Shown here: positions 1 through 64,000 of the stretch, piece by piece
How positions within the stretch are numbered: position 1 is the first letter of the stretch
Layout: every line of letters starts with the position of its first letter
Assembly (NCBI RefSeq): GCF_017873555.1
Contig: NZ_JAGGKE010000002.1
Coordinates: 1-64,000 of the forward strand
Length of the DNA: 64,000 nucleotides
Source of the DNA: Halorubrum trapanicum
Lineage (GTDB): Archaea; Halobacteriota; Halobacteria; Halobacteriales; Haloferacaceae
Direction of reading: 5' to 3'
Notes under the pieces: generated by a model
Database searches by the model: none
Seen by the model: only the letters and a program-made list of their open reading frames with translations
What the model was told of the DNA's origin: nothing
Program-made: the position numbers and the translations under genes

Positions 1-62
1 TGCGACTAGCATGGCTAAATCGGATCCCAATAGCAATGGCCTCCGGCAGGATCAACCGGAAT
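1..62 (-). rRNA. 16S ribosomal RNA, 5' end only (partial)
   Basis: Read on the minus strand, this stretch begins ATTCCGGTTGATCCTGCCGG, the universal 5' start of archaeal 16S rRNA, followed by the conserved AGGCCATTGC segment. Only the first 62 bases lie in the window; the gene continues beyond the left edge. Two rRNA-type promoters lie upstream at 328-358 and 414-458, so this is the start of an rRNA operon reading leftward, away from the replication origin at 2.6-3.25 kb. Confidence 0.97.
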
Positions 63-68
63 GAATAT

Positions 69-129
69 CCTTCAGGCCTGATTCCCGGCCTGAAGGGGGT
101 GTTGGCGGGTGTCAACGTAGTGTTGACAC
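69..129 (-). other. 16S leader hairpins (two inverted repeats)
   Basis: Two perfect inverted repeats lie in the 16S leader. One is a 10-bp stem, 69-78 with 87-96 (CCTTCAGGCC / GGCCTGAAGG). The other is an 8-bp stem, 109-116 with 122-129 (GTGTCAAC / GTTGACAC). They lie between the promoters and the mature 5' end, where rRNA leaders carry processing and folding signals. Their exact role is not shown by the sequence. Confidence 0.5.
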
Positions 130-327
130 ACCATTGCATTGGTCTGTGTGGTGTCCGGAACCAACCAGCGACTTGGATGGCACCGAACGACCACGGCTCA
201 CATCAGATCGCCGCTTACGCCGGAGCGCAGGGGGCGCGATCCTCATCAACTGAGTCGGACAGGCCGACTCTGCGAAACCGGGCCGAGTTGAACGGCCCGA
301 GTCCGCGGTGCGTTCTTCGCGTATTGA

Positions 328-358
328 CCGAACGGGCTTATACACTTAAGCACGTCGG
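328..358 (-). promoter_or_regulatory. rRNA operon promoter, proximal copy
   Basis: On the minus strand this reads CCGACGTGCTTAAGTGTATA and then AGCCCGTTCGG. It follows the recurring haloarchaeal rRNA promoter pattern CCGAnG-n-CTTAAGT followed by TTCGG about 12 bases later. The TTAAGTGTATA block is the TATA element. It lies about 280 bp upstream of 16S. Confidence 0.7.
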
Positions 359-413
359 AACGCTTCGACCGGCCGCGTCTGCGGCTGGTCGGTGCCCCTT
401 CGTCGGGGGCGCC

Positions 414-458
414 TCGCATTTCTTCGAATGCTCGGGTTGTATTTAACCCCGTCGAACC
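414..458 (-). promoter_or_regulatory. rRNA operon promoter, distal copy
   Basis: The minus strand reads GGTTCGACGGGGTTAAATAC, then AACCCGAGCATTCGAAGAAA and TGCGA. The TTCGACGG upstream block, the GTTAAATAC TATA element and the downstream ATTCGAAGAAATGCGA block match the layout of haloarchaeal rRNA promoters and parallel the proximal copy 90 bp downstream. Tandem promoters of this kind are usual for haloarchaeal rRNA operons. Bases 459-688 hold no gene that I can support. Confidence 0.7.
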
Positions 459-688
459 ATCTCCGCCACGTCATGCGGTTTCATGGAACAACTTTCGAGG
501 ATCAGATCCAGCGGGGAGAGTTGACACCGGCAGAGAATGGCAGTCGCCGAGCAGTCAGACAGAGACCTGCCGCCGGCAGATATGTCTGAAATATATCATA
601 AGTTGTCGGCCGCGTTCTGGTGTCTCACGCGCGTGTAGAATCGAACGAAAACGCACTCTGGGGAGAGCCGGTCGTTTATACCACGGGC

Positions 689-716
689 GTTTATAAGGGA
701 GGGGGACACATATAAA
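689..716 (+). promoter_or_regulatory. TATA box region of tbp
   Basis: GTTTATAAGG (about 689-697) lies some 30 bp before the tbp ATG at 725, which suits a nearly leaderless transcript. A second TATA-like block, ACATATAAAAG at 708-717, lies too close to the ATG to drive this start. Confidence 0.5.
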
Positions 717-724
717 AGCGAACG

Positions 725-1285
725 ATGACGAACCCTGCAGACTCGATCGAGATTCAGAACGTTGTTGCATCGACGGGTATCGGCCAGGAGCTCGATTTGG
801 AGGCGCTCGCAGAGGACCTTCCGGGCGCAGATTTCAACCCCGACAACTTCCCCGGACTCGTGTACCGTACTCAGGAGCCGAAGGCCGCCGCGCTCATTTT
901 CCGCTCGGGAAAGATCGTCTGTACGGGGGCGAAAAGCATCGACGACGTCCACGAAGCGCTCGGCATCATCTTCGAAAAGCTCCGCGGCCTCCAGATCCCC
1001 GTTGAGGAAGACCCGGAGATAACCGTTCAGAACATTGTGTCGAGCGCGGATCTCGGACACAACCTCAATCTCAACGCCCTCGCGATCGGTCTCGGTCTCG
1101 AAGACGTGGAGTACGAACCGGAGCAGTTCCCCGGACTCGTCTACCGGATGGATGAACCCGAAGTCGTCATCCTCCTCTTCGGGAGCGGAAAGATCGTTAT
1201 CACGGGCGGCAAGCGCACCGACGACGCCGAAGAGGCGGTCGAAGAGATCGTCGAACGTATCGAAGGGCTCGGGCTGCTCGGCTGA
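725..1285 (+). CDS. tbp: TATA-box-binding protein
   Basis: This encodes 186 residues of general transcription factor TBP, which binds TATA elements and recruits TFB and RNA polymerase. The protein shows the diagnostic direct duplication: repeat 1 (about residues 8-90) has IQNVVAS, FPGLVYR and SGKIVCTGAKS; repeat 2 (about 98-182) has VQNIVSS, FPGLVYR and SGKIVITGGKR. Length and repeat layout are normal. The C-terminal end is acidic and ends GLGLLG. Haloarchaea often carry several TBPs; this one, next to an rRNA operon and an origin, looks like a core chromosomal copy. The orc1 gene converges on it from the other side with 124 bp between the stops. The ATG at 725 is supported by the TATA box about 30 bp upstream. 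Confidence 0.96.
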   Translation: MTNPADSIEIQNVVASTGIGQELDLEALAEDLPGADFNPDNFPGLVYRTQEPKAAALIFRSGKIVCTGAKSIDDVHEALGIIFEKLRGLQIPVEEDPEITVQNIVSSADLGHNLNLNALAIGLGLEDVEYEPEQFPGLVYRMDEPEVVILLFGSGKIVITGGKRTDDAEEAVEEIVERIEGLGLLG

Positions 1286-1409
1286 CGCGGTCTCGTATCG
1301 ATCGGTCTGTTCGGAGCCTCGTCTGGGCGAAGAAGTGGTAGCACGGTCGATAGTCAGTATCGATCGGCCGGAGATCAGTGTGTCGATCGGGTGATTGCGT
1401 GCGGTCCGG

Positions 1410-2615
1410 CTACGTTTCCTCGTCGTCCTCGGTGAGGACCTCTTTCACGACGCCCGGGTCCTCGAGCAGTTGGTGTTTCGTGTAACTTCCCTCGGCGCTA
1501 CCGCCGCTGTGTTTCGACTGTTCGATGATGTCGAGAAACGCGTGTTCTTTCAGGAGGTCGCGGACGCGCCGCAGCGAGAGACTGTCGGAGCCCTCCTGTC
1601 GACAGATGTTCTCGTATATCTCGTACACGCGGCTGGTTCGGAACCCGTCCTGCCGACCGTTCGAGAGCGATAACAGTGCGAGCGCTTGGAGGACGTACCG
1701 TGAGTGAGGGGTAGATCCCCGGATGAGTTCCCGGAATCGATCGGTCTCCGCCCGCTCGCGTGCCTGCGTGACGAACTCCTCGCGGACTGTGGGTTCGGCG
1801 TTCGACTGTGCGATCTCGCCGGCGTACCGGAGGATATCGATCGCCTTCCGCGCGTCGCCGTGTTCACGTGCGGCGAGCGCTGCGGCGCGGGGGATCGTCG
1901 ACGGTTCGAGCACGTCGTCGTGGAACGCGTCCGCACGCGCCTGCATGATCTCCCGGAGTTGGTTCGCGTCGTACGGCGGGAAGACGAACTCGCGTTCACA
2001 GAGACTCGATTTGACGCGCTCGTCCATTCGGTCCTTGTACTGAATTTTGTTGCTGATCCCGACGACTCCGAGCTTACAGTCGGTGATCTTCCCGGCCTCA
2101 CCGGCACGAGACAGTTGCATTAGGATGGCGTCGTCGTCGAGCTTATCGATCTCGTCGAGGAGGATCAAGACGACGTCGTATCGCTGATCGAGGATCCGCC
2201 AGAGGCGTTTGTAGTACGTGGAAGTCGAGAGCCCCTTGTCGGGGACGTTGATGCCGGTCTCTTCGGGGTCGTTGACGCCTTCGGCGATCGTCTGAACCGC
2301 CTGCGTCTCCGTGGTGTCTTGGGCACAGTCGACGTAAGCGAACGTCGCCGTGACGCCTTCCTCGCTGGCGGTCGAGACGAGTCGCTTCGAGACGTACTTC
2401 GCACACAGCGATTTCCCCGTGCCCGTCTTTCCGTAGATGAGTACGTTGCTCGGACTCTGTCCGAAGATCGCCGGATTGACCGCCGTCGCCAGGTCGGCGA
2501 TCTCGTCGTCTCGGCCGACGATGCGTCCTTCACCCGGCAGATGGCTGATCTCGAGGAGCTCCTTGTTCGCGAAGATGGGGTCCTCCCTCGTGAAGAGGTC
2601 GTCCGCTGCGTCCAT
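1410..2615 (-). CDS. orc1: Orc1/Cdc6 replication initiator
   Basis: A 401-residue AAA+ ATPase that binds origin boxes and opens archaeal origins. Visible motifs are Walker A GKTGTGKS (residues 62-69), Walker B LLDEID (152-157), a sensor-type VVGISN, then a C-terminal winged-helix domain (about 300-395) containing SLRRVRDLL. The open frame extends 57 codons further upstream, but that extension runs through origin boxes, is Pro-rich and looks non-coding. The ATG at 2615 (MDAADDLFTRE) gives the normal start of the family. The gene lies directly against the origin: the first origin box begins 9 bp upstream of the ATG, so expression may be affected by initiator binding. That last point is inference. 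Confidence 0.96.
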   Translation of the reverse strand: MDAADDLFTREDPIFANKELLEISHLPGEGRIVGRDDEIADLATAVNPAIFGQSPSNVLIYGKTGTGKSLCAKYVSKRLVSTASEEGVTATFAYVDCAQDTTETQAVQTIAEGVNDPEETGINVPDKGLSTSTYYKRLWRILDQRYDVVLILLDEIDKLDDDAILMQLSRAGEAGKITDCKLGVVGISNKIQYKDRMDERVKSSLCEREFVFPPYDANQLREIMQARADAFHDDVLEPSTIPRAAALAAREHGDARKAIDILRYAGEIAQSNAEPTVREEFVTQARERAETDRFRELIRGSTPHSRYVLQALALLSLSNGRQDGFRTSRVYEIYENICRQEGSDSLSLRRVRDLLKEHAFLDIIEQSKHSGGSAEGSYTKHQLLEDPGVVKEVLTEDDEET

Positions 2616-2623
2616 GAGGGAGA

Positions 2624-2643
2624 CACCGGGTTTCCGGTGAAAT
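2624..2643 (+). repeat. Origin recognition box 1
   Basis: CACCGGGTTTCCGGTGAAAT, forward orientation. It shares the GGGTTTCCGGTGAAA variant with box 4 and begins 9 bp before the orc1 ATG. Confidence 0.8.
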
Positions 2644-2704
2644 GCGTTCTGTTTCGTGACCGCGCGCGGCGCGATCGAAGCAGCTGATTGGTAGTCGAGA
2701 CACA

Positions 2705-2724
2705 CACCGTGTTTCCGGTGAAAT
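2705..2724 (+). repeat. Origin recognition box 2
   Basis: CACCGTGTTTCCGGTGAAAT, forward orientation, followed by a G-rich run (GGGGGAGG). It is the exact reverse complement of boxes 3 and 5. Confidence 0.85.
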
Positions 2725-2837
2725 GGGGGAGGCGGGTGGGGGACGTAGTGAGTGGGGTAAGCTCGCGGGCAAGCCAAGAGAGGCAATAGTCTGAGAACAA
2801 GCGGGACAAGCGTCTGAAGACGGGCAGGCCGCCGATC

Positions 2838-2893
2838 CGAGAGTGAGTACAGCTGCGACCCGAGAGTGAGTACAGCTGCGACCCGAGAGTATG
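2838..2893. repeat. 23-bp tandem direct repeat in the origin
   Basis: The unit CGAGAGTGAGTACAGCTGCG + ACC occurs twice in exact tandem (2838-2860 and 2861-2883), then a third copy begins and breaks off (CGAGAGTATG). It sits between origin boxes 2 and 3. Confidence 0.85.
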
Positions 2894-2911
2894 ATGGTCC
2901 GCTTGAGACTC

Positions 2912-2945
2912 AGAATTCGGATCTAATAGACGAAGACCGAATTCT
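2912..2945. repeat. Inverted repeat in the origin
   Basis: AGAATTCGG (2912-2920) and CCGAATTCT (2937-2945) form a perfect 9-bp inverted repeat around an A+T-rich 16-base loop. Its position between boxes 2 and 3 makes it a candidate for the unwinding region. Confidence 0.6.
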
Positions 2946-3003
2946 AACGGAAACCTGGAAGCGGGCGCGAGGAAGAATCGACGAGAAAACGCCTAACCGC
3001 CTC

Positions 3004-3023
3004 ATTTCACCGGAAACACGGTG
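3004..3023 (-). repeat. Origin recognition box 3
   Basis: ATTTCACCGGAAACACGGTG on the plus strand, i.e. the box in reverse orientation, 55 bp from box 4. It faces box 2 across the direct repeats and the A+T-richer segment. Confidence 0.85.
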
Positions 3024-3058
3024 TTCGATGTGATAGTCGAGCCAAGCGGTCGAGGGGA

Positions 3059-3078
3059 GACCGGGTTTCCGGTGAAAC
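3059..3078 (+). repeat. Origin recognition box 4
   Basis: GACCGGGTTTCCGGTGAAAC, forward orientation. It is the same GGG variant as box 1. Confidence 0.8.
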
Positions 3079-3220
3079 TCTAAGTATCGCTCAGCGAGCT
3101 GTCGCTCAATCCGCTTGACGAGCTTTACTCCGGAATAAGTGATAAAACCTGTTGTTTCAGATCGGTCACAAAGATCGAGCCAGCACTCCGACGACACCAA
3201 CCCCACCCCACTACAGCCCA

Positions 3221-3240
3221 ATTTCACCGGAAACACGGTG
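3221..3240 (-). repeat. Origin recognition box 5
   Basis: ATTTCACCGGAAACACGGTG on the plus strand, identical to box 3 and the inverted match of box 2, with the flanking GTGT also shared with box 2. It lies 40 bp from the stop of the 3281-4093 regulator and marks the right edge of the origin. Confidence 0.85.
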
Positions 3241-3280
3241 TGTCCCTCCAATCAGAGATCGACTCCGACCGCTCTTCGGG

Positions 3281-4093
3281 TCACCGTTCGAGAGAGTCTC
3301 GAACCTCGTACCGCACGCCGTCCTCGCGGAGTCGCGTCGTGTGCCGAGAGAGCTCGTCGGTCGACACAAGCAACAGCACGTCCAAGCCGCGAAGAGCGGC
3401 CTGCGAGACGCCCGCAGCCGAACCGAACCGCACGTCCGGCCGAACTCCCGCTCGGGTCGCGAGCGCGTACGCCTCCGTTCCGCCGACCGCGATCAAGTCC
3501 GCCCCCGCAGCACGATCCGTAATGACGTCGGCGGACGGCGGCTCTCCTTCAGTCACCGCCGGGACGGGAACGACCGTCACCACGCCCGGATCGTATTCCA
3601 CGACCCCCTCGAAGTCGGTGACGCCGACCGCCTCTCCCGACTCACCGCCGGTGACTGCGACGGCGGTCGCCGATCCCCCCTCGGGAACGGCGTGTAACAC
3701 GCCGTCGCGCATCGCGAGACCGACCTCGTCTCCCTCTTGGACCGTGTCGGTCGCCACCGCGGCGTCGACGTCGACGCTACCCAGAACGTCGTCGGACACG
3801 CGAGCGACGAACTCCGAGAGGGCGTCGGTCCGCGTGATGATCCAGTCGACCCCTTCTTTCGTCACCTCGTACCGGCCGCGACCGCGTTTCTCCACGAATC
3901 CCCCGTCGACCAGATCTCTGACGTAGTCGCTTACGGCCTGTGAGGTCACGCCGATGACGTCCGCGATCTCCTCCTGACTCACCGCCGGCTGTCGCGCGGC
4001 GATTTCGACGAGAACCCGGTATCGAGTCGCGTCGCGCCGGTTGTCGAGCACCCGCGGTGCGGTCGCCTCTCCCGAATCCTCGCTCGGTCCCAT
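3281..4093 (-). CDS. Origin-adjacent winged-helix (MarR-like) regulator
   Basis: 270 residues. The N-terminal third is a winged-helix DNA-binding domain (about residues 15-85, with AARQPAVSQEEIADVIGVTS and QAVSDYVRDLVDGGFVEKRG). The C-terminal part is an alpha/beta domain that I cannot name. The ATG at 4093 (MGPSEDSG) is preferred over the longer frame because an AATTTTACTT promoter element lies about 25 bp upstream of it, giving a leaderless start, and the extra N-terminal residues look non-coding. The gene ends 40 bp from origin box 5. Conserved neighbours of haloarchaeal origins are known, and a replication- or origin-linked role is plausible but unproven; it may equally be an ordinary transcription regulator. 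Confidence 0.8.
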   Translation of the reverse strand: MGPSEDSGEATAPRVLDNRRDATRYRVLVEIAARQPAVSQEEIADVIGVTSQAVSDYVRDLVDGGFVEKRGRGRYEVTKEGVDWIITRTDALSEFVARVSDDVLGSVDVDAAVATDTVQEGDEVGLAMRDGVLHAVPEGGSATAVAVTGGESGEAVGVTDFEGVVEYDPGVVTVVPVPAVTEGEPPSADVITDRAAGADLIAVGGTEAYALATRAGVRPDVRFGSAAGVSQAALRGLDVLLLVSTDELSRHTTRLREDGVRYEVRDSLER

Positions 4094-4193
4094 ATCAATG
4101 CTGTCGTAGTTGGAAACAAGTAAAATTGGTGTGCCGATCGTCGTGTACGCGGGAACCCCTGTGAGGGAGAGTTGCCAAGCGCGAAAATCGTAA

Positions 4194-4218
4194 TGTTCGC
4201 GAGAAACTCTCGCGAACA
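4194..4218. terminator. Perfect 10-bp hairpin between regulator promoter and maeB 3' end
   Basis: TGTTCGCGAG (4194-4203) pairs with CTCGCGAACA (4209-4218) around a 5-base loop. It lies 68 bp beyond the stop of the malic enzyme gene (minus strand) and about 100 bp upstream of the regulator start. There is no clear T-run on the minus side, so it could be a terminator, an operator or an mRNA 3'-end hairpin. Confidence 0.45.
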
Positions 4219-4285
4219 AACGGAACCCGAAACCGCACTGCGGTCGCGACCGGTGGCTACGAGATCGGAACCGAGATCGGGCGAA

Positions 4286-6538
<2,253 letters not shown>

Positions 6539-6690
6539 GTCTCTCTCCATTCATGAACGGAGTAAAAAGCTATCCGATGGTGTCGAATATGTGATTCGAC
6601 GTTCGACGATCCCCACTCGCTCTCCAGGGACGTGACGGAGCCCGTCTCGTACACTCTTCGCGTTGCCGGTGGCCCTCGATATCGGGCCCG

Positions 6691-7791
6691 TCAAGCCGAA
6701 TTATCCCCGACCACCTCCGGCTCGGCACCCGAGACAAGCGCCGACCCCAGCGGCGCCGAATCCGGGTCGATACCGGCGAGCGTCGAGACCTCGTACGCGA
6801 TCAGATACGTCCGCGCCACCAGCCGAACCGGGAGCGAGAGAGCCACGACCGCGGCGACTGCGCAAACGAGAACCGTCGCGAGGACGGCCGTCCCCACGGA
6901 CGTTCCGATCAACGCCCCGAGTCCGCCGAGCGGAACCGCCGCGAGCGCGAGCGCGACGAGGGCGACCACGGCGACGACCCCCCCGACGAAGGCGACAGCG
7001 ACGGCCTGAACGAATCCGACGCCGGCCGCGACGACCGCGTGGACCGCGAGGTAGGCGACGAGATCGATCCGCGTTCCGCGAAGGGAATCCCAGACGCGAC
7101 GCCACCCGGCGAGCACGCCAACGTCGCGGGCGACCATCGTCGGCGCGACGAACTCGAACGTGAACCGACCGCCGAGAGCACCGATCACGCCAATCACAGC
7201 GCTGAACGCGCCGAGCGCCGCGATTGCGGCAGTCGACAGCCCGGAGAACCCGCCGACAGAAACGCCGAGAACGCGAACCGCGCCGGGACCGAGGGCGACG
7301 ACGAACGCGACCGCGGGAATCGCGGACGCGACCGCGAGCGTCGTCGCGAACCCGAAGAGTCCCAGCGCCTGTCGAAACCGATCGCGGAGCGGTCGCCAGA
7401 GCGCGACCTCGGTCGCGGCGAGCGCGTCGTAGAAGACGAGCCGAAACGCGACCGAGCACACGGCGAGAGCGACGCCCACGAGCAGCGCTCCGATCGCGAT
7501 CGCGACGATCAGCGCGTCGTCGAGACCGGCGACTCGCTCGCTCCAGGTACCGACGACGCGTTCGAGTCGCATTGGTCCGACTCCAGTCGGGGAAATCTCG
7601 GTCCACAGGCCGATGCCGGCTGCCGAAACACCGAGATGCGACGCGCCGACCCGCGACGCTCCGGCGGTCCCGCCCGCCATCACGAGCGCAAGGAACGCGA
7701 GCTTCACCCACCGCACCGCCTCGAAGGGGAAGAGAAACCGCCGCGTCGCGTCGACGGCGCGATCGAGCGCGTCGACGGCGAGCCAGTTCAT
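6691..7791 (-). CDS. Multi-pass membrane protein, haloarchaeal family
   Basis: 366 residues with about six long hydrophobic segments, including VAIAIGALLVGVALAVCSVA, a Gly/Ala-rich pair (VGFVQAVAVAFVGG, VVAVVALVALALAAVPLGG) and a final VLATVLVCAVAAVVALSLP. The start MNWLAVDALDRAVDATRRFL is typical of a haloarchaeal family of conserved integral membrane proteins of unknown function. The frame stays open a further 325 codons upstream, but that part is the antisense shadow of the plus-strand gene at 7918-8751, so the ATG at 7791 is used. It is divergent from that gene with 126 bp between the starts. No function can be inferred beyond a membrane location. Confidence 0.82.
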   Translation of the reverse strand: MNWLAVDALDRAVDATRRFLFPFEAVRWVKLAFLALVMAGGTAGASRVGASHLGVSAAGIGLWTEISPTGVGPMRLERVVGTWSERVAGLDDALIVAIAIGALLVGVALAVCSVAFRLVFYDALAATEVALWRPLRDRFRQALGLFGFATTLAVASAIPAVAFVVALGPGAVRVLGVSVGGFSGLSTAAIAALGAFSAVIGVIGALGGRFTFEFVAPTMVARDVGVLAGWRRVWDSLRGTRIDLVAYLAVHAVVAAGVGFVQAVAVAFVGGVVAVVALVALALAAVPLGGLGALIGTSVGTAVLATVLVCAVAAVVALSLPVRLVARTYLIAYEVSTLAGIDPDSAPLGSALVSGAEPEVVGDNSA

Positions 7792-7917
7792 ACCGACCGT
7801 TCGCCGGAGAGCGTCAAATAGGCTGGCACCCGCGCGGTCAGCGAACGAGGAACCGATCCCGCGATCCGACGCCACCGACCCGCAGTCGTTTAGGGCGGAC
7901 GCGACGAACCGGTACGC

Positions 7918-8751
7918 ATGAAAGTCCGCGGCGAACGCGAGTGTCAGTCCTGCGGCACGCGGTGGTCGTACTACGAGACGGGCTCCGTCGCGTGTCCGAG
8001 CTGCGGCGACCTGCGCAGCGTCGGCGTGGACGCCCGCACCGCGCACACCGACGCTGCCGTCACGCTCGACCTCGCCGCCCACCGCGAGCGGGTCGGCGAC
8101 GCGCCCGACACCCTTCCCCGGTCGGGAGTCGACGAACTCCAGTCGGACCTCCGGGAGTACTGCCGGAAACGCGGATTCATCGACGGCGGACGTCTCCTTT
8201 CCCTCGACGGTACCTATCTCGCTGCCCGCGAGCTGCTGGAGGCCGTCGACTGCTTCGAGCGGCTGCGGGACCCGACCGACGCCGACCGCGAGTACCTCCT
8301 CGAACTGCTCGCCGGCGCCGACGACGGCGAGCGACCGTCCGCCGACGAGGTCCCGACCGCCCTCCGCGAAGCCCGGGGAATGGCGGCCGTGCGCGCGGTC
8401 GAGGCGTACCGCGGCGACGCGCTCGACTTCCTCGACGAACTGGAAGCCGGCGCTAATCCGGATGAACCCGACGAAATCGACGTCGACGACGGGGCAGCCG
8501 TCTCCGCCGGGGGCGAACGGCCGGAAGCCAGAATCGGTCCGGCCCGAGACGCCTTCGAGCGCCTCCGCGACCGCGTCACGCGCGTCGACGCCCTCGGGGG
8601 CGACGTTCCGCCCGCGAGCGCGGACGCCCTCGTCGAGGCCGCCGACGCCCTCGGGGAGTACGTTCGGACCGGCGACGAGTCGACGCTGGCGGCCGCCGCC
8701 GACCTGATCGACGAGGCGAGCGTCGACGACCTCGACTCCACGGGTCGCTGA
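7918..8751 (+). CDS. Zinc-ribbon protein of unknown function
   Basis: 277 residues. The first 35 carry a four-cysteine ribbon, CQSCG...CPSCG (Cys 11, 14, 26, 29), as in rubredoxin-like or TFIIB-type zinc ribbons. The rest is mostly acidic helical sequence: an LREYCRKRGFIDGG region, DREYLLELLAGADDG, and a C-terminal helical stretch with EAADALGEYVRTGDES. The open frame and the base composition are strongly coding. I recognise it as a conserved haloarchaeal hypothetical but cannot assign a biochemical role; nucleic-acid or protein binding through the ribbon is the only supportable guess. It converges on the hydrolase gene at 8763, with 11 bp between the two. Confidence 0.8.
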   Translation: MKVRGERECQSCGTRWSYYETGSVACPSCGDLRSVGVDARTAHTDAAVTLDLAAHRERVGDAPDTLPRSGVDELQSDLREYCRKRGFIDGGRLLSLDGTYLAARELLEAVDCFERLRDPTDADREYLLELLAGADDGERPSADEVPTALREARGMAAVRAVEAYRGDALDFLDELEAGANPDEPDEIDVDDGAAVSAGGERPEARIGPARDAFERLRDRVTRVDALGGDVPPASADALVEAADALGEYVRTGDESTLAAAADLIDEASVDDLDSTGR

Positions 8752-8762
8752 GTCCGACCGGG

Positions 8763-9521
8763 TCATCCGTCCGAACCGAACTCCTCACACGGGGTCCACA
8801 CGGGGTCCGGCGCGACGACCGCGTTCGAGAGCGTACCGACACCTTCGTAGGTGATCTCGACGCGCTCGCCCGGTTCGACGAGACCGGGGTTCGCTGGGCT
8901 ACCGAAGGCGATACAGTCGCCCGGCTCGAACGTGAACCGCTTCGAGAGGTACGAGACCACCTCTCGCGGGCCGAACAGCATCAGTTCGGTGTTGGCGTCC
9001 TGGCGCGTCTCCCCGCCGACGGTCGTTTCGATGTCGAGATTCGTCGGGTCCACGTCGGTCTCGATCCACGGTCCCAGCGGCGCCGACCCGTCGAACGCCT
9101 TGCGGGCGGTCCGTCCCTGCTGGTCGAGCGCGTCGACGTCGTTCATGACCGTGTAGCCGCGCACGGCGTCGGGAACGTCCGCGGGCGCGAGGTCGCGGCA
9201 GCGCTCGTCGATCACCGCGACCAGTTCGCCGGCGTAGGTCAGCTCCTCGGTCCACTCGGGGTACCGAATCGCCTCGCCGTGCGCCAGCAGGCTCGCCGGC
9301 GGTTTGACGAAGAAGTCCGGCTCCTCGGGGCGCTCGTAGTCCATTTGGTCGAGCGTCTCGGCGTAGTTCCGGCCGACGCAGTACAGCGCGGTGGGGTCGC
9401 ACGGGGGGAGCAGTCGCCCGTCGCGACCGACCTCGTACCGACCGTCGTCGGCGACAATCGCGCCGTCGTCGTAGCGGCCGGCGACGGGACCGTCCGGCGT
9501 GAGCAGTCGAGCGAGTCGCAT
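8763..9521 (-). CDS. Fumarylacetoacetate hydrolase family protein
   Basis: 252 residues. The family cleaves or decarboxylates acylpyruvate-type substrates using a divalent metal. Visible family signatures are the entry motif YCVGRNYAETLDQM (about residue 48), FFVKPPASLL, an acidic metal-ligand segment ELTYAGELVAVID (the E-x-E pattern), and the C-terminal GDCIAFGSPANPGLVEPGE with the typical TGTPxG-like turn. Length is normal for the short FAH-type enzymes of haloarchaea (2-hydroxyhepta-2,4-diene-1,7-dioate isomerase/acylpyruvase group). The substrate cannot be read from context, since the neighbours are unrelated. Confidence 0.88.
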   Translation of the reverse strand: MRLARLLTPDGPVAGRYDDGAIVADDGRYEVGRDGRLLPPCDPTALYCVGRNYAETLDQMDYERPEEPDFFVKPPASLLAHGEAIRYPEWTEELTYAGELVAVIDERCRDLAPADVPDAVRGYTVMNDVDALDQQGRTARKAFDGSAPLGPWIETDVDPTNLDIETTVGGETRQDANTELMLFGPREVVSYLSKRFTFEPGDCIAFGSPANPGLVEPGERVEITYEGVGTLSNAVVAPDPVWTPCEEFGSDG

Positions 9522-9596
9522 GCGGGCACCGTCCGCACAGCGACGTGAAAAAGCGTCGGTGGCGCCGCCGACGGCGACGGCACCGGCGAACCGATA

Positions 9597-10034
9597 TCAG
9601 TCGCCGTCGCCGCCGTCCGCATCGACCCCGATCACGACGCCAGACCGGATCTCCAGCGCGGTGTCGAACTCCGTCCGTCGACCGCTCCCGGACCCGATCC
9701 GTTCGACGGCGGCCTCGTGGGCGCGGGCCACCGCGTCGCGCTCGCGCTCGGAGAGCCCGACGCGGTCGCCGACCGCCTCCCAGTGGTCGGGTTCGACGAG
9801 GAACGCCTCGCGGTCCGCCTCGACCGCGATCCGCTCGTAGCGCCGACGGTACGCGTCGATCCTGGGGCCGAGGTCGGCCTGAACGCGCGCGAGCAACTTC
9901 GGAACGCGCGCGGCCGGCACGCTCGCGAGCGCGGCGGTCTTCACCAGCGCGGTCCCCTCGATCGGATACGGGCCCGGGTCCTGCTCGGCGCCGTCCCCGC
10001 CTCCACGGGTCCCGCTGTCGGCGTCGTCGGACAT
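9597..10034 (-). CDS. Conserved haloarchaeal hypothetical protein
   Basis: 145 residues, acidic, without membrane segments or recognised motifs. The central part (KTAALASVPAARVPKLLARV, then RIDAYRRRYERIAVEADREA) looks helical; the C-terminal part has FDTALEIRSGVVIGVDADGG. The ATG at 10034 overlaps the stop of the upstream SAMP/MoaD-like gene (TGATG), so the two are translationally coupled and probably work together or share regulation. A GTG one codon upstream is an alternative start. The function is unknown. Confidence 0.72.
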   Translation of the reverse strand: MSDDADSGTRGGGDGAEQDPGPYPIEGTALVKTAALASVPAARVPKLLARVQADLGPRIDAYRRRYERIAVEADREAFLVEPDHWEAVGDRVGLSERERDAVARAHEAAVERIGSGSGRRTEFDTALEIRSGVVIGVDADGGDGD

Positions 10035-10672
10035 CACCCGCCGGCGCGCATGGCTTTTTGCTTGTACTTCGGAAGCAGGTCGGCGAGCGCGTCGGGGTCG
10101 CCAGCGAACTCGGCGGTCACTTCCGTGATCCTGATGGCGGCCGCGGCGGTCACCTTCTCGGCGCTGAGGGTCGCGCGCCAGCCGTCGCCCTCCACGCGGG
10201 TCGCCTCCGCGGGGTCGTCGGTCCCCACCAGTTCGCCGCCCAAGTTCCGGAGGTAGTGGGCCGCGAGCCGACGCGAGATACCGCGGTACGCCACCGTCTT
10301 GCGCTCCCAGCCGTCCTCCGCGGGCGGGAGGTCGGTCGCGTCCGCCTTCGCGTCGCCGCCGGCCTTCTCCGCCGCAGCCGACCCGTCGTCTCCCGCGCCC
10401 CCCGCGACCGGCGGGAACACGGAGAGCCGGTCGCCGTCCGCCATCGGCGTGTCGAGGCCGTCGAGGTGGAGCACCTCGCGGCCGTTCTTCAGGACGTTGA
10501 TCTGCGGCGCGAGGTCGCCGTCGACGATCAGTCGACCCTCCATCCCCTCGTACTCCGACTCCAGCTCGCGAAGCACGTCGCCGACGGTGGAGCCGTCGGC
10601 GAACTCCGCGTTCACCGTCTTCCCGCCGGCGGCCTCGCGAAACGTCGCGAAGAACCGCAGTTCCAGTTCCAT
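10034..10672 (-). CDS. SAMP/MoaD-like ubiquitin-fold protein with extra C-terminal domain
   Basis: 212 residues. Residues 1-92 form a MoaD/ThiS/SAMP beta-grasp domain: MELELRFFATFREAAGGKTV, VGDVLRELESEYEGMEGRL, INVLKNGREVLHL, ending in SVFPPVAGG. The Gly-Gly at 91-92 is where MoaD and SAMP proteins normally end. Here an acidic linker and a second domain (about 115-212) follow, and the protein itself also ends in Gly-Gly (KAMRAGG). MoaD-type proteins carry sulfur for molybdopterin or tRNA thiolation, and SAMPs are conjugated to lysines in haloarchaea. Which role applies here depends on whether either diglycine is activated. A long MoaD-like form with a C-terminal extension occurs in haloarchaea, but I cannot assign its job. 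Confidence 0.8.
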   Translation of the reverse strand: MELELRFFATFREAAGGKTVNAEFADGSTVGDVLRELESEYEGMEGRLIVDGDLAPQINVLKNGREVLHLDGLDTPMADGDRLSVFPPVAGGAGDDGSAAAEKAGGDAKADATDLPPAEDGWERKTVAYRGISRRLAAHYLRNLGGELVGTDDPAEATRVEGDGWRATLSAEKVTAAAAIRITEVTAEFAGDPDALADLLPKYKQKAMRAGG

Positions 10673-10764
10673 ACCAGTACGTCGGGTCGCGGCGGCTTAA
10701 AAGCGGCCGACCGCGGAACGCGATACGACGGCTGACCGCGGCCGGGGAGCCGGCGCGTCGCCGA

Positions 10765-11148
10765 TTACAGATCTGAGAGCCGGATTCCGTCTTCGACCAG
10801 CCGGAAGTTCCGCTCGCGGTCGAGGTCGTCGGCGAGCCACTCGTGGTCGTACAGCTGACCGATCAGTTCGAGGTAGAGGTTCCGCCACGCGATGGCGTAG
10901 ATGGGCGACTGCCCCCACGCGCGCAGCTCCGGGACGAACTCGTGGTAGGTGCTCGCCTGCGTCTCCATGCGCTCGACCGCGTCGGCGACGACCTCGGCCG
11001 CCTCGTCCGGGTCCGCCTCGTCGAGCGCGTCGTTCAGCCGCGACTGGATCCCCGCGATGGCGCGTCGCATGTCGCGTTCGGCGGTCCCCTCCTCCTCCGG
11101 AAGCGACTCGACGACGCCCTTCGGCACGCCGAGTTCGATCTCTGGCAT
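10765..11148 (-). CDS. Conserved haloarchaeal hypothetical protein, helical
   Basis: 127 residues starting MPEIELGVPKGVVESLPEEE. The ATG at 11148 is supported by an AGGTGATC ribosome-binding sequence 5-12 bases upstream; the longer frame begins before it. The protein is almost entirely predicted helix, acidic, with aromatic-rich blocks YHEFVPELRAWGQSPIYAIA and WRNLYLELIGQLYDHEWLAD. There is no membrane segment and no catalytic motif that I recognise. It stands alone between the MoaD-like operon and the PhoU-type gene, reading the same way. Confidence 0.72.
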   Translation of the reverse strand: MPEIELGVPKGVVESLPEEEGTAERDMRRAIAGIQSRLNDALDEADPDEAAEVVADAVERMETQASTYHEFVPELRAWGQSPIYAIAWRNLYLELIGQLYDHEWLADDLDRERNFRLVEDGIRLSDL

Positions 11149-11222
11149 GCGATCACCTCGGAGGAGCGCGGGCAAAAAACCCGTTCACCCGGCGGCGAAA
11201 TCCGCGGCGAACCGGACTCCAG

Positions 11223-12221
11223 TTACGGCGTCGGCGCGGCCTTCTGAAGCGCCGTCTCCGCGATATTTCCGCCGTAGTCTGCCGACCGGAGGACGGAGTC
11301 GACGACCAGCCCGAGCAGCTGCGCCCGCGTCGGGTCGAGGTCGCGGAGGAGTTCGTCGATGGAGCGGACGCGCTCGTCGATCGCTCGTACGCTGGTCCGC
11401 GCCTCGTTTGCCCGGCGCGTCGCCGCATCGGTGTCGTCGTCGAACAGCGCGTCCATCGCCGTGTCGATCACGTCGGCGGCGTCCCCGTGGAGGTCGCTGA
11501 CGGCCTCGACGACCTCGTCTGGCAGGGGTTCGTCGATGTTGAGCGTCAGGTGCGCGATCTTCGTCGCGTGGTCGCCGATCCGCTCTAACTGCCTCGCGCT
11601 GGAGTGGTAGTCGAAACACTCCTCGCGCGGAAGTCCCAGCTCTTCGGCGGCCTTCGGCGTCCGCAGCGTGGCGCGGAAGATCCGCGAGACGACGAGCCAC
11701 AGTCGGTCGAGGTCGTCGTCGCGGCCGATCACGTCGCGCGCGAGGTCGTGGTCGCGCTCCGCGAGCGCGGTGATCGCGTCGTCGAGCATCGAAAGCGAGA
11801 TCAGCCGCATCCGCGTGACCGCGTTGTGGATCGAAAGCTCCGAGGAGTCGAGCAAGTCCTGGACGACGACGCGGTCGCGAGTCTCCTCTAACACCTCCAG
11901 GCCGACGAGGCTCTGGACCGCGTCGCGGATCGTCGAGCGCTGCTCGGTGGTGATCTCCGCGGCCTCCAGTTCGATGACGTCGAAGCCGCTGACGTACATC
12001 GTCGTCACCGCCCGGCGGAGCGCCTGCCCGGTCAGGTCCGCGATGTCGAGCGTCCCCCGTGTCCGCTCCGAGTCGGATCTGGGCGTGAGAAACAGCGAGT
12101 CGCCGTCCGGGTGGAACTCGATTTCCGTCCCAGCCTCGACGTCGTTGTCGGTCGCCCACGTCTTCGGAATCGAGACCGTGTACGTCGAACCGCCGGTGAC
12201 CTGGACCTTCCGCGTTTCCAT
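11223..12221 (-). CDS. PhoU-type regulator with N-terminal AbrB/SpoVT domain
   Basis: 332 residues. The first about 45 (METRKVQVTGGSTYTVSIPK, then TWATDNDVEAGTEIEF) are an AbrB/SpoVT-like swapped-hairpin DNA-binding domain. The rest comprises two PhoU-like three-helix repeats with the acidic metal-ligand pattern (ERDHDLARDVIGRDDDLDRL and QLERIGDHATKIAHL). Haloarchaeal proteins of this layout are phosphate-uptake regulators. No pst or phosphatase genes lie beside it here, so the target is not shown. The start at 12221 follows an AGAGGGGTTGAT ribosome-binding stretch. An AATATATA element at 12261-12268 would start a transcript about 17 bases before the ATG. Confidence 0.88.
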   Translation of the reverse strand: METRKVQVTGGSTYTVSIPKTWATDNDVEAGTEIEFHPDGDSLFLTPRSDSERTRGTLDIADLTGQALRRAVTTMYVSGFDVIELEAAEITTEQRSTIRDAVQSLVGLEVLEETRDRVVVQDLLDSSELSIHNAVTRMRLISLSMLDDAITALAERDHDLARDVIGRDDDLDRLWLVVSRIFRATLRTPKAAEELGLPREECFDYHSSARQLERIGDHATKIAHLTLNIDEPLPDEVVEAVSDLHGDAADVIDTAMDALFDDDTDAATRRANEARTSVRAIDERVRSIDELLRDLDPTRAQLLGLVVDSVLRSADYGGNIAETALQKAAPTP

Positions 12222-12413
12222 ATCAACCCCTCTGGAGCGGATCACCTTAATTTTGATCAAAATATATACCTCGGTACAGCCTCCGTTCCGGGCGGAGTAC
12301 TCGGGATTCACCGAGCTGTCACTCGATGTCGGCGATATCTGGCGGCTGAGGGCCGGCAGAAGGAGTCTAATTATATAGAAATATATAGAAAGGGGTTTTG
12401 CCTACCGATCCGC
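12222..12413 (-). promoter_or_regulatory. Intergenic region with phoU-type promoter
   Basis: 192 bp, A+T-richer than its surroundings. TATATATT (12261-12268, minus) is the likely TATA box for the gene below. Next to it, TTTTGATCAAAAT (about 12250-12263) is a near-palindrome that could be an operator. A second A+T-rich block (TATATATTTCTATATAATT on the minus strand, about 12370-12390) lies just behind the dehydrogenase stop, preceded by a C-run and T-run that could end that transcript. Confidence 0.5.
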
Positions 12414-13361
12414 TCACACCACCCGGTTTCGCAGGTCGTCGCCGGCGTCCAGGCGCGCGACGTTGTCCGCGAGGATGTCCGCGACGCGCTCGTAGTACTC
12501 GGGCGTGTGGCCGGCGTTGTGCGGCGTGATCGTCGCGTTCGATAGCCCCCACAGCGGGTGGTCCTCCGGAAGCGGCTCGGGGTCGGTGACGTCGAGCGCC
12601 GCGCCGCGGATGCGGTTGTTTCGGAGCTCCGTCACCAAGGCGTCGGTGTCGACGACCGGGCCGCGGGCGATGTTGACCAGAACCGCGTCGGGCCGCATCG
12701 TCCGGAGCGCGTCCGCGTCGACTAGCCCCCGCGTCGCGTCCGTGAGCGGGCACGCCAACACGACGTACTCCGCGTCGGTGACGGCCTCGTGGAACTCGTC
12801 GAACCCGTACACCTCGTCGGTCGGCCCGCCCTTCTCGGGGGAGTAGCGGACGCCGACCGTCTCGACGTCGAACGACTCCAGCCGGTCGACGACCGCCCGC
12901 CCGATGGCCCCGAGCCCGACCACGGCGACCGTCGAGCCGTACACCTCCGTCGTCTCGTAGGTGCGCCACTCGCGGCGGGACTGCTGGCGGTACGCCCGAT
13001 GGAACTGCCGCGCGTGCGCGATCATCGACCCGACGACGTGCTCGGCGATGTTCGGCCCGTGGACGCCCGACGCGTTCGTCACGGCGACCCCGTGGTCGGC
13101 GAGCAGGTCCCGCGGGAGGTGTCCCGTGCCGGCGAACACGCAGGCGAAAAGCTCCAGCGCCTCGGCGGCGTCGAGCAGCTCCTCGTCGATGTTGAGACCG
13201 ACGGCGACTCGGGCGCCCCGGATCAGGTCGCGCTCTTCCGCCGGCGTCCGCGCCCGCGCCACCTCGGTCCCGGGGAGTCGCTCGCGGATCGCGTTCGCCA
13301 GTTCGTCGGGACCGAGTCCGTGGATGGTCTGCCGAAGCACCAGAACGTCGGGATCGCTCAT
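12414..13361 (-). CDS. D-2-hydroxyacid dehydrogenase
   Basis: 315 residues of the NAD-dependent D-isomer 2-hydroxyacid dehydrogenase family. The Rossmann motif VAVVGLGAIGRAVVDRL (GxGxxG) sits near residue 143. The catalytic triad is visible as Arg in NIARGPVVDTDALV, Glu in DVTDPEPLPEDHPLW and His in TPHNAGHT. The upstream catalytic-domain loop is NASGVHGPNIAEHVVG. The substrate (glyoxylate, hydroxypyruvate, phosphoglycerate or another) cannot be fixed by sequence; no ACT domain is present, so it is not the usual long phosphoglycerate dehydrogenase. It stands alone, 78 bp after the cystathionine synthase gene on the same strand. Confidence 0.9.
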   Translation of the reverse strand: MSDPDVLVLRQTIHGLGPDELANAIRERLPGTEVARARTPAEERDLIRGARVAVGLNIDEELLDAAEALELFACVFAGTGHLPRDLLADHGVAVTNASGVHGPNIAEHVVGSMIAHARQFHRAYRQQSRREWRTYETTEVYGSTVAVVGLGAIGRAVVDRLESFDVETVGVRYSPEKGGPTDEVYGFDEFHEAVTDAEYVVLACPLTDATRGLVDADALRTMRPDAVLVNIARGPVVDTDALVTELRNNRIRGAALDVTDPEPLPEDHPLWGLSNATITPHNAGHTPEYYERVADILADNVARLDAGDDLRNRVV

Positions 13362-13439
13362 GAGGGCAGTCTCGTCGGAACCGATAAAAATGGTGTCAGT
13401 CGACCGGCGCTGGACGCGACCCCTAAGCGGACGAGCGGT

Positions 13440-14633
13440 CTACGACAGCGCGGCGTCGAACGCCGCCCGGAGGTCGGCCTTCATGTCGTCGACGTGTTCG
13501 ATCCCCACGGACACCCGGATGAGCCCGTCGGTGAGACCGGCCGCGATCCGCTCCTCCCGCGGAATGGCGGCGTGGGTCATCGCGGCCGGCTGCTCGATCA
13601 GGCTCTCGACGCCGCCGAGCGACTCCGCGAGCGTGAACACCTCGGTCTCGCTCACGACCGTCGACGCCTCTTCGAGGGTGCCGTCCAGTTCGAAGGAGAG
13701 CATGCCGCCGAAGTCGTCCATCTGCTCGGCCGCCAGCTCGTGGTCCGGGTGGCTCTCTAAGCCGGGGTAGTAGACGCGTTCGACCGCGTCGTGGCCCTCC
13801 AGCCACTCGGCGAGCGCCATCGCGTTCTCGCAGTGGCGGTCCATCCGGACCGGGAGCGTCTTCGTCCCGCGGAGCACGAGAAACGCGTCGAACGGGCCGG
13901 GCGTCGCGCCGACCGAGTTCTGGTAGAAGCCGAGCCGCTCGTCCAGCTCCTCGTCGTCCACGATGAGGGCGCCGCCGATGGTGTCCGAGTGGCCGCCGAG
14001 GTACTTCGTCAGCGACTGGGAGACGACATCCGCGCCGTGTTCGAGCGGGCGCTGAAGGTACGGCGTCGCGAAGGTGTTGTCGACCGCACAGAGCGCGTCG
14101 CCCTCGTGGGCGATGTCGGCGAGCGCGCCGATGTCGTTGACGTTCATCAGGGGGTTCGTCGGCGTCTCGACCCACACCAGCTCCGTCTCCTCGCGCATCG
14201 CGTCCCGGACCGCGTCGTGGTCGGTGGTGTCGACGAAGCTGGTCTCGATGTCGTACTCGTCGTACACCTGGGTCAAGATCCGGTGGGTGCCGCCGTACAC
14301 GTCGTCACCGGCGACGACGTGGTCGCCCGCGGACAGCAGGTTGAGGACGGTGTTGATCGCGCCCATCCCCGAGGAGAAACAGCGGGCGTGGCTGCCCGAC
14401 TCCAGCGAGGCGAGGTTCGCTTCGAGGTCGGTGCGCGTCGGGTTTCCGGTCCGGCTGTACTCGTAGCCGCGGTGGTCGCCCGGCGCGTCCTGCTCGTACG
14501 TGGAGTTCGCGTGGATCGGCGTCATCAGCGCCCCCGTCTCCGGGTCCGGCTCCTGTCCGGCGTGGATCGCGCGGGTCTCGAAGCGGCGGTCGTCGGCGCT
14601 CTCGCCGTCGCCGGCGTCAGATCGATCGCTCAT
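13440..14633 (-). CDS. Cystathionine gamma-synthase/lyase family PLP enzyme
   Basis: 397 residues of the Cys/Met metabolism PLP family, acting in transsulfuration between cysteine and homocysteine. Motifs are FETRAIHAG at the N-terminus, YSRTGNPTRTDLEANLASLE, the PLP lysine in SQSLTKYLGGHSD, and VYYPGLESHPDHELA. Sequence alone does not separate the synthase from the gamma-lyase. The ATG at 14633 (MSDRSDAGDGES) is chosen; the frame stays open upstream through tRNA-Glu, which cannot be coding. The tRNA-Glu gene lies 130 bp upstream on the same strand. Confidence 0.92.
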   Translation of the reverse strand: MSDRSDAGDGESADDRRFETRAIHAGQEPDPETGALMTPIHANSTYEQDAPGDHRGYEYSRTGNPTRTDLEANLASLESGSHARCFSSGMGAINTVLNLLSAGDHVVAGDDVYGGTHRILTQVYDEYDIETSFVDTTDHDAVRDAMREETELVWVETPTNPLMNVNDIGALADIAHEGDALCAVDNTFATPYLQRPLEHGADVVSQSLTKYLGGHSDTIGGALIVDDEELDERLGFYQNSVGATPGPFDAFLVLRGTKTLPVRMDRHCENAMALAEWLEGHDAVERVYYPGLESHPDHELAAEQMDDFGGMLSFELDGTLEEASTVVSETEVFTLAESLGGVESLIEQPAAMTHAAIPREERIAAGLTDGLIRVSVGIEHVDDMKADLRAAFDAALS

Positions 14634-14763
14634 AAATAGGTCTCCGTCGCCGAGGCTGGTGATTCTTCCCCTTTGGATCGTCCACGGAAAGGAACGTGCC
14701 GCCCGCGAGACGGAACGGGCCGCCCGCGAGGCGAAGCGCGTCGCTCGCGGTGTGAGAGTGGAT

Positions 14764-14872
14764 GCTCGGTCAGGGATTTGAACCCTGGTCGTCGGCTGAC
14801 TTCCGAACCGGCGCCGAGGGCGCCGCGTCCGCCGAAAGGCCAACATGATTGGCCGGACTACACCAACCGAGC
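14764..14872 (-). tRNA. tRNA-Glu (TTC) with an intron
   Basis: Read on the minus strand the gene has the acceptor stem GCTCGGT/ACCGAGC, the glutamate-type D arm GTGTAGTCCGGCCAATCA, the anticodon stem and loop TTGGC-CTTTCG, then 35 extra bases, then A-GCCGA closing the anticodon stem, and the T arm CAGGG-TTCAAAT-CCCTG. The total is 109 bases, 74 once the insert is removed. Anticodon TTC lies in the CTTTCGA loop. The CCA end is not encoded. The insert position after base 37 is the canonical archaeal intron site. Confidence 0.9.
14798..14832 (-). other. tRNA-Glu intron (about 35 bases)
   Basis: On the minus strand the insert begins GCGGACGCGGCGCCCTCGG and ends GGTTCGGAAGTC, between anticodon-loop positions 37 and 38. 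It contains a strong internal hairpin (GGCGCC...GGCGCC). The exact splice ends are inferred from restoring a normal 7-base anticodon loop and 5-bp stem; a shift of one base is possible. Removal would be by the archaeal splicing endonuclease at a bulge-helix-bulge. Confidence 0.8.
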
Positions 14873-14977
14873 GCGAACGGTGCTTACGTCGGGGACAATT
14901 TAACTCTTCTTAACTCTTCACAGCGTGTGAGGCAAGCGCACGCGAAGAATTCCGCGACGGAGCGCGGAGTCCCGGTG

Positions 14978-15544
14978 CTACTCGTCGACGTCGACCTTCT
15001 CGATCTCGACGGCCTCGCGGGGGTCGTCGTTGCGCCCGGTCGGCACGCCGCCGATCTCCTCGACGACGTCCATCCCGTCGATGACCTGCCCGAAGACGGC
15101 GTGTTTGCCGTCGAGGTGCGGCGTGGCGTCGAGCGTGATGAAGAACTGCGAGCCGTTCGTGTTCGGGCCGGAGTTCGCCATCGAGAGGATTCCGGGGCCG
15201 TCGTGGGTGAGGTCGTCGTGGAACTCGTCGTCGAACTGGTAGCCGGGACCGCCGCGGCCGTTCTCCATCGGGTCGCCGCCCTGGATCATGAAGTCGTCGA
15301 TGACGCGGTGGAAAACGATGCCCTCGTACAGCGAGTCGCCGCGGACCTCACCGGTCTTGGGGTCCTCCCACGTGTTCGTGTCGCGCGCCGGCTCCGCGTC
15401 GGCGGCGGGGTCGTGACGGGCCAGGCCGAGGAAGTTCTCGACCGTCTTCGGCGCGCGGTCGGCGAACAGCTCGACGACGATGTCGCCGTGGTTGGTCTGG
15501 AGCGTCACCTGCGGGTTGTCGGGGTCGGAAACATCTCGTGCCAT
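14978..15544 (-). CDS. Cyclophilin-type peptidyl-prolyl cis-trans isomerase
   Basis: 188 residues. It accelerates cis-trans isomerisation of prolyl bonds during folding, in the cytoplasm (no signal peptide). Cyclophilin landmarks are present: [20 protein letters not shown], the active-site stretch [35 protein letters not shown] and [28 protein letters not shown]. An insertion of about 20 residues ([18 protein letters not shown]) is typical of haloarchaeal cyclophilins. The ATG at 15544 ([11 protein letters not shown]) is used; the frame extends upstream as a shadow of the divergent XapX gene. Confidence 0.94.
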
Positions 15545-15647
15545 GTCTTCGGGGAGGGACGCGCGTCGGAAAACCCTGCCCATCCGCGAGGGCGGGCCGT
15601 CGGGCGCGAACACCGGTCTTTTAACCGGACGCCGCCGACGCGTCGAC

Positions 15648-15848
15648 ATGAGTTCGACCCCCGTGTTGACCGCCGCGGCGCTCCTCGTCGGGGTGACGGT
15701 CGGCGCGCTGTTCGCGTTCCTCCGCGTCCCGATCCCCGCGCCCCCGGAGCTGCCGGGCGTGATGGCCATCGTCGGAATCTACCTGGGGTTCAAGCTCGTC
15801 GGCTACGCGGGCGTCGGCTTCGACCTGCTCGACGCGCTCGGGCTGTAA
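15648..15848 (+). CDS. XapX-domain small membrane protein
   Basis: 66 residues: [20 protein letters not shown], then [20 protein letters not shown] and [13 protein letters not shown]. Two hydrophobic helices are separated by a Pro-rich loop with the XapX signature ([21 protein letters not shown]). The function of XapX proteins is unknown. The start at 15648 is chosen because the upstream in-frame part is antisense to the cyclophilin gene. It is divergent from cyclophilin by 103 bp; a CTTTTAACC element around 15617-15626 fits a near-leaderless promoter. Confidence 0.85.
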
Positions 15849-15954
15849 CGCCCGTCGGCCCGATGCTCCCCGGTCCGACGCTCCCCGGCCCGACGCTCTC
15901 CAGCCCGGCTCCCCGGCCGGTATCGTTTTCCACCGGGCGCGAGCAGTGTCGCGT

Positions 15955-16452
15955 ATGTACGACGACATCCTCCTGCCCGTCGCGCCCGGCGGCGAGGCGA
16001 CCGACGCGATCACGCACGCGATCAGTCTCGCCGAGCGATACGACGCGACGGTCCACGTCGTCTCGGCCGCCGACACCGCGGCCGACACGCTCGCGGGGCC
16101 GCAGACCGGTGCGTTCTCCGACCGACTCGCGGACGCGGCCGAAGAGCGCGTGGAAGCGGTGACCGCGGAGCTGGAGGCCGCCGGCGTGGAGGCGGTCGGA
16201 AACGTCGTCCGCGGCGAGCCGCTGGACGTCATCGAGAACGCGGTCGACGACGGCGCCGACATCGTCGTCATGCCGAGCCACACCCGCCGGGGGATCCGCC
16301 GACTCCTCCTCGGTAGCGTGACGGAGAAGGTCATCCGCGTCGCGTCCGTGCCCGTGGTGACGGTTCCGATGGCCGACTCCGAGGAGACGGCCGACGACGC
16401 GAGCGATGTGACGGACGAAAGCGGCGCGGGCGGCGCGTCCGAGGTCCGGTGA
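15955..16452 (+). CDS. Universal stress protein (UspA family)
   Basis: 165 residues with a single Usp fold. It starts MYDDILLPVAPGGEATDAIT; the nucleotide-binding pattern G-x2-R-x9-G-S appears near residue 115 as SHTRRGIRRLLLGSVTEKVI. An acidic tail (ETADDASDVTDESG) follows. A GTG three codons upstream of the ATG at 15955 is an alternative start. Its stop overlaps the start of truA by four bases (GTGA), so the two genes are coupled. The specific stress or partner is unknown. It is one of five Usp genes in the window. Confidence 0.9.
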   Translation: MYDDILLPVAPGGEATDAITHAISLAERYDATVHVVSAADTAADTLAGPQTGAFSDRLADAAEERVEAVTAELEAAGVEAVGNVVRGEPLDVIENAVDDGADIVVMPSHTRRGIRRLLLGSVTEKVIRVASVPVVTVPMADSEETADDASDVTDESGAGGASEVR

Positions 16453-17366
16453 CGGGCGACTCGACCGCGCGGGAGACGGTCACCCGCGCGTTCCGGGTCG
16501 CGTACGACGGCCGGGAGTACGCCGGATTTCAGCGCCAGCCGCACGCCCGCACGGTCGCGGACGCGCTCCTCGACGCGCTCGCCGAACACGGCGTCGTCGA
16601 GCGGGGGGACGGCCCGACCCACGCAACGCCCCCCGACTACGCCGCCGCGGGTCGGACCGACGCGGGGGTCTCGGCGGTGGCCCAGACCGTCGCGTTCGAG
16701 GCGCCGACGTGGCTCACGCCGCGCGCGTTCAACGGCCACCTGCCGGGATCGGTCCGCGTGTGGGCCGCGGCCGACGTCGAGGACGGGTTCCACGCGACGC
16801 ACGACGCGGTCCGACGGACGTACCGATACCACCTCTACGCGCCCGAATCCGGCGAAGGCGATCTCCCTGGCGCCACGTGCCGCGACCCGGAACACGCGGT
16901 CGACGACGACCGGTTCCGCGACGCGCTCGCGCGGTTCGACGGCGAACGCGACTTCCACAACTTGACGACCGACGACGCGGGGACGGTCCGCGACCTCGAC
17001 GCGCGGACGACCCGAGAGGGGGACACGCTCGTCGTCGAACTCGCCGCGGACGGCTTCCCGCGGGCGCTCGTGCGTCGGGTCGTCGCCGCGGCCCGGGCCG
17101 TCGGTCGGGGAACCGCCGACCTCGCGTGGATCGACCGACTGCTCTCGGCCGAGCCGGTCTCGGGGGAGCGCGGCGTCGGTCCGGCGCCCCCGGAACCGCT
17201 CGTGCTCTGGGACGTGACCTACCCCGACGCAGAGTTCGCGGTCGACCCCGAGGCCGCGGAGAGCGCCCGCGTCGCCTTCGGCGAACGACACCGGGACGCC
17301 CGCCACGCCGCGGTCGCCACCGGCGCGGTGCGCGACAGGCTGTCCTCGGCTGTCGAGGAGCGGTAG
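16449..17366 (+). CDS. truA: tRNA pseudouridine(38-40) synthase
   Basis: 305 residues. It converts U38-U40 in the anticodon arm of tRNAs to pseudouridine. The catalytic aspartate is in AAAGRTDAGVSAVAQTVAFE (the GRTDAGVHA signature, here GVSA). Other family features are FRVAYDGREYAGFQRQP at the N-terminus, the FHATHDAVRRTYRYHLY block and FPRALVRRVVAAARAVGRG. The GTG start at 16449 overlaps the Usp stop. The His after the catalytic motif is replaced by Ser, as in some archaeal members. It converges on the regulator at 17397. Confidence 0.93.
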   Translation: MTGDSTARETVTRAFRVAYDGREYAGFQRQPHARTVADALLDALAEHGVVERGDGPTHATPPDYAAAGRTDAGVSAVAQTVAFEAPTWLTPRAFNGHLPGSVRVWAAADVEDGFHATHDAVRRTYRYHLYAPESGEGDLPGATCRDPEHAVDDDRFRDALARFDGERDFHNLTTDDAGTVRDLDARTTREGDTLVVELAADGFPRALVRRVVAAARAVGRGTADLAWIDRLLSAEPVSGERGVGPAPPEPLVLWDVTYPDAEFAVDPEAAESARVAFGERHRDARHAAVATGAVRDRLSSAVEER

Positions 17367-17396
17367 CTCGGATCGCAACGGGGGGACGGTGTGTCC

Positions 17397-17930
17397 TTAG
17401 GCCGCCGATCCGCCCGCCGGCGTCTCCATCCCGTCGACGCGGACCAGCAGGCTGTTGCCGTCGACGTTCGTCGCGTCGACCACGCCCGAGAGCCGCAGGC
17501 CGGTGGCGGGCGTCGGGCCGACCGTCACGCGGTCGCCGGCGTCGAACGGACCGACCGGTCCGCGGATCACGAGCTCGGCACGACACAGCTCCGGATTCGC
17601 GACGCTCGACAGGTCGATCTCAGCGACGGTGACGTCCTCGACGGGGGCGCCCTCGCGCTCGACCGGAGTCGTCACCGCGTCCTTGAGCCGCTCGATGCCG
17701 AGCGTGTCGTACGCGTCGTCGGTGGGGACGTAACCGCCGTCCGGGCCGGCGACTCCCTCGACGAGACCGAGCGTTCGGAGGCTTCCCATCCGGTTCCGCA
17801 CCGTCCCCGGGTTGCGGTCGATGGCGTCGGCTATTTCGTGTCCCTGTACCGGAGCGTCTCGGCCCTCGGAGAGGTTCACGAGCGCGGTGAGCACCCGACT
17901 CTGACTCGAACTCAACTGAATGTCGGACAT
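17397..17930 (-). CDS. Winged-helix (Rrf2-like) regulator with C-terminal domain
   Basis: 177 residues. Residues 8-70 form a winged helix: SRVLTALVNLSEGRDAPVQG, HEIADAIDRNPGTVRNRMGS, LRTLGLVEGV. The C-terminal half (VEDVTVAEIDLSSVANPELC, then VGPFDAGDRVTVGPTPATGL) resembles a small beta-barrel ligand or metal domain; a single Cys lies in PELCRAEL. The ATG at 17930 is used (a TTG two codons upstream is weaker). A TTTATCAAA element at 17952-17960 is correctly spaced for a leaderless transcript and is flanked by an inverted repeat, which suggests autoregulation. The ligand and targets are unknown. Confidence 0.85.
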   Translation of the reverse strand: MSDIQLSSSQSRVLTALVNLSEGRDAPVQGHEIADAIDRNPGTVRNRMGSLRTLGLVEGVAGPDGGYVPTDDAYDTLGIERLKDAVTTPVEREGAPVEDVTVAEIDLSSVANPELCRAELVIRGPVGPFDAGDRVTVGPTPATGLRLSGVVDATNVDGNSLLVRVDGMETPAGGSAA

Positions 17931-17940
17931 AGGCAAACGG

Positions 17941-17969
17941 ACACGAATCTGTTTGATAAATGTTCGTGT
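17941..17969. promoter_or_regulatory. Inverted repeat flanking the regulator's TATA box (operator candidate)
   Basis: ACACGAA (17941-17947) and TTCGTGT (17963-17969) form a perfect 7-bp inverted repeat with 15 bases between, enclosing the minus-strand TATA element TTTATCAAA. A dimeric regulator bound here would block the promoter. Confidence 0.55.
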
Positions 17970-18414
17970 ATAACGACATTATATGCTTAGAAATCTTTTC
18001 TCACGGAGTTATACTTTAGATACACAACTAAAATTGGAGATATCCGTCCAACATACTGTATCAGCGTGTTCTAAGCAACAATTAACCTGTCTATGTAGTG
18101 TTATCGCTGGTATCTCAAAATGAATATCGAGTTCTATCGTTGTTTATGAATAAGACAGGTAGTAGCGTACCAATTCCTTATACGATCTACACCGCAAGTA
18201 TTTACCAACACGACCGGAAGCGGCGAGCGACAGATGACGATCCAACGTGACGATCGGGACCGGCCGCCGAGACGTACCGGCGCTTCGCGGCGAATCGACG
18301 GTGACCCGCCGAGACGGCGAGTGCGACGAACGGGCCGGACTGAGGGAACTAAATACCGGACTGAGAGAACGGAATGCCGAACCGAAAGGGTAGATCGTCG
18401 GACTGGAGGGCCGG
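17970..18414. other. A+T-rich intergenic stretch upstream of nadE
   Basis: About 445 bp without a supportable gene. Bases 17970-18215 are clearly A+T-richer than the chromosome average and hold no open frame of note; they may be a remnant of acquired DNA. From 18230 the normal composition returns. A short direct repeat, GGACTGAG(G/A)GAAC, occurs at about 18340 and 18359. An ACTAAATAC element at about 18348 is the best TATA candidate for nadE. Confidence 0.5.
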
Positions 18415-19413
18415 ATGGCTGACCGCGACTCGGCGTTCGATCTCGACGGGGACGCGGCGGCCGGGCGTTCGACGGGAGAGCCCGCGTCGAACGAGAGCCG
18501 TTCAACCGCCGCCGACCGGAATCGACCCCGTCTCGGCTCGCTCCTCCCGGATCGGGACCCCGGGGTCGAGCGGGATCGGGCCGGCTCGTTCATCGCCGAG
18601 CGAGTGGGCGCCGCGGGCGCCGACGGCGTGGTGGTGAACATGAGCGGCGGACTCGACTCGACGGTGACGGCCGCGCTCGCGGTCGAAGCGCTCGGCGCCG
18701 ACCGCGTCTACGGGCTGATACTCCCGTGTAACAAGATCGGCGCGCCGCACGCCCGCGACGCCGAGGCGCTCGCGGAGGCGCTCGGTATCGAACACGACAC
18801 GGTCCACCTCCAGCCGCTGTTCGCGCAGTTCGGCGCGGTCGTTCCCGACCGGTTCGACCTCCACGACGAGCCGGTTCGGTCCGGCAACGCGGTCGCGCGA
18901 CTCCGGATGGCGGTCGCGTACCTCGCCGCCAACGCGACGAACCGCCTGGTCTGTGGCACCGCGAACCGGAGCGAACTACTCTTAGGCTACCTGACGAAAC
19001 ACGGCGACGGCGCGGCCGACCTGTTCCCGCTGGGTCACCTCTACAAGACCGACGTCCGGGCGCTCGCGGCCGACCTCGACGTACCGGAGTTCGTCGTCGA
19101 GAAGGCGCCCACGGCCGGGTTCCTCCCGGGACAGCGCGACGCCGACGACCTGGGCGCTCCCTACGAGGTCGTCGACCCCGTCCTCCACCTCGGCGTCGAC
19201 CGCGGACTCGACCCGGAGTCGGTCGTCGAGCGGATCGCGGCGGCTGTCGCCGAAACCGACGCGGACACGGGCGACGACAGCGGTGGCGACGGGACGCCCG
19301 CCGGCGAACTCGCCGCCGTCGACCGCGAACTCGTCGCGGACCTCCTCGGCCGCCACCGCGCGACGGCGCACAAGCGGCTGCCGCCGCCGACGCCGGACGC
19401 GGACCTAAACTGA
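18415..19413 (+). CDS. nadE: NAD synthetase (ammonia-dependent type)
   Basis: 332 residues. It makes NAD from nicotinate adenine dinucleotide, ATP and ammonia. The PP-loop signature NMSGGLDSTVTAALAVEALG is near residue 75. Other conserved blocks are GTANRSELLLGYLTKHGDGA, DLFPLGHLYKTDVRALA and FLPGQRDADDLG. There is no glutaminase domain, so ammonia is the nitrogen donor. The N-terminal 45 residues are acidic and variable, and the true start could be a later codon; the Asp-rich segment before the C-terminus (ETDADTGDDSGGDG) is a haloarchaeal insertion. Confidence 0.95.
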   Translation: MADRDSAFDLDGDAAAGRSTGEPASNESRSTAADRNRPRLGSLLPDRDPGVERDRAGSFIAERVGAAGADGVVVNMSGGLDSTVTAALAVEALGADRVYGLILPCNKIGAPHARDAEALAEALGIEHDTVHLQPLFAQFGAVVPDRFDLHDEPVRSGNAVARLRMAVAYLAANATNRLVCGTANRSELLLGYLTKHGDGAADLFPLGHLYKTDVRALAADLDVPEFVVEKAPTAGFLPGQRDADDLGAPYEVVDPVLHLGVDRGLDPESVVERIAAAVAETDADTGDDSGGDGTPAGELAAVDRELVADLLGRHRATAHKRLPPPTPDADLN

Positions 19414-19462
19414 CGGGCGGGCGGCGACGCGTCGGCGCCGGTCCCGCCGCGACGACGGCGCG

Positions 19463-20896
19463 TCAGTCCCAGTCGGCGGGCCAGAGGTCGGCGGCGCGCA
19501 TCCCCGTCTCGAAGTCGGCCTCGCGGAACGCGGTCGCGAGTTCGTCCCGGTCGAGCCGCGGCAGATCGCGCTCCGCGGAAGCGAACTCGGCGACGAGTAG
19601 GGCGATCAGCATCGCGTGTTCGCGGACGTTCCGGTCGTCGACCTTGTCGCGGGTGTCCGCGTGGGTGTGGCCCCACCCTCGGCCGCGGTCGCCCGAGTCG
19701 CTGTGGAGCTGGAGCGCCGGCACGCCGCGGCGCACGAACGGCCACTGGTCGGAGAACGGGTGCGGCTGCGCGTCGACATCGATCGGCTGCCGAGTCGCGG
19801 TCGACACCGCCTCCGCGACCGACGCGGCCGCCGTGGAGGCGTGCGCGAGCGCGATCAGGTTGCGAAATCGCCCCGCGCCGTCGACGTTGACCACGCCCTT
19901 CACCCGGTCGAGGTCCAGGCGTTCCGCGAGGTGCTCCGCGCCGAGCAGCCCGACCTCTTCCGCGCCGACCGCGACGACGTCGACCCCGACCGGGAGGTCG
20001 GCGTCCGCGAGGATCCCGCCCGCGGTCGCGACCGTCGCGATGCCGCAGCCGTTGTCGAGCGCGCCCTCGGCGATGTCGTGGGCGTCGTAGTGGGCGAGCA
20101 GGAGGACGCGCTCGTCGGTGTCGGGTCCGGCGGTCCCGATCACATTGCGGCTCTCGCCCGGCGCCGTCGACGCCTCGACGGAGAGTTCGGCCTGCGCGAC
20201 GGAGGGATTCCCACTCCCGTCCCCCCCGCCGACCGCGTACTCGCGGAGCCACGCGCCGGTCTCCTTCGAGACGCCGACGGCGACCGCCTCGGCCTCCTCG
20301 CCGAACGTGAGCGACCCGGTTGGGGGCAGCTGGCCGTCGAGGTGGTTGACGAACACGAAGCCGACCGCGCCGGCCTCGATCGCGTAACCGAACTTCTCCA
20401 TCCGGTGGACGAACCGACCGCCGGAGGGCGTCGTCGTCGAGGCGACCGCGATCCGCCCCTCGACGTCGCGCTCGTCGATCTCCGCCGGGGTGCCGTAGCC
20501 GACGTCGACGAGTTCGCCGGCGACGCTCCCGGCCGGCGAGTACGGGAGCGCCAGCGCTTCGAACGAGCGCGTCGACGGCTCGCCGTCGCGGCCCGAGACG
20601 GTCACGTCGAGCGACGCCGACCCGCGCTCCCAGGCCGGGAGGTCGAACGGCTCCGTGCGCACGTCCGTGAGTCCGGCGCGCTCGAAGGCGTTCGCGACGA
20701 GTCCGGCGGCCCGGCGCTCGCCCTCGCTGCCGGCCATGCGGCTCCCGATCGCGGTGAGGTCGGTGAGGAAGCGCCACGGGTCGTCGTCGGTCCACGTCGC
20801 GCCGAGCGCGGGAGCGAGTTCGGCCGCTCGCTCGCGCACGCGGTCGACCGCGGCGGCCGCGTCCGATCGCGTCGCGTCTGCTGCGTCGTCGGTCAT
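19463..20896 (-). CDS. M28 family metallopeptidase with PA domain
   Basis: 477 residues of an aminopeptidase-type zinc hydrolase. The metal ligands of family M28 are visible: HYDAHDIAEGALDNGCG (His and bridging Asp), VAVGAEEVGLLG (catalytic Glu and metal Glu), VVNVDGAG (Asp) and WGHTHADTRDKVDD (final His). A protease-associated domain (about 135-225) with GVGFVFVNHLDGQLPPTG is inserted in the N-terminal part. No signal peptide is seen, so it probably acts in the cytoplasm. The tnpB insertion element lies about 95 bp upstream of its start. Confidence 0.9.
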   Translation of the reverse strand: MTDDAADATRSDAAAAVDRVRERAAELAPALGATWTDDDPWRFLTDLTAIGSRMAGSEGERRAAGLVANAFERAGLTDVRTEPFDLPAWERGSASLDVTVSGRDGEPSTRSFEALALPYSPAGSVAGELVDVGYGTPAEIDERDVEGRIAVASTTTPSGGRFVHRMEKFGYAIEAGAVGFVFVNHLDGQLPPTGSLTFGEEAEAVAVGVSKETGAWLREYAVGGGDGSGNPSVAQAELSVEASTAPGESRNVIGTAGPDTDERVLLLAHYDAHDIAEGALDNGCGIATVATAGGILADADLPVGVDVVAVGAEEVGLLGAEHLAERLDLDRVKGVVNVDGAGRFRNLIALAHASTAAASVAEAVSTATRQPIDVDAQPHPFSDQWPFVRRGVPALQLHSDSGDRGRGWGHTHADTRDKVDDRNVREHAMLIALLVAEFASAERDLPRLDRDELATAFREADFETGMRAADLWPADWD

Positions 20897-20991
20897 GAGC
20901 GTGCCTCCGTCGGTGACGGCTTAAGCGTGTGGCTCGCGGCACTCGGGCGTTCGAGTCCGGGCCGCGCCCGGCGAAACGCTACGGTCAACAA

Positions 20992-21040
20992 CCCCACCCT
21001 ACTTCGCTCACCCTGATGGGTTCGCTCGTTGAGGGAGGGG
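20992..21040 (-). ncRNA. Right-end hairpin / omega-RNA scaffold of tnpB
   Basis: On the minus strand the sequence CCCCTCCCTCAACGAGCG, a loop, then GAGCGAAGTAGGGTGGGG folds back on itself, overlapping the last 11 codons and stop of tnpB. In IS200/IS605 elements this right-end structure forms the 3' scaffold of the TnpB guide RNA. The predicted guide begins TTGTTGACCGTAGCGTTTCG at 20991 and reads downward. The extent of the RNA towards its 5' end cannot be read from the sequence. Confidence 0.55.
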
Positions 21041-22264
21041 CTTGTCCGTGAGCTCAGCCTCGAACCTGTCCGGGTGGGCGGTGAATCCGCCACTTGGCGT
21101 CACTGTTCCAGACTTTAGGGCGAGTTGACTGTCGCCCGTCCGCCGAGACGACTGTTGGCCTCGACGGACATACCGCATCCCGATGTTCTTCGCCGCATTG
21201 TAATCCGCGTTCGCTTCTGACTCACACTTTACGCATCGGAAATCATTGCGAGTCGCGCGATTCTCCTCAGCTGTGAATCCACACTCGGCACACCGCTGTG
21301 ACGTGTACGCCGACCCGACTTGCTTCACCGAGACGCCGGCTGCTTCGGCTTTGTATTCTACCTGCTCGTACAGGGTTCGGAACGCCCACTTGTGACCCCA
21401 CGACGCACCCGTTCGGTCGCGGATGTCTGTCAAGTCCTCAAACGCAATCACGTCGCACTCGTATCGAAGTGCTTCGTCTACGATAGCGTTCGACGCCTGG
21501 TGGAGTACGTCACGGACATAGCGAAGCTCCCGACCACTTGATTGTTTGAGCGTTCGGTGGGCGCTTCGCGTTCCGGCCTGTTGGAGCCCGGCACGCACCT
21601 TCTCGAACTCGCGGAGATTATGGGTTAATTCCCGTCCGCTGAAGAAGTAGGCAGTGCTGGTGACGGCGAGGTTTTCAATACCGAGGTCGACCCCGAGAAC
21701 CGTTCCGTCCTCGGCGGTGTCTCGCTCAATGTCGGTCTTGGGTCGGCGGAAGCCGATGTGTAAAAAGTAATCGCCGTCACGAGCGGTGAGTGTGCTTTCC
21801 GTGACGCTCCAGTTGTCGGCGTCGAGGTACTGCCGTTGGTAGCCATCCTCGGCTTCAGGGAGCGCAAGCTCGCATCGAACGCGACTCTCCGTCGTGGAGA
21901 GTGACACTGTATCGTCATCGAACAGCGTCATCGTTCGAGTGTCGTATGTTACCGTGGGTGCGGTGAACGTGGGTTTACTGGCCTGCTTGCCGTTCGAGCG
22001 GCGTTCGAGACAGCCGGTGATGGCTTGGGCGGCTTGGTGGGTGGCGAGGATCGCGTGCTGACTCCCGAGGTCGGTTTCTTCGCGCACGTCGTCGTAGGCG
22101 AGGGGTTGTACGTCGCTCTTGGCGTTACACTTCCCCCACGCCATGTCCGTGGCGAGTTGGCACCCACGCTTCCACTCGGAGATGGTTTCCTCAAGCAACT
22201 CGCGTTGCTCGCCATCTACCGAGAGGCGGGTGATTGCCGTCCGACGCACGTAGTCGTCTGCCAC
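21008..22264 (-). CDS. tnpB: RNA-guided nuclease TnpB (transposon-encoded)
   Basis: 418 residues. TnpB is an RNA-guided DNA nuclease that helps IS200/IS605 elements persist. The RuvC catalytic residues are all present: Asp193 in GVDLGIENLAV, Glu276 in VIAFEDLTD and Asp354 in NADYNAAKNIG. The zinc finger has Cys325, Cys328, Cys344 and Cys347 (CAECG...CVKC). The protein is therefore likely active. It starts with GTG at 22264; a TTTATAAATA box (22287-22296) lies 26 bp upstream, giving a leaderless mRNA. The 3' end of the gene doubles as the scaffold of the guide RNA in this family, so the guide should be the bases just beyond the hairpin, below about 20991. No tnpA lies nearby, so movement would need help from elsewhere. 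Confidence 0.92.
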   Translation of the reverse strand: MADDYVRRTAITRLSVDGEQRELLEETISEWKRGCQLATDMAWGKCNAKSDVQPLAYDDVREETDLGSQHAILATHQAAQAITGCLERRSNGKQASKPTFTAPTVTYDTRTMTLFDDDTVSLSTTESRVRCELALPEAEDGYQRQYLDADNWSVTESTLTARDGDYFLHIGFRRPKTDIERDTAEDGTVLGVDLGIENLAVTSTAYFFSGRELTHNLREFEKVRAGLQQAGTRSAHRTLKQSSGRELRYVRDVLHQASNAIVDEALRYECDVIAFEDLTDIRDRTGASWGHKWAFRTLYEQVEYKAEAAGVSVKQVGSAYTSQRCAECGFTAEENRATRNDFRCVKCESEANADYNAAKNIGMRYVRRGQQSSRRTGDSQLALKSGTVTPSGGFTAHPDRFEAELTDKPLPQRANPSG

Positions 22265-22325
22265 AGTTTCAATGTGTATGAGTGGCTATTTATAAACTGG
22301 TGTTTGTGACAGATACGAACGCGCT

Positions 22326-22372
22326 CCTCCCCTCCCTACTCGCTCCCTTCGGTCGCTCCTTGAGGAAGGGGA
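22326..22372 (-). repeat. Second right-end-like hairpin upstream of tnpB
   Basis: On the minus strand CCCCTTCCTCAAGGAGCGA is followed by CCGAAGGGAGCGAGTAGGGAGGGG. It closely matches the right end at 20992-21040 in order, spacing and sequence, and in the same orientation. It is either the left end of this element or the right end left behind by another, deleted element. The truncated gene begins immediately beyond it. Confidence 0.65.
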
Positions 22373-22378
22373 CTCCGC

Positions 22379-22594
22379 GCTACCGCTTCAGTTGAATCGA
22401 GACACGATTCGCAGATTGAACGACACTATATCCCGAAGGATGAAGATACATACAGCGTTGAAAACTTCCAGCAGTTCTTGGATATACGTGAAGAACAAAT
22501 TGTAAAGCAACTACTGGAGATGTCTGATCAGATTGAAGAGCAATTTGAGTCTGAGGGACAATCAATTACTGCTTCTGGGGAAGCTGCTGAATAA
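22379..22594 (+). pseudogene. 3' fragment of a gene cut off at the insertion element
   Basis: A 71-codon open stretch without a start codon, ending in TAA at 22594. It reads SRHDSQIERHYIPKDEDTYS, then VENFQQFLDIREEQIVKQLL and EMSDQIEEQFESEG. It is coding-like (charged, helical, coherent) but much lower in G+C and in third-position G/C than neighbouring genes, so the gene was probably acquired. Its 5' side stops exactly where the insertion-element end begins. The HYIPKD...VENFQQFL pattern faintly recalls C-termini of DUF262/GmrSD-type defence proteins, but that is a weak impression. Confidence 0.6.
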
Positions 22595-22794
22595 GAATCT
22601 CTGAATACTGTTTTCAAACTGTGCTGGAGATACAATTAGAGATGTCTACGCATTGAGGGGGAGATATTGTGTTCCGCCGGGATACTATACTGCCCCTCGT
22701 AGAAACACAATGAATGAGTTTATAACAGAGGATACGTTGTAGCCAGATGCGAGACGACAGAGAGGCAACATCCGGACCTTGTTGCCGATTGTAA
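22595..22794. other. A+T-rich spacer between the gene fragment and tRNA-Gly
   Basis: 200 bp of low G+C, with no gene that I can support. GAGTTTATAACAG (about 22716-22727) is TATA-like but lies some 75 bp before the tRNA, too far to be its usual promoter. The composition matches the truncated gene, so the whole 22.38-22.79 kb stretch is probably acquired DNA. Confidence 0.5.
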
Positions 22795-22865
22795 GCACCG
22801 TTGGTCCAGTGGTAGGACATTAGCTTCCCAAGCTAATAGCCCGGGTTCAATTCCCGGACGGTGCA
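22795..22865 (+). tRNA. tRNA-Gly (CCC)
   Basis: 71 bases. Acceptor stem GCACCGT/ACGGTGC with discriminator A, anticodon arm TTAGC-TTCCCAA-GCTAA (anticodon CCC, reads GGG) and T arm CCGGG-TTCAATT-CCCGG. There is no intron and no encoded CCA. Its 3' half is duplicated about 170 bp downstream (see the attachment-site entry). Confidence 0.95.
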
Positions 22866-23037
22866 TTTCTCGAACGTAGTGAGGGAAGTCTCCGGACGGG
22901 ATTGAACCCTATCAGTCGCGCGCAGCGAGCGGGGCGAGGCGCGAGCGAAGCGAGCGCCTCGAAGAGCGAGCGGCGAAGCCGCGAGCAGTAAGCGAGCACG
23001 TCTGATTCCGGTTCAATTCCCGGACGGTGTATTCTCG
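22840..23037 (+). repeat. Attachment-site pair: tRNA-Gly 3' end duplicated
   Basis: The tRNA 3' segment at 22842-22871 (GGGTTCAATTCCCGGACGGT, then GCATTTCTCG) recurs at 23008-23037 as CCGGTTCAATTCCCGGACGG + TGTATTCTCG, in direct orientation with 2-3 differences. Between them lie about 140 bp rich in GCGAGCG-type repeats, and a partial inverted copy of the T arm (GGACGGGATTGAACCC, about 22893-22908). This is the usual trace of an integrase-type element that used the tRNA as its attachment site and was later deleted almost entirely. No integrase gene remains here. Confidence 0.7.
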
Positions 23038-23156
23038 CGGCGAGCAGTTCCGCGAGTCACAGGTGTGTCAAGGGCCACGCCGGAACGTGTTCCACGATTG
23101 GTAGTTCCCAGCAGGGCCAGGGAAACGCGTTTCCCCGGCGGGCGCGACGCCCCCGT

Positions 23157-24443
23157 ATGACCCACTCGCGGACGGTCGAACTGGAGGGCCACATCATCGA
23201 CAGCGGGACGATGCAGCGCTGCTTCGGCGCGGTGATGGACCTCGGCGGCTCGTTCGACGTCGAGCGGTTCGACGTCGGGAAACACGAGACCGAGGAGTCG
23301 TACTGCCGACTGACCGTCTCCGCGGACGACCCCGAGACGCTGCGGGCCATCCTCCACGAACTCCACCAGAACGGCGCGGTACTGGAGGATCCCTCGGAGG
23401 TGGAACTCGTCGCGGCGCCCGCGGACAAGGTGGTCCCGCCGGACTTCTACTCGACGACGAACCACCCGACCGAGGTGCTGTACGACGGCGAGTGGATCGA
23501 CGTCGAGCGGATCGAGATGGACTGCGCGCTCGTCGTTGAACCCGAGCCGGCAGCGGACGCCGGTGAGGGGAACCGAGCGGATGCCTCGGGCGGTACGGAC
23601 GGCACACCTCGCGCCCACACGAAGACGCTCAACGCGGTCGAGGAGGGCGACCTCGTCGCCACCGACGAGTCCGGGATCCGGGTGAATCCCCCGGAGCGCC
23701 CCCGGAGCGGCGGCGGCGCGTTCGGCTTCATGCAGGGCAGCGTCTCGGCCGAGCGCCCCTCGGAGTCGACGATCCGCGAGGTCGCCGAGGAGCTCCGCGC
23801 GGTGAAAGACGAGGGGGGTAACGTGATGGTCGTCGCCGGCCCCGCGGTGATCCACTCGGGGGCGGGCGACGCGCTCGCCGATCTGGTCGCGGCGGGGTAC
23901 GTCGACGCGCTCTCGGCGGGCAACGGCTTCGCCACCCACGACCTGGAGCGCTCCATCTACGGCACCTCGCTCGGGATGGACGTCGAGACGCTCGAACACC
24001 CGCGGAAGGGCCACAAACACCACATCTGGACCATCTCGGAGATCATCCGCGCCGGCGGGATCGAGTCCGCCGTCGAGGAGGGTATCGTCACGGGAGGCGT
24101 GATGTACGAGTGCGTGGAACACGGCGTCGACACGGTCCTCGCGGGGTCGATCCGCGACGACGGGCCGCTCCCCGACACGATCACCGACGCGGTGGAGGCG
24201 CAGGACGCGATCCGCGAGCAGGCCCACGACGCCGACCTCGTGATCATGCTCGCCACGCTGCTCCACTCCGTCGCGGTCGGGAACTGCCTCCCGTCGACGA
24301 CGAAGACCGTCTGCGTCGACATCAACCCCGCCACCGTCACCCAGCTGCTCGACCGCGGCTCCGCGCAGGCGATCGGGATGGTCACCGACATCGGGACGTT
24401 CGTCCCCACGCTCGCGGAGTTCGTGCTGGAGGGAGAAGAATGA
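23157..24443 (+). CDS. Archaeal ornithine cyclodeaminase-type protein (TIGR00300, LOR/SDH-like)
   Basis: 428 residues. The N-terminal about 95 residues match the conserved region of the LOR/SDH bifunctional enzymes (RTVELEGHIIDSGTMQRCFG, FDVGKHETEESYCRLTVSAD). The C-terminal two thirds are a nucleotide-binding domain (GNVMVVAGPAVIHSGAGDAL, YGTSLGMDVETLEHPRKGHK, VCVDINPATVTQLLDRGSAQ). Members of this family in methanogens convert ornithine to proline with loss of ammonia. An acidic insertion (EPAADAGEGNRADASGGT) is haloarchaeal. The stop overlaps the start of the acetyltransferase gene (ATGA), so the two are coupled. Confidence 0.85.
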   Translation: MTHSRTVELEGHIIDSGTMQRCFGAVMDLGGSFDVERFDVGKHETEESYCRLTVSADDPETLRAILHELHQNGAVLEDPSEVELVAAPADKVVPPDFYSTTNHPTEVLYDGEWIDVERIEMDCALVVEPEPAADAGEGNRADASGGTDGTPRAHTKTLNAVEEGDLVATDESGIRVNPPERPRSGGGAFGFMQGSVSAERPSESTIREVAEELRAVKDEGGNVMVVAGPAVIHSGAGDALADLVAAGYVDALSAGNGFATHDLERSIYGTSLGMDVETLEHPRKGHKHHIWTISEIIRAGGIESAVEEGIVTGGVMYECVEHGVDTVLAGSIRDDGPLPDTITDAVEAQDAIREQAHDADLVIMLATLLHSVAVGNCLPSTTKTVCVDINPATVTQLLDRGSAQAIGMVTDIGTFVPTLAEFVLEGEE

Positions 24444-24973
24444 CCGTCGAACTCCGCCCGTACGACCGCGAGCGCGACGCGGACGGGCTGTACGAATCGA
24501 AGGTTGCCTTCGAGAGGGGCCTCGGCGAGAACACGGGCGGCGACGAGAAGGCGACCGCCTACGAGGGGAAGCTCACCGACGCCTACCGCGAGCGGTGGCT
24601 CGGCTGGGTCGACCGCTGCGTCGCCGACGACCCGCGGTGCGTGACCGTCGCGGTCGACGGGGTCGCCGCCGAGGACGACCCCGCGGAGGGACCGGTGGTC
24701 GGCTACGTCTTCGTCCTCCCGGAGCGGCTGGCGATGATCTGGGACGCCGCGGTCCTGAACGAACTGTACGTCGCGCCCGAGCACCGCGGCACCGGCGTCG
24801 CCGACGACCTGATGGACGCCGCGCTCGCGCTCGCGGCCGACCAGAATCTCCCGCTCGACCGGCTGGTCCTCGACGTCGACCCCGCGAACGAGCGCGCGAG
24901 GGGGTTCTACGAGCGCCATGGCTTCGAGCCGTGGGGCGAGATGGTCGCGCGGCCGCTGGACGAGGACGCCTGA
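24440..24973 (+). CDS. GNAT family N-acetyltransferase
   Basis: 177 residues. The fold is clear: N-terminal MTVELRPYDRERDADGLYES, then strand beta-4 ELYVAPEHRGTGVADDLMDA with the acetyl-CoA binding R-G-x-G-V/A motif, and the C-terminal LDVDPANERARGFYERHGFE typical of GNAT enzymes. The ATG at 24440 overlaps the upstream stop by four bases; the longer frame is a shadow of the upstream gene. The substrate is not evident, but coupling to the ornithine-metabolism gene suggests a small amine or amino acid. Confidence 0.88.
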   Translation: MTVELRPYDRERDADGLYESKVAFERGLGENTGGDEKATAYEGKLTDAYRERWLGWVDRCVADDPRCVTVAVDGVAAEDDPAEGPVVGYVFVLPERLAMIWDAAVLNELYVAPEHRGTGVADDLMDAALALAADQNLPLDRLVLDVDPANERARGFYERHGFEPWGEMVARPLDEDA

Positions 24974-25044
24974 CGAGCCCCGACGTCGCGTCCGCCCGTT
25001 CCGACTCCCGAAGCTACAAGCGCGCTCGACGGTTCTCGACGGCC

Positions 25045-26070
25045 GTGATACAGATCGGTATCGTCGGCTGCGGCGTGATCGGGAACCGCCTCGCCGCGGC
25101 GATAGACGGCCACGAACGGTTCGAACTGGCGGCCGCCTGCGACCTCGACGCGGACCGCGCCGCGTCGCTCGCGGCCGACCACGGCACCGACCGCACCGCG
25201 ACGACGACCGACCACGAGGCGCTCGTCGAGCGCGACGACCTCGACGCCGTCTACGTCGGCGTGCCGCCGCTCGCCCACCGCGAGGTGGTCGCGGACGCGC
25301 TCGCGGCCGACAAGCACGTGATCTGCGAGAAGCCCATCGCGGCCGACGCGGAGACGGGTAGGGAACTCGTCGCGCTCGCCGAGGAGACGGACCGCGTCAC
25401 GGCAGTGAACCTCCCGTTCCGCTACACGCCCGGGTTCGTCCGGCTTCGCGAGGCGGTCGCCGCGGGCGAGATTGGCGACCCGCGACGGGTCGAACTCCGG
25501 TTCCGGTTCCCCGAGTGGCCCCGCGAGTGGCAGGACGTCGCGTGGCTGGAGTCGCGCGAGCAGGGCGGCCCGCTGCGCGAGGTGGGGACCCACTTCCTGT
25601 TCGGCGTTCAGGAGCTGTTCGGTCCCGTCGAGACCGTCTCCGCGGATGTCGGCTACTCGGGACCGGAGGCTTACGAAGACGACGTTGTCGGGACCTTCCG
25701 GGCCGACGGCGTCCGCGGGACGATCGACCTGCTCTGCGACCACGAGGGCGACGAGGAGAACGTCATCACGGTCGTCGGCGACGAGGCGTCGCTGTCGCTG
25801 ACGGAGTGGCACCGACTCGTTCGGAACCGCGGCCGCGAGGACGAGGCGACGCTCGTCGGCGAGCGCGGCGACACCGTGAGCGCGCTCCTGACGGAGTTCG
25901 CGAGGAGGGTCGACGGCGACGGCGGCGACCTCGTCTCCTTCGCCGAGGCGACGCGCGTTCAGGAGGTGCTCGACGCGATCAACGCTTCGGGGGGCGACCG
26001 CGTTCGGCCGGGATTTGACGGCGGCGACGGCGACCGCGTTCGGCCGGGAGCGGACGACGGCGGGACGTAA
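25045..26070 (+). CDS. Gfo/Idh/MocA family oxidoreductase
   Basis: 341 residues from a GTG start (VIQIGIVGCGVIGNRLAAAI). The Rossmann motif GIVGCGVIG is at the N-terminus, followed by the family signature CEKPIAADAETGRELVALAE near residue 95 (catalytic Lys in EKP) and a substrate domain with GGPLREVGTHFLFGVQELFG. NAD(P)-dependent oxidation or reduction of a sugar or related alcohol is expected; the substrate is unknown. The C-terminus carries a short internal duplication (GDRVRPGFDGG / GDRVRPGADDGG) encoded by a near-exact DNA repeat at about 25995-26060. It may be cotranscribed with the two genes upstream (71 bp gap). Confidence 0.88.
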   Translation: MIQIGIVGCGVIGNRLAAAIDGHERFELAAACDLDADRAASLAADHGTDRTATTTDHEALVERDDLDAVYVGVPPLAHREVVADALAADKHVICEKPIAADAETGRELVALAEETDRVTAVNLPFRYTPGFVRLREAVAAGEIGDPRRVELRFRFPEWPREWQDVAWLESREQGGPLREVGTHFLFGVQELFGPVETVSADVGYSGPEAYEDDVVGTFRADGVRGTIDLLCDHEGDEENVITVVGDEASLSLTEWHRLVRNRGREDEATLVGERGDTVSALLTEFARRVDGDGGDLVSFAEATRVQEVLDAINASGGDRVRPGFDGGDGDRVRPGADDGGT

Positions 26071-26139
26071 GTCGGCCGCGGCGTCGCGGGACGGGAACGC
26101 CCGGCAGGAATTATGTGTCTCTCGGACCCATCTCCGCGT

Positions 26140-26565
26140 ATGAGCTACCTCGTTGCGACCGACGGGTCGACGGAGAGCGACGAAGCCGTCCGGTACGCGG
26201 CGCGGCAGGCGGTCGCGTTCTACGAGACGCTCGAGATCGCCCACGTGTTGACGCCGGACTCGGAGCTCGTCGACGGGACGATCATCCTCCCCGGCGAGGA
26301 GGCCGCCGTCGAGGCCGGCCAGGGCGTCTTAGAGAGCGCCCGCAGCGTCGCGGCGGAGGCGGTCGGCGACGAGTCGATCGACGTGGAGACCCAACTGCTC
26401 ACGGGGCGTCCCGCCGACGCGCTCACCGAGTACGCGGCCGACGAGGCCGTCGACGCCATCTACGTCGGCCACCGCGGGCTCTCGGAGGAGCGCGAGCAGG
26501 TCGTCGGCAGCGTCGCGAAGAGCGTCGTCGACAAGGCCGACGTGCCCGTGACGGTGATCCGATAG
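26140..26565 (+). CDS. Universal stress protein (UspA family)
   Basis: 141 residues in a single Usp domain starting MSYLVATDGSTESDEAVRYA. The nucleotide-binding segment is VGHRGLSEEREQVVGSVAKS, with the G-S-V pair, and ends VVDKADVPVTVIR. A frame extending 9 codons upstream is less likely. AATTATGTGTC at about 26109 may contribute to the promoter. Its role in stress adaptation is inferred from the family only. Confidence 0.9.
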   Translation: MSYLVATDGSTESDEAVRYAARQAVAFYETLEIAHVLTPDSELVDGTIILPGEEAAVEAGQGVLESARSVAAEAVGDESIDVETQLLTGRPADALTEYAADEAVDAIYVGHRGLSEEREQVVGSVAKSVVDKADVPVTVIR

Positions 26566-26708
26566 GCGTCGGGCGCTCTGCGACGGATGTCCCGAGCAGT
26601 CGGGATCACCGACGCGACCGTCCCCGAGAGCGACGGGTGCGTCAGAGACGCTGGCAAGGACCACCGTTATCGGGCCTTCAAAACCGGTTGGGGACCTAAC
26701 GGGTACTG

Positions 26709-27581
26709 ATGCCAGAAGACGTACTCGTCACGGCGGATTGGGTGGAATCGAACCTCGACGCGTTCCAGGACGACGACTCCGACCTCCGGCTCGTCGAGAT
26801 CAATAACCCGACCGTCACCGACGAGTCGGAGTACACGCCCTACGAGGAGGGCCACATCCCCGGCGCGCTCAACTTCGAGTGGGACGAGGTCTTCACCGAT
26901 GAGACGGAGCGCGACATCGTCTCGAAGGCGGACTTCGCGGCTCGAAACGGCGAGGGCGGCATCGACGCCGACACGACCGTCGTCGTGTACGGCGGCGGCC
27001 GCGTCCCGAACTGGTTCGCGCTGTTCGGCTACTGGATCTACAAGTACTACGGTCACGACGACATCCGCGTGATCGACGGCGGGAAGGGCTACTGGGTCGC
27101 GAACGACTACCCGCTCTCCACCGAGGCGCCCGACTTCACGCCCCGCGAGTACGAGGCTCGCGGTCCCTTCGAGAGCGTCCGCGCGTACAAAGACGACATC
27201 GACAACGCCATCGAAGAGGGGCTCCCGATGGTCGACGTGCGCTCTCCCGAGGAGTTCTCCGGCGAGGTCATCGCGCCCGAGGGACTCAACGAGACGGCCC
27301 AGCGCGGCGGCCACATCCCCGGCGCGAGCAACGTCCCGATCGGGACCACCCTGAACGAGGACGGCACGTTCAAGAGCGCGGACGAGCTCCGCGAACTGTA
27401 CTCGGACGCCGGCGTCGACGGCGACGAGTCGACGATCGCCTACTGCCGCGTCGGCGAGCGCTCGTCGATCGAGTGGTTCCTCCTACACGAGCTGCTCGGC
27501 TACGACGACGTCCGCAACTACGACGGCTCGTGGACCGAGTGGGGGAACCTCGTCGGCGCGCCGATCGAGACGGGCGAGTAA
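26709..27581 (+). CDS. tssA: Thiosulfate sulfurtransferase (tandem rhodanese)
   Basis: 290 residues with two rhodanese domains. It moves sulfane sulfur from thiosulfate or a similar donor to cyanide or a thiol acceptor. The C-terminal domain (about 150-290) carries the active-site loop AYCRVGERSS with Cys246. The N-terminal domain (about 10-140) lacks the cysteine (VVVYGGGRVPNWFALFGYWI), as usual for the structural half. The interdomain and CH2-type blocks PMVDVRSPEEFSGEV and GGHIPGASNVPIGT are present. Haloarchaea carry paired or single copies, usually called tssA/tssB. The gene stands alone and ends at a likely terminator. Confidence 0.9.
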   Translation: MPEDVLVTADWVESNLDAFQDDDSDLRLVEINNPTVTDESEYTPYEEGHIPGALNFEWDEVFTDETERDIVSKADFAARNGEGGIDADTTVVVYGGGRVPNWFALFGYWIYKYYGHDDIRVIDGGKGYWVANDYPLSTEAPDFTPREYEARGPFESVRAYKDDIDNAIEEGLPMVDVRSPEEFSGEVIAPEGLNETAQRGGHIPGASNVPIGTTLNEDGTFKSADELRELYSDAGVDGDESTIAYCRVGERSSIEWFLLHELLGYDDVRNYDGSWTEWGNLVGAPIETGE

Positions 27582-27583
27582 GC

Positions 27584-27619
27584 AGCGGTCGCGGTCGCTG
27601 ACCGCTGTGTCGTCTTTTT
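27584..27619 (+). terminator. Hairpin plus T-run after the sulfurtransferase gene
   Basis: AGCGGTC (27584-27590) pairs with GACCGCT (27600-27606) around nine bases, followed by GTGTCGTCTTTTTAA. The T-run after a G/C stem just behind the stop is consistent with transcript termination on the plus strand. Confidence 0.55.
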
Positions 27620-27719
27620 AACAGCGAGTCCGCACGAGCGTCGTCCGCCGGACGCATCTCCGTTCGACCGCCGACCGCTCCGGCGCGCGTCTCGAACCAC
27701 CGCCCAGAAGACCTATTAG

Positions 27720-27830
27720 CGAACTCGATCGAGCGCAAACAGGTATCTCGCGCTGGCCCTTCTCCTCCTCGCGGTCGGGATTCCGCAGGCCGTCAGGCCG
27801 TACAGGGTTGCGCGACCTCGCCGTCGGTGA
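27720..27830 (+). pseudogene. Possible remnant of a small membrane-protein gene
   Basis: A 36-codon stretch between a TAG and a TGA reads SSANRYLALALLLLAVGIPQ, then AVRPYRVARPRRR. The hydrophobic helix followed by a basic tail looks like the N-terminus of a small membrane protein, but no ATG, GTG or TTG lies in frame. It could be a decayed gene or chance. The rest of 27620-27950 contains nothing that I can support. Confidence 0.25.
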
Positions 27831-27950
27831 GCCCACGCCGACCGATCTCGACGGCTACGGCCGAGCGAGGGGTGAACGGACCGCGTGCGTCGCCGTGCTG
27901 TTCGTTCAGCTGTGGAAAGGTTCATACGGTTGTGTGCTGTATTGTGTATT

Positions 27951-28184
27951 ATGAACCAGAACGTCGGTGCGGCGGACAAGCGAGTCAGAACCGCGGTCGG
28001 CGCCGTCGCCGGCGCCGCCTCGATAGCCACCCTCGCGGGCGCCGCGCCGCTCCCCGCGCTCGCGGCCCCGGTGCTGGGCGTCGTCGCGCTCGCGATGCTC
28101 GCGACCGCCGCGACCGGCACCTGCGGCCTGTACGCCCTGCTTGGCGTCGACACCTGTCCGGTCGACGCCGGCGGGTCGCGCTGA
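27951..28184 (+). CDS. YgaP-like (DUF2892) small membrane protein
   Basis: 77 residues: MNQNVGAADKRVRTAVGAVA, then two hydrophobic segments (ASIATLAGAAPLPALAAPVL, GVVALAMLATAATGTCGLYA) and LLGVDTCPVD. The NVG..DR.VR...G start and the G.CPLY.LLG...C end are the DUF2892 signature, a family of inner-membrane proteins sometimes fused to rhodaneses. Its position downstream of a sulfurtransferase gene (about 370 bp away) fits that association, but no shared transcript is shown. The ATG at 27951 follows a TATTGTGTATT promoter-like stretch. Confidence 0.85.
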   Translation: MNQNVGAADKRVRTAVGAVAGAASIATLAGAAPLPALAAPVLGVVALAMLATAATGTCGLYALLGVDTCPVDAGGSR

Positions 28185-28299
28185 ACGGCGCGTCGTATCC
28201 CCTTCCGGCCGCCCCTCCCGGCCGCTGTTTCCGTGACCCCCACACTGGGGTTCGAGGCTGAACCACGGGGTTGAGGCCCCGACAGCGCGACCGATCGGT

Positions 28300-28710
28300 A
28301 TGCCAGTCGCGAACGTCGGCGAGACGGCGACCCACGAGGTACCGATCACCGAGGAGACGATCGAGACGTTCGCGGCGCTCTCGGGCGACGAGAACCCGAT
28401 CCACCTCGACGACGAGTACGCCGCCGGGACGATGTTCGGCGGCCGCGTCGCGCACGGGATTCTCTCGGCCGCGGTCGTCTCCGGCGCGCTCGCGCGGCTC
28501 TCCGGCGACATCGTCTACCTCTCGCAGGAGCTGTCGTTCGAGAAGCCGGTGTTCCCCGGTGAGACGGTCGAGGCGACAGTCCGCGTCACCGACGACCTCG
28601 GCGACGACCGCATCGCCGTCGAGACGACCGCGACAGTCCCCGAGCGCGACGAGCGCGTCCTCTCCGGCGAGGCAACGGTGCTGTCGGTGCCGCACGGAAA
28701 CCCTGAGTGA
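28300..28710 (+). CDS. MaoC-like (R)-specific hydratase
   Basis: 136 residues with the hot-dog fold. The hydratase-2 motif is visible as FAALSGDENPIHLDDEYAAG (catalytic Asp and His: D-x4-H) followed by GGRVAHGILSAAVVSGALAR. Such proteins hydrate trans-2-enoyl-CoA to (R)-3-hydroxyacyl-CoA and feed polyhydroxyalkanoate or fatty-acid pathways in haloarchaea. There is no phaEC or other acyl-CoA gene next to it, so the pathway is undecided. The first copy of the unknown structured element starts about 60 bp behind its stop. Confidence 0.9.
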   Translation: MPVANVGETATHEVPITEETIETFAALSGDENPIHLDDEYAAGTMFGGRVAHGILSAAVVSGALARLSGDIVYLSQELSFEKPVFPGETVEATVRVTDDLGDDRIAVETTATVPERDERVLSGEATVLSVPHGNPE

Positions 28711-28740
28711 CCGACGGCGGCAGATGTCCGACAGATACGG

Positions 28741-28748
28741 TTTATAAA
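28741..28748 (+). promoter_or_regulatory. TATA box of structured element copy A
   Basis: TTTATAAA, followed by TAAGCG, is centred 25-26 bp upstream of the first helix of the element (about 28770), exactly the spacing at which archaeal transcripts start. No coding frame of substance starts there, so the box would make a non-coding RNA. Confidence 0.6.
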
Positions 28749-28767
28749 TAAGCGACGGGTCGAGGCA

Positions 28768-29066
28768 GTGGCGCGCGCCGACGAACGCCCGAAGGGCGTG
28801 AGTCGCACGCGCGAGGGAGTCGGCCGACCGCAGGGAGGCCGACGAGGCTGGGGAGGCGTGAGGTGCGGTTGTTGTGCGGGGCGGGACTCAAAGGGGCAGC
28901 CGGGAGGCGGGCGCAGGCGTTCACGAGAGCGGAGCTCTCGTGAGCCAATCAGAACGCGAAGCGTTCTGATGACGACGAAAGCACCGCAACGAGTGAGCGG
29001 AGCGAACGAGTAAGGAGCGCAGCGAGCGTGCGCCCGCCTCCCGGCTGGGGCTTTGGCGGTGTTCGT
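28768..29066 (+). ncRNA. Unrecognised structured element, copy A
   Basis: About 300 bp without a coding frame. Order: an outer stem GCGCGCGC/GCACGCGC (28771-28778 with 28805-28812) around a hairpin CGCCCGAAGGGCG; hairpin TCGGCC/GGCCGA (28820-28842); conserved block GAGGCTGGGGAGGCGTGAGG; conserved block GGGACTCAAAGGGGCAG; a perfect 19-bp stem (28897-28915 with 29029-29047) enclosing two long hairpins (CACGAGAGC/GCTCTCGTG and ATCAGAACGC/GCGTTCTGAT) and the motif GACGAAAGCAC; and the tail CTGGGGCTTTGG. Copies B and C keep the blocks but replace every helix with a different, still pairing sequence. That is strong evidence of a selected structure. I do not recognise the family. Confidence 0.7.
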
Positions 29067-29155
29067 CGTCGATCCGCGGTCAACTATTTATAAGCGAGCG
29101 GCTTGGGCTTTGGCGGTGTTCGCCGTCGATCCACGGGTAACTATTTATAAGCGGT
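29048..29155 (+). repeat. 57-bp tandem repeat carrying the element tail and a TATA box
   Basis: The segment GGGCTTTGGCGGTGTTCG, then CGTCGATCC and AACTATTTATAAGCG, occurs at 29048-29104 and again at 29105-29155, with about five differences. The first part is the conserved 3' tail of the structured element; the last part is a TATA box (29085-29093 and 29142-29150) like the one in front of the element. The second unit ends at the stop of the convergent KAS III-like gene. Confidence 0.85.
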
Positions 29156-30216
29156 CAGCCGCACCACCGAACTACGGTCGCGGACCAGGTGTAGCCGGTG
29201 CCGGCCGCGAGCAGGCAGACGAGGTCACCCGGTTCGAGCCGACCCGTCTCGACGCCCCGTTCCAGCGCGAGCGCCTGGTCGACGCTCTGGACGTGGCCGA
29301 ACTCGTCGAGGTAGTAGCCGTCGCTCGCGGGGTCGAGGCCGAGCTCGTCGAGGACGCGCTCGTGGAACGAGCGCTTCATATGCGTGAGCGCGACGAAATC
29401 GAGGTCGTCCCGGTCGAACCCCGACCGGACGAGGGCGGCGTCGGCCACCGAGAGGTACGCGGGCAGCGACACCGGCCCCAAGCGTTCCTTCATCCCCTCG
29501 GGGTCGGGCACGTCGAGCGTGTGAAGCCCCTCGCGGACCGTTTCCTCGCTCGGCGGGCGCTTCGACCCGCCCGCGGGCATCACCACGTCGTCGGCGAACG
29601 AACCGTCGGTCTCGGCCGCGCTGGCGTGAACGGTCGCCCGCGCTCGGCTGTTTAAGCGCGCGGCGTCTGCGCTTTCCTCGCCGTCCGACTCCTCTCCCGC
29701 CGCCTCGACGACGAACGCGCTCGCGCCGCTGCCGAAGTTGAACATGAAGGAGCTGTCCTCGTTGTCGTAGTCGACGAGGTCCTCCTCGCGGCTGGCGGCG
29801 ACGAGCAGCGCCGCGTCGATGGGTTCGGTCTCCAACTGGGCGGTGATCTGCCGCAACGCAATCGGCGCGCCGGCACACAGCGTGTAGCTCTCGGTCGCGT
29901 ACGCGTTCGTCGCGCCCAGCCGGTCGGTGATCGCGGCCGCCGCCGACCAGACGACGTGGTCCTTGTACTCGGAGCCGTGGTAGACGACGACGTCGAGGTC
30001 GGCGGGGTCCACGTCGGCGTCCGAGAGCGCGGCCTCGGCCGCCGTCACCGACATGTCGGTGGCGTGGTCGCCGTCCGGCGGGCAGACGCGCTTCTCGCGG
30101 ACGCCCATCTTCTCGACGACGACCTCCTCGGGGATCCCGCTCTCGGCCGCGATGGTCTCCCCCGAGATGGTCTCGTCTGGGACGTACGTCCCGATGCCGG
30201 TGATCGAGACGGTCAT
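29155..30216 (-). CDS. KAS III-like 3-oxoacyl-ACP synthase (thiolase fold)
   Basis: 353 residues. The N-terminal thiolase half has MTVSITGIGTYVPDETISGE and the nucleophile Cys114 in ESYTLCAGAPIALRQI. The C-terminal half has the His in VALTHMKRSFHERVL, and FGHVQSVDQALALE where KAS III proteins usually have the third catalytic residue in a G-N-x-x-S-A context. Claisen condensation of acyl-CoA units is expected. Haloarchaea do not make fatty acids by the usual route, so the true substrate may lie in polyketide, carotenoid-side or 3-hydroxyacyl metabolism. An acidic insertion (ESDGEESADA) is present. It is separate from the Liv operon that follows. Confidence 0.82.
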   Translation of the reverse strand: MTVSITGIGTYVPDETISGETIAAESGIPEEVVVEKMGVREKRVCPPDGDHATDMSVTAAEAALSDADVDPADLDVVVYHGSEYKDHVVWSAAAAITDRLGATNAYATESYTLCAGAPIALRQITAQLETEPIDAALLVAASREEDLVDYDNEDSSFMFNFGSGASAFVVEAAGEESDGEESADAARLNSRARATVHASAAETDGSFADDVVMPAGGSKRPPSEETVREGLHTLDVPDPEGMKERLGPVSLPAYLSVADAALVRSGFDRDDLDFVALTHMKRSFHERVLDELGLDPASDGYYLDEFGHVQSVDQALALERGVETGRLEPGDLVCLLAAGTGYTWSATVVRWCG

Positions 30217-30377
30217 GATGCTCCTCCGCGTCGCGTTCGGTCCGTTCCGTCGTGTCGCGTCCGTTCGGTTCCGTCGTGTCGCGTGGTTTCGGTCATGTTT
30301 CGTGTGTCAGATCTCCGGTTCGCCGCGTCGAGCACGCGTCGAAAGCCGCGGAGCCACGGAGTCGCGGGCCCGCGACG

Positions 30378-31721
30378 CTACCGGAGGTAGCGCCGCAGGT
30401 GGTCCGGGAGCCGCTTCCCGACGGTGCCGCCGAGCCGGTCGCGCAGCGTCCCGAGGATGCCGTTCGGGACGAACAGCACGAACAGCACGAAGACGATCCC
30501 GAGGTACAGCGGGGCGCGGCCGTCGACCGCGGTGTTGACGAACAGTTCGAGGCTGACCCCGAAGAGGTCGGCCTCGAGGGCGCTCGCCGGGAGTCCCTCG
30601 CGCAGCAGCGTCGCGATCCCGCCGCTCTCGGTCGAGAGGACGTCCTCTAACCCCTGATTGAACAGGGTCCCGTAGATCGGTCCCGCGAGGGTGCCGAACC
30701 CGCCGACGATCGTCGTGATCAGCGCGTCGGCGGTGACGAGGAAGTAGAACGTTCCGTCGGGCGCGACCGACCGCGAGTAGGCGGCGAAGATGCCGCCCGC
30801 GATAGCTCCGAAGAAGCCGCTGACGGCGAACGCGGCCAGCTTGAACCGGTAGGTCGCGTAGCCGACGGCGCGGGCGCGCTCCTCGTTCTCGCGGATCGCG
30901 ATCATCACGCGCCCGAACGGCGAGTGAACGATCCGCTGCATCGCGAAGTAGCAAACGACGACGACGATCCCGAGCGCGTAGTAGGAGACCACCGTCGCCG
31001 AGAGGTCGATCCCCAGCCCGAGCAGGTTCTCGACGCTCTCGCCCGTGAGCCGTCCCACGTCGAGGCTGAGCGCGTCGACGTAGGGGACGCCGATCGCCAG
31101 CGCGTCGCCGCTCACCGTCGCGCCCTCGGTGGGGTTCGTCGAGACGTACCCCCACGACCGGATCAGCTCGTAGATCACCTGCGCGAACCCGAGCGTGATC
31201 ATCGCGAAGTAGACGCCCGTGAGCCGGAACGACACCGACCCGATGACGAGCGCGAGCAGGCCGGCCAGCACCGCGCCCAACACGAGCGTGATCATGAACG
31301 GCGTCCCCCCGGGGATCCCCGGCACCTGCCCGTTCGCGGCGAGGACGACGAAGTACGCGCCGGTACCGTAGAAGGCCGCGTGGCCGAACGAGAGGTAGCC
31401 GGTGTAGCCGCTAACGAAGTCGAAGCTCATCGCGAACAGCCCCATGTACAGCACCACGACCATGAACGTGACCGCGGGCAGGAACGCCTCCGCGAGCGGC
31501 CCGGCCGGCGTCGCGAGCAGCGCCTCGTAGACGAGCGGGTACAGGAGGAACCCGAAGATGACGGCCGCGTGGACGGCGTGGTCCCGCAGGTACTCGCGGA
31601 GGCCGCCGGTCGCGGTCGGCGGGGCGATCGGTGAGTCCGCGTCGACCGGGGCGTCCGCGTCGACCGGGGCGTCCGCGTCGTCTGGAACGTCTCCGTCGAC
31701 GGTGGAGTCGGGGTCGCTAAT
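30378..31721 (-). CDS. livM: Branched-chain amino-acid ABC transporter permease LivM (probable ATT start)
   Basis: A permease with about nine membrane helices. The typical family stretch DFVSGYTGYLSFGHAAFYGT occurs near residue 100, and the EAA-like cytoplasmic region is IRENEERARAVGYATYRFKL. The first ATG in frame (31463) would remove the first helix (AAVIFGFLLYPLVYEALLA) and half of the second. The frame continues upstream without a stop to an ATT at 31719-31721 preceded by a strong ribosome-binding GGAGGTG, and this ATT overlaps the livH stop (ATTAG), as the other genes of the operon overlap. No ATG, GTG or TTG fits. The start therefore appears to be ATT, giving 447 residues with an acidic leader (DPDSTVDGDVPDDADAPVDA). 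It is the last gene of livJGFHM. Confidence 0.88.
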   Translation of the reverse strand: MSDPDSTVDGDVPDDADAPVDADAPVDADSPIAPPTATGGLREYLRDHAVHAAVIFGFLLYPLVYEALLATPAGPLAEAFLPAVTFMVVVLYMGLFAMSFDFVSGYTGYLSFGHAAFYGTGAYFVVLAANGQVPGIPGGTPFMITLVLGAVLAGLLALVIGSVSFRLTGVYFAMITLGFAQVIYELIRSWGYVSTNPTEGATVSGDALAIGVPYVDALSLDVGRLTGESVENLLGLGIDLSATVVSYYALGIVVVVCYFAMQRIVHSPFGRVMIAIRENEERARAVGYATYRFKLAAFAVSGFFGAIAGGIFAAYSRSVAPDGTFYFLVTADALITTIVGGFGTLAGPIYGTLFNQGLEDVLSTESGGIATLLREGLPASALEADLFGVSLELFVNTAVDGRAPLYLGIVFVLFVLFVPNGILGTLRDRLGGTVGKRLPDHLRRYLR

Positions 31722-32775
31722 GGCCCCCCACCTCCTCGACGCCGTAGAGCCCCTGCGGACGGATGATCAGCATCACCACGAGCAGGAGGAAGATGGTCAC
31801 CTCGGAGAGACCGGGGAAGGTGACGATGCCGGTCGTGAACAGCCACGTCGTCACCGAGTCGGCGATCCCGACGATGCCGGCCGCGGCGAGCGTCCCGGTG
31901 AAGCTTCCGAGTCCGCCGATGATGACGACGACGAACGCGTACAGCAGCACGTCGATGCTCAGGAGGACGCTCGGTCCCCAGATCGGGTCCCACATCAGGA
32001 GGACGCCGCCGACGGCGGCCAGTCCGGTGCCGACGCCGAACACGACGGTGAACGCCTTTCGCACGTCGACGCCGAGCGCCTGAACCATCTCGGTGTCCTC
32101 GCTGCCGGCGCGGATGTACAGCCCGTACAGCGTCTTCGTCAGGAACGCCCACACCGCGACCGCGACGACCGCGCCGATCGCGATCTCGAAGAGGTACAGC
32201 CGCCTGACGCCCACGCCGAACAGTTGGGTCCGGCCCAAGAGCACGTCCGGGGCGGTGGCCATCGGCGCCTGCCACTGCGGGTCCGGCTGGATCCCGCGGA
32301 GCGTCAAGACGATCCGGGCGACCTCCTCGATGATGAGCGAGACGCCGAACGTCAACAGGATCTGGTAGGTGGGCGTGCGGTCGTAGATCGGTCGGATGAG
32401 CGTCACCTCCATCGCGCTGCCGGCGGCGGTGGTGACGGCGAACACCAGCGCCAGCGCGACGAAGAAGACGAGTATCGTCGCCAGCGTCCCGGTGTTCGCG
32501 CCGACGACGATGACGAGCACCAGCCCACCGAGGTACGCGCCGACCATCGCGACCGCGCCGTGCGCGAAGTTGAGTACGCCCATCAGCCCGAAGACGAGCG
32601 TCAGGCCGACCGCGATGGTGAAGTACACCGCGCCCTTGCCGATCCCCTCGGCGAGCACGCGGGCGGCCGTCCGGAGGCCGTCGACCGCGCCGCCGGTCGC
32701 GAGCAGCGCGCTCGGGTCGAGGGCGGACGCGAGGGCCGCGGCGTCGACGACGGCGGGGAGCGTTCCGAGGCTCAT
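31717..32775 (-). CDS. livH: Branched-chain amino-acid ABC transporter permease LivH
   Basis: 352 residues, about eight membrane helices. Family signatures are VGLTLVFGLMGVLNFAHGAV (the N-F-A-H-G block), the cytoplasmic loop AGSEDTEMVQALGVDVRKAF and VVIIGGLGSFTGTLAAAGIV. It forms the membrane channel with LivM. The ATG at 32775 overlaps the livF stop by four bases (ATGA), which sets the start; the longer frame is a shadow of livF. Confidence 0.93.
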   Translation of the reverse strand: MSLGTLPAVVDAAALASALDPSALLATGGAVDGLRTAARVLAEGIGKGAVYFTIAVGLTLVFGLMGVLNFAHGAVAMVGAYLGGLVLVIVVGANTGTLATILVFFVALALVFAVTTAAGSAMEVTLIRPIYDRTPTYQILLTFGVSLIIEEVARIVLTLRGIQPDPQWQAPMATAPDVLLGRTQLFGVGVRRLYLFEIAIGAVVAVAVWAFLTKTLYGLYIRAGSEDTEMVQALGVDVRKAFTVVFGVGTGLAAVGGVLLMWDPIWGPSVLLSIDVLLYAFVVVIIGGLGSFTGTLAAAGIVGIADSVTTWLFTTGIVTFPGLSEVTIFLLLVVMLIIRPQGLYGVEEVGGH

Positions 32776-33470
32776 GCCGTCAGGTACCTCCGAATGCGCT
32801 CGTCGTCGCTCGTGACGCCGGCCGTCTCGCCCTCCTCGACGACGACGCCGTGGTCGACGAGGTAGAAGCGGTCGGCGAGATCCATCGCCAGCCGGAAGTT
32901 CTGTTCGACGAGGACCATCGTCGTGTCCGCGGAGGCCGCGCGCAGCGCCTCGACCACGTCCTCGACGATCTGGGGCGCGAGCCCCTCGCTCGGCTCGTCG
33001 ACGAGCAGTAGGTCGTTGTCGCCGACCATCCCGCGGGCGATGGCGAGCATCTGCTGTTGTCCGCCGCTCAAGTCGCCCGCCTCCTTGTCCGCGAAGCGGT
33101 CGAGCGCCGGGAACAGCTCGTACGCCTCCGCGATCCGAGCGTCCGGGTCGGCCGCCGAGTGCGCGGCGACGCGGAGGTTCTCCGCGACAGTGAGATGCGA
33201 GAACACGCGCCGCTCCTCGGGCACCCATCCCATCCCGCGGGCGGCGATCTCGTGGGGTTCCATCCCCGTCACGTCCGTCCCGTCGAACCGGACGGTCCCC
33301 TCGCGGGGCGGCGTCAGCCCGAGCGCGGTGCGGAGCGTCGTCGTCTTCCCGACGCCGTTCCGACCGACCAGGGCGACGATCTCGCCCGCTTCGACCGACA
33401 GCGACAGCCCCTGGAGGATGTGGCTCTCGCCGTAGTAGGTGTGGACGCCGTCGAGTTCGAGGGCCGTCAC
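32772..33470 (-). CDS. livF: Branched-chain amino-acid ABC transporter ATPase LivF
   Basis: 232 residues. Complete ATPase set: Walker A GRNGVGKTT (about residue 36), Q-loop region GMGWVPEERRVFSHLTVAEN, signature LSGGQQQML, Walker B LLLVDEPSEGLAP and the H-loop position filled by Gln in VLVEQNFRLA, as usual in LivF proteins. The ATG overlaps the livG stop by four bases. Confidence 0.95.
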   Translation of the reverse strand: MTALELDGVHTYYGESHILQGLSLSVEAGEIVALVGRNGVGKTTTLRTALGLTPPREGTVRFDGTDVTGMEPHEIAARGMGWVPEERRVFSHLTVAENLRVAAHSAADPDARIAEAYELFPALDRFADKEAGDLSGGQQQMLAIARGMVGDNDLLLVDEPSEGLAPQIVEDVVEALRAASADTTMVLVEQNFRLAMDLADRFYLVDHGVVVEEGETAGVTSDDERIRRYLTA

Positions 33471-34387
33471 CGCGACTCACCTCCGGCGCTCGCGCGGCGT
33501 CCGCCGTCGGCGGCGGCGTCCTCGTCGCGGTCGGCGGCGTCGCCTTCGGAATCGGCTCCCGCCGCTTCGGACCCCTCGCGGCCGTACCCGCCGAGGTACG
33601 CCTCCTGAACGGCCTCGTCGCCGCGCACGTCCTCGGGCGGCCCGTCGGCGATCAACTCGCCGCGGTGGAGGACCGCGATCCGGTCGGAGATGTCCATCAC
33701 CACCTCCATGTTGTGCTCGATGAGCATCACCGAGTGGTCCGCGGCCACGTCCTCGATCAGCGCGACGACGTCGTCGACGCCCTCGCTCGACACGCCGGCG
33801 GTCGGCTCGTCGAGCAGGAGGAGGTCGGGGTCGCCGGCGAGCGCGACGCCGATCTCGAGGCTGCGCTTCTCGCCGTGGCTGAGGTTCTCGGTGACGGTCT
33901 CGGCCTCCTCCGCCAGCCCGATCCGTTCGAGGATCCGCGTCGCCTCCGCGTAGTGGTCCTCGAAGTCGGCCACGTTGCGCCACAGCTTCCAGGAGTCGTT
34001 CCCGCGGCTCGCCTGCGCGGCCACCCGGACGTTCTCCAGCACCGACAGCGTCGGGAACAAGTTCGTGATCTGGTACGATCGGTGGATACCAGCCAGCGCC
34101 GTCTCGTCCGGCGAGGCGGCGGTGATGTCGAGCACCGAGTCGGTGCTGCCCGACCCGCCGCCGGCGAGCGCGCGGCGCTCGCCGTCGCCCTCGCCCGGCG
34201 GATCGAACCGGATGCGTCCGTCAGAAGGCTCCAACACGCCCGTGAGCAGGTTGAAGAACGTTGTCTTCCCCGCGCCGTTCGGGCCGATGATCGAGCAAAG
34301 CTCGCCGGTCTCCAACGCGAAGTCGACGCCGTCGACGGCGGTGATGCCGCCGAAGCGCTTCGTGAGCCCCTCGGTCTCCAGCAGCAT
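33467..34387 (-). CDS. livG: Branched-chain amino-acid ABC transporter ATPase LivG
   Basis: 306 residues. Walker A GPNGAGKTTFFNLLTG, signature LSHGEKRSLEIGVAL (the LivG variant of LSGGQ), Walker B LLLLDEPTAGVSSEG and switch His in MLIEHNMEVVMDISD. An insertion after strand 2 (GEGDGERRALAGGGSGSTDS) and a low-complexity acidic tail (SEGDAADRDEDAAADGGRR) are haloarchaeal features. The ATG at 34387 overlaps the stop of the binding-protein gene by one base (TAATG). Confidence 0.94.
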   Translation of the reverse strand: MLLETEGLTKRFGGITAVDGVDFALETGELCSIIGPNGAGKTTFFNLLTGVLEPSDGRIRFDPPGEGDGERRALAGGGSGSTDSVLDITAASPDETALAGIHRSYQITNLFPTLSVLENVRVAAQASRGNDSWKLWRNVADFEDHYAEATRILERIGLAEEAETVTENLSHGEKRSLEIGVALAGDPDLLLLDEPTAGVSSEGVDDVVALIEDVAADHSVMLIEHNMEVVMDISDRIAVLHRGELIADGPPEDVRGDEAVQEAYLGGYGREGSEAAGADSEGDAADRDEDAAADGGRRASAGGESR

Positions 34388-35808
34388 TACAGCGAGCAGG
34401 TCGCGTCCTCTTCGGGCACCATCACGTCCTCGGCGTCGAGCCGCTGCTCCGGCTCGCCGGGCATGATCGGCGCGTCCCAGGTCTCGGCGTACTCGTCGCT
34501 CGTCGGCACCGGCCACGCGACCGTCATCTGCGAGGCCGCCTGGTTGTTGTGTTCCTGGAACGTGTACGCGTCCGCGCCCTTCGGCGTGTCCGCGACGGTC
34601 ATGCCGCGCAGCGCGTCGGCGACGTCGGCGCCGTCGGTCGAGCCGGACTCGCTCACCGCCTGCGAGAGCGCGGAGGCCATCGTGAACGTCCCCGAACTGA
34701 ACAGGTCGGGCACGATGCCGTACGCCTCCGTGTGCATGTCGATGAACGCGTCGTTGATCTCGTTGTCGTACTGGTTCCAGTGGTAGCGCGTGGTGAACGG
34801 GCCGAGTCCGGCGTCTCGGACGTCCTGCGCGGTGAAGTCCTCGCCGAGCGCCGACTCGATCGTCCCGCCGATGAGCTGGGTGGTCAGCAGCGCCGCGAAG
34901 CCGCCGAACACCTGGATGTCGTACGACACCGCGGCCGAGAGGAACTGCGGCAGGGTCGACGCCGTGAAGCCGCCGACGACGCCGGTCGCGCCGTCGGAGA
35001 TCGCCTGCTCGAAGAGCCCGTCGAACTCGGAGTACCCCTGCTCGACGAACCGCGGTTCGAGGACGTCGACGCCCTCGGCCTCCAGCACCTCGGTGTAGTT
35101 GTTCGCGACCCCTTGGCCGAACGCGTTGTCCGACGCGAAGATCGCGACGGTGTCGATGTCGAAGTTCTCGGCGACGTACGTCCCCCCGGCGCGCGCGTCC
35201 ATGGCCGTGTGTTCGCTCGCGCGGAACGCCAGCGGGTGACAGAACTCCTCGCTGACGGTGATGTCGGCGTCGGCGGCGGGACCGATGAGGAACGGCACGT
35301 CGGTCTCGTCGACGACCGTGTCGATTACGCGCCGCGCGCTGTCCGACGACGACGCCCCGAACAGCACGTCGACGTCCTCGTCGACCACGAGGTCGGTCGC
35401 GACGCTCTGGGCCGTGTCCGGGCTGAACCCGGTGTCCTCGACGATAATCTCGTAGGTCGGTCCGCCGTCGGGTTCGACCGTGTACGTCCCCGGCGTGGCC
35501 TCCTCGATCGGGTCGAGGTCGTGTTTGTACGCCAGCCCGGAGTAGAACCCGCGGAGACTGATCTGCCCGTAGTACTGGAGGTCCCCGGAGGTCGGCTGGA
35601 TAGCGCCGATCCGAATTGTCTCGCCGGAGAGGTCGCCGCTCCCGCCGTCCGATCCGTCGCCGCCGCTGCCGTCGGAGCCGTCACCACCGTCCGATCCGTC
35701 GCCGCCGTCTCCGCCGCCGGAACAGCCGGCAAGTCCGGTGAGTCCGGCCGCGCCGACCGCGGCCCCGGTTCCTCGCAGATACGCTCGCCGTGTGTGTTCG
35801 TCTCGCAT
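34387..35808 (-). CDS. livJ: Substrate-binding lipoprotein of the Liv-type ABC transporter
   Basis: 473 residues. The N-terminus has a twin-arginine signal with a lipobox: TRRAYLRGTGAAVGAAGLTG, then LAGC, with the lipidated Cys near residue 29, followed by a Gly/Ser/Asp linker (GGDGGDGSDGGDGSDGSGGD). The mature part is a periplasmic-binding type I fold of the Leu/Ile/Val-BP family (IRIGAIQPTSGDLQYYGQIS, VDVLFGASSSDSARRVIDTV, DGATGVVGGFTASTLPQFLS). The ligand could be branched-chain amino acids, short amides or urea; sequence alone does not decide. It is the first gene of livJGFHM, with the promoter in 35809-35860. Confidence 0.93.
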   Translation of the reverse strand: MRDEHTRRAYLRGTGAAVGAAGLTGLAGCSGGGDGGDGSDGGDGSDGSGGDGSDGGSGDLSGETIRIGAIQPTSGDLQYYGQISLRGFYSGLAYKHDLDPIEEATPGTYTVEPDGGPTYEIIVEDTGFSPDTAQSVATDLVVDEDVDVLFGASSSDSARRVIDTVVDETDVPFLIGPAADADITVSEEFCHPLAFRASEHTAMDARAGGTYVAENFDIDTVAIFASDNAFGQGVANNYTEVLEAEGVDVLEPRFVEQGYSEFDGLFEQAISDGATGVVGGFTASTLPQFLSAAVSYDIQVFGGFAALLTTQLIGGTIESALGEDFTAQDVRDAGLGPFTTRYHWNQYDNEINDAFIDMHTEAYGIVPDLFSSGTFTMASALSQAVSESGSTDGADVADALRGMTVADTPKGADAYTFQEHNNQAASQMTVAWPVPTSDEYAETWDAPIMPGEPEQRLDAEDVMVPEEDATCSL

Positions 35809-35977
35809 ACACTATCCGAGGACGGACACCACCATGAAGGGCCGAGTTAAGATGTTAACTGCCGACGCGAAATCGGTAGACGGCGGCGCAACGGGGCGTC
35901 TCGGCGTCGTTTTCGCGCGTTCGATGCCGTCACCGCCGCGTCAGTGACTTCCCCTTCCGGCGATTTTCGCCCAGCAC

Positions 35978-36679
35978 CTACTCCAGTCCGTCGAGCGCGG
36001 CGACGACGCTGCGGAGCAGCTTCTTCTCGCCGCGGCGCATGTTCTTCGAGACGGCTGCGGTCGAGACGTCGAACTCGTCGGCGAGCGTCGACAGCGTCGC
36101 CTCACGCGGCGACTCGAAGTACCCCGCGTCGGCCGCGGACTCGATGGTGTCGCGCTCGACGTCGGTCAGGTCGCGGCACGCGTCCAGCATCGTCGAGGCC
36201 GCGTTCGCGTTCCGCATGGTGTCGAACAGCGCCTCCATCGAGAGTTCCGACCGGTCCTCGACGACGAACTCGTTGCCTTTCTCGAGGTCGTGAAGCGCCG
36301 CCTCCGTCGTCGCCTCGTCGTCGAACCCGACCTGCCAGCGCTCGGAGCCGTCCTCGATCAGGAACGGGCCCGTGATGTAGCCGCCGTGGTCCGTGATCGT
36401 CGACATCGCGTTCGTCTCCTCGATGACGGTCCGGACGATCGCGGTCCCGTCCTCCTTCGAGAACAGCCGGTACTCGGCCATGTTCTCGTGGTCGCGGAGC
36501 GCCGAGAGCCCCTCGCCGAGCTCGTACCGGTCCGGCGACTCGACGAGCAGCCGCGTCTCCAGCTGTTCCGCCGCCGTGTCCAACTGCCAGTGCATCGCGG
36601 AGAAGGCGACGTCGTGGTCGGCGGAGGTGTCGATGAACGGGCAGTCGAACTGCTCCATATCCATCGTGACGTCGAGCAT
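35978..36679 (-). CDS. Bat-type HTH_10 transcription regulator
   Basis: 233 residues. The last about 60 (LTDVERDTIESAADAGYFES, PREATLSTLADEFDVSTAAV) are the HTH_10 domain named after the bacterioopsin activator; the preceding about 150 residues are the sensor-type domain that usually accompanies it (RYELGEGLSALRDHENMAEY, GGYITGPFLIEDGSERWQVG). The signal sensed is unknown. It lies between livJ (same strand, 170 bp downstream) and the acyl-CoA ligase (55 bp upstream in transcription order), so it could control either; this is inference. Confidence 0.9.
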   Translation of the reverse strand: MLDVTMDMEQFDCPFIDTSADHDVAFSAMHWQLDTAAEQLETRLLVESPDRYELGEGLSALRDHENMAEYRLFSKEDGTAIVRTVIEETNAMSTITDHGGYITGPFLIEDGSERWQVGFDDEATTEAALHDLEKGNEFVVEDRSELSMEALFDTMRNANAASTMLDACRDLTDVERDTIESAADAGYFESPREATLSTLADEFDVSTAAVSKNMRRGEKKLLRSVVAALDGLE

Positions 36680-36734
36680 GCCACCTCCTTATCCCCCGCG
36701 TATATAATGGTTGTTCCTGTAGGATATGCGGCGT

Positions 36735-38345
36735 CTACTCACCGAACCGCTCTTTCAGCGCCGTCCGGTCGATCTTCGAGGGACCCGAGGTCGGCATCTC
36801 GTCGACGAACGCCAGCTCCTTCGGGACCGCGTACCGGGCGACGCGCGAGGCGAGGTGCGACTCCACGTCGTCGAGCGCGAGCGACTCGTCGCCGACGAGT
36901 ATCGCCTTCCCGACCGTCCCCCACCGCTCGCTCGGGACGCCGATCACGACCGCCTCCTCGATTCCGGGGTGGTCGGTGAGCGCGTCCTCGACGCGGGGCG
37001 GGTAGACGTTCTCGCCGCCGGAGACGAACATGTTCTTCTTGCGCCCCTCGATGTGGTAGTACCCGTCCTCGTCGACGCGCGCGAGGTCGCCGGTCGACAC
37101 CCAGTCGCCGAAGGTCGCCGCCGTCTCCGCCGGCTCGTCCCAGTAGCGGTCGGCCGCGGCCGGTCCCGCGAGTTCGAGCTCGCCGACCGTTCCGTCGGGA
37201 ACGGGACCGTCCTCGTCGACGACGCGCGCGTCGACCGCGAGCGCCGGGACACCGACGCTCCCGGTCTTCTCCGGCGGGAAGCCGTCGGGCATCGCGAAGT
37301 TGTTCGGCCCGCACTCGGTGAGTCCGTACCCCTGCGATATCTCGACGCCGCGGTCGCGCCACGCCGCGATGACGCTCTCGCGGCAGGGACCGCCGCCGCT
37401 CTTCACGAACCGGAGCGAGGAGAGGTCGGTGTCGCCCCACTCGTCGTGGCGGGCCATCATCCGCAACACCGCTGGGACCGCGACGAGCGTCGTCGCCGAC
37501 TCGCGCTCGACGTCGCGTAGGACGCGGCCGGGATCGACTTCCGGACTCAGCAGGATGCGCCCGCCCATCTGGAAGAAGGGGACCGTAAGCACGTTCCAGC
37601 CGCCGGTGTGGAACATCGGGAACACCATCGGCGTCACATCGTCCTCGCGGAGCCCCCACGCGGTGATCGTGTTGAACGCGTTCCAGCGGACCGCGCCGTG
37701 GCTGATCACGGTCTCCTTCGGCGTGCCGGTCGACCCCCCGGTGTGCAAGAAGAGGTGCGGGTCCGCGAGCGAGACGTCAGCGGTCTCGACGGGCGAGCCG
37801 TCGACGGGCAGATCCCGCGTGTACGGCCGCCACGCGTCGTCGCCGTCGGTCGGGATCGAACGGACCGCCGGCTCGACGTCGGCCCGCTCTAAGGCGTCGA
37901 TCGCGTCGCCCTCGAACGGCGTCTCGACGAGGAGCAGTTCGGGGTCGACGGTGCCCAACACGGCCGCGAGGTCGCGTTCCGCGAGGCGATGCGAGAGCGG
38001 CGCCAGCACCGCCCCGGTCTTCCCGGTCGCGAAGAACAGGTCGACGAGTTCGACGCGGTTCCGCGAGACGACGGCGACGCGGTCGCCCGTCTCGACCCCG
38101 GCGTCGCGGAGGAAGCGCGCGGTGCGGTTGGCGCGCTCCTCTAACTCCGCGTACGTGTACTCGGCGTTCGCGGCAGTGTCGGTGACCGCGACGCGGTCCG
38201 GCGAGAGGCGAGCGCGGCGGGCGGAGAGCGAGCCGACCCATTCGTAGTCGCGGTCGCCGTGCGGGTGCGGCCGGGGGTCGGTGTCGGACTCGGCTCCGGT
38301 GCCCTCCGTACGGTCGTCGCTCCGCGGGTCGTCTTCGGCCGCCAT
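36735..38345 (-). CDS. AMP-forming acyl-CoA synthetase / ligase
   Basis: 536 residues of the ANL superfamily. It activates a carboxylic acid to its acyl-AMP and then to the CoA thioester. The AMP-binding signature is HTGGSTGTPKETVISHGAV (about 205-223); others are QGYGLTECGPNN, the hinge STGDLARVDEDGYYHIEGRK and the C-terminal catalytic lysine in SGPSKIDRTAL. The substrate is probably a medium- or long-chain or aromatic acid. The start follows the hydrolase stop with one base between, so the two are an operon. Confidence 0.92.
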   Translation of the reverse strand: MAAEDDPRSDDRTEGTGAESDTDPRPHPHGDRDYEWVGSLSARRARLSPDRVAVTDTAANAEYTYAELEERANRTARFLRDAGVETGDRVAVVSRNRVELVDLFFATGKTGAVLAPLSHRLAERDLAAVLGTVDPELLLVETPFEGDAIDALERADVEPAVRSIPTDGDDAWRPYTRDLPVDGSPVETADVSLADPHLFLHTGGSTGTPKETVISHGAVRWNAFNTITAWGLREDDVTPMVFPMFHTGGWNVLTVPFFQMGGRILLSPEVDPGRVLRDVERESATTLVAVPAVLRMMARHDEWGDTDLSSLRFVKSGGGPCRESVIAAWRDRGVEISQGYGLTECGPNNFAMPDGFPPEKTGSVGVPALAVDARVVDEDGPVPDGTVGELELAGPAAADRYWDEPAETAATFGDWVSTGDLARVDEDGYYHIEGRKKNMFVSGGENVYPPRVEDALTDHPGIEEAVVIGVPSERWGTVGKAILVGDESLALDDVESHLASRVARYAVPKELAFVDEMPTSGPSKIDRTALKERFGE

Positions 38346-38346
38346 C

Positions 38347-39153
38347 TCAGGCGACCCCGCCGAGGAACGACCGGACCCGGTCGTTGACGCGCTCGCGCTC
38401 CTCGATGAAGAAGAGGTGCGGTCCCCCCTCGAACAGCTCGACCTCGGCGTGCGGGAGGAGTTCCGCCAGCAGCTCGGCGTTCGCGACCGGAAGCACGCGG
38501 TCCGCCGTCCCGTGGAGGACGAGCGTCGGCACGGACAGGTCGCCGAGCCGGTCGCTCGCGTCGAACGCCGCCACCGCGGCCGCCTGCGCCTCGCGGCCGA
38601 CCGGCGTCGCGTCGCCCGCCAGCCGCCAGTCGACGATCCGGTCGACCAGCTCCGGCTCCCGTTCGTAGAAGCCGTCGGAGACCGCCGGCTCCATCAGGTA
38701 ACGGACCCGCTCGCGGGGGTCGGCGTCCTCGGGCGCGGAGAAGATGTGCTCTTGGACCTCCGGCGGCGTCTGTGCCGCGTCCTCGCCGCCGGGGGAGGTA
38801 CAGAGCAGCGTCAGGGAGGCGACGCGGTCGTCGTCGAGCGCCAGCTCCTGGGCGATCATCCCCCCCATCGACGCGCCGCAGACGTGGACCGCGTCGACGC
38901 CGCGGTCGTCGAGGACCGCGGCCGCGTCGGCCGCCATCTCGCTTATCGTGTACGGTCCCGCCGGGACGTCGGAGTCCCCCGTTCCGCGGTTGTCCGGGCG
39001 GAGGACCTCGTAGTCGTCGGCCAACGCCTCGGCGAGCCACCGCCACATCCACCGACCGTACCCGAGACCTTCGAGCAGCAGCACGGTCGGTCCCGTCGGG
39101 TTCCCGTCGACGGCGTACTCGATCGCCACGCCGTCCCGTGTCACGCTTGGCAT
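38347..39153 (-). CDS. Alpha/beta hydrolase
   Basis: 268 residues. Oxyanion segment LLLEGLGYGRWMWRWLAEAL; nucleophile elbow HVCGASMGGMIAQELAL with Ser near residue 95; acid HGTADRVLPVANA; and catalytic His in FEGGPHLFFIEERERV. The family includes 3-oxoadipate enol-lactonases and esterases of aromatic breakdown. The pairing with an acyl-CoA ligase supports a role in degrading an acid or ester. The ATG at 39153 (MPSVTRDGVAIEYA) is preferred, with an ATG nine codons upstream possible; the much longer frame is a shadow of the divergent ATP-grasp gene. Confidence 0.88.
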   Translation of the reverse strand: MPSVTRDGVAIEYAVDGNPTGPTVLLLEGLGYGRWMWRWLAEALADDYEVLRPDNRGTGDSDVPAGPYTISEMAADAAAVLDDRGVDAVHVCGASMGGMIAQELALDDDRVASLTLLCTSPGGEDAAQTPPEVQEHIFSAPEDADPRERVRYLMEPAVSDGFYEREPELVDRIVDWRLAGDATPVGREAQAAAVAAFDASDRLGDLSVPTLVLHGTADRVLPVANAELLAELLPHAEVELFEGGPHLFFIEERERVNDRVRSFLGGVA

Positions 39154-39270
39154 ACCCGGATCGACCACGCGGTCCTCCATCAACCCGAGCGTTAACGTTT
39201 CAACCTCTCCCGAGACGACCGGACGCGCGCGCCGGAACACACTCAAGTCCCTCCCCGACGACGCCCCCGC

Positions 39271-40581
39271 ATGGACACCGCCAACTTCCTCTTCGTCTCG
39301 GCCGACGCGGCGCTGATAACGGACCTGGCGTGGCAGGTCAGCCGCGAGGGCCACGCCGTGAAGTACTACGTCGAGGCCGAAAGCGACCGAGAGATCGGCG
39401 ACGGGTTCGTCCCGAAGACGGACGACTGGCGCGCCGAGGTCGGCTGGGCCGACGTGATAATCTTCGACGACATCTGGGTCGGCTCCGACGTCGGGACCGG
39501 CGCGCTCGCAGAGGAACTCCGCGAGGAGGGCAAGGCCGTCGTCGGCGGGACGCCGAACACCGACCGCCTCGAGGAGGACCGCGGCTACGCGATGGAGATA
39601 CTCGAAGAGCACGGCGTCAACACCGTCGAACACCACGTCTTCGACAGTTTCGACGCGGGGATCAAACACGTCCAGGAGAACCCCGCGCCGTACGTGATCA
39701 AACCGCTCGGCGAGGTCCAGAACGTCAAGCGCCTGCTGTACGTCGGCAACGAGGACGACGGCGGCGACGTGGTCGACGTGCTTCGGGCGTACAAGAAGGC
39801 GTGGGGCCACCGGATGAAGGGATTCCAGCTCCAGCGGAAGGTCGAGGGCGTCGAAGTCGCGATCTGCGGCTTCTTCGACGGGGACGAGTTCGTCGACCGA
39901 GTCAACTTCAACTTCGAGCACAAGAAGCTGTTTCCGGGGAACATCGGCCCGTCGACCGGTGAGATGGGGACTTCGATGTTCTGGGCCGGACGGAACAGGC
40001 TGTTCCAAGAGACGTTCGGGAAACTCGAAGGCTGGCTCGCCGACGAGGGGTACGTCGGGAGCATCGACATCAACTGTATCGTCAACGAGACCGGGATCTA
40101 TCCGCTGGAGTTCACGCCCCGGTTCGGCTACCCCACCATCGCGCTTCAGGAGGAGTCGATCGAGTCATCCACGGCGGAGTTCTTCTACGACCTCGCGCAC
40201 GGCAACGGTCCCGATCCGGAGGTCCACGGCGGCTACCAGATCGCCGTCAGGGTCGTCCTCCCGCCGTTCCCGTTCGACGACGAGCAGACGTACGACGAGA
40301 ACTCGCGGAACGCGGCGGTCGTCTTCGAGACCGAGAACCGGGACGGAATCCACCTGGAGGACACGAAGCGGGTCGACGGCCAGTGGCGCGTCGCCGGCGG
40401 GAGCGGGATGCCCCTCGTCGTCACCGGAAAGGGCGAGACGATGCAGGCCGCACGCGAGCAGGCGTACGACCGCATCGACGGGGTCGTGATGCCGAACATG
40501 TACTACCGCGACGACATCGGCGAACGCTGGGTCGGAGGCGACGGCGACCGACTACAGTCATGGGGGTATCTCGGCCCGTGA
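39271..40581 (+). CDS. PurD-like ATP-grasp protein
   Basis: 436 residues resembling phosphoribosylamine-glycine ligase in overall layout. The N-terminal domain is MDTANFLFVSADAALITDLA; the ATP-grasp core has PYVIKPLGEVQNVKRLLYVG (nucleotide-binding Lys), FQLQRKVEGVEVAICGFFDG and the metal site YPLEFTPRFGYPTIALQEES (E-F-x-x-R). A C-terminal domain with GIHLEDTKRVDGQWRVAGGS resembles the PurD C-terminal fold. It is divergent enough that ligation of a different amine/acid pair is possible, and a true PurD would be expected elsewhere in the genome. It stands alone on the plus strand. Confidence 0.78.
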   Translation: MDTANFLFVSADAALITDLAWQVSREGHAVKYYVEAESDREIGDGFVPKTDDWRAEVGWADVIIFDDIWVGSDVGTGALAEELREEGKAVVGGTPNTDRLEEDRGYAMEILEEHGVNTVEHHVFDSFDAGIKHVQENPAPYVIKPLGEVQNVKRLLYVGNEDDGGDVVDVLRAYKKAWGHRMKGFQLQRKVEGVEVAICGFFDGDEFVDRVNFNFEHKKLFPGNIGPSTGEMGTSMFWAGRNRLFQETFGKLEGWLADEGYVGSIDINCIVNETGIYPLEFTPRFGYPTIALQEESIESSTAEFFYDLAHGNGPDPEVHGGYQIAVRVVLPPFPFDDEQTYDENSRNAAVVFETENRDGIHLEDTKRVDGQWRVAGGSGMPLVVTGKGETMQAAREQAYDRIDGVVMPNMYYRDDIGERWVGGDGDRLQSWGYLGP

Positions 40582-40700
40582 CGCCGTAGCGAACCAGCCA
40601 CACCGGCGACACCGACAACTCCCGACTCGCGTCGACGACCCCGGCGACGCCGAGCGCTTCTCTCCACGACTTTTTAACGGCCCGGCCCTCTACTCGGGGT

Positions 40701-41267
40701 ATGCCGAAGTACTCGACGGGCGGCGGCGGCGGCGGCGACGACGGCGACGCGTGCGAGCTCTGCGGCCGCGAGACCACGGCCCTCCGGAAGGCGACGGTCG
40801 CCGGCGCGAAGCTGCTCGTGTGTTCGAACTGCCGTCCCCACGACGACGCCGGGAACGCCCCGAGCGACCGGGGCGGACCGAGCGGCGGGTCCCGCGGCGG
40901 GAGTTCGGGCGGAAGCTCGGGCGGCACCGGATCCGGCTCGGGGGCGACCGAGAGCCGGAACAAGGAGCTCGCGCGGAAGCAGGCGAAGATGTACGACTCC
41001 GCCACCGGCGACTCGAAGCGCTGGGAGGAGGAGGGGACGAGCTACGAGTCCGACCGCCTCCCGTACCTCGTCTCCGGCTACGGCGACCTCGTGACCGAGG
41101 CGCGACAGGACGCCGGGCTGACGGTCGAGGAGGTCGCGGCCGAGCTGGAGCTCGACGAGGACGACCTCCTCGCGGTCGAGGACGGCCGGGCCGCGACCGC
41201 GAACGTGGGCGGCTCCGTCGTGCGCGCGCTCGAAGAGCGGTTCGGGATCGACGTCGTCGACGAGTGA
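40701..41267 (+). CDS. Archaeal multiprotein bridging factor 1 (aMBF1)
   Basis: 188 residues. N-terminal zinc ribbon CELCGRE...CSNCRPH (about residues 18-46), a Gly/Ser-rich linker (SGGSRGGSSGGSSGGTGSGS), a basic-acidic segment, then a C-terminal Cro/C1-type helix-turn-helix (LVTEARQDAGLTVEEVAAEL, DEDDLLAVEDGRAA). This is the layout of archaeal MBF1, a transcription or translation-linked factor. A CTTTTTAACGG element at about 40669-40679 gives a leaderless start. The HD gene follows after 64 bp on the same strand. Confidence 0.9.
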   Translation: MPKYSTGGGGGGDDGDACELCGRETTALRKATVAGAKLLVCSNCRPHDDAGNAPSDRGGPSGGSRGGSSGGSSGGTGSGSGATESRNKELARKQAKMYDSATGDSKRWEEEGTSYESDRLPYLVSGYGDLVTEARQDAGLTVEEVAAELELDEDDLLAVEDGRAATANVGGSVVRALEERFGIDVVDE

Positions 41268-41331
41268 CTCGCCGCGCCCGCCCGCCCGTCGAGTCGAAAC
41301 GACCAACTCGGACCGGGGCGACCACCCGCCA

Positions 41332-42534
41332 ATGAAGGCGATCAAGGACAGCGTCCACGGCCACGTCCGGCTCGGCGACCTCGCCGTCGAACTGGTCGAC
41401 ACGCCGGCGTTCCAGCGGCTGCGACACATCAAACAGCTGTCCACGGTCCGGCTCGTCTACCCCTCCGCGAACCACACGCGGTTCGAACACAGCCTCGGCG
41501 TCTACCACCTCGCGCGCAGCGCGATCGAGGGACTCGGCGTCGACGAGGACACGGCGGCGCACGTCCGCGCCGCGGCGATGCTCCACGACGCCGGTCACGG
41601 CCCGTACGGCCACCAGACCGAGGGGATCATCCGGCGCGCGACCGGGCGCGACCACGACGACGTGGAGTGGCTGCTCACCGACGCGGACCGCGGGGTCTGT
41701 CAGGTCCTCGAACGCAACGGGCTCGACCCCGAGCGCGTCGCCGCCCTGATCGACGGCGAGGGGGCCTTGGGACCGCTCGTCTCGGGGGAGCTGGACGTGG
41801 ACCGCATGGACTACCTCGTGCGCGACGCCCACCACACCGGCGTCCCGTACGGCACCGTCGACACCGGCCGGCTCGTCACCGAGCTCCGGCTCGTCGGCGG
41901 CGACGGCGCGGGCGGGGCCGCCGACCTCGTCCTCGACGAGGGGAACGTCGCCACCGCCGAGAGCCTGCTCGTCGCGCGCTCGCTGATGAACGCCGTCGTC
42001 TACCGGCACCACGTCTCCCGGGTCGCGGGCGCGATGCTGGAGCGCGCCTGCGAGCGGTACCTCGACCGCACGGAGACCGACGTCGAGGCGTTCCGCCGGA
42101 TGGCGGACCACGACCTCCTCGTCGAGCTGCGCGACCGCGTCCCGGCGCTCGGCGAGCGCATCGAGCGCCGCGACCTCTACAAGCGGGCGGTCTGGGCCGA
42201 GCTCGACGAGGTGCCGACCGGAACGGTCGACGCCGGGCGCGCGGAGGAGCGCGCCGCCGAACGCGAGATCGCGGAGACCGTCGGTATCGACCGCGACGCG
42301 GTCCTCGTCGACATTCCCTCGCGCCCGGCGCTGAAGGAGTCCGGCTCGGCCGTCGTCGTCGACGGCGTCCCGCAGCGGCTGGAGGACGCCTCGGAGCTGG
42401 TGGCCGGACTCCGCGCCGCCGAGCGCCGCCGCTGGACGCTCGGCGTCTACTGTCCCGCCGAGCACGTCGACGCCGTCGCGACCGCCGCGCGAGATGTGCT
42501 GGGACTGCGCGCGACGGGGCGACCGTCGGCCTGA
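41332..42534 (+). CDS. HD-domain phosphohydrolase, paralogue 1
   Basis: 400 residues. The HD metal-binding motif is present: H in RFEHSLGVYHLA, HD in AAMLHDAGHGPYGHQ and a later D in SGELDVDRMDYLVRDAHHTG, the same order as in SAMHD1/dGTPase-like proteins. The N-terminal part begins MKAIKDSVHGHVRLGDLAVE. dNTP or nucleotide hydrolysis is expected from the family but not proven. It is about as long as and clearly homologous to the gene at 43136-44428, with a divergent universal stress gene between them. Confidence 0.9.
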   Translation: MKAIKDSVHGHVRLGDLAVELVDTPAFQRLRHIKQLSTVRLVYPSANHTRFEHSLGVYHLARSAIEGLGVDEDTAAHVRAAAMLHDAGHGPYGHQTEGIIRRATGRDHDDVEWLLTDADRGVCQVLERNGLDPERVAALIDGEGALGPLVSGELDVDRMDYLVRDAHHTGVPYGTVDTGRLVTELRLVGGDGAGGAADLVLDEGNVATAESLLVARSLMNAVVYRHHVSRVAGAMLERACERYLDRTETDVEAFRRMADHDLLVELRDRVPALGERIERRDLYKRAVWAELDEVPTGTVDAGRAEERAAEREIAETVGIDRDAVLVDIPSRPALKESGSAVVVDGVPQRLEDASELVAGLRAAERRRWTLGVYCPAEHVDAVATAARDVLGLRATGRPSA

Positions 42535-42580
42535 GCGACCTGGTCGGCTTCGCGACCGAACGCCGCGCGTCGGCGCCGCC

Positions 42581-42985
42581 TCACTCCCCGTCCGGTCCCG
42601 GAACCGCCAACACCGGCCGGTCCGCGTTCAACACGAGCGCCTGCGTGGTGCTGCCGAAGACGACCTTCCCGGCCGGGCTCCGCTTGCGGCCCGACACGCA
42701 GATCGCGTCGGCGCCGACGTCGTCCGCGGCCGCGAGCAGCTCGTCGCCGGGGTCGCCGCTGGCCTCGTAGTGGACGCAGTCGACGCCGGCGTCTTCCAGT
42801 ACCTCGCGGGCGCGCCGCACCGTTCCGAGCTGGTGGACCGACGCCCCCTCCGGGTTGTCCCGGAAGACGTGACAGAGGTGCGCGGTCACCTCGTCGGAGG
42901 CTCTCGGCAGGTCCACGACGGCTTCGGCCTGTGCGATCGCGCGCGGCTCGTCGTCGAGACCGATCCCGAGGAGCACGTCGTACAT
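42581..42985 (-). CDS. Universal stress protein (UspA family)
   Basis: 134 residues starting MYDVLLGIGLDDEPRAIAQA at 42985. The C-terminal nucleotide segment is ICVSGRKRSPAGKVVFGSTT, ending ALVLNADRPVLAVPG. A GATTTATG element around 43011-43018 on the minus strand suits the ATG at 42985. It is divergent from the second HD gene and convergent with the first, i.e. inserted between two paralogues. Confidence 0.88.
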   Translation of the reverse strand: MYDVLLGIGLDDEPRAIAQAEAVVDLPRASDEVTAHLCHVFRDNPEGASVHQLGTVRRAREVLEDAGVDCVHYEASGDPGDELLAAADDVGADAICVSGRKRSPAGKVVFGSTTQALVLNADRPVLAVPGPDGE

Positions 42986-43135
42986 ATGCGGCGGTTCGCG
43001 CGGTCGGCACATAAATCGTGCCGCGGATTCGCGGGCGGCGGCAGCGGCTCCGGAATCGACGTCCGCTCTCCCCCGGCCCGTGGCGCCCCGCTCGACACTC
43101 ACAGTCTTTTATCCGGTGCCGCCGAAAGCCGACGC

Positions 43136-44428
43136 ATGATCACGGTCAAGGACACCGTCCACGACCACATCGAAATAGACGGCGTCGCCGCCGACCTCGT
43201 CGACACGCCCGCCGTCCAGCGGCTCCGCCACGTCAAGCAGCTCGGGACGGTCCAGCTGGTCTACCCCTCCGCGAACCACACGCGGTTCGAGCACAGCCTC
43301 GGCGTCTACCACCTCGCGAGCCGCGCGCTCGATCACCTCGGGATCGAGGGGAAACGCGCCGACCGCATCGAGGCGGCCGCCATGCTCCACGACGTCGGGC
43401 ACGGCCCGTTCAGCCACAACCTCGAGTCGCTCACCCACCGCCGGACCGGGAAGTACCACGACGACGTCGGCGAGCTGCTGGAGACCGGCGCGGTCGGCGA
43501 CGTGTTACGGGACCACGACCTCGACCCGGACCGGATCGCCGAGATCGTCGCCGGCGAGGGACCGTACGCCGGGCTGGTCTCGGGGGAGCTGGACGTCGAC
43601 CGCATGGACTACCTCGTGCGCGACGCCTACCACACCGGCGTCCCGTACGGCACCATCGACACCGAGCGGTTCGTCCGCGAGCTGACGTTCGTGGAGCGTG
43701 GCGGGGTCGCGGACGGCGACGGTGCGGATCGTGACGGTTCGGACCGCGACGGGACCGGCCGTGACGGCCCGGAACTCGTCTTAGACGAGGGGAACGTTCA
43801 GACCGCCGAGAGCCTGCTCCTCGCCCGAGCGCTGATGAACCCGGTCGTCTACACCCACCACGTGGCGCGCATTTCGAAGGCGATGCTGCGGCGGGCCGCG
43901 AGCGACCTGCTCGACGCGACCGCGACGACCGCGGCCGAACTACGGCGGATGGACGACCACGACTTCCTCGCCGCGGTCCGCGACTGCCGGGAGACGGCCG
44001 AACTCTCCCGGCGGTACGACGAGCGCGACCTCTACAAGCTGGCGGTGTGGGCCGAGTACGACGACGTCCCCGACCGGGTCCACGAGGCGGACCACGCCGC
44101 GGAGACGGCGCTCGAACGCGAGATAGCCGCGGAGGCTGGCGTCGCGCGCGACCACGTGATCCTCGACGTGCCGCCCGAGCCGACGATGCGCGAGTCGACC
44201 GCGCGCGTCACCGTCAACGGTGATATCAGGCGCCTGGAGCGACAGTCGCCGCTCGTCTCGGCGCTCCGGACCGCCCAGCGGGACCAGTGGCGCCTCGGCG
44301 TGTACGCCCCGGCCCCCGCCACCGACCGCGTCGGCCGAGCGGCCGCGGACGTGCTCGGTCTCGACCCCGACGGCCTCGTGACCGAGGTGCGCGGCGCGAT
44401 GCCGACGACGCTCGACGAGTTCGAGTAG
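43136..44428 (+). CDS. HD-domain phosphohydrolase, paralogue 2
   Basis: 430 residues beginning MITVKDTVHDHIEIDGVAAD. HD motif residues: RFEHSLGVYHLAS, AAMLHDVGHGPFSHN, and the later SGELDVDRMDYLVRDAYHTG identical to paralogue 1. It differs by an Asp/Gly-rich insertion at about residues 195-215 (GVADGDGADRDGSDRDGTGR). A CTTTTATC element at 43106-43113 places the transcript start at the ATG (leaderless). The longer frame upstream runs through the divergent Usp gene and is not coding. Confidence 0.9.
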   Translation: MITVKDTVHDHIEIDGVAADLVDTPAVQRLRHVKQLGTVQLVYPSANHTRFEHSLGVYHLASRALDHLGIEGKRADRIEAAAMLHDVGHGPFSHNLESLTHRRTGKYHDDVGELLETGAVGDVLRDHDLDPDRIAEIVAGEGPYAGLVSGELDVDRMDYLVRDAYHTGVPYGTIDTERFVRELTFVERGGVADGDGADRDGSDRDGTGRDGPELVLDEGNVQTAESLLLARALMNPVVYTHHVARISKAMLRRAASDLLDATATTAAELRRMDDHDFLAAVRDCRETAELSRRYDERDLYKLAVWAEYDDVPDRVHEADHAAETALEREIAAEAGVARDHVILDVPPEPTMRESTARVTVNGDIRRLERQSPLVSALRTAQRDQWRLGVYAPAPATDRVGRAAADVLGLDPDGLVTEVRGAMPTTLDEFE

Positions 44429-44494
44429 GCGAGCGGGGCGCCCCCAGCGGACCCGTTCCCGTGACGTTTTAACCTCGGCTGGCGAGGCTCGGAT

Positions 44495-45559
44495 ATGCAT
44501 CTCGAGGGGACCATCCTGGTCGGTCCCGACTTCGAGCCGGTCGAGGGCCGGGTCGTCGTCGCGGACGGCGAGATCGTCCGGGTGGAAGCGGAATCGGTCG
44601 AGAGCGACGACGTGATCCTCCCGGCGTTCGTCAACGCCCACACCCACATCGGCGACTCCATTGCCAAGGAGGCGGGCGAGGGACTCTCGCTCGACGAACT
44701 GGTCGCCCCGCCGGACGGGCTGAAACACCGGCTCCTGCGGTCGGCCAGCCACGAGGAGAAGGTGGCCGCGATGGCCCGCACCCTGCGCTACATGGAGTCG
44801 ACGGGGACCGGTACCTTCCTGGAGTTCCGCGAGGGCGGCGTCGACGGCGTCGCCGCGCTCCGCGACGCGCTCGCGGGCGAGGGGGTCGAGTTCGGCGAGC
44901 GCGCGATCGAGTCGGTCGTGTTCGGCCGCGACGACCCGGACGTCCTCTCCGTCGCCGACGGGTACGGCGCCTCCGGCGCGCGAGACGCCGACTTCGACGC
45001 GGTCCGGTCGGAGACGCGAGAGGCCGGCAAGCTGTTCGGGATCCACGCGGGCGAGCGCGACGCCGACGACATCAACCCCGCGATGGACCTCGACCCGGAC
45101 TTCCTCGTCCACATGGTCCACGCCGAGTCGATCCACCTCGAACGCGTCGCGGACCGGGGGACGCCGGTCGTCGTCTGCCCGCGGTCGAACCTCGTGACGA
45201 ACGTCGGCGTCCCGCCGATCCGCGAGCTGACCGAGCGGACGACCGTCGCGCTCGGCACCGACAACGTGATGACCGACTCGCCGTCGATGTTCCGCGAGAT
45301 GGAGTTCGCGGCGAAGCTCTCCGATCTCCCGGCGCGGGAGATCCTGCGGATGGCGACGCGCAACGGCGCCGAGATCGCCGGGCTGAACCGCGGCGTCGTG
45401 CGGAAGGGGGCCGACGCCGACCTGCTCGTGCTCGACGGCGACTCCGACAACCTCGCCGGCGCGCGAGACCTCGTCCGCGCGGTCGTCAGGCGCGCCGGCC
45501 ACGCCGACGTCTCGCGGGTCGTGATCGGCGGCGAGCCGGTCGTGCCCCGCGACGACTGA
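44495..45559 (+). CDS. Amidohydrolase (cytosine deaminase/chlorohydrolase group)
   Basis: 354 residues. Metal-dependent hydrolase signatures: AFVNAHTHIGDSIAKE (HxH), GIHAGERDADDI (metal His), VHMVHAESIHLERVADRG (His), CPRSNL and TVALGTDNVMTDSPSMFREM (Asp). The composite N- and C-terminal beta-sandwich is normal (MHLEGTILVGPDFEPVEGRV ... GADADLLVLDGDSDN). Deamination or hydrolysis of a nitrogenous ring is likely; the substrate is unknown. It has its own ACGTTTTAACC promoter element about 30 bp upstream. The thymidine kinase gene follows on the same strand. Confidence 0.88.
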   Translation: MHLEGTILVGPDFEPVEGRVVVADGEIVRVEAESVESDDVILPAFVNAHTHIGDSIAKEAGEGLSLDELVAPPDGLKHRLLRSASHEEKVAAMARTLRYMESTGTGTFLEFREGGVDGVAALRDALAGEGVEFGERAIESVVFGRDDPDVLSVADGYGASGARDADFDAVRSETREAGKLFGIHAGERDADDINPAMDLDPDFLVHMVHAESIHLERVADRGTPVVVCPRSNLVTNVGVPPIRELTERTTVALGTDNVMTDSPSMFREMEFAAKLSDLPAREILRMATRNGAEIAGLNRGVVRKGADADLLVLDGDSDNLAGARDLVRAVVRRAGHADVSRVVIGGEPVVPRDD

Positions 45560-45648
45560 GTCGCGAACCGGCCGGTGATCCCGGCGTCGGCGTCGACCGA
45601 CGCGCCGGGAGAGAAACGGTTTAGTCGCTGGCTCCGGCCCGATCGGGT

Positions 45649-46290
45649 ATGCACGCCATCACTCGATCCGGCTGGATCGAGGTCATCTCCGGGTCGATGT
45701 TCTCGGGCAAGACGGAGGAGCTGCTCCGCCGGCTCCGGCGGTCCGAGATCGCCGGGCAGTCGGTCGCCGTCTACACGCCCGCGGTCGACGACCGCTACGG
45801 CGAGACGACGATCGGCAGCCACACGGGGCGACAGTGGGAGGCGACCGTCGTCGACAACGAGGGCGACGGCCCCCTCGACATCCTCGACGACGACCCCGCG
45901 GAAGTCGTCGCCGTCGACGAGGCGAACTTCTTCTCGAACGCGCTCATCGAGACCTGTAACGCCCTCGCCGACCGCGGCAGCCGGGTGATCGTCTCGGGCA
46001 CCGACCAGACGTTCCGCGGCGAGCCGTTCGAGCCGCTCCCGCAGCTGATGGCGACCGCCGAGTACGTCGACAAGCTCCAGGCCATCTGCTCGGTGTGCGG
46101 GGAGCCGGCCTCCCGAAACCAGCGCCTCATCGAGGGGGAACCGGCTCACGTCGAGGACCCGACGATCCTCGTCGGCGCCGAGGAGTCCTACGAGGCGCGG
46201 TGTCGCGACTGCCACGTCCTGTTGACGGGCGACCGACCCGACGAGGAGCGGCCGTTCGAGGACACCGAGGCGGACCCCGCGAACGACTGA
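45649..46290 (+). CDS. tdk: Thymidine kinase
   Basis: 213 residues of type II thymidine kinase. It phosphorylates thymidine for DNA synthesis. P-loop SGSMFSGKTEELLRRLRRSE at residues 14-33; Walker-B-like VVAVDEANFFSN; zinc-binding lasso with CSVCGEP and CRDCH (four cysteines); substrate loop ILVGAEESYEARC. Length is normal, with an acidic tail. The ATG at 45649 is preceded by GGTTTAGTCG as a weak TATA element. Confidence 0.95.
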   Translation: MHAITRSGWIEVISGSMFSGKTEELLRRLRRSEIAGQSVAVYTPAVDDRYGETTIGSHTGRQWEATVVDNEGDGPLDILDDDPAEVVAVDEANFFSNALIETCNALADRGSRVIVSGTDQTFRGEPFEPLPQLMATAEYVDKLQAICSVCGEPASRNQRLIEGEPAHVEDPTILVGAEESYEARCRDCHVLLTGDRPDEERPFEDTEADPAND

Positions 46291-46335
46291 TCCGGTCTCG
46301 TGGTCGGCCGCGGCCGCCCACCGCGGAGCGTCGGC

Positions 46336-47517
46336 TCAGTCGGCCCGACCCGCCGTCCTGTAGGCCCACAGGTGGCCGTCGCCGTCCGGCAGGTCGATCG
46401 GCCGGTACGTCAGAATCAGCGTGTCCCCGTCGGCGAGCGCGAGCCGCTCGTCGTCGACCGGGCGCCGGTTCTCGACGAGCGTCTCGATACGCTCGACGAA
46501 CCCCTCGGGGTCGGCGAACCGCTGGCTCAGTTCGACGGCGAGTTCCCGACAGTCGCGGCCGGCGGCGGTCGACGGATCGCCGTCGAGTTCGAACTGATCG
46601 TACAGCCGCTCGTTCACCTGGATCACCTGTCGGTCGCCGTCCTCGATGAGCATCCCCACCGGGAGCGTGTCGAGCGCGGTCGACAGCACGGCGTTCGTCC
46701 GCTCGATCTCGCGTTTCCGCGCCTCCGCCTCGGTGACGTCCTCGAACTGCGAGAAGACGCCGATCACCTCCCCGTCGGCGTCGGTCACCACCTGGTTGTG
46801 CCACGCGCAGCGGATCCGCTCGCCGTCGCTGCGGACGTTCTCGTTGACGCTCTGGTAGCCGCCCTTATCGGAGAGCAGGTCGCGTTCGAGCGCCGCCACG
46901 TGTCGGTGCGCCGGTTCGGGAACGAACGGGAGCCACGTCCCCCCGAGCAGTTCCGACTCCTCGTAGCCGAGGATCTCCTCGGCGGCGGGGTTCACCCGAA
47001 CGATCCGAAACGCGTCGTCGTACTCGATCGTCCCCAGCGGCGACTGGTCGATGAACCGCGAGAGCCGCTCCTGGCTGGCCGCGAGCGCGACCCGCGACCG
47101 GTGTTGGTCGACGGCGTTGCGAACCCGGTTGGCCAACACCTCGTACCGGTCGTTCCCGCCGCGCTTCTGGATGTAATCGGTCGCGCCCGCCGAGATGGCC
47201 TCGCTCGCGATCTCCTCGCTCCCCTTCCCCGTGAACAGCACGAACGGGACTTCGACGCCCCGGTCGCGGACCCGCTGGAGGAGCGAGAGTCCGTCCGTTC
47301 CGGGCATGTCGTAGTCGGAGACGACGCAGTCGATCGGCTCCGTCGCCAGGGCGTCGAGCGCGCCGGCGAGGTCCCTCTCGGACTTGACCTCGAACGCGTC
47401 GTCGATCCGTTCGAGGTACGTCGCGGTCAGATCGAGGAAAGCGTCGTCGTCGTCGACGTGAAGGACCCGAACCGTCGCTGCGTCGTCCGACCTGGGGTCC
47501 GCGAGAGGCCCCGTCAT
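46336..47517 (-). CDS. Response-regulator receiver with two PAS domains
   Basis: 393 residues. Receiver domain (about 15-135): VRVLHVDDDDAFLDLTATYL, phosphorylated Asp in CVVSDYDMPGTDGLSLLQ, and KGSEEIASEAISAGATDYIQ with the conserved Lys nearby. PAS 1 (about 160-275) contains FIDQSPLGTIEYDDAFRIVR and ends FSQFEDVTEAEARK; PAS 2 (about 285-393) starts LSTALDTLPVGMLIEDGDRQ. There is no histidine kinase core, so it cannot autophosphorylate; it likely receives phosphate and passes the signal by protein contact. Such receiver-PAS proteins are common in haloarchaea. The ATG at 47517 (MTGPLADPRSDD) is used. Confidence 0.9.
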   Translation of the reverse strand: MTGPLADPRSDDAATVRVLHVDDDDAFLDLTATYLERIDDAFEVKSERDLAGALDALATEPIDCVVSDYDMPGTDGLSLLQRVRDRGVEVPFVLFTGKGSEEIASEAISAGATDYIQKRGGNDRYEVLANRVRNAVDQHRSRVALAASQERLSRFIDQSPLGTIEYDDAFRIVRVNPAAEEILGYEESELLGGTWLPFVPEPAHRHVAALERDLLSDKGGYQSVNENVRSDGERIRCAWHNQVVTDADGEVIGVFSQFEDVTEAEARKREIERTNAVLSTALDTLPVGMLIEDGDRQVIQVNERLYDQFELDGDPSTAAGRDCRELAVELSQRFADPEGFVERIETLVENRRPVDDERLALADGDTLILTYRPIDLPDGDGHLWAYRTAGRAD

Positions 47518-47587
47518 GCTACTCGGTACCGAGACCTGACAAATATACGTTCGGGTCCGGTCGGTCGGGTTCGGGCGGTCCGCCGGA

Positions 47588-47860
47588 TTACGCTTCGTCG
47601 CCGCCGTCGTCACGTCCGCCCTCGGCCGCCGCTTCGTCGACCGCCTCGTCGTCCGCGGTCGCGAGCCGGAACAGCCCGACGAGCGCGCCCGCGGCGACCA
47701 CCGCCCCCTCGGCTTTCGCGGCGGCGTACACCCACTCTCTCGGCTCCGCCTCGCCGGCGTTCCGGTAGCACGCGCGCGTCCAGACCGCGACGGCGCGCCG
47801 CGGCGCGACCGCCTCGATCAGTCCGCCGATTCCGGCCACTAACAGCAGCAGCGCTTTCAT
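47588..47860 (-). CDS. Small membrane protein of unknown function
   Basis: 90 residues: MKALLLLVAGIGGLIEAVAP, then RRAVAVWTRACYRNAGEAEP, REWVYAAAKAEGAVVAAGAL and VGLFRLATAD, with an acidic tail. It has two hydrophobic helices. The ATG at 47860 is chosen on the hydrophobic start; the long frame upstream is antisense or shadow of the next gene. It is conserved-looking in haloarchaea, with no function known. Confidence 0.7.
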   Translation of the reverse strand: MKALLLLVAGIGGLIEAVAPRRAVAVWTRACYRNAGEAEPREWVYAAAKAEGAVVAAGALVGLFRLATADDEAVDEAAAEGGRDDGGDEA

Positions 47861-47925
47861 ACGCGCCCTTCGGCGGCGACCCTCAAAAGCGGACCGGGGA
47901 CCGTCACCGTCCGGAGGAGATCCGC

Positions 47926-48525
47926 TCAGTCGTCGGTCACCGACTCGGCCGCGGCGAGGTAACGCCGACAGGTCGCGGCCGCCCACTCGCGGACCGCCGG
48001 CGCGTCGGTCCGTAACAGCGCCGAGATTCCGTCGCCGTCGATCAGTCCGACGGCGGCGCGGTCGTCGGCGAGGACCACGGCCACCGGCGACTCGCCGTCG
48101 TGACGGTACGCGTCGACGCCGCGGTCGGCGAGCGCGCGCCGGACGACCGGGCCGGTCGCTCCGGAGAGGCGGTCGCTCGCGGCGTCCGTGAACACGACGC
48201 GGACGTCGCCCGGGACGGTCGCGTCCCTCTCGGAGCCGTTCGAGTCGCCCGCGTCCCCGTCGCCGTCCGTCGCCGCCAGCGAGGCGTTCAGCCGACGGGC
48301 GAGGTCGGCGTCGAACCGCGGGACGACGGCGACGACGCTGTCGGCCGAACCGACGAGTCCGGCGAGCCGTTTCGCGGGATCCGCGGTAACGCCTTCGTCC
48401 GCCGCTCCGCCGCTCCGCTCGACGACCTCGACCCGATCGTCGAGGGCCGCGAGGTCGGCTGCGACCGCGCTGGCGACGAGCGCGCGGAGGACCGCCGCGG
48501 GCGACGACGAGTTGTCGTCGCTCAC
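47926..48525 (-). CDS. Haloarchaeal sensor/regulator-like protein of unknown function
   Basis: 199 residues from a GTG start that overlaps the methyltransferase stop (GTGA). The sequence begins VSDDNSSSPAAVLRALVASA and later has SVVAVVPRFDADLARRLNAS, DVRVVFTDAASDRLSGATGP and YRHDGESPVAVVLADDRAAV. The last parts resemble the C-terminal domain that follows winged helices in many haloarchaeal regulators, but no DNA-binding domain is present here. It is translationally coupled to the methyltransferase; a shared role is plausible. Confidence 0.68.
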   Translation of the reverse strand: MSDDNSSSPAAVLRALVASAVAADLAALDDRVEVVERSGGAADEGVTADPAKRLAGLVGSADSVVAVVPRFDADLARRLNASLAATDGDGDAGDSNGSERDATVPGDVRVVFTDAASDRLSGATGPVVRRALADRGVDAYRHDGESPVAVVLADDRAAVGLIDGDGISALLRTDAPAVREWAAATCRRYLAAAESVTDD

Positions 48526-49193
48526 GCGTCGCTCTCGTCTGGATCGGTCGAGCCAACCGCCTCGGTCGACCACCGCTCCGACGCGTCCGGGCGCGAGGGG
48601 TACGACTGTCGCCCGCCCGTCGACTTCTGCGCGAGCAGTCGGGCCGTGGCGCGCTCGCGGCCGCCCGGGCGCTCCGTCGTCGTCTCGTCGTAGTAGCGCA
48701 CGCTCAGCCCCAGCCCCGCGCGGAGCAGTTCGTTCGCCGCGTAGCGGTAGCGGTCGCCGCTCGGTCCCGACTGCGAGGGCGACGCCGACCGGAGGTGTCC
48801 CTCCACGAAGAGGTACCCGTCCGGCGCGAGCGACTCGACGAGGTCGGCGAACCGGTCGAGCGCGTGGAAGTAGCTCATCGCGATCACGTCGTACGTCTCG
48901 CTCGGAAACCCGTACGTCGAGGCGTCGGCCCGGATCGCCTCGATCCGGTCGCCGATCCCGCGGTCCGCGGCGCGCTCGCGGACGATACGGAGGCCCTCCG
49001 CCGAGGCGTCGAGCGCGTCGACGTCGCGGCCGCGGTCCGCGAGGAACACCGCGTTGCGGCCGGTTCCGGCGGCGACGTCGAGCGCGCGGCCGTCGGGCAG
49101 CGACGGCTCGTAGGCGCGGAGCACAGGGGACGGCTCCGGCGCGCGCGGGTACTCGCCCGACGCGAACCGCTCGTCCCAGTCGGTGTCGGTCAC
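48522..49193 (-). CDS. SAM-dependent methyltransferase (class I)
   Basis: 223 residues. The SAM motif I is RALDVAAGTGRNAVFLADRG (about residue 37); motif II DVDALDASAEGLRIV; motif IV YDVIAMSYFHAL. The start MTDTDWDERFASGEYPRAPE resembles tellurite-resistance/thiopurine methyltransferase-like proteins. The final about 40 residues are low complexity and acidic. The substrate is unknown. It is divergent from the CinA-like gene. Confidence 0.88.
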   Translation of the reverse strand: MTDTDWDERFASGEYPRAPEPSPVLRAYEPSLPDGRALDVAAGTGRNAVFLADRGRDVDALDASAEGLRIVRERAADRGIGDRIEAIRADASTYGFPSETYDVIAMSYFHALDRFADLVESLAPDGYLFVEGHLRSASPSQSGPSGDRYRYAANELLRAGLGLSVRYYDETTTERPGGRERATARLLAQKSTGGRQSYPSRPDASERWSTEAVGSTDPDESDA

Positions 49194-49253
49194 GGTCGCC
49201 CTTCGACGCGGCGGGGCGTAAACCTCAGGGGCGCTTCGCTCGGAGTGAGGGGT

Positions 49254-49763
49254 ATGGACGAGACGACGGACCCCGCCGAGCGCTTGAACGAACTTCTCTC
49301 AGGCGGCGACGAGACGGTCGCGACCGCGGAGTCGCTCACGGGCGGACTCGTGGGGTCGCGGGTGACGGACGTGCCGGGCGCGAGCGGCTACTTCGACCGC
49401 GGGTTCGTGACCTACACCTACGACGCCAAGCGCGAACTGCTCGGGGTCTCCCGCGAGTCGCTCGACGCTCACGGCGCCGTGAGCGACCCGGTGGTCCGGG
49501 AGATGGCGGCGGGCGCGCGAGACCGAGCGGACGCGGACTGGGCGGTCGCGACGACCGGAATCGCCGGACCGACGGGCGGCACCGGCGAGAAACCCGTCGG
49601 ACTGGTGTACTTCGGGGTCGCGCACGCCGCGCCGTGGGGTACCGAGGAGTCGTTCGTCCGCACCGAGCGGGCCGTCCTCGACGGCGACCGCGACGCGGTG
49701 AAGCGGGGCGCGGCCGAGCGCGCGCTCGACGCGCTCGTCCGAGCGATCGAGAACGTCGACTGA
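49254..49763 (+). CDS. CinA C-terminal domain protein (NMN deamidase type)
   Basis: 169 residues corresponding to the stand-alone CinA C-terminal domain. Motifs: TVATAESLTGGLVGSRVTDV near residue 22 and DWAVATTGIAGPTGGTGEKP near residue 98, both family signatures; VGLVYFGVAH follows. Such proteins deamidate nicotinamide mononucleotide in pyridine nucleotide recycling, which complements the nadE at 18.4 kb, although the genes are not linked. The ATG at 49254 is chosen because the longer frame is antisense to the methyltransferase gene. Confidence 0.9.
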   Translation: MDETTDPAERLNELLSGGDETVATAESLTGGLVGSRVTDVPGASGYFDRGFVTYTYDAKRELLGVSRESLDAHGAVSDPVVREMAAGARDRADADWAVATTGIAGPTGGTGEKPVGLVYFGVAHAAPWGTEESFVRTERAVLDGDRDAVKRGAAERALDALVRAIENVD

Positions 49764-49860
49764 GAGCGTCGAGGACGCAGACGGGTGAGCGCGGAGTCGA
49801 GCGGGCCGTTCCGCCCAGCCCACCAGATGCGTTTATCCGGTGTCGGCGCGTACCGCCGGT

Positions 49861-50280
49861 ATGATAGAGCGCGTACTCGTCGCGATGGACGGCTCAGATC
49901 TCTCCGAGCGCGCGCTCCGATACGCGCTCGACGGCCACCCAGACGCCGAGATCACCGTGTTACACGTCGTTGGCGGGGCGTCGCCGATGATGGGACAAGC
50001 GGCTGGGATCGCCCTGTCGGAGGCCGGGGAAGACGGCATCCATGACGCCGCCGAGCCGGTGTTCGAGCGGGCACACGAGATCGCCGCCGAGTACGACGCG
50101 GCGATCGAGACGATCGTCGAGGCGGGGCGGCCCGCCCGGCAGATCATCGACCACGCCGAGGGGTTCGACGTCGTCGTGTTGGGCACCCACAGCGGGTCGC
50201 TCGCGGACCGCCTGTTCGTGGGGAACGTCGCCAAGACGGTGTTCCAGCGGTCGCCGGTGCCGGTCACGGTCGTTCGGTGA
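49861..50280 (+). CDS. Universal stress protein (UspA family)
   Basis: 139 residues from the ATG at 49861 (MIERVLVAMDGSDLSERALR). The nucleotide-binding pattern is VVLGTHSGSLADRLFVGNVA and the C-terminus is VFQRSPVPVTVVR. The internal EAGRPARQIIDHAEGFDVVV is typical of Usp proteins. GCGTTTATCC about 28 bp upstream is a likely TATA box. Its specific role is unknown. Confidence 0.9.
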   Translation: MIERVLVAMDGSDLSERALRYALDGHPDAEITVLHVVGGASPMMGQAAGIALSEAGEDGIHDAAEPVFERAHEIAAEYDAAIETIVEAGRPARQIIDHAEGFDVVVLGTHSGSLADRLFVGNVAKTVFQRSPVPVTVVR

Positions 50281-50339
50281 GTCGGGGTCGCGTCAGGCGG
50301 CGCACGCGTTCCCGCCCTGCGGCGCGGCCGCTCGGGTCG

Positions 50340-50543
50340 CTATTCGATGTAGGCGTTCCCCACGACCGCGACGACGAGCGCGGCGATCACGATCCACGTG
50401 AGGGGTTCGACCGCGAGGAGTCGTATCGGCCGCACGGCCGACTCGTCGAAGCCGAAGAGGGCGCCGCCGGCGAACGCGACCGCCAACACGAGCGCGCCGA
50501 CGATTCCGGCCACGCCGAGCAGGGCGGCGTCCGACGAGTCCAT
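50340..50543 (-). CDS. Two-helix small membrane protein
   Basis: 67 residues: MDSSDAALLGVAGIVGALVL, AVAFAGGALFGFDESAVRPI, RLLAVEPLTWIVIAALVVAV and VGNAYIE. Two membrane helices are separated by a charged loop. TTTTTAAGTAG (about 50565-50575, minus) is placed 26 bp upstream for a leaderless ATG at 50543, and an inverted repeat (CCCGACATCC/ACGTCGGG) lies between them. Its function is unknown. Confidence 0.78.
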   Translation of the reverse strand: MDSSDAALLGVAGIVGALVLAVAFAGGALFGFDESAVRPIRLLAVEPLTWIVIAALVVAVVGNAYIE

Positions 50544-50574
50544 ACCCGACGTGGATGTCGGGGCTACTTAAAAA

Positions 50575-50832
50575 ATGTCCGCGGGACGGTCGCGGGGAGA
50601 GACCTACTTGGAACGCTTCGCGACGGTCGTACCATCATATCACTCGGAGCCGAAGTGGCAGGGTACGGCAGGTGGTCGACTACGAGAACGCGTGAAGGTG
50701 TACGGCAGGCTTCACGAACTCGTCGACGATCTGCGTGAGGAGGACTACTTGTCGTCCAGACGGAGACGTGGTGTCTCTACAGGCGTCGACATTGAAGCAC
50801 GGGAGAGCGGCAACTGGTGGGAGCGGGGATGA
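50575..50832 (+). CDS. Doubtful small open frame in a low-G+C patch
   Basis: 85 codons starting with ATG within the promoter of the divergent membrane-protein gene. The product (for example VKVYGRLHELVDDLREEDYL) is charged and coherent, but base use at third positions is unlike neighbouring genes and I recognise no family. It may be a fragment of a foreign gene or not coding at all. Confidence 0.25.
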   Translation: MSAGRSRGETYLERFATVVPSYHSEPKWQGTAGGRLRERVKVYGRLHELVDDLREEDYLSSRRRRGVSTGVDIEARESGNWWERG

Positions 50833-50892
50833 CCTACGCCCACCCCGAACCGGAGGTTCATACGTGATGACAATCAAGCGGGGATAGCGGTC

Positions 50893-51108
50893 GTGTCAAA
50901 GCGGTCGCAAGTCGCCGATGAGCGGCGGTCTGTGTGGATGAAATACCACGCAGAAGGGTATAATATGAATGGGATTTCGCTCTTTCCCGGTGTTACAGCG
51001 CCGGGATTTGCAGTTCTGATGGGAGCATGGCTCGTTCGCAACGGCCATCCCACGATCGGCGCCGGACTTGCCGCCGCTGGTCTCGTGGCGTGGTCGTATG
51101 TGAACTGA
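50893..51108 (+). CDS. Small membrane protein in an accessory patch
   Basis: 71 residues from a GTG (or 56 from the ATG at 50938): charged head SKRSQVADERRSVWMKYHAE, then two hydrophobic helices (LFPGVTAPGFAVLMGAWLV, TIGAGLAAAGLVAWSYVN). The stop is followed at once by a perfect hairpin (51116-51138), which supports it as a transcription unit. Part of the sequence is repeated in degenerate form at 51157-51240. G+C is lower than in the core genome. The function is unknown. Confidence 0.55.
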   Translation: MSKRSQVADERRSVWMKYHAEGYNMNGISLFPGVTAPGFAVLMGAWLVRNGHPTIGAGLAAAGLVAWSYVN

Positions 51109-51115
51109 AAAAGTA

Positions 51116-51138
51116 GCCGCCAGCTGACCACTGGCGGC
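51116..51138 (+). terminator. Perfect 8-bp hairpin after the small membrane gene
   Basis: GCCGCCAG (51116-51123), loop CTGACCA, CTGGCGGC (51131-51138). It starts eight bases after the stop codon of the gene ending at 51108. Confidence 0.6.
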
Positions 51139-51163
51139 ACTATTCATGTATTGAAAGGGTATA

Positions 51164-51247
51164 ATGGGATTTCGCTCCCTGATTGGAGCAGGCTTACTCG
51201 CCGTTACAGCGGCGAGGCACCGTCGCTCTGATGGTCATTGGGGATAG
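51164..51247 (+). CDS. Very small open frame, degenerate relative of the previous gene
   Basis: 27 codons (MGFRSLIGAGLLAVTAARHR, then RSDGHWG). The DNA around it, GGTATAAT-GGGATTTCGCTC and later GTTACAGCG...CTGATGG, repeats the order of segments in the gene at 50893-51108 (50957-51020). It could be a decayed duplicate or a tiny peptide gene. Bases 51248-51450 after it are A+T-rich and hold nothing else that I can support. Confidence 0.3.
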   Translation: MGFRSLIGAGLLAVTAARHRRSDGHWG

Positions 51248-51454
51248 GCACATTACTGCCACGTCCCGTGGTGCGTGTGACAATAGAGGTGCGATGATAC
51301 AAAACAGTTACTACTACCACTACTATTAGAGGTCACGCCGAGATCCTGATTTGTGACACTCGATCGTGGTTTCTATATAATCATCCAACTGTCGACAGGA
51401 CACACAACCTCACTTGGTGCCGGTCTGCCGTGGAATCATTCAGAAACTTGATAG

Positions 51455-51528
51455 AGCCAGGGCAGGGATTTGAACCCCGGAAGTCTCGATTACAAGTCGA
51501 GTGCATGAACCACCCATGCTCCCCTGGC
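51455..51528 (-). tRNA. tRNA-Thr (TGT)
   Basis: 74 bases on the minus strand. Acceptor stem GCCAGGG/CCCTGGC with discriminator T, anticodon arm CTCGA-CTTGTAA-TCGAG (anticodon TGT) and T arm CGGGG/TTCAAAT/CCCTG. There is no intron and no encoded CCA. Its 3' end faces the low-G+C patch at 50.55-51.45 kb; I found no second copy of the tRNA end there. Confidence 0.95.
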
Positions 51529-51589
51529 GCGTGCGGCCGTACTCGGTCCTCCTATGTGTGCGTGTCGCTTTCCGCGAACCCGGCCGGCG

Positions 51590-52168
51590 TCAGTCGCTTT
51601 CGTCCGGCGCGTCGGAGTCCTCGCCGTCCGGAGTACCGGGATCCTCGCCGTCGCGTCCGCCGGCGGCCTCGTCGCTCAACGACTTCGTCAGTTCGACGCG
51701 GTGGGGGTCGTACCCGTGCGCCGCGTAGAACGCCCGGGCGCGGTCGTTGTCGGCGAGCGCCTCCAGCGCCACGCGTTCGGCGCCCGCCTCGTCGAGGGCG
51801 CGCTCGGCGGCGTCGAGCAGCGCCGCGCCGACCCCCTCCCCGCGACGCTCCGGGACCACGAAGAGGTTGCTGACGGTGCCGCGGGTGGCGTCGCGCTCGT
51901 AGTCGCCGCGTTCGAGCGAGAAGCCGACGAAGCCGACGACGTCGGTCTCGTCGCTCTTTCCCGCGTCGGTCTCCGGATCGCGAGCGACGAACAGGTCGCC
52001 CGTGACGACCGACTGCGCGACCCACTCGCGGACCGTCGCGCGGTTCGCCTCGGCGCGGAGCGTGGCGCCGTGCTCGCGCTGGCCCGCCGCGAGCGCCACC
52101 CACATGTCGGTGACGGCGTCGACGTCGTCGGCGCTCGCCGGCTCGACGCGGGGGTCCGTCTCGGCCAT
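51590..52168 (-). CDS. GNAT family N-acetyltransferase
   Basis: 192 residues. It begins MAETDPRVEPASADDVDAVT; the acetyl-CoA motif is VSNLFVVPERRGEGVGAALL (R-R-G-E-G-V-G), followed by VALEALADNDRARAFYAAHG, the usual GNAT C-terminal helix. The last about 30 residues are acidic and repetitive (GGRDGEDPGTPDGEDSDAPD). Its substrate is unknown. It lies just downstream of the CBS-domain gene on the same strand, with 66 bp between. Confidence 0.9.
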   Translation of the reverse strand: MAETDPRVEPASADDVDAVTDMWVALAAGQREHGATLRAEANRATVREWVAQSVVTGDLFVARDPETDAGKSDETDVVGFVGFSLERGDYERDATRGTVSNLFVVPERRGEGVGAALLDAAERALDEAGAERVALEALADNDRARAFYAAHGYDPHRVELTKSLSDEAAGGRDGEDPGTPDGEDSDAPDESD

Positions 52169-52234
52169 ACGGCCGACTTCGGCTCGCGGCGTGTTGAGGC
52201 TGCCGGCCGTCGGATCGACCGCTCAGAAGCCGAC

Positions 52235-53056
52235 TCAGATCTCGCGGCAGTTCGGGCAGACGGCCTGCCCGTTAGCGGTGACGAGGTCGGGAACGAGCGC
52301 GCCGCAGTTCTCGCAGACGCCCTGCGTCGAGGCCCCGCTCGGCGCTCCCGCAATCGGGTCGGTACCGCCGTCCGTCCCCGCGGTTTCGTCCCGGGACGCG
52401 GCCGCTGTGCGGTCCGCCGTCGACCCCGGACCGATCGTGGTCCCGGCGCCGCGTTCGGCGTCGGAGTCCGCGGCGGCGGCCGAGAGCACCGTCCCGTCCG
52501 GCCGCGTCTCGCCGGTCGCGGTCTCGTCGCCGAACCCGTCGGTCCCCGTGCCCGTCCGCGGAGCGCCGGCGGCGAGCACGTCGCCGTCCGTGACGACGCC
52601 GACCGCCTCACCGTCGTCGACGGCGACGACCCGGTCGGTCCCTTCCGCGATGAGTCGCTCTTCGACCGCCGACAGGGAGTCGTCCGGAGACACCGTCGGT
52701 AGCGGCGGACCCATCGCGTCGCCGACGGTGCGTTCGTCGGCTGCGCGGTCGTCGGTGCTGCGTTCGTCGGCTGCGCGGTCGTCGGTGCTACGTTCGTCGG
52801 CGGCGCGGTCGTCGGCGGTACGTTCGTCGCCCTCCGTTCCCGCCCCGGACTCGTCGGCGTCTCCGGTCATGTCCAACAGCGCGTCGAGCGCGTCGCGGGA
52901 CTCCAAACGGCCGACCGGTTCGCCGCCGCGCACGACGACGAGGCAGTTCGTCTCCTCTTCGACCAACAAGGCGGCCGCGTCCGAGAGCGAGTCCGACTCG
53001 CTGGCGCCGAGGAACTCGCGGTGCATCACGTCACGAACCGTGGTGTCTGTTCGCAT
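52235..53056 (-). CDS. CBS-pair protein with C-terminal zinc ribbon
   Basis: 273 residues. CBS 1 (about 5-65): TTVRDVMHREFLGASESDSL. CBS 2 (about 108-165): TVGDAMGPPLPTVSPDDSLS, with VVAVDDGEAVGVVTDGDVLA. The C-terminal zinc ribbon is VCENCGALV...AVCPNCREI (four cysteines). CBS pairs bind adenine nucleotides; the ribbon suggests binding of another macromolecule. The linker between the CBS motifs is made of 30-bp DNA repeats (see separate entry). Such CBS-ribbon proteins are common in haloarchaea, and their partner is unknown. Confidence 0.85.
   Translation of the reverse strand: MRTDTTVRDVMHREFLGASESDSLSDAAALLVEEETNCLVVVRGGEPVGRLESRDALDALLDMTGDADESGAGTEGDERTADDRAADERSTDDRAADERSTDDRAADERTVGDAMGPPLPTVSPDDSLSAVEERLIAEGTDRVVAVDDGEAVGVVTDGDVLAAGAPRTGTGTDGFGDETATGETRPDGTVLSAAAADSDAERGAGTTIGPGSTADRTAAASRDETAGTDGGTDPIAGAPSGASTQGVCENCGALVPDLVTANGQAVCPNCREI
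52729..52829 (-). repeat. 30-bp tandem repeat inside the CBS gene
   Basis: The unit encodes DDRAADERST and is repeated about 3.4 times (52729-52829); the first two units differ at a single base. It sits in the linker between the two CBS motifs, so copy-number change would alter linker length by 10 residues per unit without frameshift. Confidence 0.88.
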
Positions 53057-53303
53057 ACCTCTCGAATTTGCTCCGATCGGCTAAAAGGTGCCCCCGACAC
53101 CGTTATATCGGCACCGTACGTAGCCTTGCGATCGGTTCGCACACTGAGCGACGCAAGGTCACGCGCGACACTCGCGCGAGTCGCTCGCGGCGGACTATCG
53201 CGGAGTCGTGCGCGACGATTCACGGGTCGGGCCGCGACGGCTCGCGGATCGGTCGCGACGACGAAAAGGGAGCGTTCAAACCCGCCGGCGTTCGAACGCC
53301 AAT

Positions 53304-54002
53304 ATGGCTATTCCCTCGTTCGTGATCGGGATCGCGGGGGGGACGGGCGCCGGGAAGACGACGGTCTCCCGGCTCGTCACCCGCGACCTCGGCGACAGCG
53401 TCACGCGGATCCCCTTGGACAACTACTACGAGGACCTCTCGCATCTCGACTTCGAGGAGCGCCAGGAGGTCAACTACGACCACCCCTCGGCGTTCGAGTG
53501 GGAACTGCTCCGCGAGCACCTCGAAGCCCTCCTCCAGGGACAGTCCGTCGAGATGCCCCAGTACGACTTCGAGATCCACAACCGGGAAGACGAGCGCGTC
53601 ACCGTCGAGCCGACCGACGTCATCGTGCTGGAGGGGATCTTAGCGCTGTACGACGAGGAGATAAACGACATGATGGACCTCCGGCTGTTCGTCGAGACCG
53701 ACGCGGACGTTCGGATCCTCCGGCGGATCCGGCGAGACGTGATCGACCGCGGCCGCGACCTCGAAGGCGTCATCGACCAGTACCTCTCGACCGTGAAGCC
53801 GATGCACGAGCAGTTCATCGAACCCTCGAAGAAACACGCCGACGTGATCATCCCGGAGGGCGCCAACAGCGTCGCGGTGAACCTCCTCGAAGAGAAGCTC
53901 CGCGCCGAGGTCGAGGGCGACGCGGTCCGCAGCTGGGAGCGCGGCAGCCTCGAAGCGGAGCTGGGCGAGAAGCGCTCGCTCGACATGGACGGCGACGATT
54001 GA
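53304..54002 (+). CDS. udk: Uridine kinase
   Basis: 232 residues. It phosphorylates uridine (and cytidine) in nucleotide salvage. P-loop VIGIAGGTGAGKTTVSRLVT (about 7-26), then IPLDNYYEDLSHLDFEERQE and NYDHPSAFEWELLREHLEAL, the D-x-Y-Y and DHP-A-F signatures of uridine kinases; VLEGILALYDEEINDMMDLR and IRRIRRDVIDRGRDLEGVIDQ follow in shorter form. The ATG at 53304 is used, about 25 bp after a weak AT element; the 32-codon upstream extension is Arg-rich and unlikely. It is isolated on the plus strand. Confidence 0.94.
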   Translation: MAIPSFVIGIAGGTGAGKTTVSRLVTRDLGDSVTRIPLDNYYEDLSHLDFEERQEVNYDHPSAFEWELLREHLEALLQGQSVEMPQYDFEIHNREDERVTVEPTDVIVLEGILALYDEEINDMMDLRLFVETDADVRILRRIRRDVIDRGRDLEGVIDQYLSTVKPMHEQFIEPSKKHADVIIPEGANSVAVNLLEEKLRAEVEGDAVRSWERGSLEAELGEKRSLDMDGDD

Positions 54003-54232
54003 TCTCGGTGGGCTGTCGCGGTTGGCGGAACTGACGGGAGATCGATGAGGACTGCTTCAGAAACCGCGGCCGCTCGTTTACAAATAGCCGGCTTCGTTGG
54101 ACCTTGTTTACAGGTGTGTTCTCGTTCGAAACGACCGGTCGTTAACACGCGTATATCGGCCGCAGAAGGCTCTACTAGCTTAGAGAGGTGTTCAGAAGGC
54201 TTGCGGGACACGACCGGGATAGTGAAGCTACA

Positions 54233-54242
54233 ATTTATAAAT
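54233..54242 (+). promoter_or_regulatory. TATA box for the 54263 gene
   Basis: AATTTATAAAT lies 26 bp upstream of the ATG at 54263, fitting a leaderless transcript. It lies in an A+T-rich stretch (54.0-54.6 kb) whose composition differs from its neighbours. Bases 54003-54230 hold nothing else that I can support. Confidence 0.65.
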
Positions 54243-54262
54243 TCAGATATCTAACGAAAAAC

Positions 54263-54448
54263 ATGGAGCCGAAAGATATCGTCGCGGCCGGTATCTTGCT
54301 TGTATTCGTCTCCCTTCTTTTGGCTCTGTTAACTAGTGTCTGGATTATTCCGTTAGGCCTGTTTGTATCGTTCGTCGGGCTTCTGCTGTATTTATTTAAG
54401 AGACATCACGAGAGACGGATGGATTCTAAGCGGAATCAGGTCGAATAG
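54263..54448 (+). CDS. Small two-helix membrane protein, low G+C
   Basis: 61 residues: MEPKDIVAAGILLVFVSLLL, ALLTSVWIIPLGLFVSFVGL and LLYLFKRHHERRMDSKRNQV. Two membrane helices are followed by a basic tail. Codon use is much more A+T-rich than the flanking udk and helicase genes, which suggests acquisition. The start is fixed by the well-placed TATA box. Confidence 0.68.
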   Translation: MEPKDIVAAGILLVFVSLLLALLTSVWIIPLGLFVSFVGLLLYLFKRHHERRMDSKRNQVE

Positions 54449-54496
54449 ACCGCTACGAGAACTGTCGGACTTAGCCATTGTGTCACGCAAGGCGTT

Positions 54497-54512
54497 TCTC
54501 ACAGATGTGAGA
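54497..54512. other. Short palindrome after the small membrane gene
   Basis: TCTCACA (54497-54503) and TGTGAGA (54506-54512) form a 7-bp inverted repeat with two bases between. It may be an mRNA end signal or an operator. The remaining bases from 54449 to the structured element at 54620 hold no gene. Confidence 0.35.
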
Positions 54513-54619
54513 GAGGTGTCGACCGACTCCAGTCTGTGGGTTCTCTGTGCTGGCCGGAATTGGGGTAGAACGTGTCTCTCACCGCGGATTCCAACAGGCC
54601 AGATAGCTAATCGCGCATC

Positions 54620-54921
54620 GGCAGTGAACGCCGCCAAAGCCCCAGTCGCGAGGCGGCAGTACGCTCGTTGTCGTTCGAGACGCCGAAGGCGTCTCGTGAT
54701 GACGAAACGGCTTCGTCGTTTCGAACCACGCTCCTCGTCACTCGCTGCGCTCGTTCCTGCGGTGCTTACGTCACCTACTGCCGCCTCGCGACTGCCCCTT
54801 TGAGTCCCGCCCCGCACAGCAGCCGCACCTCACGCCTCCCCAGCCTCGCCGCTCGCTCCGCTCGCGGCGTCCCTCGCGCGTGCTGACTCGCGGCCTGTCG
54901 GCCGCTCGCAGGCACGCGCCA
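54620..54921 (-). ncRNA. Unrecognised structured element, copy B
   Basis: It begins on the minus strand 11 bp after the stop of the helicase gene and has no TATA box of its own that I can see, so it is probably carried on the helicase transcript. The layout equals copy A: outer stem GGCGCGTGCC/GCACGCGC around GCGGCC/GGCCGC; hairpin GCCGC/GCGGC (54848-54868); GAGGCTGGGGAGGCGTGAGG; GGGACTCAAAGGGGCAG; a perfect 19-bp stem (54776-54794 with 54643-54661) with a sequence unlike that in copy A; inside it GACGTAAGCAC and two hairpins (CGAGACGCC/GGCGTCTCG and GAAACGACG/CGTTTC); tail CTGGGGCTTTGGCGG. The similarity to copy A continues about 25 bp beyond the tail. Confidence 0.7.
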
Positions 54922-54931
54922 CCGCGTTCGG

Positions 54932-56314
54932 TCAGCGTCGTCGACTCGCCACGCGCTCCTCGGCGGTCTCTGCGCTGACGAGTTCGTAGAGGGTCGCCCG
55001 GCCGCCGTCCTCCTTCGGCCGGAGCACACGGCCGAGCCGCTGGGTGAACTCGCGCTCGCTGCCCGAACCCGAGAGCAGGACCGCGACGTTCGCGTCGGGC
55101 ACGTCGACGCCCTCGTCGAGGACGTTGGCGGCGACGACCCGCCCGTAGGTGCCGTCGCGGAAGCGTTCGAGGATCTCGCGGCGCTCCGTCGCGCCCGTCT
55201 CGGCGGTGATCGCGGGCAGGAGGAAGCGCTCCGAGAGGCGGTAGACGAGGTCCGTGTGGGCCGTGAACACGATTACGCGGTCGTCGCGGTGCCGGTCGAG
55301 GATTTCGGCCAGCCGGTCGACCTTCCGCTCGGCGTTCATCATGATCTCGCGGGCATCCTGCTTCGCGAGGAGCGCCTCGCGGGCGGCCGGGTCGTTGCCC
55401 GATCGCTTGACCAATTCCTGATAGTCGCTCCCGCTCGTGAACGTGATCCCGGCGTCGCGGACGTACTCGACGAAGGTGCCCTGTTTCTCGTCGTAGCGCT
55501 CGCGCTCCGCGTCGGTCAGCGCCACCTCGATCCGCCGGATGTCGTAGGGCGCGAGGTGGCCGCCCGCGAGGTCGTCCACGTCGAGTGCGTACACGCGGTC
55601 GCCCACGAGGTCGGCGACGACCTCGTGCGCGCCGTCCGGGCGCTCGAAGGTGGCGGTCAGCCCAAGTCGCGCGGGGGCGGCGAGCAGGCGCGCGGCGTCG
55701 CGGTACCCCTCGCCGCCGAGGTGGTGGACCTCGTCGAAGACGACGAACTCGAAGGCGTCGCCGACGCCGTCAGCCTTCAGGTACGCGGAGTGGTACGTCG
55801 ACACCGTGACCGCCTCGCGGCGCTGCTCGCCCCCGCCGAAGCGGCCGATCGGGAGGTCGAACTCGCGCTCCAGCTCGCGCTGCCACTGGTCGAGCAGGTC
55901 CACCGTGGGGACGACGACGAGCGTCGGCACGCCCAGTTCGACCATCGCGCGGATCGCGATCACGGTCTTGCCGGCGCCGGTCGGGAGCTCGATCACCCCG
56001 CGGTCGCCCGCGTCGCGCCACGCGTCGAGCGCCTCGCGCTGGTACTCGCGGAGGTCGTAGTCGGTGACGAGCGCGTCCGGCAGTCCGGCCTCGCTCGCGG
56101 CGCGGTCGCTCGCCGCGAGGACCCGGTCGTCGACGGAGACGCCGGCGACCCGGAGCGCCCGCCGGAGTTCGGCGTAGCGGTGGGCCGGCGCGCGACCGGT
56201 CCCGGTTCGGGGGTCGGTCTCGACGCCGGGCAGCGGCGGCAGCGCGTCGGGCGCGAGGTCGGCGTCCGCGTCGACCCGGATCGTCCCGTCCTCGTAGGTC
56301 AACCGGACGTCCAT
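54932..56314 (-). CDS. XPB/Rad25-type superfamily 2 DNA helicase
   Basis: 460 residues. The N-terminal damage-recognition-like domain (about 1-75) is followed by helicase motifs: YDLREYQREALDAWRDAGDR, Walker A IELPTGAGKTVIAIRAMVEL, DEVHHLGGEGYRDA (DExH box), LGLTATFERPDGA (motif III region), VIVFTAHTDLVYRLSERFLL, and motif VI REFTQRLGRVLRPKEDGGR. A thumb-like insertion lies around residue 270-320. It acts in DNA repair or transcription-linked unwinding; no Bax1-type nuclease gene is adjacent here. The structured element B follows its stop. Confidence 0.92.
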   Translation of the reverse strand: MDVRLTYEDGTIRVDADADLAPDALPPLPGVETDPRTGTGRAPAHRYAELRRALRVAGVSVDDRVLAASDRAASEAGLPDALVTDYDLREYQREALDAWRDAGDRGVIELPTGAGKTVIAIRAMVELGVPTLVVVPTVDLLDQWQRELEREFDLPIGRFGGGEQRREAVTVSTYHSAYLKADGVGDAFEFVVFDEVHHLGGEGYRDAARLLAAPARLGLTATFERPDGAHEVVADLVGDRVYALDVDDLAGGHLAPYDIRRIEVALTDAERERYDEKQGTFVEYVRDAGITFTSGSDYQELVKRSGNDPAAREALLAKQDAREIMMNAERKVDRLAEILDRHRDDRVIVFTAHTDLVYRLSERFLLPAITAETGATERREILERFRDGTYGRVVAANVLDEGVDVPDANVAVLLSGSGSEREFTQRLGRVLRPKEDGGRATLYELVSAETAEERVASRRR

Positions 56315-56363
56315 CGCCCGGAGTTGCCGACCGACTTACAAAGTCCCACCGCCTCGCCCCGGT

Positions 56364-57341
56364 ATGCGCGCGGACGAACTCGACCCGGACCTCGCCGCGG
56401 CGATCGACGAGACCGAGTCGCTGGGACCCCCCGCGTGGAGCGACCTCTCGGTCGAGACCGCGCGCCGCCTCGAAGACGAACTGTTCTCCGGGCCGCCCGA
56501 ACCGCCCGTGGCCGAGGTGCGCGACCTCGCGTTCGACGGTCCCCACGGCGAGGTTCCAGTCCGGGTGTATCGGCCCGAAAGCGCCGTCGGAACGGCCGAA
56601 GGCGCATCGACCGGCCGCGCCCTCGTCCACTTCCACGGCGGCGGGTGGACGCTCGGCACGCTCGACTCGGTCGACGGGATCTGCCGCGAACTCGCGGTCC
56701 GCGCCGACGCGGTCGTCGTCTCGGTCGACTACCGACTCGCTCCGGAACACCCGTTCCCGGTCGCGGTCGACGAGGCGGCCGCGGCGGTCGAGTGGGTCGC
56801 GGAGGCGGCGGGCGCGCTCGACGTCGACCCCGACCGGGTCGGCGTCTCGGGCACCAGCGCCGGCGGCGCGCTCGCGGTCGCGTCGTCGCTCCGCGCCCGG
56901 GCGACCGACCGGCTCGACCGCGAGTCCGCCGACCGCCCCGAGCCGGCCGGGCAGTTCCTGCTCTATCCGATCGCCGGCTACGACTTCGAGACGGACGCCT
57001 ACCGGGAGAACGCCGACGGCCCGCTGCTCACCCGCGAGGACATGCGGTGGTTCTACGAGCAGTACCTCCGCAGTCCGGTCGACGCCGCGAACCCCTACGC
57101 GGTCCCGCTTGGCGCAGACCACCTCGGGGGCCTGCCGCCCGCGACGGTCGTCACCGCCGGGTTCGACCCCCTGCGCGACGACGGCGTCGCGCTCGCGGAG
57201 CGGTTCGAACGCGAGGGGACGCCGGTCGAACACCGGCACTACCCGGCGATGGCGCACGGCTTCTGTAGCCTCGCGGACCGCGTCGACGCCGCGGAGGCGG
57301 CGCTGTCGGCGGTCGCGGCCGACGTGCGAGACTGCCTATAA
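56364..57341 (+). CDS. HSL-family alpha/beta hydrolase (esterase)
   Basis: 325 residues. The oxyanion-hole motif is VHFHGGGWTLGTLDS; the nucleophile elbow is GVSGTSAGGALAVASSL (G-T-S-A-G-G); the acid is in TAGFDPLRDDGVALAE; and the catalytic His is in YPAMAHGFCSL. This is the hormone-sensitive-lipase type, active on short-chain esters. The cap region begins MRADELDPDLAAAIDETESL. It is divergent from the helicase gene (50 bp between the starts). The natural substrate is unknown. Confidence 0.93.
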   Translation: MRADELDPDLAAAIDETESLGPPAWSDLSVETARRLEDELFSGPPEPPVAEVRDLAFDGPHGEVPVRVYRPESAVGTAEGASTGRALVHFHGGGWTLGTLDSVDGICRELAVRADAVVVSVDYRLAPEHPFPVAVDEAAAAVEWVAEAAGALDVDPDRVGVSGTSAGGALAVASSLRARATDRLDRESADRPEPAGQFLLYPIAGYDFETDAYRENADGPLLTREDMRWFYEQYLRSPVDAANPYAVPLGADHLGGLPPATVVTAGFDPLRDDGVALAERFEREGTPVEHRHYPAMAHGFCSLADRVDAAEAALSAVAADVRDCL

Positions 57342-57353
57342 AAGACGCGAGGG

Positions 57354-57803
57354 TCAGGCGTCGACCGTCGTCTTCACGATGCTCACGGGCGCTGCCGACT
57401 GTCTGGAGACGCGCTCGGTGACGGAGCCGAGCATGCGGCGGTAGTCGCCGGAGCGCGTCTTCGACCCCATCACCGTGAGGTCGACGTCCGCCTCGTCAAC
57501 GTACCGGAGGATCTCCTCGTGGGGGACGCCGTACCGGAGGGCGGTGACCGCCTCCACGCCGGCCTCGCGGGCGCGCTCGGCCACGGTGTCGAGCGCCTCG
57601 CGACCGGTCTCTTCGAGCGTCTCCTCGGCGCCCTCGGCGCCGTCGACGAACTCGTCGCCGGAGTAGGCGTTCACCACGTCGCTGTCGACGACGTAGAGGA
57701 CGTGGAGCGTCGCGTCGTAGCGGTCGGCGGCGTCGATCGCGTGGTCGATCGCGCGGTCGACGCCGACGCTTCCGTCGGTGGGCAGGAGGACGTTGTCGTA
57801 CAT
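57354..57803 (-). CDS. Universal stress protein (UspA family)
   Basis: 149 residues from the ATG at 57803 (MYDNVLLPTDGSVGVDRAID). The nucleotide segment is VMGSKTRSGDYRRMLGSVTE, with G-x2-G-x9-G(S) broadly kept, and it ends APVSIVKTTV. GCGAATAAATCGG just upstream supplies the promoter (minus-strand GATTTATTCG). It is convergent with the esterase gene. The N-terminally extended frame is a shadow. Confidence 0.9.
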   Translation of the reverse strand: MYDNVLLPTDGSVGVDRAIDHAIDAADRYDATLHVLYVVDSDVVNAYSGDEFVDGAEGAEETLEETGREALDTVAERAREAGVEAVTALRYGVPHEEILRYVDEADVDLTVMGSKTRSGDYRRMLGSVTERVSRQSAAPVSIVKTTVDA

Positions 57804-57884
57804 ACGCGGCGGTTCGCCGGCCGAGCGAATAAATCGGTCGCCGTTTCCCGAACGGTTAACACGCTGTGTGCCCCCCGAGTTCCC

Positions 57885-59516
57885 ATGACCGAGGCCGCGG
57901 ACCGGATCTTCGTGAACGGGGAAGTACACACGCTCGCGGACCCGGACTCGGGCGGCGACGCGGTCCGCGAGGCCGTCGCCGTGCGCGACGGCGAGATCGT
58001 CCGGACCGGGCGGACTCACGACGTGGAACTACTCGCCGGCGTCGACACCGACGTGGTCGACCTCGACGGCCGCGTCCTCCTCCCCGGGTTCGTCGACGCG
58101 CACACCCACCTGACCACCGTCGGTCGGTACCTCGTCCACGCGGACCTCTCGGCTGCGGACTCGCCCGAGGCGGCCGTCGACCTGCTCGCCGAGCGCGCGG
58201 CGGAAGTGGAAACCGAGGAGAGCGGCGGCGACGCGGCGGACGACGAAAGCGACCCGGCCACCGACGAAGCCGAGACGGGCGACTGGGTGCTCGGCTACGG
58301 CTACGACGAGTCGACGTGGGACGAGTCGCGCTACCTGACGCGCGACGACCTCGACCGCGTCTCTACCGAGCGCCCGGTCGCGGCGTTCCGCGAGGACATG
58401 CACGTCGCGGCCGTCAACGGCGTCGCGCTCGACCGCTTCGCGGATGCGCTCGACGACGCCCCCGACGAGACGGTGCCGACCGACGCCGACGGCGAGCCGA
58501 CCGGCGTCCTCCTCGAAGCCGCTATCGACCCGATCTACCGGGCGGTCGAGCCGGGTCCGGCCGAGACGCGCGCGGTCGTCGAGGCCGCGCTCAAACACTG
58601 CGCCGCCCGCGGGATCACCGGCTTCCACGACATGGTCCGGGACTCGCACGCCCCGCGCGTCTACCGCGACCTCGACGCGGCGGGAAAACTCACCGCCCGC
58701 GTCCGGATCAACTACTGGAGCGACCACCTCGACGCGGCGCGCGAGGTCGGTCTCGCGACGAACGCCGGGGGCGACCGCGTCGAGACCGGCGCGATCAAGT
58801 CGTACACGGACGGGAGCCTCGGCGGCCGGACCGCCCGGCTCTCCGAGCCGTACGCGGACGACCCCGACGAGACGGGCCAGTGGGTCGTCGACCCCGCGGA
58901 ACTGCGCGAGACGGTGGCCGCGGCGACCGAGGCGGGCTTCCAGTTCACCGCGCACGCCATCGGCGACGAGGCGGTCTCGGCCGTGTTGGACGCCTACGAG
59001 GAGGCCGCGGCGACCGACCCGGGCGAGGCCCGCCACCGGATCGAACACGTCGAGCTGGCCGACGACGACGCGATCGAGCGCCTCGCGGAGACCGGCGTCG
59101 TCGCGAGCGTCCAGCCGAACTTCCTGAAGTGGGCCGGGGAGGGCGGACTCTACGAGGAGCGACTGGGTCCCGAGCGCACCGCGGAGACGAACCGCTACCG
59201 GGAGCTGCTCGACGCGGGGGTCGAACTCGCCTTCGGCTCCGACGGGATGCCGATGGACCCGCTGTTCGGGGTCCACCACGCGGTCAACGCCCCCGCCGAG
59301 TCCCAGTGGCTCACCGTCACCGAGGCGCTGCGCGCGTACACGAGCGGCGCCGCCTACGCGGGCTTCGACGAGGATCGACTCGGGACGGTCGAACCCGGAA
59401 AGCGAGCCGACCTCGTCGCGCTCGACGCCTCGCCGTGGGAGAACGCCGACGCAGTCCACGAGATCGACATCGCGCTGACGGTCGTCGACGGCGAGGTCGT
59501 GTTCGACGGGCGGTAG
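57885..59516 (+). CDS. Amidohydrolase family 3 protein (YtcJ/NfdA-like)
   Basis: 543 residues. Family signatures: RIFVNGEVHTLADPDSGGDA at the N-terminus, LLPGFVDAHTHLTTVGRYLV (HxH), GYGYDESTWDE, ITGFHDMVRDSHAPR, GAIKSYTDGSLGGRTARLSE, FQFTAHAIGDEAVSAVLDAY (His), IEHVELADDDAIERLAETGV (His), and FGSDGMPMDPLFGVHHAV (Asp). The substrate is probably an N-formyl or amide compound; it is not determinable from sequence. An acidic insertion after residue 108 (SGGDAADDESDPATDEAETG) is present. The ATG at 57885 is preceded by CGGTTAACACG as a weak promoter element. Confidence 0.88.
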   Translation: MTEAADRIFVNGEVHTLADPDSGGDAVREAVAVRDGEIVRTGRTHDVELLAGVDTDVVDLDGRVLLPGFVDAHTHLTTVGRYLVHADLSAADSPEAAVDLLAERAAEVETEESGGDAADDESDPATDEAETGDWVLGYGYDESTWDESRYLTRDDLDRVSTERPVAAFREDMHVAAVNGVALDRFADALDDAPDETVPTDADGEPTGVLLEAAIDPIYRAVEPGPAETRAVVEAALKHCAARGITGFHDMVRDSHAPRVYRDLDAAGKLTARVRINYWSDHLDAAREVGLATNAGGDRVETGAIKSYTDGSLGGRTARLSEPYADDPDETGQWVVDPAELRETVAAATEAGFQFTAHAIGDEAVSAVLDAYEEAAATDPGEARHRIEHVELADDDAIERLAETGVVASVQPNFLKWAGEGGLYEERLGPERTAETNRYRELLDAGVELAFGSDGMPMDPLFGVHHAVNAPAESQWLTVTEALRAYTSGAAYAGFDEDRLGTVEPGKRADLVALDASPWENADAVHEIDIALTVVDGEVVFDGR

Positions 59517-59614
59517 GTGGCGGCGGAGGGTCGACTCGCGACGAACCGACCGCGAAACCCGCAATCGCTGCCAGAAAACAGCAGTTATTAATCGTGTAGT
59601 TCCAACCAGAGCGT

Positions 59615-59866
59615 ATGGCAGAGATAGCCATCGAGTACGCCGCGGGGGACCGCCTCCGCTCCGAGGCGGAGACCGCGCGACGACTCATCGACGCGTACCT
59701 CGGCGACCGCCCCGACGTCGACCGCGTCACGCTGTCGCCCTCCGGCGAGTCCGTCTTCTGCGTCAGCGTCGAGGGGGACCGCATCTGGTGTACCGACCCC
59801 CGCGAGTGGATCGACGCGATGGAGGCGGTGACCGCCGCGCGGCGGCGACTCTCCGAGGTGTCGTAG
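59615..59866 (+). CDS. Conserved small haloarchaeal hypothetical protein
   Basis: 83 residues: MAEIAIEYAAGDRLRSEAET, ARRLIDAYLGDRPDVDRVTL, SPSGESVFCVSVEGDRIWCT and DPREWIDAMEAVTAARRRLS. It has a mixed alpha/beta pattern with two cysteines, no membrane segment and no motif known to me. GTTATTAATCG (about 59582-59592) sits 26-28 bp upstream for a leaderless start, which supports expression. Confidence 0.75.
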   Translation: MAEIAIEYAAGDRLRSEAETARRLIDAYLGDRPDVDRVTLSPSGESVFCVSVEGDRIWCTDPREWIDAMEAVTAARRRLSEVS

Positions 59867-59908
59867 GAGCCGAGACCGTCGAGCGCCTCGCGTTGCCCGC
59901 GTCGCCCG

Positions 59909-60787
59909 TTACTCCGAGCCGCCGGTCCGCCCCTCGGCGACCGCGCTCGCGTGCGAGTGCGCGAACTCCCGCAGCAGTTTCCCCGCGAGCGCCGCCGCCT
60001 GCCCGTCGTCGCGGTCGTTCACCTCGACGACGTCGAACCCGTCGGCGCGGGGCGCGACCGCCCGGACGAGGTCGCGGACCTCTCGGGGGTCCAGCCCGAA
60101 CGGCTCCATCGTCCCGGTCCCGGGAGCGTAGGCGGGGTCGAGGCCGTCGATGTCGACCGAGCAGTAGACGGACTCGTCCGCGGCGAACGGTCGGTCGTCG
60201 GCGTCGCCCGCCGAGCCGTCGCCGAGCGCGTCGAGCCACTCGCGGGCGTCCTCGGGGGCGACGACCTCCACGTCGGCGTCGGCCGCGCGGTTCCACTCCG
60301 CCTCGGAGCCGGTCCGCGCCCCGACGATCACCGCTCGGTCGACGCCGAGGTCGTCGAGACACCGGCGCGTGACGCAGGCGTGGTTCCACGGGTTCCCGTC
60401 GTACGCCTCGCGGAGGTCGAGGTGCGCGTCGCAGACGACGAGCACGTCGGGGTCGACGGTCTCGACGCCCGCGTACGTGACCGTGTGCTCGCCGCCGACG
60501 AGCAGCGGGACGGCGTCGTCGTAGGCGACGCTCCGCAGTTCGGCAGCGAGGTGGTCGAGGTACGCCGGCACGTCGTCCCACGGGCGCACGTCGCCCGCGT
60601 CGTGGACGCCCAGCGCGGAGAAGCGGCTCTCGGTGCGGGGGTCGTAGTCGTCGTACGTCTCGGCAAATCGCCGGACCCGGTCCGGTCCGAACCGGGTGCC
60701 CGGCTGAAAAGTGGTCGTGGCGTCGAGCGGAGCGCCGACGACCACGTAGGAAGCAGCTTCGCGGTCGGTCGTCGCCCCGGGGAACAT
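59909..60787 (-). CDS. speB: Agmatinase
   Basis: 292 residues of the ureohydrolase family. It splits agmatine into putrescine and urea with a binuclear Mn site. Metal-binding motifs: PLLVGGEHTVTYAGV, LVVCDAHLDLREAYDG (DAHxD) and VYCSVDIDGLDPAYAPGTGT (S-x-D-x-D-x-x-D-P). The start at 60787 lies five bases behind the eif5A stop, so the genes are one operon. Putrescine or agmatine feeds the hypusine-type modification of eIF5A, so the two genes are functionally linked. Confidence 0.93.
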   Translation of the reverse strand: MFPGATTDREAASYVVVGAPLDATTTFQPGTRFGPDRVRRFAETYDDYDPRTESRFSALGVHDAGDVRPWDDVPAYLDHLAAELRSVAYDDAVPLLVGGEHTVTYAGVETVDPDVLVVCDAHLDLREAYDGNPWNHACVTRRCLDDLGVDRAVIVGARTGSEAEWNRAADADVEVVAPEDAREWLDALGDGSAGDADDRPFAADESVYCSVDIDGLDPAYAPGTGTMEPFGLDPREVRDLVRAVAPRADGFDVVEVNDRDDGQAAALAGKLLREFAHSHASAVAEGRTGGSE

Positions 60788-60792
60788 GCCGA

Positions 60793-61170
60793 TTACCCGA
60801 TGATCTTCCGTTGGCCCTCGTAATCGAGGTACTCGATGTTGTCGTCCGAGGAGAAGTCCTCGCCCTCGGGAATTCGCATCGTGAAGGTGTCGTAGGTGTC
60901 CAGATCCATCACCTGGACCTCGTCGCCGCTGACGTTGACGACCTGTCCCTGCTTGCGCTGGATGATCGGGACCCACACCTTCGCGTCGACCGGCTGCGAG
61001 AGCGAGCGCTTCTTGTCGTCGAAGACGCCCTTCCCCTCGACGCGGGCCTTGGCGCTGCCGTGTTTACCGGGTTTGGCGGTGCTGTAATGGTTGATCTTAC
61101 AGGGCGCGTCGTCCATCATCACGTAGCTGCCCTCCTGGAGTTCGCGAACCTGCTTCTGCTCTCGCGGCAT
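60793..61170 (-). CDS. eif5A: Translation factor IF-5A (hypusine-containing)
   Basis: 125 residues. The elongation factor helps ribosomes at difficult peptide bonds. The modified lysine is Lys36 in [18 protein letters not shown]. The C-terminal OB domain is [40 protein letters not shown]. Length is normal and the start [20 protein letters not shown] is typical. It is the first gene of the eif5A-speB operon; a GGTTTATACCC element on the minus strand just upstream is the promoter. Confidence 0.96.
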
Positions 61171-61404
61171 AGCCGCTAATTCCGCCGGGGCGGGTATAAA
61201 CGGTTTGGAACGCCGTCGGGCGGGCGCTCGCGGGTCGAGCGGGCGGGCCGGTCGACAAAGTGGAAAGCGGCCGAAGTCGGGAAAACGTTCAACACGAGAC
61301 CCGACGAAGACGGCGCGTATGTCCCCGGTTCAGATCTCCCCAATCGCGGGTCAGGTCCCTCCAGTTCCGATCCCGATCCAGATCCCCCCATCGACGCCGC
61401 TCAC

Positions 61405-62052
61405 GTGGCGGTCGACGCGCTCCCGGCGCTCCCGCTGATCGGCGGCGGGATCGCGGCGGCCGTCAGCGCGGCCGCCGTCACCGGAGCGATACTGCTCGGA
61501 AGCATCGGCGTGTACGTGTACGGTTCGGGCGACGAGCGGGTCGACCGCGTCGCCGACGCGCTCGGCGACGACCTTCCCGCCCCCACCGACGCGCCGGTCC
61601 GTGAGGGAGCCGACGTGCCGTCGGCGGCCGACCTCCACGAAGTCGCCGAACACGAGGACGGCGACCCGGTGTACGTCCCGGTGATCCGGGTCCCGCTCGG
61701 GACCGCCGATCCAGGCACCGACGGCGTGTACCGCCACGCCGCCCGCGCGGCCGCGGCCCTCCACGACGAGTTCGAGGACGCCCACGTCCGCGGGTACGAC
61801 GTGGAGTTCGGACTCGACGACGGCTCGATAGGCGGCGTCGGACGAACGGTGAAACGCGTCGCGGTCACGCCCGAGATCGCGGAGCGACTCCGCGACCGCG
61901 ACTACGACCACCGCGACCTCCGGAGCGACGTGGCGGACGCCGACGACGGCGACCCCGGCGTCCCACCCGTCGACTGGGGCGACGCGGTGAACTACGCGAA
62001 CGGCGACGGCTCTGCGGCGGCGGCCGGCGCGGCGGCGACCGCGGCGACGTAG
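61405..62052 (+). CDS. Membrane-anchored haloarchaeal hypothetical protein
   Basis: 215 residues from a GTG at 61405. N-terminal hydrophobic helix (LIGGGIAAAVSAAAVTGAIL, LGSIGVYVYG), then an acidic soluble domain (RVDRVADALGDDLPAPTDAP, VYVPVIRVPLGTADPGTDGV, VKRVAVTPEIAERLRDRDYD) and an Ala-rich tail. The start is weakly defined: a run with a good ATG (61319) lies just upstream in the neighbouring frame and reads [20 protein letters not shown]; it crosses a CCCCCC run. The function is unknown. Confidence 0.7.
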   Translation: MAVDALPALPLIGGGIAAAVSAAAVTGAILLGSIGVYVYGSGDERVDRVADALGDDLPAPTDAPVREGADVPSAADLHEVAEHEDGDPVYVPVIRVPLGTADPGTDGVYRHAARAAAALHDEFEDAHVRGYDVEFGLDDGSIGGVGRTVKRVAVTPEIAERLRDRDYDHRDLRSDVADADDGDPGVPPVDWGDAVNYANGDGSAAAAGAAATAAT

Positions 62053-62083
62053 CGACGACGGAGTTCCCTCCGAAAAAGGGGAT

Positions 62084-62368
62084 CTACGGGTCGAGCTCGT
62101 CGACGTACTCCTCGCGTTCGCTCTCGTCGTCGACGTTCCCGTCCGGCGGGACGAGCTGTCCCGTGTACAGGTAGCTGACGACGAACATGACGATGAAGCC
62201 GACGCCGACCGCGGCCGTCGTCCGGACGACGAACGGGATATCGTTGAAGTAGAGGTACCGGTCCGCGACCGCGATGGCGACGAACGTCACCAACAGCACC
62301 TTCTGTTCGTCGGTCGGGTCGCGAACGAACCCGACCACGTCGTCCTTGAGGTCGCCCAGCAGGCCCAT
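62084..62368 (-). CDS. Small membrane protein coupled to an aminotransferase gene
   Basis: 94 residues: MGLLGDLKDDVVGFVRDPTD, EQKVLLVTFVAIAVADRYLY, FNDIPFVVRTTAAVGVGFIV and MFVVSYLYTGQLVPPDGNVD. It has two membrane helices and an acidic tail. The ATG overlaps the stop of the aminotransferase by one base (TGATG), so it is translated from the same transcript. Its function is unknown. Confidence 0.8.
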   Translation of the reverse strand: MGLLGDLKDDVVGFVRDPTDEQKVLLVTFVAIAVADRYLYFNDIPFVVRTTAAVGVGFIVMFVVSYLYTGQLVPPDGNVDDESEREEYVDELDP

Positions 62369-63522
62369 CAGGCGTCACCCCCGGTCGTCGCGGCCGAGTC
62401 GGATTCCGCCGTATGATCCTCGATCACGCGGCTCACCCGGTCGAGACCGTCTTCCAACTCCTCGGTCGGGAGGCCGAACCCGATCCGGAAGCGGTCCGGG
62501 AAGCCGAACAGGTGTCCGGGCGCGAGGACGACGCTCGCCTCCTCGACGACCGTCCGGCAGAAGTCCTCCGCGTCCGCGAAGCCGTCGGGGACCGTCACGA
62601 AGGCGTTGACGCCGACGGGGTCAAGCCAGTCGAGGTCGTGCTCGTCGACCCAGGTCGCGACGCGGTCGCGGTGGTCGCCCGCCAGCTCGCGGTTCTCCGA
62701 CAGGATTCGGTCCTCGCGCCGCCCGAGCGCCTGCTTCGCCACGTGCTGGCCGAAGAGGCTCGGCGAGATGGTGGTGTAGTCCTTCCAGCGCCACGCGCGC
62801 TCGACGACCGGTTCCGGGCCGGCGATCCAGCCGAACCGAAGCCCTGCCAGCCCGTACGCCTTCGTGAGGCTGGTCGTCGAGATCCCGTGCGCGCCGTAGC
62901 TCGCGACCGGCGGCTGCGGCTCCGCGGCGAGCAGGCGGTACACCTCGTCGCAGAGCAGGTAGGCGTCGCGCTCGACCGCGACGTCGTAGGCCGCGCGCAT
63001 CGCGGCCTCGTCGTGGTACCGGCCGGTGGGGTTGTTCGGGTTGTTGGCGACGATCACGGCGGTGTCGTCGCGGGCCGCGTCGGCGACCGCCTCGGGATCG
63101 AGCTCCCACTCCGGCGGCTCCAGTTCGACGCGGGTCACGTCCCCGAACGCGTCCGGGACGGCGTGGAGCGCCTGATAGGTGGGGGTGACGACGACGGCGT
63201 GGGTGCCGGAGCCGACGCCCGATTCCCCGCCGTCTCCGTCGACGGCGCCCTCGTCGCCGAGCAGCGAGAGGAACGTCAGGAAGTTCGCCTCCTGCGTGCC
63301 GCAGGTGAACAGCACCTCGTCGGCCGAGCGGTCGTAGCGGTCGCCGACGGACGCCCGGAACTCGGGGTCCCCGTTCGTCGGGATGACGTAGCCGAGCTTC
63401 CCCGGGTCGAGGTCGAACCGACTCGCGTCGAGCGACCGGATGCCGCTCTCGGCCAGCATGATGTCGGCCTCGTGTTCGTGCTCCGCGAACCAGCGTTCGA
63501 GGCCGAACGGGTCGATGCGCAT
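62368..63522 (-). CDS. PLP-dependent aminotransferase, class I/II
   Basis: 384 residues of fold type I. The PLP lysine is in SLTKAYGLAGLRFGWIAGPE; other motifs are FTCGTQEANFLTFL, VANNPNNPTGRYHDEAAM, AYLLCDEVYRLLAAEPQPP (Asp-Glu binding the pyridine ring) and the C-terminal Arg in FPDRFRIGFGLPTEELEDGL. The substrate is an amino acid, not determined. A small Gly/Asp insertion (EGAVDGDGGESGVGSG) is present. The third copy of the structured element starts about 120 bp upstream on the same strand. Confidence 0.92.
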   Translation of the reverse strand: MRIDPFGLERWFAEHEHEADIMLAESGIRSLDASRFDLDPGKLGYVIPTNGDPEFRASVGDRYDRSADEVLFTCGTQEANFLTFLSLLGDEGAVDGDGGESGVGSGTHAVVVTPTYQALHAVPDAFGDVTRVELEPPEWELDPEAVADAARDDTAVIVANNPNNPTGRYHDEAAMRAAYDVAVERDAYLLCDEVYRLLAAEPQPPVASYGAHGISTTSLTKAYGLAGLRFGWIAGPEPVVERAWRWKDYTTISPSLFGQHVAKQALGRREDRILSENRELAGDHRDRVATWVDEHDLDWLDPVGVNAFVTVPDGFADAEDFCRTVVEEASVVLAPGHLFGFPDRFRIGFGLPTEELEDGLDRVSRVIEDHTAESDSAATTGGDA

Positions 63523-63644
63523 ACCCGCGTTCGGGCGGCCGCGAGGTTAGGTGCTGTGGTTGCTGGTGGCGGCGCCGTGGTTGCGGGTGGCAGTCGCGGG
63601 GCGGACCGACGTGTTCCGCGTCGGTGCTCCGACGATTCGACAGG

Positions 63645-64000
63645 GGGCGCTTCCAAAGCCTCAGCCGCGAGGGCGGCGCACGCTCGCTGCGCGCTTCACT
63701 CGGTCGCTCACTTCGTTTGCTCCCTCGTTCCAGTGCTTACGTCGCCTGCGCCGCCCTCGCGGCAGCGTGGCGCTACGCGCCACGGGCAACCGGCGGCTTT
63801 GCCGCCGGTGACTGCCCCTTTGAGTCCCACCCCGCACAGCGCCTCACGCCTCCCCAGCCTCGTCAGTCGCCCGGAGCAACGCGGAGGGCGACTGACTCCA
63901 GCGAGGGACCTTCGGTCCCTCTGGCAGCCGGCGCGTCGCGCCGGCGACAGTGCGAGAGCGAAGCTCTCGCTTGAAACCGGACGGAGTCCGGTGACAGCGA
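63645..64000 (-). ncRNA. Unrecognised structured element, copy C (may run past the window)
   Basis: Read on the minus strand: several hairpins (63905-63960 region, for example GAGGGACC/GGTCCCTC and CCGGCGCG/CGCGCCGG), the 10-bp hairpin TCAGTCGCCC/GGGCGACTGA (63863-63895), conserved block GAGGCTGGGGAGGCGTGAGG, block GGGACTCAAAGGGGCAG, two extra inserted hairpins (CCGGCGGC/GCCGCCGG and GTGGCGC/GCGCCAC), the 19-bp stem (63747-63765 with 63662-63680, one mismatch), motif GACGTAAGCAC inside it, and the tail CTGAGGCTTTGG. It differs from A and B in the extra hairpins. Similarity stops just beyond the tail. The upstream limit is not visible because the window ends. Confidence 0.65.

Follow-up and report, generated by a model that had tools for sequence, protein, structure and literature searches.

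This locus raises the question of what kind of element lies directly behind the XPB-like helicase gene of this Halorubrum genome, and whether it is mobile. The stretch of DNA analysed, 64,000 nucleotides in all, is referred to as the window.

Copies in the window

An earlier note on this DNA had described two copies of a structured element, of which the second (copy B) was an inverted version of the first (copy A) and started 11 bp past the helicase stop. The layout and the location were confirmed: copy B occupies 54634-54923 on the minus strand directly behind the helicase ORF, the inverted-repeat arms of copies A and B are 78-83% complementary over 68-95 nt, and the fold of copy B lies beyond chance (z = -6.0). 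The distance did not hold, as the measured gap is 8 bp. Both copies are real; a third, copy C at 63649, and the accessory hairpin module common to copies A and B had been missed, and the family is far larger genome-wide. The similarity seen beyond CTGGGGCTTTGG is also real and represents the first unit of a tail of about 57 bp that is typical of the copies. On the minus strand the 5' end of copy B is GGTGGCGCGTGCC at 54923, and the fold terminates with CTGGGGCTTTGG at 54634. The features are listed below, where R1 denotes a covariance model of the 3' domain of the element.

28767..29056, plus strand: copy A (R1 111.7 bits)
29057..29150, plus strand: tail of copy A, two tandem units, each ending in TTTATAAGCG, from the sequence; unit starts at 29045 and 29102
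54590..54633, minus strand: tail unit of copy B, single and degenerate, TTTATAA lost; tail end approximate
54634..54923, minus strand: copy B, whole element from P1 to the end of P3 (R1 match 54633-54848, 116 bits; fold -166.5 kcal/mol, z -6.0)
54876..54919, minus strand: P1, outer stem GCGCGTGC/GCACGCGC and inner hairpin, from the fold; conserved in a 48-copy alignment
54847..54869, minus strand: P2 hairpin CGCCGCGAGCGG..CGGCG, its sequence interchangeable between copies
54828..54848, minus strand: nearly invariant linker CGAGGCTGGGGAGGCGTGAGG, invariant columns in alignments A1 and A2; CGGYTGGGGAGG in other genera
54792..54808, minus strand: 5' strand of the P3 base, GGGACTCAAAGGGGCAG, with the GGG half of the GGG/GGG internal loop; CAAAG/CTTTG against GAAAG/CTTTC between genera
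54634..54804, minus strand: P3 long helix, from covariation
54661..54729, minus strand: accessory hairpin module in the P3 apex, common to copies A and B, from sequence and P3 length
54932..56314, minus strand: XPB-like helicase gene adjoining copy B (ORF), anchor for the comparison of relatives
63649..64000, minus strand: copy C with extra accessory modules, from the sequence; leaves the window (to about 64090, L180)

The region next to copy B is indeed richer in A+T, with a GC content of 0.46 (54170-54470) and 0.50 (54035-54600) against 0.69 for the window. This patch holds a small ORF at 54263-54448 with two likely membrane helices (MEPKDIVAAGILLVF...). Elsewhere in the window a short 15/30-bp tandem array (GTCGTCGGTGCTGCGTTCGTCGGCTGCGCG) was observed at 52718-52829, and the segments 41332-42048 and 43136-43897, lying 1.8 kb apart and 76-81% identical, are probably paralogous neighbouring genes. 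The direct-repeat families of the window mostly resemble coding GC periodicity.

Architecture and conserved fold

The element of about 290 bp consists of P1, P2, the invariant linker CGAGGCTGGGGAGG and the long helix P3, and is followed by the 57-bp tail, which is often tandem. P3 (GGGACTCAAAGGGGC...CTGGGGCTTTGG) pairs CAAAG with CTTTG at its base, followed by a symmetrical GGG/GGG internal loop and a 13-bp stem, and its end is a rod of two-pair steps with conserved GA-type mismatches between the steps. Between genera the P3 base switches from C-G to G-C, that is, from CAAAG/CTTTG to GAAAG/CTTTC. In the cross-genus alignment, which was fitted to the covariance model and includes a few antisense rows, standard pairs occupied 97.3% of the pair cells compared to 71.0% after shuffling, both sides had changed in 31 of 37 pairs, and the covariation score was 0.625 compared to at most 0.085 for slid structures. 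The sequence-only alignment A1 gave a covariation of 0.319 against at most 0.051 for slid structures.

The cells holding G-U numbered 49 and those holding A-C only 9 (the rows are related and the p-value is nominal), and this excess indicates that one strand folds. It is the strand with GGGACTNAAAGGGGC that has kept its fold, in the form of RNA or ssDNA. Its fold is 25 kcal/mol better than that of the reverse strand, and strong hairpins form on both strands. The covarying, strand-specific fold that characterises the structured-RNA class is therefore present in the element. Known RNA families were rejected, since the search of 4227 Rfam families at gathering thresholds, group I/II introns and ribozymes included, gave no match for the window copies; for four loci searched up to E 10, just two unrelated chance matches of E 9 and above were obtained.

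The P3 length is usually 105-117 and reaches 160-173 in a minority of copies; accessory hairpin modules, restricted to a few fixed positions, are likewise carried by a minority of copies, and the P3 apex is inverted in L020, L136, L137 and L158. The shortened copies L275-L279 are internal deletions which retain the 5' end, and a LINE/SINE-like 5' truncation was rejected on this ground. The P2 regions of several own-genome copies (L005, L017, L019, L133) appear as long junk runs of G/C homopolymer, which probably arose as artefacts of the assembly where hairpins are strong. In copies of other genera (L284, L285, L204, L290) P2 repeats the P3 apical motif GCACCRCAG..CGAGGAGCRCAG, which suggests from the sequence that one internal-loop module may be used twice.

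Copy number and distribution

Within the 3.08-Mb genome the 21-base core pattern had 115 matches (55 on the plus and 60 on the minus strand), and the reversed control had 0. R1 gave 142 matches in this genome, some of which are antisense duplicates of the palindromic P3, and the single-contig congener G120 holds the element at about 130 places. The family amounts to approximately 1% of a Halorubrum genome. The element was matched in 161 of 243 genomes and in 57 of 77 genera of the order; a phylum-wide sample gave no match outside the order. The copy number ranged from 0 to over 100, several near-complete haloarchaeal genomes being free of any match, and this range indicates that the element is not essential. 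Other genera hold dozens of copies, with 76 of 81 scored candidates in G026 and 72 of 81 in G038. The sequences of other genera keep the architecture along with the motifs CGGYTGGGGAGG, GGGACTGAAAGGGGC and GGGGCTTTC, hence they are homologous rather than just hairpins rich in GC. Some of these copies are P3-only units (L207, L288, L292), and pairs in opposite orientation occur within about 300 bp (L281, L282, L283, L290), some of them having the 5' region in common with a P3-only unit. Viral spread was rejected, as none of 50,697 phage records matched the element. In the draft assembly of this genome (G000), contigs end in or near a copy at C2:360473, C3:113, C5:76, C6:188816, C9:167, C10:166, C10:127252 and C1:472820; with so many contig ends at copies, the family probably breaks assemblies and complicates assembly work.

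Genomic placement and the helicase site in relatives

The copies are intergenic, with almost no called gene overlapping a copy (automatic gene caller). Among the 93 copies with both neighbours called, 39 lay in convergent, 45 in tandem and 9 in divergent gaps, while the reference for convergent gaps, a small sample of automatic gene calls in the window, was 9 of 50. Convergent gaps and gene 3' ends thus hold an excess of copies, and divergent gaps hold few. Within tandem gaps 23 copies ran along the gene direction and 22 against it; a directional terminator was rejected for want of this strand preference.

The earlier note proposed that the element is mobile, and that its presence at this exact site in all related genomes would speak instead for vertical inheritance. 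The nearest relatives of the window helicase are 95-97% identical and belong to Halorubrum species, and 23 Halorubrum loci (L031-L053) were compared. The site is not occupied throughout: the full-length element in the same orientation was found at 6 of the 23 loci (L032, L033, L034, L037, L042, L053), at a distance of 75 bp from the helicase in five of them and 78 bp in L037. The element is inverted in L041 and partial in L043, L049 and, by eye, L039; in the remaining loci of the 23 it was not seen, a small gene or a short spacer taking its place. A small conserved gene fills the helicase-side gap in L031, L035, L036, L040, L046 and L050, from species without the element there. In the window copy the 75-bp helicase spacer was lost or never present. 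The presence/absence comparison thus yielded occupied and empty sites, but no clean insertion in unbroken flanks; several species share one ancestral helicase site. Old dispersal with vertical persistence fits these data better than current mobility.

Shared sites, empty sites and mosaic bodies

Comparison with G120 revealed that 36 of 65 of its copies occupy the site and orientation of a copy in this genome, and two further copies match deletion derivatives (L275, L278). Four sites from unmatched copies were searched in four congeners; two were empty in some and two were occupied in all. In place of the element, an unrelated spacer of about 25-80 bp lies at the empty sites, and neither clean insertion nor target duplication was seen where empty and occupied sites were compared. 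At shared sites the left junction is kept within about 10 bp in most cases, and the right offsets often differ by multiples of about 57.

The flanks at shared sites are 0.92 identical. The bodies at these sites are no closer than random copies, the identities being 0.79 against 0.80 for P3, 0.61 against 0.60 for P2 and 0.67 against 0.67 for the tail. A faint excess of similar P3s (87% or more) was found at shared sites (6 of 36 against 57 of 1500, p 0.003). Sites followed through five species are mosaics, where P3 is 95% shared while P2 and tail differ. Together these comparisons indicate that sites persist vertically, with segments exchanged between copies and the fold maintained. At one site in two closer species (G044/G110), a pair picked by score and not a random sample, the element is 99.2% identical against 90-95.5% for the flanks; the two differences are both C to T and, read on the fold, both give G-U pairs. 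Such conservation above the flanks could reflect an in-place function.

Tail units and the upstream TTATAA box

The motif CTGGGGCTTTGG recurs downstream of the element in tandem units with a spacing mode of 57 bp (78 cases), TTTATAA is typically present in each unit, and the best-preserved units appear to be those closest to the element. The idea that the number of tail units records past replacements of the element was rejected, since copies with an unchanged tail have equally divergent bodies and the tail array is therefore not a simple replacement count. In many copies, though not all, TTTATAA stands at both flanks. Upstream, 81 of 155 copies have TTATAA at 10-52 nt from the start, with a cluster at 13-25 nt; in shuffles it is almost absent. 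With the TATA spacing of haloarchaea, transcription would begin some 13 nt inside the element, beyond the 5' strand of P1. TTTATAAA was rejected as the element's own promoter, because it is too near the element start to act as an ordinary promoter for the whole fold.

Explanations considered

The explanation favoured here, with slightly more confidence than doubt, is an ancient non-autonomous dispersed element of haloarchaea whose single-stranded form would be recognised by a putative haloarchaeal factor, and whose mobility we infer. One defined strand would fold as a single-stranded nucleic acid, RNA most simply and ssDNA possibly, with P1, P2 and P3 set around nearly invariant junctions. A putative haloarchaeal protein may recognise this folded strand and may once have dispersed the element by placing copies of it at further intergenic sites, with survival mostly at gene 3' ends, as we propose, because the least harm is done there. 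Most copies would thereafter have been inherited in place, and recombination between copies, perhaps gene conversion anchored on the conserved motifs, may swap stems, hairpin modules and tails. Through this swapping of segments the copies within a genus would stay similar and the fold would be preserved, while tail units would be added beside the element and decay outward. Counted against this explanation are the lack of a mobilising protein among those tested (Y1, TnpB), the unrelated spacer at empty sites where no clean insertion or target duplication was seen, and the G044/G110 element, better conserved than its flanks and possibly functional in place. Under a further reading, of low probability, the family would be a mobile RNA found across the haloarchaea: a putative enzyme would copy the protein-free element by way of its folded transcript, in a SINE-like or ribozyme-assisted manner, and the element would home to older copies of itself, with a tail unit left behind at some rounds.

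A tentative alternative, to which a lesser but real weight is given, is a multi-copy noncoding RNA of the host, each locus being transcribed and the RNA acting in trans in an RNP, with the extra copies as dosage or subfunctional variants. The invariant unpaired motifs and the strand-specific fold conserved across an order, the one site where the element exceeds its flanks in conservation, and the TATA-like TTATAA 10-52 nt upstream in 81/155 copies agree with this; yet that box would put the start inside P1 and is missing from about half of the copies, internal deletions occur, and the copy number runs from 0 to over 100 with several near-complete genomes lacking a match. A role at mRNA 3' ends, in terminating or stabilising the transcript as for REP/BIME in the 3' UTRs of E. 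coli, is unlikely: the excess of the element in convergent gaps and at gene 3' ends, its rarity in divergent gaps and the strong hairpins on both strands would suit such a role, but orientation in tandem gaps is unbiased (23 vs 22), the fold is strand-specific and far more elaborate than a terminator requires, and sites are empty in close relatives. A relic of the PATE/REP type from IS200/IS605, moved as ssDNA by a Y1 transposase (TnpA/RAYT), or a solo TnpB omega-RNA, is highly improbable. About 100 copies examined are too short for a transposase and have no terminal inverted repeats, only near-terminal palindromes, which together with the missing coding capacity and the strand-specific, ssDNA-like fold is what such a relic would show. 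However, the Y1 transposase (PF01797) is absent from the high-copy genomes G004, G104, G026 and G038 and present in the zero-copy genomes G010, G014 and G060, and TnpB numbers 0 in G026 (76 copies) and 51 in G010 (0 copies), which makes mobilisation of the IS200/IS605 type unlikely. None of the 13 IS605-type (TnpB/Y1) loci of this genome resembles the element, by nhmmer with the element profile at E<=10 (the positive controls, helicase loci, matched at 1e-18 to 1e-75) or by R1, which gave nothing below 0.3. The IS200/IS605, REP-RAYT and TnpB omega-RNA origins were rejected on these grounds, and a MITE was rejected as the 5' end GGTGGCGCG and the 3' end CTGGGGCTTTGG/tail are not mutual inverted repeats. 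Hardly any weight is left for a motif that organises the chromosome and is polar or evenly spaced in the manner of KOPS or Chi, which the many copies on either strand over the full length of the chromosome might recall; this candidate was rejected because on the G120 chromosome the copies are spaced no differently from random (CV 1.02, p 0.67) and no strand polarity was found (p 0.93).

Haloarchaeal genomes seemingly hold a structured-RNA-like family of very high copy number, for which no annotation was found; no enzyme or function has so far been linked to it, and no protein or known transposase connected to its copies. The element offers a ready system for studying the spread of structured repeats, and their continued likeness, where no transposase can be recognised. 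As the family is order-wide and RNA-like, its expression and binding partner are directly testable in culturable species.

Comparison with known systems

The element shares with structured ncRNAs of Rfam a multi-helix consensus, covariation and invariant unpaired motifs, and differs in that no family matched. No description of it was found in the literature covered by the search, most subscription journals lying outside that coverage, and the element is apparently undescribed so far. Bacterial REP/REPIN with RAYT resemble it as intergenic palindromic repeats in many copies, and REPs are linked to a Y1 transposase. The present element, without a Y1 link, measures 290 bp, whereas REPs measure 20-40 bp and mostly bear a GTAG or CGTC tag (PMC3733652).

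The PATEs (palindrome-associated transposable elements) of Haloquadratum walsbyi have near-terminal palindromes shared with IS605-type transposons (PMC3119063). The likeness lies in haloarchaeal, high-copy, non-coding repeats without terminal inverted repeats and with palindromes near the ends, whose copies are heterogeneous and are targets of small inserted repeats (PMC3119063). The present element differs in having no sequence link to IS605 ends and no co-occurrence with Y1/TnpB, and its conserved multi-domain covarying fold and tandem tail are features not reported for PATEs in the text available (PMC3119063). The SMR-A small mobile repeats of Haloquadratum are about 110 bp long with prominent inverted ends, their mobilisation is enigmatic, and they are reported to target PATE/IS605 palindromes (PMC3119063). 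The P3-only units of other genera (L207, L288, L292) are similar to them, by description and not by sequence (PMC3119063). With the PATE-defining link to IS605 ends absent, no Rfam match and no literature description, the element is called a dispersed non-autonomous repeat of unusually strong RNA-family character. Among published repeats, the PATE/SMR class of Haloquadratum, mobile and free of a transposase, comes closest to it (PMC3119063).
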